A DNA stretch of 25,627 nucleotides, from IMG/VR virus record IMGVR_UViG_3300007539_000182, positions 1-25,627 of that record; one strand, 5' to 3'. The DNA is from a virus. The translations under genes were made by a program, and so were the position numbers. Below are positions 1-25,627 of this stretch, piece after piece. Each line of letters starts with the position of its first letter. Position 1 is the stretch's first letter. The notes under the pieces were generated by a model that was not told where the DNA came from, made no database searches, and worked only from the letters and a program-made list of their open reading frames with translations.

Positions 1-30
1 TATCCTTGACCGCCATCTTTTCTCTTTATA

Positions 31-39
31 TGTTATAAT
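31..39 (+). promoter_or_regulatory. Extended -10 promoter before terminase operon
   Basis: TGT followed by TATAAT is a perfect extended -10 (TGnTATAAT). A TTGACC lies at 6-11 but is about 22 bp away, too far to be a normal -35, so the element probably works through its extended -10. Transcription would start near base 46, leaving a roughly 20-nt leader before the start codon at 66. Seen directly; promoter activity is inferred. Confidence 0.6.
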
Positions 40-65
40 GAAATGGAACAAATTATGGATGTTGC

Positions 66-593
66 ATGGAAAAAATGAAACGACAATTAACGCCGGCCGA
101 AAAAATCGCCATCGTTCATGAATATGAATCCGGTGATTTTTCAATGGACAAACTTTCGAAAAAATATGGTGTGTCAAAATCAACAATTTCACGAACAATC
201 AAAAGTGGAAAAAAGAAAGACAAAGATAAACCATCAACCAATGAAAAAAACAATCTGGTCCAAATATCTTCCAATCAGATTCCGGACGATCCAATTTTAT
301 TTCGTCGCATCAAGTTAGCTGAAATATCAAACGATATTGAAACCGCACGTTTGGAACGTGTTGTTCATTCGCTTCCAGCGTTTCACAAGTTACACATCCA
401 AGTTCATAATGAAATGTTAGAATATATTGAAGCCGCCGGTGATGAATTGCGCGAAATGTCGATGGATGAACACAAACGATTGTTGATTGATGCCTTTGTC
501 AATCTTCCACCAATCATCCGTCATGAATTATTGGAAGTGATTGTAGCGCATGAATCCGGGAATGTAATTCGATTGAAAACAAAAAATGATTGA
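66..593 (+). CDS. terS: Probable small terminase subunit (HTH protein)
   Basis: A 175-aa protein that probably recognises phage DNA and hands it to the large terminase for packaging. Residues about 8-45 form a helix-turn-helix of the psq/transposase-like type: AEKIAIVHEYESGD followed by LSKKYGVSKSTISRTIK, then a Lys-rich linker and a mostly helical C-terminal half suited to ring oligomerisation. The call rests on this HTH plus its position as first gene before the large terminase. A start at 75 is possible, but GGAT at 57-60 is well spaced for the start at 66. It overlaps the next gene by 8 bp. It could instead be a transcriptional regulator. Confidence 0.65.
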   Translation: MEKMKRQLTPAEKIAIVHEYESGDFSMDKLSKKYGVSKSTISRTIKSGKKKDKDKPSTNEKNNLVQISSNQIPDDPILFRRIKLAEISNDIETARLERVVHSLPAFHKLHIQVHNEMLEYIEAAGDELREMSMDEHKRLLIDAFVNLPPIIRHELLEVIVAHESGNVIRLKTKND

Positions 594-792
594 CTATAAA
601 AAACTAATTCGCCATTATGAAAATATCCAACGTCTTGAAAAAGCCGGTGGACTTCGCGCCGGTTTGAATCCGGAAAAATGTGTTCAAATGTATATCAATC
701 ACTACTATCCAGAGATAGATATTTTTGAAGTGATGGAAATATCCAATAAAATCAAATACTTATCAAATCAAATTAAAAACATACCGTGGTAA
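586..792 (+). CDS. Small hypothetical protein between terminase genes
   Basis: A 68-aa protein with no family I recognise. It overlaps the end of the small terminase by 8 bp and ends 3 bp before the large terminase start, so it is translationally embedded in the packaging operon. It is rich in Tyr, Ile and Lys (for example MIDYKKLIRHYENIQRL) and probably helical, with no signal peptide or membrane segment. Tight coupling on both sides supports it being real; a packaging or head accessory role is inferred from position only. Confidence 0.6.
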   Translation: MIDYKKLIRHYENIQRLEKAGGLRAGLNPEKCVQMYINHYYPEIDIFEVMEISNKIKYLSNQIKNIPW

Positions 793-795
793 AAA

Positions 796-2223
796 ATGAA
801 TATCGCAAGTATCACCAAAACATTGTTGAAAATGCGAGATGTAACCACCGCCGATCCATTGGCATGGTTCACACCGACAAAACCACAATTGGAATTCCTA
901 CAATCCACCGCATCGATAACCTTGTTTCGTGCTGGCAATCAGTTAGGAAAAACGGCAGCCGGCGCCGCCGAAATGATTTATTATGCATTGAATCGGCATC
1001 CATACAAAGAAATTCCGGATGGACCAAAGGAAATATGGGTGATTGTCCATAGTTGGGAACAATCAAAAACCGTTCAAGGAAAAATATATGATTTGATACC
1101 ACCGGCAGAATTGGCACCGGGTTGTGAATATGTACCCGGAAAAGGCTTTAAAGGAAAAACGCCAATAATTCAGTTCAAAAACGGTTCTTTGGTCCGAATC
1201 AAAACAACGAATCAAGGAACATTGGGTGTTGCATCCGGAACGGTCGACATGGTATGGATTGACGAGCCGCCGCCGGTCGCGATATTTGGAGAATTGGCGG
1301 CGCGATTGCTTCGAAAACGTGGAAGAATGGTTTTGACGATGACACCAATAGGACAAGATTGTGGATACTTGAAACAAATGGTGGATGATGGAAAGATTGA
1401 AGATATTGGCGCGGCGTTGACAGTCGAAAACGTGACACCGATGGGATGTAGAGCATTACTAACACAACAAGATATCGATAGAATCGCCGATACATATCTA
1501 CCATTGGATCGACAAGCACGTTTGGAAGGATCATGGGAAGCCGGCCGGCCGGATGGATTGGTGTTTGAATGTTTTAGCGAGGAAATGATATCGGACGCCC
1601 CATGTCCAAATGATGGCGATTATAGATTTTCGATTGGAATCGATCACGGTTCCATGCCCGGTGCCCAAGCTGTAATACTTTGCGCGATTGATATGACCGA
1701 ACCGGACAATCCACATGTATATGTACTAGATGAATATTACAGTGGAGGAAACCAAAACGAAAGATCAATGGCCGAAACACATGCGCGTTCCATACTTCGA
1801 ATGTTATCCAGAAATGGATTGACGCCACAAATGATTACACGATGGACCGGTGACATTGCACATCGTGGTGGAAGGCACGGCGGCCGGATGTCGAACGCTA
1901 TGCTTCGAAGCGCTTTGGAACATGTGTTGGAATATCCACAAGGGACCATGCCATTTCGAATTCACACCGCACACAAACCAAGATGGTCCGTGTATTATGG
2001 ATGTCAACTATTGCATGATAGAATGATGAAAAACCGTTTTACAGTCAATCCAAGATGTGAAACGTTAATTCGTTCTTTTCGTAGGTGGACATTGAAAAAA
2101 AGTGGTAGTATGGATGCACGAAGTGAACACAAACATTCACTCGACGCATGTCGATATGCAATCGTACCCATCATAGATATCAAATATCAAACACCAATAC
2201 ACGGATCATTCAGAATAGGATAA
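796..2223 (+). CDS. terL: Large terminase subunit (ATPase/nuclease)
   Basis: The DNA-packaging motor, 475 aa, with the two expected domains. The N-terminal ATPase carries Walker A GNQLGKT (47-53), Walker B VWIDEP (153-158, with D156 and catalytic E157) and the coupling motif LTMTP (180-184). The C-terminal RNase H-like nuclease shows acidic residues in GIDHG (D283), TGD (D353) and HSLDACRY (D450), the spacing expected of the metal-binding triad. Length is normal for the family. It follows the small terminase and precedes the portal, the classic packaging order. The motor docks on the portal at the procapsid and cuts DNA at the start and end of packaging. All key residues are present. Confidence 0.95.
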   Translation: MNIASITKTLLKMRDVTTADPLAWFTPTKPQLEFLQSTASITLFRAGNQLGKTAAGAAEMIYYALNRHPYKEIPDGPKEIWVIVHSWEQSKTVQGKIYDLIPPAELAPGCEYVPGKGFKGKTPIIQFKNGSLVRIKTTNQGTLGVASGTVDMVWIDEPPPVAIFGELAARLLRKRGRMVLTMTPIGQDCGYLKQMVDDGKIEDIGAALTVENVTPMGCRALLTQQDIDRIADTYLPLDRQARLEGSWEAGRPDGLVFECFSEEMISDAPCPNDGDYRFSIGIDHGSMPGAQAVILCAIDMTEPDNPHVYVLDEYYSGGNQNERSMAETHARSILRMLSRNGLTPQMITRWTGDIAHRGGRHGGRMSNAMLRSALEHVLEYPQGTMPFRIHTAHKPRWSVYYGCQLLHDRMMKNRFTVNPRCETLIRSFRRWTLKKSGSMDARSEHKHSLDACRYAIVPIIDIKYQTPIHGSFRIG

Positions 2224-2235
2224 AGGATTTATATT

Positions 2236-3681
2236 ATGATGTTAGATTTTCAACCAAAACCACCAGCGCCATCGATGGAAACGAACGAACGATGGGAACA
2301 TAACGCTCTACGTGTTAGAATGTTACGTGGACAATGGCAAGACGATTTGGAACAGGAATTGGCTCGCCACGTGTCCAGAGAACGCCGAGCGGCATGGGGT
2401 GTTAGTGATATGTCATCCAATGTTTTCAAGGCTACATCCAAATCATTATCGGCTTTGTACAACGAACCACCAATGATTGGTATCGATGCCAACCGTGAAT
2501 CGATGCAAGGATTTTTGGGTGATGATGGATTGATATATCAAAGTGGTTTATGGGCTATGATGCAATCATTTCAAATGTTTACAATCGGATGTCGTGAGAT
2601 GTTCATGCGCGTCGATATCAGTGATTCCAATGGTTTGTTGTTTCGTCCAGTTACACCGGATTTGATCTATTGCGAATCATCAAGTGGAGATCCAAATCAG
2701 CTTCGATTTTTGTATGAATTGAGATTACGACACCATCCACATTCCAAAGAAGTAATTTGGACCGCTGATGTTTTTGATTTGCATGATATGTCCAATCCAA
2801 AGATGAAAATCGTGGAAATGAATAATGATGGAACACTTGGTGAAGATTTTACAAAAGAATATTTGGGCAGTGAAATGGATGGTGAAAATTACCCATTCAG
2901 ATTTTCCGATGGTTCACCGGTTATTCCGTACTCAATGTATCACGCCGAAATCACTGGAAAATTATTTAATAGTTTTGAAAATGCGGAAGTCGTATACGGT
3001 TCCCTCACAGCCGCCGCGCTATATACCTATTGGTTACATTTGACGCGAGACACGGGATTTCCTCAACGCTATATAGCCGGATTGCAATTGGCCGGTTTGA
3101 ATATTCGAGATACAGATACCGCCGCAAAACGCGCAGCCATATCAACCGATCCGGCTTCCATTTTGGTATTCACACAAGATCCGGATAATGTTGGACAACC
3201 GATGATTGGACAATTCCAACCCGGTGGTGACCCATCCACCGTTTTGGAAGCGGTTATACAATATGAACGTAAAGTCGCACAAATGGCCGGTATCAACCCC
3301 GGAGATATCGAACGGTTATCCGGCGATCCACGAAGCGGTTACGCCATAGCAGTATCAAAAGAATCGATGCGTGAAGCCCAAGCAAGATACAAACCATCGT
3401 TCGAACGTGGCGATCAAATGACGTTATCACTTGCGGCGATGATGGCAAATCGTTTTTTGGGTTTTGATCTTCCAGAAAGTGGATATAAAATCAGATATGC
3501 ACGAATCGGATTATCAGTGGAAGAAAAGAGAGAACAACGAAATGACATCAAAGAAAAATTGGCGTCCAATCTTATAGCACCAATCGATGCGATGATGGAA
3601 TTGTATCCGGATTTATCTGAAGAAGAAGCCGCCGAAAAAATTCGTGAAATACAACGTCAAAAAGCTTTATTTTTAATTTAA
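2236..3681 (+). CDS. Portal protein
   Basis: A 481-aa protein directly after the large terminase, with the length and composition of a portal that forms the dodecameric DNA gate at the capsid vertex. Features typical of portals are the N-terminal stretch MSSNVFKATSKSLSALYNEPP (about 57-77), a central mixed alpha/beta clip/wing region, and a long helical C-terminal part with DPRSGYAIAVSKESMREAQ (about 367-385), like the conserved crown/stem region. A second Met follows at once, so the start may be 2239; AAAGGATT upstream serves either. Assignment rests on position plus these segments; I cannot place it in a named portal family. Confidence 0.85.
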   Translation: MMLDFQPKPPAPSMETNERWEHNALRVRMLRGQWQDDLEQELARHVSRERRAAWGVSDMSSNVFKATSKSLSALYNEPPMIGIDANRESMQGFLGDDGLIYQSGLWAMMQSFQMFTIGCREMFMRVDISDSNGLLFRPVTPDLIYCESSSGDPNQLRFLYELRLRHHPHSKEVIWTADVFDLHDMSNPKMKIVEMNNDGTLGEDFTKEYLGSEMDGENYPFRFSDGSPVIPYSMYHAEITGKLFNSFENAEVVYGSLTAAALYTYWLHLTRDTGFPQRYIAGLQLAGLNIRDTDTAAKRAAISTDPASILVFTQDPDNVGQPMIGQFQPGGDPSTVLEAVIQYERKVAQMAGINPGDIERLSGDPRSGYAIAVSKESMREAQARYKPSFERGDQMTLSLAAMMANRFLGFDLPESGYKIRYARIGLSVEEKREQRNDIKEKLASNLIAPIDAMMELYPDLSEEEAAEKIREIQRQKALFLI

Positions 3682-3700
3682 CTTTTCCAAAGGAGGAACC

Positions 3701-4342
3701 ATGGAAACAAAACTAATTGATGGTGTGGAATACATCGCAAAAGAACACGTCGATGGATTGATACAAGATAAAATATCGAAGTATGCAAAACGAACACGTG
3801 AAGCCGAAACACAAATTGAAGAAATGAACCAACGATTGTTGGAAGCCGGTGAAAAACTGAAAACCGTGGACAATCTAACTGAACAAATTTATGGATTAAA
3901 AGAGGAATTGCAAAACGCAAATACAAAATATGAACGCCATGCGGCAATTGCTGAAATGGGTATACAAGATCCGGACGTTCGTGATGCGTTGGAATGGCAA
4001 TATCAAAGATCAAACAGTGAACAATCATTTGGTGATTGGATGAAGGGATTGAAAGAAAATCCGGAAAACGCTCCATCATTCCTTCGTTCACATTTCCAAA
4101 CACCAGAACCGCCAAAAATGGAAAATAACGCCGTTGAAAAAGTGGAGACTATCAAAGAGACACCACAACCAAAAGAACCGCCAAAAACCAATCAAAAAAC
4201 CGTACAATCAAACAATACAGAAACAAACAAAGATATCTTATCGAGAGGTTTGAACGATCCAAGTTTTTACAAAGCGAATCGAGAAGCAATTCGAAACGCT
4301 TGGTTCCAACAATCCGGAACAAAACCCAATACGAAATTTTGA
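3701..4342 (+). CDS. Capsid scaffold protein
   Basis: A 213-aa protein with a classic scaffold profile: charged, with a strong coiled coil at about 25-85 (REAETQIEEMNQRLLEAGEK, LTEQIYGLKEELQNANTKYE), then a low-complexity Pro/Lys/Asn/Thr/Glu region from about 135. Scaffolds guide capsid assembly and then leave the shell. It has the strong SD AAAGGAGGA (3689-3697) and follows the portal. Unusually, the major capsid gene does not come next: 3.6 kb of small genes, a repeat array and an inverted fibre cassette intervene. No protease motif is visible, so it is probably scaffold only. The stop overlaps the next start (TGATG). Confidence 0.8.
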   Translation: METKLIDGVEYIAKEHVDGLIQDKISKYAKRTREAETQIEEMNQRLLEAGEKLKTVDNLTEQIYGLKEELQNANTKYERHAAIAEMGIQDPDVRDALEWQYQRSNSEQSFGDWMKGLKENPENAPSFLRSHFQTPEPPKMENNAVEKVETIKETPQPKEPPKTNQKTVQSNNTETNKDILSRGLNDPSFYKANREAIRNAWFQQSGTKPNTKF

Positions 4343-4560
4343 TGAAACGATTTTTTGAAAAATATGTTGAAAAACGGATGATGAATTTTTATTGTCGAAA
4401 ATCCGGATTGGTTCGCAACACGGTTTGGTGTTGGAAAACTGGAAGGAATAAACCATCGACATTCGAAATCATTTGTTGGTGTGAAGCCATCGCCAAACAT
4501 CAAAATTTGAACCACGAAGATTTGATATTGGAAGCTTTGGATGAAATCGTGAATGGATGA
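4342..4560 (+). CDS. Small HTH protein A (XRE-like)
   Basis: A 72-aa protein with an XRE-like helix-turn-helix at about 16-50: CRKSGLVRNTVWCWKTGRNK then PSTFEIICWCEAIA, a turn and recognition helix followed by the usual core helix. I chose the start at 4342 because it overlaps the scaffold stop as TGATG; an in-frame ATG at 4300 lies inside the scaffold gene and is less likely. It resembles the next gene product (about 15 of 54 aligned residues identical by eye, including the end motif D[LI]ILEA) and the regulator at 22137. It is rich in Trp and Cys. Probably DNA-binding; target unknown. Confidence 0.7.
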   Translation: MKRFFEKYVEKRMMNFYCRKSGLVRNTVWCWKTGRNKPSTFEIICWCEAIAKHQNLNHEDLILEALDEIVNG

Positions 4561-4850
4561 AAGATTTTTTTGAAATATATATCGATGGACATTGGAAACA
4601 CTTCCAATCGATTGGATATTCGCATGGAACATTGTGTCGATGGAAATATACAAATTGCACACCACGTCCGAAATCGCTTTGGAATCTTTGTTTGGACATT
4701 TCCAAATTCTGGAATGTGGAACATCATGATATAATATTGGAAGCAGTTCGAAACGTAAAAGGGGAACCATGTCAAAATATAATACATCGAAAATTGGAAA
4801 AAAAATCAAAAAAATCCGTAAAGAAGGAAAACCCCAAAAACAAGCTATAG
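4557..4850 (+). CDS. Small HTH protein B, paralogue of A, overprinted tail
   Basis: A 97-aa protein whose first ~70 residues align with the upstream HTH protein (shared G..T..WK.....P motif and HxDIILEAV). Start and upstream stop overlap as ATGA. After residue 70 it continues as a 27-aa Lys-rich tail in the same DNA that encodes the 46-aa basic protein in another frame (4769-4909). Protein A stops just where this tail begins, so the tail probably arose by loss of an ancestral stop. It ends in TAG. Predicted DNA-binding protein; its place before the DnaA-box array hints at a role there, but nothing proves it. Confidence 0.6.
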   Translation: MKDFFEIYIDGHWKHFQSIGYSHGTLCRWKYTNCTPRPKSLWNLCLDISKFWNVEHHDIILEAVRNVKGEPCQNIIHRKLEKKSKKSVKKENPKNKL

Positions 4851-4909
4851 CCATCGCGCTATCAATGACTGCCAAAAAACGAAAATCATCCACGAAAAAA
4901 AAGAGGTAG
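4769..4909 (+). CDS. 46-aa basic phage protein (EGKPQKQA motif)
   Basis: A short gene encoding 46 aa with a core I recognise from many phage genomes: KKIRKEGKPQKQAIAIALSM, followed by a Lys/Arg/Ser-rich tail ending KKKR. It has a fair SD (AAAAGGGGAACC just before the ATG) and ends with TAG three bases before the next start, where its own last codons (AAGAGGTAG) provide the next SD. It overlaps HTH protein B by 82 nt in a different frame. The strongly basic composition suggests nucleic acid binding; such proteins often lie near head genes. Function unknown. Confidence 0.65.
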   Translation: MSKYNTSKIGKKIKKIRKEGKPQKQAIAIALSMTAKKRKSSTKKKR

Positions 4910-4911
4910 TC

Positions 4912-5136
4912 ATGATGGAATCACACATTAAAAAATTATTATGGTACGCGTATGATCTTGATAACCAAGGTGAACCGCAATCAAATATATATATGATGGG
5001 TGTGTTCATCGCGGTGGTGTTTGCGCGAAATCTAGGACTAACAAAGAATGATATCTATGGTGAAATGATACGACAATGGAAGGAAATCGATAACCAATTG
5101 AATGAAGATACAATGGGAAACGCCATCGATGAATAA
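4912..5136 (+). CDS. Hypothetical 74-aa protein upstream of DnaA-box array
   Basis: A protein with no family I recognise. SD GAGGT lies in the end of the preceding gene; the true start could be the second Met at 4915. A moderately hydrophobic segment, NIYMMGVFIAVVFARNLGLT (about 25-44), might be an amphipathic or weak membrane helix, followed by an acidic C-terminus (NEDTMGNAIDE). The TAA stop is followed within 2 bp by the DnaA-box array, and the array stays open in this same frame, so readthrough would add Tyr-Pro-Gln-Gly repeats. Probably real because it is coupled to its neighbours. Confidence 0.55.
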   Translation: MMESHIKKLLWYAYDLDNQGEPQSNIYMMGVFIAVVFARNLGLTKNDIYGEMIRQWKEIDNQLNEDTMGNAIDE

Positions 5137-5138
5137 AG

Positions 5139-5291
5139 TTATCCACAGGGTTATATAAGTTATCCACAGGGTTATCCACAGGGTTATATAAGTTATCCAC
5201 AGGGTTATCCACAGGGTTATATAAGTTATCCACAGGGTTATCCACAGGGTTATCCACAGGGTTATATAAGTTATCCACAGGGTTATCCACA
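5139..5291 (+). repeat. Array of ten perfect DnaA boxes (candidate origin)
   Basis: Ten copies of the perfect DnaA box TTATCCACA, all in one orientation, start at 5139, 5160, 5172, 5193, 5205, 5226, 5238, 5250, 5271 and 5283. Boxes are followed by GGG (12-bp unit TTATCCACAGGG) and groups are separated by four copies of the AT-only-plus-G 9-mer TTATATAAG, giving 12-bp and 21-bp steps in a 1-2-2-3-2 pattern. TTATCCACA is the high-affinity site of the bacterial initiator DnaA, and the palindromic TTATATAA spacers are easily melted. The array is therefore a candidate origin, DnaA titration site or DnaA-controlled element. It is the only cluster of such boxes I saw. Confidence 0.85.
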
Positions 5292-5294
5292 GGT

Positions 5295-5328
5295 AAAAAA
5301 AAACCACCGTGTGATATCAGTGGTTTTT
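5295..5328. terminator. Bidirectional intrinsic terminator
   Basis: A perfect 9-bp stem pairs AAAAACCAC (5299-5307) with GTGGTTTTT (5320-5328) around a 12-nt loop. T5 follows on the plus strand and a run of nine A (5295-5303) gives U-rich RNA on the minus strand. It sits between convergent genes (plus gene ending 5136, minus fibre gene ending 5370), where a two-way terminator is expected. Confidence 0.75.
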
Positions 5329-5338
5329 ATGAAAATAA

Positions 5339-5371
5339 TTTTGACTATTTTGGAAAATAGTTTTGACTATT
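5339..5371. repeat. Direct repeat TTTTGACTATT x2 with inner inverted repeat
   Basis: TTTTGACTATT occurs at 5339-5349 and 5361-5371, a 22-bp period. Between them CTATTTT-GG-AAAATAG (5345-5360) is a perfect inverted repeat. The segment lies just past the terminator and reaches the fibre gene stop codon. It may be an iteron-like site beside the DnaA boxes or part of the fibre mRNA 3' end; function unknown. Confidence 0.45.
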
Positions 5372-7187
5372 ATGTCAAGTACCAAACCAAAACATTATCA
5401 GAATCAGCCAAAGCCGCGCCAAAAGTGATTCTAGCAACGGAACCAGCTCCACCATCAGCCGAAACACTAAATTCGTCATTATTCGCGGCGCTTCCAGATA
5501 AAGCCGTTTGATTCAACAAAGCCAAACCGTTTTTGTATACCATAACACCGTTAACTGCGTTTGCATCAAGCGCGCGCGCCAAATCGATGGTGGATGTAGA
5601 TGAACCGGAAATTGTTGATAATTCTTGGTACATTCTCCATCCAGACTTCGCAAATGTGACTGCGTCATCTTGGATTTTTGATGTTTGGACTGCTTCACTC
5701 GCTAGATGTGTACTATCAACCCCCCCGGATTTTACTTGTAAATTGCCTGAAATTCCATCGATTTCCAATGATGAATCATCAACCAAAACATTTAACGTGT
5801 TACTTCCATCAACTTCCAATCCGGCGCCTTCATTGATTCCGATTTGGTCAGAATTGATAATTAAACCGTTGGTTACAGATACTTCCAAAGAACCATCGGC
5901 ATTTTGTACTAGACCACTTCCAGCCACATCAGAATTGATTTTTGCTTTTGTTACGCTATCATCAGACAATTTCGCGGTGGTAATTGCTGAATCTTGTAAT
6001 TTTCCGCTTGGAATTCCTAAATCCTTCAATTGTAATGTATCGGTGTTGATTTCGATGGTTGCATCATCAACATTAACTGCCAAAGCGCTTCCATTTCCAC
6101 CGCTCAATCCATCACCAGCCACGGATGTAGCTATTTTTGATTCAGTAACAGCATTTGAATTTATTTTGTCGGATGTGACAGCATTTGAAGCAATCTTAAC
6201 CGCCGAAACACTGGAAGCCCCTAACTTCGCGGATGTCACGGATAAATCGGCTAGGTTCGCGGTTCCAACGGCAGATCCGGCGATTTCATTTCCGGTTACT
6301 TGATTGGTTCCGATTTTCGCGGTTGTTATTCCACCGTCTTTCAATTGAAGCGCGTTACTTCCATTGACTTCAATTGTACTATCATCAACAGATACTGCGA
6401 CTGCATTTGAATCGATGAACAATCCATTACCGGCTTCTACTGCAACTGCACCAGAAGCAATTTGTAACCCTGCACCGGCATCAACTGAAAGTGTATTTCC
6501 AGTTTTATCAAGCCCATCACCAGCGGTTACTTGTCCGAGACCTGTAAATTGTACAAATGTAACATCACTACTTCCAATTGTGACAACTTCATCAGTTTGT
6601 ACAAAACCTTGATCGGCATTGGTGGAACCTTCTTTAACGAATACCGCTGCTCCATTTAATTCCGCCGCTGAATCACAATCCGATGCTCTTGACATAGCCG
6701 ATCCGGAACCATTAAAAACATAAACACCATTTTCTGATGCGGTATCTTGATCTTTTACAAGTATACGATCATCGGTTGATAGTGTTACACCATCGATTGC
6801 AGCCGGCGCGTTTGTAAGACTAATATTTTCGGTTGAAGCAACACGAACCGGTGGTTTCCAATAAATATTGGAGGATACCACACTATCCACATAACTTTTA
6901 TTGGCAACCTCAGACGAACTGGATGGTGTATTAGCTTTTAATGTACCATTTACAAAATTCCATGTAGCTGTAAGATCACATGCTGCCGGAGTAACGGCAC
7001 CCGTGGCAATTTTACCCGATACAACGGAACCATTAGCCAATTGATATTGTCCAACTGCAAAATTGGATATTTTTGCTTGGGTTACTGCCCCAGCGGCGAT
7101 TTTTGTCGCGGTGACCGAACTTGCGTTTAATTTATCTTCGGTTATCGCACTATCTTTTATTTGTGCACTAGTAATTTGAACAGCCAT
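5370..7187 (-). CDS. Tail fibre protein
   Basis: A 605-aa receptor-binding fibre, probably trimeric. The N-terminal ~60 residues carry repeats of the form xxAIT-xxKL/I (DSAITEDKL, ASSVTATKI, AGAVTQAKI), which recur at about 290-430 and form beta-structured shaft. A conserved fibre module follows: ATWNFVNGTLKA with SYVDSVV, then a domain with VRVAST, DDRILVKDQDTASENGVYVF and TNADQGFVQTDEVVTIGS (about 115-215). The C-terminal ~90 residues (VNGVMVYKNGLALLN to DSDNVLVWYLT) form a beta domain resembling the next gene's product. The SD is GGAGC. It lies on the opposite strand to all neighbouring structural genes. Confidence 0.85.
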   Translation of the reverse strand: MAVQITSAQIKDSAITEDKLNASSVTATKIAAGAVTQAKISNFAVGQYQLANGSVVSGKIATGAVTPAACDLTATWNFVNGTLKANTPSSSSEVANKSYVDSVVSSNIYWKPPVRVASTENISLTNAPAAIDGVTLSTDDRILVKDQDTASENGVYVFNGSGSAMSRASDCDSAAELNGAAVFVKEGSTNADQGFVQTDEVVTIGSSDVTFVQFTGLGQVTAGDGLDKTGNTLSVDAGAGLQIASGAVAVEAGNGLFIDSNAVAVSVDDSTIEVNGSNALQLKDGGITTAKIGTNQVTGNEIAGSAVGTANLADLSVTSAKLGASSVSAVKIASNAVTSDKINSNAVTESKIATSVAGDGLSGGNGSALAVNVDDATIEINTDTLQLKDLGIPSGKLQDSAITTAKLSDDSVTKAKINSDVAGSGLVQNADGSLEVSVTNGLIINSDQIGINEGAGLEVDGSNTLNVLVDDSSLEIDGISGNLQVKSGGVDSTHLASEAVQTSKIQDDAVTFAKSGWRMYQELSTISGSSTSTIDLARALDANAVNGVMVYKNGLALLNQTALSGSAANNDEFSVSADGGAGSVARITFGAALADSDNVLVWYLT

Positions 7188-7212
7188 ATATAGCTCCTAT
7201 TTTTGATTAAGA

Positions 7213-7458
7213 TTATCCAACCACAAAATCAATGAATAGAAAATCACCAATCTGCGGTGTGAATGAGAGTGAAAAAGACGTTGACGAATTAAATGATATA
7301 TCATTTGGAGATTGTCGTATTCCATTATAGTATACACGTAATGAATCTTGATTCATAGATGATGAAGTGTTAAAAGATTGCGTAATTCCATCAATTTGAT
7401 CTGAAATATCGAATTGTAGTAATTCCGAAATTCCATCACTGTATAATAACCGCGCCAT
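7213..7458 (-). CDS. Small fibre-associated protein (YYNG..Q domain)
   Basis: An 81-aa, beta-rich protein. The stretch DSLRVYYNGIRQSPNDISFN followed by SFTPQIGDFLFIDFVV matches the pattern of a compact domain found in phage fibres (V-x-x-NG-x-x-Q ... GD-x-L-x-I-x-F) and resembles the fibre's own C-terminal domain (VMVYKNGLALLN ... DNVLVWYL). It has a strong SD (GGAGGAAAC) and lies upstream of the fibre gene in the same minus-strand unit. It probably decorates or caps the fibre, or is a separate structural protein of the same fold; that role is inferred. Confidence 0.65.
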   Translation of the reverse strand: MARLLYSDGISELLQFDISDQIDGITQSFNTSSSMNQDSLRVYYNGIRQSPNDISFNSSTSFSLSFTPQIGDFLFIDFVVG

Positions 7459-7491
7459 GTTTCCTCCTTAGCGATGTTATGAAATGTTATA

Positions 7492-7791
7492 TTATTCCAA
7501 AATGATAGAAACCGAAGCGGTTCCAGTTTGCGCGGCTACAAAAATCGATGATGCACGTTGTGTATCGTTTTTCAATTCAAGTTCCAAATAATTGTTGGAT
7601 GTTACGAACGCTTTATGTGTACCAACCACACCGGAATCGGACGCGCCATTTTGCCCAACATACAAAGCGGTGGACGCTCCAATGGTGACACGTTTGGCGC
7701 CAAGTGGAAGAACGATTTCGGACTACGTGGTTCCAACGCTAACAACATATATGAATGGAAATGAATTTGATGATGATAAATCGGTAGCCAT
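7492..7791 (-). pseudogene. Small structural protein ORF broken by in-frame TAG
   Basis: Reading the minus strand from ATG at 7791 (SD AAAAGGATT) gives 22 residues starting MATDLSSSNSFPFIYVV, then TAG at 7725-7723, then 76 more in-frame residues (SEIVLPLGAKRVTIGAS, ALYVGQNGASDSG, NNYLELELKN, SIFVAAQTGTASVSIILE) to TAA at 7494-7492. Both halves look like one small beta-rich virion protein, and the downstream part has no obvious start of its own. It heads the minus-strand fibre unit. Options are a recent nonsense mutation, amber readthrough (one change from CAG would give Gln) or a sequencing error. TAG ends a few other genes here, so global recoding is unlikely. Confidence 0.6.
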
Positions 7792-7807
7792 AACAAAATC
7801 CTTTTGT

Positions 7808-7836
7808 TTGAAAATAGTATGAATTTAGTATATAAT
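7808..7836 (+). promoter_or_regulatory. Strong sigma70-type promoter for capsid operon
   Basis: TTGAAA (7808-7813), a 17-bp spacer and a perfect TATAAT (7831-7836) point towards the capsid gene. This is the best sigma70 promoter match in the window and would give a ~110-nt leader. The surrounding ~160 bp between divergent genes is very AT-rich; a leftward promoter for the fibre unit must lie here too, but I found only weak candidates (for example TATACT on the minus strand, overlapping this -10). Confidence 0.75.
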
Positions 7837-7875
7837 GTAACATATTGTGATAATATATCATAATATTATATATAT

Positions 7876-7913
7876 GTGTGGAAACGGTCACACCGGTTAA
7901 CAGTGGAATCCAC
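7876..7913 (+). other. Inverted repeats in capsid mRNA leader
   Basis: GTGTG (7876-7880) pairs with CACAC (7889-7893), and GTGGA-A-TCCAC (7903-7913) is a second short hairpin. Both lie in the predicted leader of the capsid transcript and could stabilise the mRNA or serve as protein sites. They are short, so this is tentative. Confidence 0.35.
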
Positions 7914-7952
7914 AAATTTATTTTTTCACTTTTAACAAATAGGATATAAAAA

Positions 7953-8882
7953 ATGTCTTTACAAGATTTAGATTTTGCCGGACTTGAAACCGGCGGTTTG
8001 CGCCTTGCGGCGATGATTGAAGCCGAAGTACGCGCACTTTTGGCCGATAACGCCTCCATTCGTCAATCCGGTGCTTTGCTTTTTGCTGGTGATGTTGCCA
8101 ATATTGGCTCGGATTCCATCACACTTCGTTTCGCTGGTTTAGATGGTTATGATGCTATGGCTTCCGCTTCCGATGGTGCTGATGTAAGCGCTTCACAACT
8201 CGAAATGGACACCGCAACAATCACAGTCGCACGTCAAGCACTTCGTTACGATATGACCGACCTCGCGAATTTGTCCGGGCTTGGATCCGATATTTCACCG
8301 TTTCGCTTAGCTGAAAGTATGGTTGGAGCGTTCGAAGCTCGTTTTATGGAAATCGTAGCGGCTACATTTGGAAGTTTTGGAACCAGTGTCGGAACATCCG
8401 GTGTTGATATGTCTATCGATGATTTTCTCGATGGTGTTTTCGCTTTGGAATTGGCCAACAATCCATCACAAATTTTTGCGGTATTACATCCACGTCAAAT
8501 TGCAGATCTACAAGCATCAATCCGCAATGAAGCCGCGAACGCTATAGCATTCAATTCAGCATCTCACGATATGTTGAAGATGATGGGACAAGGATATGTC
8601 GGTGATTTCCTTGGTGTTCAAATACATAAATCTTCTTATGTTGCGGAATCCGCTGGAAATAAACAAGGTGCTATGTTCAGCGCTGGTGCAATCGCATACG
8701 CAATCGGAACACCCGCGCCAATGGTTGGAGCCGGTGGCGAAGTAAGACCAGCCGGAACACCAATCGTTGTTGAATATCAACGTGATGCATCCAAAGGATT
8801 GACCGAAATCATTGGAACCGCTTATTGTGGTGCTGGTATCGTTGAAGATGCGCGTGGTGTACTCGTTTCAACGGATGCATAA
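7953..8882 (+). CDS. Major capsid protein (probable HK97 fold)
   Basis: A 309-aa protein in the size range of compact HK97-fold shell proteins. Supporting segments are an Ala-rich N-terminal helix (LRLAAMIEAEVRALLADNAS), TITVARQALRYDMTDLANLS with an E-loop/P-domain feel, FEARFMEIVAATFGSFGTS, the A-domain stretch IFAVLHPRQIADLQASIRNE (about 169-188), and GMxFSAGAIAYAIGTPAPMV-like residues near the end. It has its own strong promoter and a terminator behind it, as expected of the most abundant virion protein. Arg codons are nearly all CGT/CGC with no CGA, unlike neighbouring genes, consistent with high expression. The SD is a modest GGAT. Confidence 0.85.
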   Translation: MSLQDLDFAGLETGGLRLAAMIEAEVRALLADNASIRQSGALLFAGDVANIGSDSITLRFAGLDGYDAMASASDGADVSASQLEMDTATITVARQALRYDMTDLANLSGLGSDISPFRLAESMVGAFEARFMEIVAATFGSFGTSVGTSGVDMSIDDFLDGVFALELANNPSQIFAVLHPRQIADLQASIRNEAANAIAFNSASHDMLKMMGQGYVGDFLGVQIHKSSYVAESAGNKQGAMFSAGAIAYAIGTPAPMVGAGGEVRPAGTPIVVEYQRDASKGLTEIIGTAYCGAGIVEDARGVLVSTDA

Positions 8883-8900
8883 TATCTGATTTTTCTGATT

Positions 8901-8977
8901 AAAATCGGATCGGTTTGGGGGAATTTCCTCCTTTTTCCCCAAGCCATCTTTTTGGTTTGGGGTACCTTTCCGATTTT
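8901..8977 (+). terminator. Terminator/attenuator-like structure after capsid gene
   Basis: GGTTTGGGG (8912-8920) pairs with CCCCAAGCC (8937-8945), a 9-bp stem with one G-U, followed by T5 at 8949-8953: an intrinsic terminator. A second GGTTTGGGG (8954-8962) can pair with the same CCCCAAGCC, so the two hairpins exclude each other. An outer helix AAAATCGGA (8901-8909) / TCCGATTTT (8969-8977) can enclose both. Probably limits readthrough from capsid into later structural genes; switching behaviour is inferred. Confidence 0.65.
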
Positions 8978-9006
8978 TCACTTTTTTATTTTGCAAAGGA
9001 GGAAAC

Positions 9007-9645
9007 ATGCAAAATCAACCTTGGACTGGCTACCAAGCCAAAAAACAAACTGCCATTCCAGAAAAACCCAATCATCCGTTTTGGTTGATGCATCATCCAA
9101 TGACATGTTGGGAATTGGTCGAAATCGATGATGAAAACTATCGATGGCTTCCAACATTTCGACATTTGAGAGAATTACCCGGTTGTAATGCGGTTCGAAT
9201 GGTACCGAATGGACGTGGCGCCGATTCAACAATGGCACGTGTCCAAATGATGGATAACGGCTTTGAAATATTGGATTTGGAATTTGGATATCAACAAAGA
9301 TTTCAATCACGATATGGTGGATGGATCTACAAAGAAATTTGGGCAACACCAAAAGTCATTGGAAATCGTGTCATATGGAATTTCGACCATAAATCATTCG
9401 ATGAATGGAGGATGAAATTATTGGATGATGGTGTATTACCACAACCGGATGTCGATGTTTTGGATGTACTGATTGAACGTCAAGAAAGACGAATAGAAAG
9501 AAATGCACAACGTGGACACATTCCACACGTACAAAAACAAATCGCTTTGGAAGAAAAAAAATTGGAACATATGAAAAAAGCGAAAGATTTGTTGTATAAT
9601 GATAAACAGGATGAATCGACATCCAAAAAGAGAAAGAAAGCATGA
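9007..9645 (+). CDS. Hypothetical structural protein with C-terminal coiled coil
   Basis: A 212-aa protein I cannot assign to a family. The first ~140 residues form a mixed domain rich in Trp and aromatics (NHPFWLMHHPMTCWELVEID, NGFEILDLEFGYQQRFQ). The last ~70 are a charged helix (VLIERQERRIERNAQRG, IALEEKKLEHMKKAKDLLYN) ending in a basic SKKRKKA tail. The SD AAAGGAGGAAA (8995-9005) is ideal but has an exact 11-nt complement in the preceding terminator loop. Its position between capsid and head-tail connector genes suggests a head or head-completion protein, by inference. The stop overlaps the next start as ATGA. Confidence 0.65.
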   Translation: MQNQPWTGYQAKKQTAIPEKPNHPFWLMHHPMTCWELVEIDDENYRWLPTFRHLRELPGCNAVRMVPNGRGADSTMARVQMMDNGFEILDLEFGYQQRFQSRYGGWIYKEIWATPKVIGNRVIWNFDHKSFDEWRMKLLDDGVLPQPDVDVLDVLIERQERRIERNAQRGHIPHVQKQIALEEKKLEHMKKAKDLLYNDKQDESTSKKRKKA

Positions 9646-9785
9646 AAGAAAAAGAATACAATAAAAAATATCGAGCGGTACAGAGAATGGCGGATCGTTT
9701 GGTAAAACAAAACCCAAGTATTAGTTATACGGAGGCACGACAAGCGGCGCAAAAAATCGCACAACGTCATGACTCTAAAAAATAG
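9642..9785 (+). CDS. Small basic hypothetical protein (47 aa)
   Basis: A short gene whose ATG overlaps the upstream stop as ATGA, encoding 47 aa that begin MKEKEYNKKYRAVQRMADRL and end AQRHDSKK. It is charged and helical, with the pattern NPSISYTEARQAAQKIAQRH suggesting two short helices. It ends in TAG. Translational coupling to the preceding gene and conserved-looking composition support it as real. No function can be assigned. Confidence 0.6.
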   Translation: MKEKEYNKKYRAVQRMADRLVKQNPSISYTEARQAAQKIAQRHDSKK

Positions 9786-9818
9786 AGATTATCTTAACCA
9801 TCAAAAAAGGATATAGAA

Positions 9819-10160
9819 ATGGCATCATATAATTCTAGTCAAGCGTTCAAAGTAGCTAGACATTTTCAATTCAAAAACGGTGTAAACATTGAAACAATAA
9901 CAGCGGACAAAAATCTTACATATAAAGATTCCATGTTTCAAGTTATTACAAATTCCAAAGGAAGTTCCGCAACAATCAAAACACCACCAAAAAAGGATGG
10001 TGCGGTATTCTTTTTTCGTAACGATGCTCTATCCGGACATGCTTATGTTATACAAGATGCCGATGGAAATCCTATCATTGGCGGCGCCGGTGTTGCGGCT
10101 GGTGAAAGTGCCATTGTCGTTTGTGATGGTTCATCTTGGGATATTTTATTACACGTATAA
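9819..10160 (+). CDS. Putative capsid decoration / virion surface protein
   Basis: A 113-aa beta-rich protein. Segments NIETITADKNLTYKDSMFQV, KDGAVFFFRNDALSGHAYVI and ESAIVVCDGSSWDILLHV give the repeating beta pattern of small phage decoration or fibre-type domains (core xITADKxLxxxDSxFQ ... GxxFFFxN ... ESAxVVCDGxSW). It has an SD AAAAAAGGA seven bases before the ATG and lies in the capsid region, so a shell-decorating role is the best guess. Alternatives are a small tail-spike-like protein or another head accessory. Confidence 0.5.
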   Translation: MASYNSSQAFKVARHFQFKNGVNIETITADKNLTYKDSMFQVITNSKGSSATIKTPPKKDGAVFFFRNDALSGHAYVIQDADGNPIIGGAGVAAGESAIVVCDGSSWDILLHV

Positions 10161-10171
10161 CGAGATAACAC

Positions 10172-10942
10172 ATGCCCGAATTATCAACCCCATACGCGCC
10201 ACGAATACGTGCGCCACAACTTATCGAAAGAGCCAAAACACAATTGGTTTCTTTGGATGTATATCGTGATGGTGCCAAAATTGATTTCACATCCGGTTTG
10301 TATTCCTTACAAGATCAGACCGGAAAATTTATTTTGGAAAATCAAAACGTGAATAAAGTGGATAGTTCGGCACAATACACCATCGCCGCTTCACAAGTAC
10401 CATCAACCACAACACTATCCGAAGGATGGATGGAAACGTGGAAAATAACGATTGGCACAACACAATACACATTCAAACGACCAGCGTATATTTGTTTATC
10501 ACCGATTTATCCAGTGATATCAGATATTGATTTAACAACATTGTATCCGGATTTGTCGAATCTACTTCCAACCGATGAAACATCATGGCAAAAGTGGATC
10601 GATGAATCGTGGTTTCAAGTGTTGAATCGTATTCGTATCGCCGGCCGGCTTCCATATTTGATTATGGATCCGCATGCTTTACGTGAACCACATATCAACC
10701 TTTGTTTATCTTTAATATGGCGCGCTTTACATAGTGCATTGGGCCAGAGTGAAGGAAGATATTTGGATCTTGCAAGGGAACATGAACGTGCGTTTGAACG
10801 TACATTTTCATCAATGAATTTTCGATATGATGAAGATGAGGACGGTGTAATGGATGACCCATATGAACGAACCGGTGGTGTATCTCAAATATATTTGTCC
10901 GATCCACCGCGCGCGTTTTATCGTCGTTTTGGGATGAGATAA
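10172..10942 (+). CDS. Probable head-tail adaptor/connector protein
   Basis: A 256-aa protein between the capsid genes and the tail terminator, the usual place of connector proteins that extend the portal. The first ~120 residues are beta-rich, with DVYRDGAKIDFTSGLYSLQD and WKITIGTTQYTFKRPAYI. The second half is helical, with DETSWQKWIDESWFQVLNRI, ALREPHINLCLSLIWRALHS and YLDLAREHERAFERTFSSM, the kind of helical bundle seen in gp6/gp15-type adaptors. It ends with a Pro/Arg-rich tail. The stop overlaps the next start as TAATG. The call rests on position and architecture rather than a recognised family motif. Confidence 0.6.
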   Translation: MPELSTPYAPRIRAPQLIERAKTQLVSLDVYRDGAKIDFTSGLYSLQDQTGKFILENQNVNKVDSSAQYTIAASQVPSTTTLSEGWMETWKITIGTTQYTFKRPAYICLSPIYPVISDIDLTTLYPDLSNLLPTDETSWQKWIDESWFQVLNRIRIAGRLPYLIMDPHALREPHINLCLSLIWRALHSALGQSEGRYLDLAREHERAFERTFSSMNFRYDEDEDGVMDDPYERTGGVSQIYLSDPPRAFYRRFGMR

Positions 10943-11391
10943 TGACAACAATCAGTGTATCCAATATTCAAGATCATGTAGCTACGGCCATCATTGGAAT
11001 TTCCGGTGGTGGATTTCGTCGTTCTACATTTCCGATTCTGATGTTTGGGAAAACACAACAAACCGTGGCACATTTGGCGTTTTCGATTGGTGCCAATGCT
11101 ACCAACGCCGTATCCGGTCGCCAAAGACCATCGGAAGGTGTTGAATGTATCACCCAAATCGAAGTACGTTTTTCATATCGAATTCGACCATTATCACAAA
11201 ATGATGACTATGATAATTTGCTAGACAAAGAACAATCAATCATCAAAGCGATATTGGACCGAACCGACACCGATTTATATGAATCCACACATTTTCGTTA
11301 TATAAACTCACAACGTGAAATATCGGATAGTGGAGAATATTTTTTTTCATCATCGTTTTTCGATGCATATCACTATTTACCTATAAATTAA
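10942..11391 (+). CDS. Probable tail terminator protein
   Basis: A 149-aa protein just before the tail tube gene, the typical position of the ring that stops tail-tube growth and joins the tail to the head. It has the beta-alpha-beta layout of the gpU-like class: VECITQIEVRFSYRIRPLSQ, a helix LLDKEQSIIKAILDR, and the final strands REISDSGEYFFSSSFFDAYH. The start overlaps the adaptor stop by one base. No cysteine or enzyme motif is seen. Assignment depends mostly on synteny. Confidence 0.6.
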   Translation: MTTISVSNIQDHVATAIIGISGGGFRRSTFPILMFGKTQQTVAHLAFSIGANATNAVSGRQRPSEGVECITQIEVRFSYRIRPLSQNDDYDNLLDKEQSIIKAILDRTDTDLYESTHFRYINSQREISDSGEYFFSSSFFDAYHYLPIN

Positions 11392-11406
11392 TAATTGGAG
11401 GCTTAC

Positions 11407-11910
11407 ATGGCTGAATCAACGAGTGTCGCGGTACGTCGCGACGGAACAATACGAATACTTGATGGTACCACACCAACACCAAATCAATACACCGTAGCAT
11501 ATGAGAATGGCGATTTTTCATTCACGGAGGAAAAAAGCGATCGTGTTGTGATTCGTGATCGTGGAACCATCGTTGGATTGAGACGCGCCGACGATCCGGT
11601 TTTGTCTTTTTCATTCACGGTTCATTTTCGCGAGCTTACCAATACATCATCGGATTCCATTATCGATTTCATTATGAAAACTGGTAACGCATCAATAAAT
11701 GTTAGCGCCGGCGGAAATGGTTATGAACAATATTTGGTGGATATCGAATTTGATGTTGATAAAACCGCAATCGGCGCCGAAGTTGTTGGCCATCGTGCTA
11801 CATTATCGAAATGTCTACTTACATATCAAGTATCCGAAGGGGATCCAGATAGCATTTCATTAACCGGTGAATGTTATGGTGGTATCGTAAGAAGTACATT
11901 TACACCATAA
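11407..11910 (+). CDS. Major tail tube protein
   Basis: A 167-aa protein, the size of a siphovirus tail tube subunit that polymerises around the tape measure. It is beta-rich with one central helix (SSDSIIDFIMKTGNAS), and its final segment KCLLTYQVSEGDPDSISLTG is typical of tube proteins (x-L-T-Y-x-x-x-EGDPDxIxLxG). I chose the ATG at 11407 because TTGGAGG (11395-11401) is its SD; extending to TTG at 11395 would consume that SD. The tail chaperone and tape measure follow, which fixes the identity well. Confidence 0.8.
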   Translation: MAESTSVAVRRDGTIRILDGTTPTPNQYTVAYENGDFSFTEEKSDRVVIRDRGTIVGLRRADDPVLSFSFTVHFRELTNTSSDSIIDFIMKTGNASINVSAGGNGYEQYLVDIEFDVDKTAIGAEVVGHRATLSKCLLTYQVSEGDPDSISLTGECYGGIVRSTFTP

Positions 11911-11950
11911 TTATATTTGATTCATTTTTTTATCGTCCAAAGGAGGAAAC

Positions 11951-12337
11951 ATGGAAGATAAACAACAAGTAAATTTGGGAAAATTTGGAATGGTGGACAT
12001 TGAATATCCGAAAAGCATTTCTATACTATTGGATATTGTCTTTGAACAATCATCCACCAATGGGAACCGTGCGAAATTTGGAAGATTATCGGCGGCGGCC
12101 ATCGGTGTTTTATGTCCATCCATTCGACCACCAAAATATTCGATGATGGATTGTGACCCGTTGATGTATGGCGCTACAATGCAAAAATATCTTTTGGACA
12201 ATGGTGTTTCATTGGGTGATATTATCACCGCCGGTTCCAAATGTTTGGTTTTGGCTGGTTCAAAAATACCATCAAATGACGAGGTCGAAGAAAGGGAAAA
12301 TTTTTCATCGGATCCCGTGGAGGAATCCAAAGAATAA
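11951..12337 (+). CDS. Tail assembly chaperone, zero-frame product (gpG-like)
   Basis: A 128-aa protein in front of the tape measure region, where siphoviruses encode a chaperone that coats the tape measure before tube assembly. It has a compact helical core (SISILLDIVFEQ, AKFGRLSAAAIGVLC, MQKYLLDNGVSLGDIITAG) and an acidic tail (NDEVEERENFSSDPVEESKE). A slippery heptamer near its end diverts part of translation into a second frame. It has the ideal SD AAAGGAGGAAAC. The name follows lambda G by function and genetic layout, not by residue match. Confidence 0.75.
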   Translation: MEDKQQVNLGKFGMVDIEYPKSISILLDIVFEQSSTNGNRAKFGRLSAAAIGVLCPSIRPPKYSMMDCDPLMYGATMQKYLLDNGVSLGDIITAGSKCLVLAGSKIPSNDEVEERENFSSDPVEESKE

Positions 12338-12540
12338 TACTTGATATCGAAAAAGATTGGAATCAAACACCGGGATGGTTTATTGGACTTGAAAAGGATT
12401 TACAGATTGATTTGATAGCTCATTATAGATTGTCAAGAATGGATCCAAAGCATATCCAGAAACGAAAAGAAAGATTGAAAAAAGAACGATTTTTGAAACA
12501 ACGCGAAAAATATTTACGAAAGGGATCCAATGGGATTTGA
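11951..12540 (+). CDS. Tail assembly chaperone, -1 frameshift product (gpGT-like)
   Basis: After codon 118 of the upstream frame, slipping back one base at A-AAT-TTT (12298-12304) opens a 78-codon extension to TGA at 12538-12540, giving a 196-aa fusion. The extension has no good start of its own and looks coding: IEKDWNQTPGWFIGLEKDLQ, LIAHYRLSRMDPKHIQ, then a Lys/Arg-rich tail. The aromatic W-x-x-x-PGWF ... LIAxYR pattern is typical of the T part of siphovirus G/GT pairs. The extension overlaps the next gene by 11 bp. Frameshift efficiency cannot be judged here. Confidence 0.8.
12298..12328 (+). promoter_or_regulatory. Programmed -1 ribosomal frameshift site
   Basis: The heptamer AAATTTT (12298-12304) is in the correct phase (A AAT TTT, P-site Asn and A-site Phe codons) and fits X-XXY-YYZ. 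Five bases downstream a small hairpin can form: GGAT (12310-12313) with ATCC (12325-12328), plus an inner CC/GG pair. Upstream, AAGGG (12292-12296) might act as an internal SD-like stimulator. Heptamer seen directly; activity inferred. Confidence 0.75.
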
Positions 12541-13006
12541 AATCAAAACATCATCCGGTCATACAATCAAAAGTCAATCCGGCGCTCTACGTATCTTTGA
12601 AGATGGATTAAATGATTTGTTGCGTCCATTGGAAAACGAAATGAAAATGTCGTTGGTTCCAATATTAAATCAAACGAAAAAAAATTGGCCATATGACCAC
12701 CGCCGGACACGAACACGAGAAAACAAACCACATTCGCGAGATATGTTTTTCATCAAGTCATCAAAAATTATCCAAGGTGGAAACATTGGATTGAAAGTGT
12801 CGATAAACAACAATGCACAATACGCATATATGATCAAAACGGCGATTGGATTCGAATCTGAAACAAAAGACAATCGCCGAGTTCCTCTTCCAAAAAATTC
12901 ACACGTATTTTCAAAACTATTGTATGACCCAATGAAAAACCAAGCGCAAAATATCGCTGAAAAAATGGCCAATGAATATTTGAAGATTGTAAGAAGGATA
13001 GCATAA
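12530..13006 (+). CDS. Tail-associated hypothetical protein
   Basis: A 158-aa protein between the tail chaperone and the tape measure. It has an N-terminal helix region (LRIFEDGLNDLLRPLENEMK), a central NWPYDHRRTRTRENKPHSRD basic stretch, a beta segment IIQGGNIGLKVSINNNAQYA followed by YMIKTA, and a C-terminal helix AQNIAEKMANEYLKIVRR. This layout recalls HK97 gp10-like neck/tail-completion proteins, although such genes usually lie before the tail tube, so the resemblance is only suggestive. The SD is AAGGGAT; the stop overlaps the tape measure start (TAATG). Confidence 0.6.
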   Translation: MGFEIKTSSGHTIKSQSGALRIFEDGLNDLLRPLENEMKMSLVPILNQTKKNWPYDHRRTRTRENKPHSRDMFFIKSSKIIQGGNIGLKVSINNNAQYAYMIKTAIGFESETKDNRRVPLPKNSHVFSKLLYDPMKNQAQNIAEKMANEYLKIVRRIA

Positions 13007-15225
13007 TGGCGGACGTGAATAAAACCATCGAAATCAGTTACACGGCGAATATCGGCGCGTTGGAACGTGCGTTGAAACGTATTCCCGGAATCACTGAAAA
13101 ACAGATGAAACAGGCAATCAACGAAGTTGAAAAAGAGTTGAAAAAAGCCGAACGCGCCGCCGATAAAACATCCAAATCATTCAAAGAAAAGTTTTCGAAT
13201 ATGTCCAAATCCGCTTCGATGGCCGGTGTTGCGATTGCCGGCGCTGGATATGCGATGTTGGAATTTGGTCAACGTGTAGCCGATGCCACCAATGATTTGG
13301 TGGACACATCCACCAAAACCGGAATCGCCGCCGAAACATTACAAGGATTGAAAATCGCCGCCGAAGGAAGTGGATTGGCGTTCGAACAGTTTATTGGACC
13401 CCTCCAAAAACTTCAATTCTTTATGGTGGAAGCCAATAACGAAAATAAAAACGCGATAGATTTGTTCGAAAAAATGGGTGTTCAAGTCAATGAAACCAAT
13501 GGAGATTTGCGAAACGCCGATGATGTTTTTCGAGACATGATGAAATCACTTGGTGAAATGGATAGTGATTTGGAACGAAACGCGTTATTGATGAAAATGT
13601 TTGGTGAATCCGGCGCTATATTTGCGCAGTCCGGCGCGGTTGGTGCTATGGATGAATTCATTTCATTGGGTAGAGAATTTGGATTAGATGTTGGACCGGA
13701 AGCCGTAAAACAAGCCGCCGATTTCCAACGCGCGATGGCTGATTTGGGTGCAGTTGGAACCGGAGCCATGCAAGAAATTCTTATGACAATGACCGGAACC
13801 GCTGGAATATCATCGGCGATTGATTCGATAACATCCGGAATCATATATACCAAAGCGGCATTTGTTGCGGCGTTCAATGGCATGTCGGTTCAAATATCAA
13901 TTGTGAACGGTCATTTGGTCGCTATGCAACATCTTTTGTCCGGTGATGTTGTGATGGCCGCCAACGCCATCAAAGAAGGATTCAACGCGGCTTTCGAAAA
14001 TGTTGACACCGCTTTTAATGCATTTTCCGAAGCTGAAAAAGAAATTGAAAAACTACATCAAGCACGAATGAAAATCCGTTCGGATAGTGAAAAGCCAATC
14101 AAGACACCATCCAGAAAACCACAAATCGAGGAAATCAAAGAAGAAACCAAAGCATTGGAAAAACTGATTGAAATACGAAATAATGATTTGGATGTACTTG
14201 GTGATATTTTTGACGCCCAATCATCATTGTTTGATATGTCGATGGAATTATACAAAGGTGAATTATCTGATGAAGATAAATTAAGAAAAGCACACGAAGA
14301 TAGATTGGAAAGAATCAAAGAAATCCAATATGCACAACAACAAGCATATCAACAACGAACCACGGATTTGGAAAAAGCGTTGGAAGCCGGTGAAATATCC
14401 GAAGATGATTATATGGCTCGACGTATCGAAATGCGTGATCAAATCGTCAATATGTACGAACAAGGGAATCAAGCGCGATATTTCAGTGAACAGAAATTAC
14501 AAGATGATTTGGTAGATTTGGAAAAAGCGGCCATCGATGAAATCATTGAAGAACGAAAAGCGATGAACCAACAAATGATCGATGAAGCGATGAATTTGGT
14601 AAGTGGAATATCATCGGCATTTTTACAAATCCAAGATAATGCAATAGAACAATATGTTCGAAATCGCGATGAAGCCATCCAAAACATTGAAAAGATGGAA
14701 AAAGCCGGTGTTATTAGTTCGGAAGAATCAGCACGTCAACGAACAGACATTGAAAAGGCATATCAACAAACCATCGAAAAACAAATGATGAAATCATTTC
14801 GAATGAAACAATCGGCGGCGGTGGCTGGAATACTGATCGATATGGCCCAATCATCGGCGCGCGCGTTCGCTGATTATCCTTTTCCGGCTTCGGTTGGAAT
14901 TGCGGCGTTGGCGGCTGGAAAAGCTGGATTGGAATTGGCGGCGGTACAATCACAACCACCACCAAAATTCGATGTTGGTGGTATGGTTGGACAGTCGGAT
15001 CCATTGGCACCGGACCAAACACAAGCGCAATTATTAACCGGTGAAGCCGTTTTGGATCGTGCCACGGTTCAACGGCTTGGTGGCGAACAAGGATTGAGAG
15101 AATTACAAAACGCACCACAACAAAAAGTGGTAGTCATACAACCATTCAAACATTTTGATCGTTTCATATCGGCCGGTGAAAAACGTGGAAGATTTGGAAC
15201 AAAACGCGCGTCCGGTAGGTATTAA
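13006..15225 (+). CDS. Tape measure protein
   Basis: A 739-aa protein that sets tail length and is ejected with the DNA. N-terminal coiled coil at about 25-70 (KQMKQAINEVEKELKKAERA), then hydrophobic Ala/Gly segments (MAGVAIAGAGYAMLEFGQRV) and a TMP-like core (TKTGIAAETLQGLKIAAEGS, LLMKMFGESGAIF). The middle is again coiled coil (EETKALEKLIEIRNN; YMARRIEMRDQIVNMYEQG). The C-terminal end has the typical motif VGGMVGQSDP ... LLTGEAVLDRATVQRLGG. It is short for the family: at about 1.5 angstrom per residue this implies a tail of very roughly 110 nm, by general rule. No lysozyme or peptidase domain is evident. Confidence 0.9.
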   Translation: MADVNKTIEISYTANIGALERALKRIPGITEKQMKQAINEVEKELKKAERAADKTSKSFKEKFSNMSKSASMAGVAIAGAGYAMLEFGQRVADATNDLVDTSTKTGIAAETLQGLKIAAEGSGLAFEQFIGPLQKLQFFMVEANNENKNAIDLFEKMGVQVNETNGDLRNADDVFRDMMKSLGEMDSDLERNALLMKMFGESGAIFAQSGAVGAMDEFISLGREFGLDVGPEAVKQAADFQRAMADLGAVGTGAMQEILMTMTGTAGISSAIDSITSGIIYTKAAFVAAFNGMSVQISIVNGHLVAMQHLLSGDVVMAANAIKEGFNAAFENVDTAFNAFSEAEKEIEKLHQARMKIRSDSEKPIKTPSRKPQIEEIKEETKALEKLIEIRNNDLDVLGDIFDAQSSLFDMSMELYKGELSDEDKLRKAHEDRLERIKEIQYAQQQAYQQRTTDLEKALEAGEISEDDYMARRIEMRDQIVNMYEQGNQARYFSEQKLQDDLVDLEKAAIDEIIEERKAMNQQMIDEAMNLVSGISSAFLQIQDNAIEQYVRNRDEAIQNIEKMEKAGVISSEESARQRTDIEKAYQQTIEKQMMKSFRMKQSAAVAGILIDMAQSSARAFADYPFPASVGIAALAAGKAGLELAAVQSQPPPKFDVGGMVGQSDPLAPDQTQAQLLTGEAVLDRATVQRLGGEQGLRELQNAPQQKVVVIQPFKHFDRFISAGEKRGRFGTKRASGRY

Positions 15226-15226
15226 A

Positions 15227-18200
15227 ATGGCATTAAAAACACAAGAACATTTTCGTGGATTTTTGGTCCCCTCACCATTCAATGTTGATTCCATCGATTA
15301 TTCATCCACAACCGCAACACAAGCCGGTTCGCGTTGTGGAAGTCCAAAGAATCTAACACAAAACGATATGTCATTGGCATCGTTTGGAGATCAAGATGAT
15401 TTGGAAGATATAACCATTGAAACAATCAAAGGAGGCACACCGGGAAATGTTGAAAATCCGGCGATGTTCAAGTTTTCCGAAACCGGTGAATCAACATATT
15501 ATGGTCAATTTGGTCGAAATGGTATATCCGGATTTGAAATGATCGCCGCCGAAGCAACAGAACAATATAATTATCCATATGTCCAACCATTATCGAATGG
15601 CGATAAACTTGTAGCTTACCAGAGATACACAAGTGGAAATAATAAATATGTTTTGGTGGATAAGTGTTTGAATACCGATACAACATCTACGTGGACAAAC
15701 AAATTAACATTGGAAGTTCAAAACACATCATCACAAGATATATTTCCATCGATGTGTATGATGGATGATGGTTCGATATTATTGGCATTTTTACAAGTCG
15801 ATGATAGTACAAATTACGCGAATATATCAATATATCGTTCAACAAATGATGGTGATAATTGGACATTGGTGAATGAAGGATGTTTGGATATAAAGATAAG
15901 CATAAACGAACAAATTCCACAACGAATTCGAATGGCCTATTCCAGAGGACAAACCATTTTGATCTTGGAACATTATTGGTTCAATTCCTTGGATACACAT
16001 CGAAATCGAATCATCCAATATTTATCCGTGAATGGTGGAATGACATTTTCAAAAGTTGATGAATCAATCGCCGGTGATGATTATATATATCGCATCGATT
16101 TATACACGGATACGAATGGAGATTTCATTTTTACTTGGATACGAGATCCGGATTTTATATCGATATTGTCATTTTCTGATGGTGGATCGTCGATTATCGA
16201 TCAAATACTTGGAAATGACTATGAAGATATTGTGGATTATAGTGGCGCCGGCTCATCGGCTTTGTCTACGTGTTATTTATCATCAAATTTGTTATCAGAT
16301 GGTGAATGTACATCGTATGAAATTCTGAATGGTGAAAAACATTTGGTTTTTAGATTACGAACATTGATATCATCAGCAACATATTATTCAACAAATTTAT
16401 ATTATTCATCCGATGGTGATTTGGATGGTTTTATTTCACCAATACAACAATATTTGGTAAGTCATAATGATACAATCACACGTTTGATTGATATACATGC
16501 GCGGTATGTTGATGGCCGAAGTGGATTATTTTCCAGTCACATCTCAAATCCGGGTCCGGATGATAATTCGGTTCATGTGATTTACTACAATCAAATGTCG
16601 AATGTATCTTTGGATGTTACAAATGATGTTGGAATATATACAAACAAATTTGATATCAATAATTTCTATTCAACTTGGTTTCCATTCGACGAGCCACATG
16701 AAACCGGATGGTGGACACGAACTGTATCCGGATCCGTAGGGAATACAATAAACGATGGAAGAATGCGAACAATCTGCAATTCGTCCGGTGGACAAATTTT
16801 TTATACATATACATCCGGTTCATCCGGTAATTTGTTACTTCGATTTCGTTGTAAACCTACATTGGGCGGTTCCTCATCATCAACGGAACGTGGTGTAGAA
16901 TTGATTATTGATGATGGTTCATCACGTTACATTGTGGAAATACGAATCGATACAAACGCGATTGATGTGTACGATGTAACCGGCGCCACATCGATGGGTT
17001 CATCATCCGGACACAACACCGAACAGATCGAATTTTTGGTATCTTTTACGGGTTCAAATATCATTGTATGGGATACATACGATGTGTACAAAAGCCGAAA
17101 AACATGGCGTGAAATCGCGAACGCCGGCGTGACATCCACATCATCAATCACATCCGGCCGCACTATAAAATGGGGACATATTACCACATCCACATCACAA
17201 GTATCGACATATTGGTATGAATTCCATTTTGGATTAACTGGATTTGATGAAATACCATCATTGATTGGTGTTCCGTATCCATCCACCGGATTGAAACAAT
17301 TTGTGAATGGTGGATGTTCAATATCAACCATAGATGGACCGGCGCGAATTGGCGATCAATACCAAATCAAACGACAATATGATTTCGCTTTGGAACGTAT
17401 GATGTTTGACGTGAACACATCGCCACGTGTAAAATGGCAATCAACCAACACATCCGCACAAGATATTGTTTGGTATACATATGGAAATGATACCGTTAGA
17501 GACATATCCACAAACAACATGGGCGCCGTTACATTACTAGGATGTAATTTTCGTGAATTTACATTATATTATGAAGCGTTTGGTTCATGGACATCGCTTG
17601 GTGTTATTAATATGTCGGATGGATTGGTTTGTGATTTGATTCGGATTGGTTCAACAGTACGTTCCACAACATCCGGTGGTGGTTCCTTTTATGCGTTCGA
17701 AAATGAATTTGCGGGTTGTATATGTGAGCTCACATATTTAACCTCAACAAAATATCGTCGTATCATATCAAATTCATCCGGTGTTATGGGTAGTACAACC
17801 GGAAAACCGGCCACGTTTGTTTTGGATGGAATCGATGACACCGAACCATACACCGGAACATTCAAAGTATATTCCAGACAAGTAACAATCACACATTCCG
17901 TTTTATCATCATCACGTTGGAAAATATCATTTCCTTCACAAACCATCGTGGATTCATATTTTGAAATTGGCCAAATTATCCACGGTTCCATGTTTATTTT
18001 CGCACCACAATATGGTCGTGGAAGATCAATAACCTATGAATCAAACACGGATATATATCAAACAACAGATAACCAAATTAAAACACGTGTTCGAAGTATT
18101 GGACATCGAACCGCTAGAATTTCATGGACGGATCCCGTCGATCAAACAACATTGTTCGAATCATCGTTTGATGGTGATTATTTCAGCACATTAAACACAG

Positions 18201-18463
18201 ACACCCAAACATATTCAATCGCGAATTATGGTGATATTCCGTATTCGATGATTGGATTGTATACTTATTTGGATGGCGCTGGAAAACCGATTGTATATAT
18301 TCCAGCGATTAAAGCCGGTCTCACAAAAAGAGTGTTAAACAGATATCAAGATTTCATATATGGCATTACAACATCAAACATATCGATTGATAATGTTTTG
18401 GGTGATGAAAATGTCGATGAATGTTACAGAATTTCACAAATTGATATCAGAGAGATAACATGA
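15227..18463 (+). CDS. Large tail protein with Asp-box (BNR) motifs
   Basis: A 1078-aa protein after the tape measure. The N-terminal ~80 residues probably attach it to the tail. From about 115 to 480 it looks like a beta-propeller with Asp-box repeats, as in sialidases: SNGDKLVAYQRYTS, MMDDGSILLAFLQ, then STNDGDNW (205-212), later SVNGGMTF and YSSDGDLDGF. The middle and C-terminal parts are beta-rich, with Gly/Ser/Thr-rich lectin-like stretches. It may bind or cut glycans, or be purely structural; no catalytic set can be confirmed. I chose ATG 15227, just after the tape measure stop, rather than the in-frame ATG 15155 inside that gene. It overlaps the next gene as ATGA. Confidence 0.65.
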   Translation: MALKTQEHFRGFLVPSPFNVDSIDYSSTTATQAGSRCGSPKNLTQNDMSLASFGDQDDLEDITIETIKGGTPGNVENPAMFKFSETGESTYYGQFGRNGISGFEMIAAEATEQYNYPYVQPLSNGDKLVAYQRYTSGNNKYVLVDKCLNTDTTSTWTNKLTLEVQNTSSQDIFPSMCMMDDGSILLAFLQVDDSTNYANISIYRSTNDGDNWTLVNEGCLDIKISINEQIPQRIRMAYSRGQTILILEHYWFNSLDTHRNRIIQYLSVNGGMTFSKVDESIAGDDYIYRIDLYTDTNGDFIFTWIRDPDFISILSFSDGGSSIIDQILGNDYEDIVDYSGAGSSALSTCYLSSNLLSDGECTSYEILNGEKHLVFRLRTLISSATYYSTNLYYSSDGDLDGFISPIQQYLVSHNDTITRLIDIHARYVDGRSGLFSSHISNPGPDDNSVHVIYYNQMSNVSLDVTNDVGIYTNKFDINNFYSTWFPFDEPHETGWWTRTVSGSVGNTINDGRMRTICNSSGGQIFYTYTSGSSGNLLLRFRCKPTLGGSSSSTERGVELIIDDGSSRYIVEIRIDTNAIDVYDVTGATSMGSSSGHNTEQIEFLVSFTGSNIIVWDTYDVYKSRKTWREIANAGVTSTSSITSGRTIKWGHITTSTSQVSTYWYEFHFGLTGFDEIPSLIGVPYPSTGLKQFVNGGCSISTIDGPARIGDQYQIKRQYDFALERMMFDVNTSPRVKWQSTNTSAQDIVWYTYGNDTVRDISTNNMGAVTLLGCNFREFTLYYEAFGSWTSLGVINMSDGLVCDLIRIGSTVRSTTSGGGSFYAFENEFAGCICELTYLTSTKYRRIISNSSGVMGSTTGKPATFVLDGIDDTEPYTGTFKVYSRQVTITHSVLSSSRWKISFPSQTIVDSYFEIGQIIHGSMFIFAPQYGRGRSITYESNTDIYQTTDNQIKTRVRSIGHRTARISWTDPVDQTTLFESSFDGDYFSTLNTDTQTYSIANYGDIPYSMIGLYTYLDGAGKPIVYIPAIKAGLTKRVLNRYQDFIYGITTSNISIDNVLGDENVDECYRISQIDIREIT

Positions 18464-20097
18464 AATTAGCTCCATCATACATTGAATTACTTGGTTCGGA
18501 TATTGTTTTTTTGATGGAATTGGATTGGAATGGTCAAACATATAGATTTTCCACAATGCCAATCGAAATCGAAAAAGATGATGGAACCACGATATCATTT
18601 CAAGGCGCCATCGACGATCCGGATTTTCGTTTGGAATCGTCGGTTTTGGGCTTCAATGCTGAATCCAATTCCATTCCGATGGAGGTATATTTTGATAATA
18701 TCAATGTATCACAACAAAGATTCCAAGGAAATCTTTTGGACGAATCACCATGTGAAATATCTTACATTTTGATACGTGAATTTCAGCCGGTCCACACGTA
18801 TGAACAACGCGTGGTCATGATGAAAGGAAAAGTTACACAACCCGTTTTTGGACACGTAGATCAGCCAATTGGATATGTAGCGTTTTCAATCGAAAATGAA
18901 ACGGATGATCAAATCATCCAAATTGTGGATCCAGAAAAGAAAATATCATATCAAACATTCGTGGATCCACATGATTCAACTGCCATTGGAAAAGTATATC
19001 CATTCATCATTGGTTCACCGGGGAATCAAATTCCACAAACAACATCCACCGGTGGAATATTCAACGCCGATATATATTGTACACCGGCTTATTTGAACAA
19101 CGAACAAAACACGGTTGGCGGTGTTTTTGAATTAATGGTGGCCGGTCATCCGGTTGAAGCTACATCGGTGGAGGTGGTTGATTTTGCACACAACACCGCG
19201 TCGATATCCATTTCACAATCGTTTGATCTACTTAGTAATGAAATCAGTGTTATAACAACATCCACGGCCATCGAAGGAAATCAAAGCACATCGGAAAACG
19301 CTGGAAATCCATATTATTGGATCCGATGGACAAATGGTGGTGGTTTTCCAAATCCTTTTGGTGATGGAGCGTTGGAAAAAGCCGGTGATTTATTGTTGTA
19401 TCTTTTGATGAAAACCAAAGCCAATATCGATTTTCCTTCTTTCGATTCCATTCGTGAATATCTGAATGTATACAAATTCACCGGATACATCAACACAGAT
19501 ATAACCGTTCAACAGTTCATCCAAACACATATGATTCCATTCTTACCATTGGAGATTGTGAACGGTCCGAACGGATTGCGACCAATCACACCAATGATTT
19601 TTCGCAACAATCCATCGTCGCTATTTGATTTTCAAGTAGATGATAATTGTCGTTTGATATCACCAATCCAGCCATCCATATCATCGGATGAAATCATCAA
19701 TGAAGTTACATTGAAATATGGATACAGTGGATTTTTTGATAAATATTTGGGATATTACACCATCAAAGAAAGCGAATACACGACAATTTCCAAAAATCGT
19801 TTTGGTGTACGAAAACAGGAAATCGAATTGGAATTCGTCACAGATTTTTCCACGGTTCAACGGATTGGTGCCAATATACTTCGTCAACGTGCTTTGGGAT
19901 ATTTCACGGTGGATATCCAATCAGATTTCGAATATGGCTATCTCTATTTGGGTGATGTTGTTACATTGACATCCATCATCCACGGAATGAATCGGATAAA
20001 ATGTCAAATCATAGCTAAAGAATATCAAGACAAACAATGGATGTACACTTTGATGATAGAAGACAATCCCATCGTAAACAATAGGACAATATTATGA
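18460..20097 (+). CDS. Tail hub / baseplate protein
   Basis: A 545-aa protein in the tail-tip region. The N-terminal ~190 residues are beta-rich (IVFLMELDWNGQTYRFS, DDGTTISFQGAIDDPDFRLE, YEQRVVMMKGKVTQPVFGH). The C-terminal ~150 resemble hub proteins: DEIINEVTLKYGYSGFFD, IGANILRQRALGYFTVDIQS and LYLGDVVTLTSI ... CQIIAKEYQDKQWMYTLMIE, a strand pattern found in gp27-type or prophage tail hub domains. A helix region lies between (EKAGDLLLYLLMKTKANIDF). It probably closes the tail tube and carries the adjacent large protein. Start and stop both overlap neighbours by 4 bp (ATGA), so it is in one translational unit with the tail and lysis genes. Confidence 0.65.
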   Translation: MKLAPSYIELLGSDIVFLMELDWNGQTYRFSTMPIEIEKDDGTTISFQGAIDDPDFRLESSVLGFNAESNSIPMEVYFDNINVSQQRFQGNLLDESPCEISYILIREFQPVHTYEQRVVMMKGKVTQPVFGHVDQPIGYVAFSIENETDDQIIQIVDPEKKISYQTFVDPHDSTAIGKVYPFIIGSPGNQIPQTTSTGGIFNADIYCTPAYLNNEQNTVGGVFELMVAGHPVEATSVEVVDFAHNTASISISQSFDLLSNEISVITTSTAIEGNQSTSENAGNPYYWIRWTNGGGFPNPFGDGALEKAGDLLLYLLMKTKANIDFPSFDSIREYLNVYKFTGYINTDITVQQFIQTHMIPFLPLEIVNGPNGLRPITPMIFRNNPSSLFDFQVDDNCRLISPIQPSISSDEIINEVTLKYGYSGFFDKYLGYYTIKESEYTTISKNRFGVRKQEIELEFVTDFSTVQRIGANILRQRALGYFTVDIQSDFEYGYLYLGDVVTLTSIIHGMNRIKCQIIAKEYQDKQWMYTLMIEDNPIVNNRTIL

Positions 20098-20690
20098 AAA
20101 GACCACACATACTTGATATCGTCGAATCGGCTGGTTTCAAGGTTTTCGAAAATGGTGATTTCAACTTGAATATTATTGGTGTTCGAACGCCATTGGGCGC
20201 CGCCGTTCCAAATCGCTTTGATGATTGGTTACATGTCGCATATAAACAAACCGGACATTGGAAACATCACAAATATCGTATAACAACCGAACCTGGAAAA
20301 TATTGGTTATTGAATGGACGAAAGAAGGGAACCGCGGTGATGTGTAGTCCACAACAGGTTTGTGGAGGATGGCAAATCGGAAAACATCGTGGAAAATACG
20401 ACGCTTTATGTCAAAGGTTACCCGTCCGTGTTTGGCGAGATTCGGATCGTGATGAAGTTGCGGAAGAATCGCAAGTAGTAGACCAAGGGATTTTCGGAAT
20501 CAACATTCATCGTTCAAATCCTTCGCGTGAATCGGTATTCGTGGATAAATGGTCAGCTGGATGTCAAGTTTTCGCTAGTCCTATCGAATTCGATCATTTC
20601 ATGTTATTATGTAGGAAACAAATCGAATTTCGTGGATGGCCAACATTCACATATACTCTTATTACTGGAAAATATAATGAAGAATATTAA
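20094..20690 (+). CDS. Putative cell-wall hydrolase with YkuD-like H-X14-SxGC motif
   Basis: A 198-aa protein whose C-terminal half has the motif H139-X14-S154-A-G156-C157 in INIHRSN ... DKWSAGCQVF, matching the H-X(14-17)-[ST]-x-G-C signature of the L,D-transpeptidase/YkuD catalytic fold. Other conserved-looking parts are RITTEPGKYWLLNGRKKGTA and RGKYDALCQRLPVRVWRD-SDRD. Phage proteins of this type often sit with lysis genes, and a holin-like gene follows two genes later, so an endolysin or tail-linked peptidoglycan enzyme with a nucleophilic Cys is the best inference. No signal peptide is seen, so export would need a holin. The next gene overlaps its end by 14 bp. Confidence 0.6.
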   Translation: MKRPHILDIVESAGFKVFENGDFNLNIIGVRTPLGAAVPNRFDDWLHVAYKQTGHWKHHKYRITTEPGKYWLLNGRKKGTAVMCSPQQVCGGWQIGKHRGKYDALCQRLPVRVWRDSDRDEVAEESQVVDQGIFGINIHRSNPSRESVFVDKWSAGCQVFASPIEFDHFMLLCRKQIEFRGWPTFTYTLITGKYNEEY

Positions 20691-20877
20691 GGTTCCATGG
20701 CTTGAATTGATACAGATTTTTCAAGACCAAACAAAAAAGATTGTCGAAGATGTCCAAGCGGCGCGCGCTGATGATAAAAGAGTAGACAAAGACGAATTAA
20801 AAGATATTGTAGCTGAAAATATCATTGAATTGATTGTACCCATCACCAAAGCGTTTATCGAAAAAAATGGAATTTAG
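20677..20877 (+). CDS. Small hypothetical protein in lysis region
   Basis: A 66-aa acidic helical protein beginning MKNIKVPWLELIQIFQDQTK, with an amphipathic helix DKDELKDIVAENIIELIVPI. The ATG at 20677 lies inside the end of the hydrolase gene (14-bp overlap); a longer in-frame start at 20527 would be wholly within that gene and is less likely. It ends in TAG, and the next gene starts within 9 bases. No transmembrane segment is convincing. It may be a lysis accessory by position; unknown otherwise. Confidence 0.55.
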   Translation: MKNIKVPWLELIQIFQDQTKKIVEDVQAARADDKRVDKDELKDIVAENIIELIVPITKAFIEKNGI

Positions 20878-20885
20878 GAATGGAA

Positions 20886-21329
20886 ATGGAATTCATCGAT
20901 ATATTGTTGCAAAATGGCGCGATGGGATTGTTCGCGGCTTATCTTGTATATAGAGATACAAAAAGTGAAAAACGATTGGATGAAATGAACAGTCGTTTCC
21001 TTTTGAAAATCGATGAAATCACACGTTTGAACGCCGCAAATGAGGAACAACAATTGTTGAAATTCGAAGTACGCGAGGAAAAACTGCGAACGAAATATGA
21101 TGAAGTGGTTGGAAAACTGGATGATGAACGAAAAACCATCACAAATTCCATATCTTCCAAATTGGATTCAACCACCGGAAAAATGGAAAACATCACCGAA
21201 AAATTAACGACAATAGCGACAAAATTTGATGATATTTCATCCAGAATATCAGTTTTGGAACAAAAGGTGACACATTTGGATGGTCAGATTTCCGGAATCA
21301 AATTGATAGTCGAATCAAATAAGAGATGA
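20886..21329 (+). CDS. Holin-like protein, one TM segment plus coiled coil
   Basis: About 147 aa. A single N-terminal hydrophobic segment, FIDILLQNGAMGLFAAYLVY, is followed by a long charged coiled coil (KSEKRLDEMNSRFLLKIDEI; ISSRISVLEQKVTHLDGQIS). This layout recalls BhlA/UviB-type holin-like proteins, and its place behind a wall hydrolase supports a lysis role; membrane topology would be N-out or N-in with a cytoplasmic rod. I prefer ATG 20886 because AGGA (20876-20879) is six bases upstream; ATG 20880 would sit directly on that SD. Its last 32 bases overlap the convergent exonuclease gene. It could instead be a spanin-like or membrane anchor protein. Confidence 0.6.
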   Translation: MEFIDILLQNGAMGLFAAYLVYRDTKSEKRLDEMNSRFLLKIDEITRLNAANEEQQLLKFEVREEKLRTKYDEVVGKLDDERKTITNSISSKLDSTTGKMENITEKLTTIATKFDDISSRISVLEQKVTHLDGQISGIKLIVESNKR

Positions 21330-21885
21330 TCCATTGAAATCGATGAAGCCGGCCGGCGTTCATAAGTTTTCGATATAATTTGGCGGTGTCATGAACGTCT
21401 TTTGTTGCGGTGTGGTTTCCTTCCAAAGACCATCCAAAGAATTTCCGTACAGTATCCAAAGATAAAGACATACCAAGGAAATCAAGATGGTAATGACACA
21501 AAACAACCGTATCAATGAATCGATAGTCATATTTGGGTTTTGAAATACCTTGTACGCGCCACAATTCCACAATGAAATCCATATCGAATTTCACATTGTG
21601 ACCAATGATTGTTTTTCCGGCTATGCGGTTTCGAAGTTCGATGGCAATCGCATTTTGAGATACTGCATTATTCCAAAGCTCACGATCGTTTTCGTATCCG
21701 TTGATTTTCAATGCGGTAGAATCGGCGCGTTTATATTCAAATTGACATCGTTGTGACCACATATCCACGATTTCATTGTTATCATCCAATGTAGCTATAC
21801 ATACTTCAATGATTTGGTGTTTTTCCGGATTCAAACCGGATGTTTCGCAATCAATAACGATTTTTGTATTATTTTTTTTGATCAT
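21298..21885 (-). CDS. DnaQ-like 3'-5' exonuclease (DEDDh)
   Basis: A 195-aa DEDD-superfamily nuclease. Exo I is VIDCETSGL (D12, E14), Exo II is IIGHNVKFDMDF (D101 likely) and Exo III is HTATKDVHD (H158, D163), the full DEDDh set. Single-domain versions trim 3' ends of DNA or RNA; in phages they may proofread, process replication ends or degrade host nucleic acid. ATG 21885 has the ideal SD GGAGGAAAC; an upstream in-frame ATG at 21942 would absorb that SD. It is co-directional with the small membrane gene before it (17-bp overlap) and convergent with the holin-like gene, whose end it overlaps by 32 bp. No polymerase is encoded nearby. Confidence 0.85.
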   Translation of the reverse strand: MIKKNNTKIVIDCETSGLNPEKHQIIEVCIATLDDNNEIVDMWSQRCQFEYKRADSTALKINGYENDRELWNNAVSQNAIAIELRNRIAGKTIIGHNVKFDMDFIVELWRVQGISKPKYDYRFIDTVVLCHYHLDFLGMSLSLDTVRKFFGWSLEGNHTATKDVHDTAKLYRKLMNAGRLHRFQWIISYLIRLSI

Positions 21886-22018
21886 TGTTTGTTTCCTCCA
21901 AAAGTAGCAAAAATAGAATAATGATTGTAAGAATAACACCACCGAGATGAAAGAGCGGTCGAAAATTGGCCAATAAGAAATGAAAATTCCACATTGTATC
22001 GATTATAAGATTGTTCAT
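21869..22018 (-). CDS. Small single-pass membrane protein (49 aa)
   Basis: Starts MNNLIIDTMWNFHFLLANFR and contains one strong hydrophobic helix, LGGVILTIIILFLLLL (25-40), followed by a charged tail EETNNDQKK. SD AAAGGAAAA lies before ATG 22018; an upstream in-frame ATG (22084) would run into the promoter region and is rejected. It is first in a two-gene minus-strand unit with the exonuclease and overlaps it by 17 bp. Such early small membrane proteins may alter the host membrane or help lysis; no function is assigned. Confidence 0.6.
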   Translation of the reverse strand: MNNLIIDTMWNFHFLLANFRPLFHLGGVILTIIILFLLLLEETNNDQKK

Positions 22019-22057
22019 TGTTTTTTTCCTTTTTTTGTTTGACGTGTAAAATATTAT

Positions 22058-22085
22058 TTGATACTGTAAAGTATAGTTATACAAT
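22058..22085 (+). promoter_or_regulatory. Rightward promoter for HTH/replication genes
   Basis: TTGATA (22058-22063), a 16-bp spacer and TACAAT (22080-22085) give five of six matches in both hexamers. It drives the HTH gene at 22137 and probably the resolvase. Its -10 lies on the same bases as the -10 of the leftward promoter and within an imperfect palindrome, so both are likely controlled by one protein. Confidence 0.6.
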
Positions 22086-22096
22086 AATGTGTAACT
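22061..22096. promoter_or_regulatory. Candidate operators in divergent promoter region
   Basis: Two dyads: ATACT-GTAA-AGTAT (22061-22074) and a 22-bp imperfect palindrome at 22075-22096 with arms AGTTAnACA and TGTnTAACT (9 of 11 pairs match). The second covers both -10 elements. Binding by the adjacent HTH protein (22137-22394) is the natural hypothesis, as in Cro/CI-type switches. Confidence 0.5.
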
Positions 22097-22109
22097 ATTT
22101 ACTTGTCAA
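22081..22109 (-). promoter_or_regulatory. Leftward promoter for membrane protein/exonuclease genes
   Basis: On the minus strand a perfect TTGACA (22109-22104) is followed after 17 bp by TATTGT (22086-22081), a weak -10. A consensus -35 with a poor -10 often marks a regulated promoter. It overlaps the rightward promoter face to face, so polymerase on one should block the other. Confidence 0.55.
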
Positions 22110-22136
22110 TACTTTAATATAAAAAAGGAGATAAAA

Positions 22137-22394
22137 ATGTTAAAAAATCTTATGGATGATTTACAACTTATCAAAAAAATGTCGGTTACATCGATATGTC
22201 AACAATTAGGTGTATCCAGACAAACATATTATAATTGGATCGAAGGGAATCATTGTCCGACATTCAAAAACATTATTGCATTGGCTGAATGTTTCACGGA
22301 TGATTTTTCGGAACAAGAAAAAATAGCTCAAAAAATACAAATGGCTGTATTCCAAACACAATTCAAAAGGATGATAAACAATGGAAAACAATAA
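22137..22394 (+). CDS. HTH regulator (Cro/CI-type)
   Basis: An 85-aa protein with a clear XRE-like helix-turn-helix at about 15-50: VTSICQQLGVSRQTYYNWIE then GNHCPTFKNIIALAECF. The C-terminal part (EQEKIAQKIQMAVFQTQFK) may dimerise. Strong SD GGAG, and it is the first gene behind a divergent promoter/operator region, so autoregulation and control of both flanking units is likely. It is related by eye to HTH protein A at 4342 (about 11 of 35 aligned positions, sharing GxxRxTxxxWxxGxxxP). It overlaps the resolvase gene by 14 bp. It lacks a peptidase domain, so it is Cro-like in size rather than a full CI repressor. Confidence 0.75.
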   Translation: MLKNLMDDLQLIKKMSVTSICQQLGVSRQTYYNWIEGNHCPTFKNIIALAECFTDDFSEQEKIAQKIQMAVFQTQFKRMINNGKQ

Positions 22395-22833
22395 CAAAAA
22401 ATCATTTCATTTCGATTATCTTTTGGAACCAAAATCGTGTCCACGTCCACGCGTAACAAAAACAAGTCATTCATATATGCCGAAAGATTATGTTGTATGG
22501 AAACGTCAGTTCATCCAAGAAACGGCGCTTTTATTGGCTGAATATGAAGATTTCAAAACCATCGATTATCCGGTTACGATTGGAATCACATTCGTTTTTC
22601 CACGTCCCCAAAGAATGAAACACCGAGAAATTCCATCAGAACGATTGTTTCATGCATCAAAACCGGATGTTGATAACTGTATCAAAGCCGTTTTGGATGG
22701 ATTGGTGGACGCCCAATGTTTAACGGATGATCATTTGGTTGTATCTGTGACTGGTACCAAATATTATTGTTCAAAAATTGATGATGATACATATGAGTAT
22801 TCACACATATCGGTATCAATCTTTGAATGCTAA
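22381..22833 (+). CDS. rusA: RusA-like Holliday junction resolvase
   Basis: A 150-aa endonuclease of the RusA family, which cuts four-way DNA junctions formed during recombination or replication. The signature KPDVDNCIKAVLDGL (94-108) contains the metal-binding D96 and D98, followed by the conserved TDDHLV (115-120) acidic pair. The N-terminal EPKSCPRPRVTKT resembles the P-R-P-R substrate region. Length is a little above E. coli RusA (120 aa). Start overlaps the HTH gene end by 14 bp and AAAAGGAT lies upstream. It probably debranches DNA before packaging. All key acidic residues are present. Confidence 0.9.
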   Translation: MENNNKKSFHFDYLLEPKSCPRPRVTKTSHSYMPKDYVVWKRQFIQETALLLAEYEDFKTIDYPVTIGITFVFPRPQRMKHREIPSERLFHASKPDVDNCIKAVLDGLVDAQCLTDDHLVVSVTGTKYYCSKIDDDTYEYSHISVSIFEC

Positions 22834-22834
22834 C

Positions 22835-22879
22835 AAAAAAAATGATGGCACGCCAACTAACCAAATCCGGCGCGCCATC
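22835..22879 (-). terminator. Intrinsic terminator reading leftward
   Basis: GATGGCACGCC (22844-22854) pairs with GGCGCGCCATC (22869-22879) at 10 of 11 positions around a 14-nt loop. On the minus strand the stem is followed by ATTTTTTTT (22843-22835), a textbook terminator; on the plus strand there is no T-run. No leftward gene is seen upstream of it, so it may stop antisense RNA or act as an RNA-processing hairpin on the plus strand. AACTAAC repeats (22855, 22887, 22891) flank it. Confidence 0.55.
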
Positions 22880-22931
22880 GAAGTCAAACTAACTAACAAA
22901 AACAATGAGTCAAATATACAAGGAGAAAACA

Positions 22932-23804
22932 ATGTATAAAGATAAGATAATACATTTTCATATGTATCGCAATCATTTCGATAAAAAAGGTGTTTCGGTA
23001 TCGCTACCACAACACAAAATGGATAGTGATTTTTTGAAGTTTAGAATTCGTGATGAAAAAAATGGTGCGGCTTTTTGTCCAGCTGTCATGAATGGTCCAA
23101 GATCAAAAAAGAATGTCAAAGAAATTACGATGTTGGTTTTTGACATTGACGATGGAACATCCGTTGGAAAAAATATGTGTTTTTGGGGTACGAAATACTA
23201 TTTTTATACTAGCTTTTCGCATACTTGGGAAAAACACAAGTGGAGGATCGTTTTTCCGCTTGAAAAACCAATTCCGGCGGTAGATTGGAATCGTGCGTGG
23301 ATTGCGGCGATGGAATTTTGGACTGAAAAAACCGGATTGGAAACCGGACCGGACCAACAATGTAAAGATCCATCAAGAATATATTACATGCCAGCGCACA
23401 AACCACAATCACCAAAAGATTCATATTTTCAACCAGCGAAGGAATGGCCATGGTTAGATTTGGATTATTCACACATTCCAGAACAAAAAACCATTGTGAA
23501 ATCAAATCCATCACCAACATTTGATTCAAGTAGTGTAAAATACTACGGACGTGGATCCATCATTCAACAAATCATCGAACAATACAACACCGATGAACAT
23601 TCAAGACGTTGGTTATCGTCTCGATTGGTTGGTGTGGATCGTGGTGATCGTTTTGAAAAAATACCGTGTCCATTTTGCAATCGTCCATCGATGTATTTTT
23701 ATTACGCGCCAATCCAATCACCAGCGGCGATTTGTGGACATCGAAATTCGTGTGGAAAATCAATATCATTATACAATTTATCAAAATACAATAATATCGA
23801 CTAA
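22932..23804 (+). CDS. Primase-polymerase (AEP-like) with C-terminal zinc ribbon
   Basis: A 290-aa probable primase. Archaeo-eukaryotic primase motifs appear in order: MLVFDIDDG (67-75, metal-binding D71 and D73), YTSFSHT ... KHKWRIVFPLEKPI (92-114, with H97 and R105) and CKDPSRIYYMPAHKP (144-158). The C-terminal 45 residues hold CPFC (246-249) and CGHRNSC (268-274), a zinc ribbon for template binding. I chose ATG 22932 (SD AAGGAGAAAA); an in-frame ATG at 22905 would cover that SD. It precedes a VirE-like ATPase by 11 bp, so primase and helicase are separate but paired. It would synthesise primers for phage replication. Confidence 0.8.
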   Translation: MYKDKIIHFHMYRNHFDKKGVSVSLPQHKMDSDFLKFRIRDEKNGAAFCPAVMNGPRSKKNVKEITMLVFDIDDGTSVGKNMCFWGTKYYFYTSFSHTWEKHKWRIVFPLEKPIPAVDWNRAWIAAMEFWTEKTGLETGPDQQCKDPSRIYYMPAHKPQSPKDSYFQPAKEWPWLDLDYSHIPEQKTIVKSNPSPTFDSSSVKYYGRGSIIQQIIEQYNTDEHSRRWLSSRLVGVDRGDRFEKIPCPFCNRPSMYFYYAPIQSPAAICGHRNSCGKSISLYNLSKYNNID

Positions 23805-23815
23805 AAAGGAAACAT

Positions 23816-25123
23816 ATGATGAACATAGAAGATTTACAAAACTTGAAAAAACAACTACAACCGGAAAACATTCCATTGGAACGCCGAACAAAGATTGTTG
23901 GAAACCAAATGATTGAAGGGGAACCATTTCCATATTTGGAAAATATCATTCGTGTATTACGCTTTGATTCCAGATTGGAAAACGCGATTCGATTGAATGA
24001 ATTTACACAGCAGGTTCACGTCAAATTTCCGGACCAATACTATTCAGATAGTGAAATATTATCGGATACGGACGAGGTATGGTTGGCGGATTGGTTATCA
24101 CGTGTGTATCAATTACGTGTGAACATGAAGATGTTACACGAAGCCATCATTTTCATCGCTAGAGAAAACAGATATCATCCGGTTCGCGAATGGATGAAAA
24201 CATTGGAATGGGATGGTGAAAAACGATTGGAAACAATGTTGATTGATTGGTGCGGTGTATCTGATTCAGAATTACATCGTGCATATTCCAAACGATGGTT
24301 GATTGGAGCCGTGAAAAGATTGTTTCATGCTTCATCAAAAGACCCGGTATATATCAAATCCATTTTGGTTTTGACCGGTCAACAAAATTTTGGAAAATCG
24401 ATGTTTTTGAAAACATTGTGTGGAAATCAAGAATGGTTCGCGGATACCAAATTCAACATGAATCACGAATACGCGGCTTTGAAATTGCAAGGAAAATTTA
24501 TATATGAATTAGCGGAGTGGGCTGGAAGATCCAAAGATGCGGAAATCGAAAAAGCGTTCATATCATCGGCTTCGGATACGGTAAAAGTTCCATACGCACG
24601 AAACGCCGTAACACTTCCAAGACAAGGAATAATGGTTGTGACTTCCAATAGAATGGATTTATTGACCGATTCCACCGGTTCAACGCGTTTTTGGTGTGTT
24701 CAAGTCGGTGAAACAATGGATGAACGATTTGATCGTGATAGTTTTTCAAAAGTAGTTCCTCAAATTTGGGCTGAAGCCATACATTATATGATGGAAGATG
24801 AACAACATTGGTTGACGGATGAAGAGGAACAACTGCGAATGGATGAAGCCGATATTTTTTCCACCATCGATCCGTGGTTGGATAAGCTGGAAAGCGGTGA
24901 ATTTACCAAACCGCTTTTTTTGAAGCGTGGACGCGTTGACGTTGTGGATTTCAACTTGGCGATGAATCTTTTGGAGGTACCCATGCAAAACCGAACCAGT
25001 GGAACACGATCCAGAATTGAATTCTGTTTGAAAAAACTAGGATATCAACCATATATGGCAAATATGCCCAATGGAAAACGTGTTCGATGTTATCGATATA
25101 ATGATCAATCCAAAAATGTATGA
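23816..25123 (+). CDS. VirE-like P-loop ATPase / replicative helicase
   Basis: A 435-aa protein of the virulence-associated E (VirE) type, P-loop ATPases that act as phage and plasmid replication helicases alongside primases. Walker A is GQQNFGKS (188-195), Walker B region FIYELAEW (228-235), and a sensor-like segment MVVTSNRMDLL (273-283) precedes STGSTRFW (287-293, R291 a likely arginine finger). The N-terminal ~120 residues include a helical domain (LADWLSRVYQL), then the family's HPVREWMKTLEWDGEKRLE stretch (121-139). A second Met follows at once (23819). It directly follows the primase with a short spacer (AAAAGGAAAC). No polymerase domain is fused. Confidence 0.85.
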   Translation: MMNIEDLQNLKKQLQPENIPLERRTKIVGNQMIEGEPFPYLENIIRVLRFDSRLENAIRLNEFTQQVHVKFPDQYYSDSEILSDTDEVWLADWLSRVYQLRVNMKMLHEAIIFIARENRYHPVREWMKTLEWDGEKRLETMLIDWCGVSDSELHRAYSKRWLIGAVKRLFHASSKDPVYIKSILVLTGQQNFGKSMFLKTLCGNQEWFADTKFNMNHEYAALKLQGKFIYELAEWAGRSKDAEIEKAFISSASDTVKVPYARNAVTLPRQGIMVVTSNRMDLLTDSTGSTRFWCVQVGETMDERFDRDSFSKVVPQIWAEAIHYMMEDEQHWLTDEEEQLRMDEADIFSTIDPWLDKLESGEFTKPLFLKRGRVDVVDFNLAMNLLEVPMQNRTSGTRSRIEFCLKKLGYQPYMANMPNGKRVRCYRYNDQSKNV

Positions 25124-25144
25124 TATAATATATTCCATCATACA
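25117..25144 (+). promoter_or_regulatory. Extended -10 promoter within perfect inverted repeat
   Basis: TGA plus TATAAT (25121-25129) forms an extended -10; its TGA is also the stop of the helicase gene. Around it, TGTATGAT (25117-25124) and ATCATACA (25137-25144) are perfect 8-bp inverted repeats 12 bp apart, an operator-like arrangement over the likely start site. It would drive the gene at 25166. Alternatively the repeat forms an RNA hairpin. Confidence 0.5.
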
Positions 25145-25165
25145 CCACAAAACACCGGATGATTG

Positions 25166-25627
25166 ATGGACAAAAACACCGAAAAAAAACAAGATACACC
25201 ATGTGAAATATGTTTCGCGGATCCATGCGATTGTGAAGATTTATTTCAACCATATCGTGAAATGCAAAAAAACAATATTTCCGAATTGCGCTATCAAATC
25301 ACCAATCTTTTGGAATTGATAGAGATGGCCAAACACCAATTGGAATATACGAATCTACTGATGGAGGAATCGAAAAAACGGCTTGATTCTTCCATCGCTG
25401 ATTTTATTGTAGACTCTGATGAAGATGACCGGACCGATTTGATTCGATACTTATATTGGAAAACGGACATGTCACCAACATCGATTGGTGAATTGATAGA
25501 TGTAAACAAAGAACGGATTTATGGGATCGCCGGACCATTACCGATTCAAATGAATTGTGAAATATGCCATCGAACATTTGTTTCCACCATTCGATCCAGA
25601 AACGAACAACCATCAAAAACGTGTTCA
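25166..25627 (+). CDS. Partial zinc-binding, coiled-coil protein (3' end outside window)
   Basis: An open frame from ATG 25166 to the window edge, 154 codons with no stop. It begins with a Cys cluster (C13, C16, C21, C23 in CEICFADPCDC), then a helical coiled coil (LRYQITNLLELIEMAKHQLE; ESKKRLDSSIADF), then an HTH-like stretch (DMSPTSIGELIDVNKERIYG), and ends with a second zinc-finger-like part CEICHRTF ... KTCS (C131, C134, C153). It may be a phage DNA-binding regulator or nuclease-associated protein; no enzyme motif is seen before the cut-off. It follows a promoter with an inverted repeat. The SD is only GGAT. Confidence 0.6.
   Translation, partial: MDKNTEKKQDTPCEICFADPCDCEDLFQPYREMQKNNISELRYQITNLLELIEMAKHQLEYTNLLMEESKKRLDSSIADFIVDSDEDDRTDLIRYLYWKTDMSPTSIGELIDVNKERIYGIAGPLPIQMNCEICHRTFVSTIRSRNEQPSKTCS

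Follow-up and report, generated by a model that had tools for sequence, protein, structure and literature searches.

This locus raises the question of why, of two small helix-turn-helix (HTH) genes that lie side by side in a virus, one ends almost directly after the domain that they share and the other runs on through a third gene in another frame. We analyzed the window, that is, the whole 25,627-base stretch of virus record IMGVR_UViG_3300007539_000182. The features on which the argument rests are as follows.

4342 to 4560, plus strand: gene A, a 72-aa HTH paralogue
4557 to 4850, plus strand: gene B, a 97-aa HTH paralogue, residues 1-68 common to A and residues 69-97 forming the tail
4769 to 4909, plus strand: gene of a 46-aa Lys-rich protein of the widespread phage family phrog_2423 (E = 5e-6)
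4769 to 4850, plus strand: overlap of B with the 46-aa gene, 82 nt, codon position 1 of the 46-aa gene being codon position 3 of B
4912 to 5136, plus strand: gene of a 74-aa protein, the fourth of the A-B-46-74 cassette, with no family match better than E = 0.1
5139 to 5291, plus strand: DnaA-box-like array, ten copies of TTATCCACA
7842 to 7866, no strand: conserved palindrome between the fibre module (minus strand) and the capsid gene (plus strand), a candidate HTH site
22137 to 22394, plus strand: gene of a separate HTH_3 protein, no close relative of A or B

A and B had been described in an earlier note on this DNA as tandem paralogues, and they are. BLASTP aligned them at E = 5e-9 with 22 of 69 positions identical, and a profile-profile comparison gave a probability of 97 (E = 4e-11) over 68 columns of B, starting at residue 1 of both proteins. 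The proteins do align as described, but over 69 columns and not approximately 54. Beyond the columns shared in the profile-profile alignment, A has 2 residues and B has 29. HMM profiles of A and B were run over 10,512 ORFs from 143 records (142 loci, many of them mutually overlapping, plus the window), and the reciprocal matches had E values of 5e-8 to 7e-6. Outside A and B, the sole match up to E = 0.05 was the 22137 ORF (A profile, E = 0.019); three copies of one cut-off B also matched, at 0.02. A is fast-evolving, with 38-44% identity between the window and the lineage of L011-L015, where the portal protein stands at 93%. The start of A was taken as the ATG at 4342, which shares one base with the scaffold stop (TGATG). 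An earlier TTG at 4300 is possible in the window, and was rejected because no start is found at that place in L010, L012 and L015. A tandem duplication of a small gene with a Cro/C1 fold is the best explanation for the origin of the pair.

The 22137 protein had been proposed as a third relative of A and B, a proposal that the comparisons do not support. This protein matches Pfam HTH_3 (E = 6e-7; 29.8 bits against 23). Its similarity to A is weak (BLASTP E = 4e-4, profile probability 39), and with B there was no BLASTP alignment and a profile probability of 1, so that similarity above the HTH background to both proteins was not found and membership of the A/B family was rejected. It has matches in two relatives of 29-30 kb, at 37-40% identity, and a weak match (E = 7e-5) in G005, the record that includes L035; there was no match to protein C (below) in G005, and no A or B in its L035 part. 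An inverted repeat, ATAGTTATACA-4-TGTGTAACTAT, lies just upstream of the 22137 gene (22073-22098) and is a plausible candidate site for the 22137 protein itself. Just before the 22137-type HTH gene of L053 (1743-2153, minus strand) is a gene whose 136-aa product carries an RNA polymerase alpha C-terminal domain (Pfam PF03118, E = 2.8e-22), and L054 has a near-identical gene upstream of its HTH gene (the PF03118 search was run on L053). A phage-borne alpha C-terminal domain beside an HTH regulator merits a separate look.

A truer third sister, judging from profile comparisons, is protein C (90 aa; G011:C1:704-973, record 3300010300_000103), which was fetched later and stands outside the count of 10,512 ORFs. 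The B profile matched it at E = 6e-9, and hhalign gave probabilities of 96 with B and 81 with A; against this, a search with the A profile had no match at E = 0.001. Protein C has no Pfam match and adjoins a DNA methylase gene (Pfam N6_N4_Mtase). Where the record of protein C was compared with the window (the middle excluded), the two are 99.96-99.99% identical; the record extends 3.7 kb past the right end of the window, with C 2.7-3.0 kb out. The window is not the whole phage: this near-identical record (L151, G011:C1:1-6000) ends in the DnaA array on the other side. An ORF across the right end of the window gave a weak HNH match, below the cutoff.

At E = 1, neither A nor B matched any family in Pfam or NCBIfam, and neither reached the Pfam HTH_3 profile (PF01381). 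PHROGs gave weak matches only (A, E = 0.16; B, E = 0.041), and a sequence search of solved structures gave matches at chance level, the best at E = 0.17 and 1.1. A and B thus form a small phage protein family, and in none of Pfam, PHROGs and NCBIfam does it have a match that reaches E = 0.01. AlphaFold2 predicted A with a mean pLDDT of 93 as a bundle of five helices with the HTH at helices 2-3, which is the arrangement of the Cro/C1-type (XRE-like) fold. Foldseek and VIA-align placed the model of A among Cro/C1-type regulators, including SinR, P22 c2, 434 Cro and restriction-modification controllers, with probabilities up to 0.99 and, among the best 50 VIA-align matches listed, Z scores of 6.5-7.7 to folds of this type in the PDB. 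There was no Foldseek match at E = 0.001, and the top three were chains of the enzyme MPnS. With SinR, P22 c2, 434 Cro and C.AhdI, A shares the five-helix fold over 58-62 residues (Z 7.4-7.7); unlike them in sequence, it is 11-17% identical and has no Pfam or NCBIfam match. B fits these repressors less well than A. Its model (pLDDT 82, below 50 for residues 86-97) has the helices in the same order as A, and HTH proteins came out on top but weakly (best Foldseek probability 0.44, best VIA-align Z 6.5). From the predicted models, A and B are probably small DNA-binding proteins, and Cro/C1-like regulators are our best guess.

The neighborhood of the pair suggests a different role, which we consider unlikely. 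A and B lie in the block of packaging and head genes directly after the scaffold gene, so the two proteins might not be regulators at all, acting instead in capsid assembly or packaging with the HTH fold used for another contact. However, the predicted fold is closest to Cro/C1-type regulators, and three distant relatives with homologous packaging genes, L035, L037 and L038, are without A and B after the scaffold gene. These three loci (portal 45-54%) have other genes there and do not have the cassette. The best explanation for the arrangement is that A, B and the 46-aa and 74-aa genes are a cassette that follows the scaffold gene in one group of phages. The cassette was found in the records with a portal at least 91% like that of the window, as far as the contigs reach (L028 and L033 stop before the cassette, and L016 and L025 inside it). 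Among the phage-collection matches listed, the nearest terminases were approximately 25% identical. Promoter and terminator consensus scans of 3600-8000 were near shuffle level (21 versus 16.0 and 6 versus 3.9) and were not used.

The cassette group also differs downstream. The fibre module, which consists of the 57-aa, 81-aa and fibre genes, is on the minus strand in all ten mapped cassette-group records, with the fibre gene alone covered in L017. In the window, this module (5370-7665) is on the opposite strand to its counterparts in L035, L037 and L038, which are on the plus strand and each cover part of it. The inversion of the fibre genes accompanies the A-B-46-74 cassette in the records compared.

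If A and B are regulators, a possible target lies between the fibre module and the capsid gene. The 25-nt palindrome ATATTGTGATA-3-TATCATAATAT could be aligned in 9/9 records, two of them with one change. A scan found it in 11 of the 15 cassette-bearing loci (9 exact, 2 with one change), and in the remaining four (L008, L013, L016 and L017) the DNA stops short of this region. In 18 relatives without the cassette, several of which do not cover the region, the best match had at least 5 mismatches. The palindrome alone folds better than most shuffled sequences (z = -2.5), as expected of a palindrome. A 22-nt block before the capsid gene, ACGGTCACACCGGTTAACAGTG (7884-7905), is almost unchanged across the group, and 12 viral contigs contain the exact 22-mer, each being either a known relative or the near-duplicate of the window. 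An RNA hairpin upstream of the capsid gene, in the conserved block, was considered and rejected as weak (z about -0.5 for the two longer stretches); Rfam had no match in the whole window. The recognition-helix sequence HGTLCRWKYT does not vary among the 11 aligned B proteins apart from one residue in L009, and is slightly different in the B of L017; the recognition helix of A varies between lineages. With low confidence, these patterns favor B over A as the candidate for binding the palindrome. A and B would bind DNA and tune the late genes, B perhaps at the palindrome. A fuller scenario, in which the cassette came with the tail-fibre inversion and B binds at 7842-7866 to balance the divergent fibre and capsid transcripts, with the fast-evolving A tuning as its partner, strikes us as rather unlikely.

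The overlap of B (4557-4850) with the 46-aa gene (4769-4909) is 82 nt long and in another frame, as had been described. The searches found a relative of B in 15 viral contigs, 14 of them with a complete B (B of L016 is cut off), which with the window makes 15 records; L004 and L005 have identical B genes, as do L006, L007 and L008. In each of these 15 records the ATG of the 46-aa gene lies inside B, B continues past it, and an overlap of 40-88 nt is kept. B is 84 (L017), 92, 94, 97, 98 or 99 aa long. Even in L017, which has the shortest B, the gene extends for 13 codons, its stop among them, beyond the first base of the 46-aa start. The earlier note had asked whether B ends near base 4770 in relatives, and there was no such case among the 15 records. 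A B that ends at the junction was sought in viral contigs with B, A, portal, 74-aa and 46-aa proteins as queries, and none was found. Among 50,697 phage records there was no relative of B and no match to the 46-aa protein, and A matched only at E = 1 and 4; searches of genome contigs with the B and A alignments confirmed no relative. The proposal that B lost an ancestral stop and gained a new tail stands in part: B is an extended gene, and a relative with the ancestral stop did not appear in the 15 records. With no relative ending at the junction among these records, the loss of a stop in B is inferred.

The two junctions of B indicate how the difference between A and B could have arisen. The junction listing covers 13 of the 15 records; the other two, L005 and L008, carry a B identical to listed ones. 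In 15/15 records A ends in an ATGA that overlaps the start of B, the stop of A being formed by the start codon of B and the following A. Relative to B, the start of the 46-aa gene lies in the same register, but the base after its ATG is T or C, which gives TGT or TGC (Cys72). At the first junction, the adenine after the start codon of B thus lets A end in the common ATGA overlap. At the second, C or T after the 46-aa ATG leaves no TGA, and B reads on until the coding sequence of the 46-aa protein happens to give a stop in the B frame. The stop of B is the first such stop (at ATA-GCC in the window, GTA-GCG in L011 and ATA-AAG in L017). The ancestor of B would have ended at or near the junction, and the tail of the present B would have come about as a by-product of the 46-aa gene, the older of the two. 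Translation of the cassette genes would probably be coupled.

The tail is new as sequence, as had been claimed, and there is no indication of its use. Its length is what chance would give: with the 46-aa protein fixed and codons drawn according to phage usage (20,000 draws per sequence), the probability of a run at least as long was 0.42-0.73 in 9/9 sequences tried. Substitutions within the overlap that change the 46-aa protein only, both proteins or B only were 9:14:7, compared to expected fractions of 0.22:0.53:0.25. These 30 changes come from four non-independent pairs, pooled of seven computed, and such small counts could hide weak selection. Differences at the three codon positions in the body of B are mostly at the third (0.07:0.04:0.25 in the window clade and 0.07:0.04:0.21 in the L011-L015 lineage), and in the tail they are nearly flat (0.10:0.09:0.09 and 0.15:0.13:0.18, respectively). 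Over wider comparisons, third positions are slightly in excess in the tail (0.28:0.30:0.33 for the two main lineages and 0.18:0.20:0.29 against L017), and likewise in the 46-aa frame of the overlap (0.20:0.22:0.31 and 0.11:0.09:0.28). Tail residues G69, C72, N74 and I76 are invariant in 11 aligned B proteins; their bases also carry the ribosome-site region and start of the 46-aa gene.

A functional tail, for example a Lys-rich arm under selection that grips DNA or RNA non-specifically, is quite improbable on these data. It would fit the Lys/Asn/Glu-rich composition, a tail that goes on for over 20 residues after the 46-aa start (14/15 records), the fact that all length changes in the overlap leave both frames open, and the slight third-position excess in wider comparisons. 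However, the tail has a chance-like length and neutral-like substitution classes, it is shorter in L017 (B of 84 aa), its model has low confidence, and AAA-rich coding gives Lys in every frame. Given the chance length, the shorter L017 tail, the even substitutions across frames and the low-confidence model of the end, these comparisons suggest an ordinary stop loss with no clear sign, in small counts, of selection on the tail as protein.

A and B had also been placed directly before the DnaA array as its possible controllers. They are nearby, but the 74-aa gene (4912-5136) intervenes. Arrays of TTATCCACA come directly after the 74-aa stop in the window (5139-5291), L015 (6267-6395) and L017 (5157-5241), and this adjacency is what speaks for control. 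The array is present in only these 3 of the 15 records, however, and the other 12 have A and B and no array (a single box-like match is present in L014, one of the 12), which makes control of the array by A and B highly unlikely. We reject A and B as dedicated controllers of the array for this reason. The arrays have 12-nt and 20/21-nt steps in three lineages with differing spacer words, as if they had been gained or lost repeatedly.

The 46-aa gene is, from the distribution of its family, the older partner in the overlap, and the tail of B is the later of the two readings. Residues 11-45 of the 46-aa protein match positions 14-48 of the 52 in the phrog_2423 profile (E = 5e-6), a group of small phage proteins of unknown function. 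Relatives are encoded by at least 478 of 599 listed pattern-matched stretches of viral contigs. Eighty loci were retained, among them the L014 contig, and in the other 79 (L064-L142; 1.5-6 kb of DNA each) the A and B profiles had no match. A family ORF was obtained from 77 of these 79 loci and a start from 75. An upstream ORF of at least 60 aa that overlaps the 46-aa relative by at least 30 nt was found in 0/75; there was no overlapping upstream ORF in 32, an overlap of 1 nt in 39 and of 4 to 26 nt in four, with the caveat that the start was taken as the last ATG before the motif, which biases these overlaps downward. The gene here differs from the rest of phrog_2423 in that the upstream gene overlaps it by 40-88 nt, and this overlap spans the conserved core of the family (KIKKI.KEGKPQKQA). 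The wide family, the 79 other loci without A or B and the position of the overlap on the family core together argue that B ran into an older gene, as had been suggested. The reverse, a 46-aa gene created within the 3' end of B, would agree with its constant company with B in the A/B group but is hardly credible for a gene whose family occurs in many viral contigs, including 79 other loci without A or B, and whose conserved core holds the overlap.

The core itself, EGKPRKQAVAIAL, is partly deleted in L003, L012, L015 and L017, with the Lys-rich ends and the frame retained; in these four the gene departs from the family by this erosion. The 46-aa gene is loosely constrained (dN/dS of 0.24-0.99 over ten pairs; values printed as 0.00 are saturated pairs and were not used), and so is not shown to hold the tail of B in place.

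Taken together, we think it likely that A and B are a tandem-duplicated pair with a Cro/C1 fold and that the older 46-aa gene produced the tail of B as a by-product. The paralogy, the conservation of the overlap, the wider spread of the 46-aa family and the chance-like tail length are supported directly. PMC2268670 lists stop-codon loss among three routes to overlapping genes, and in a published survey of overlaps 87% of the phase 2 overlaps were short, long ones being the rarer case. As in other long same-strand overlaps made by 3' extension of the upstream gene, here the upstream gene reads into the downstream one in the register of the 4-nt ATGA overlap, and the downstream gene is older than the extension. 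The overlap here differs in being long in that register (phase 2 by our own reading), which is the rarer case, and in having a neighboring paralogue that shows the short version.

The B/46-aa overlap is a clear example of a known process, and A and B are a new small family. Side by side, two sister genes have junctions of equal register, of which one ends in ATGA and the other runs on for lack of one adenine. The pair is thus a small test case for whether tails that come from stop loss are ever used, in a family that has a conserved candidate target nearby.
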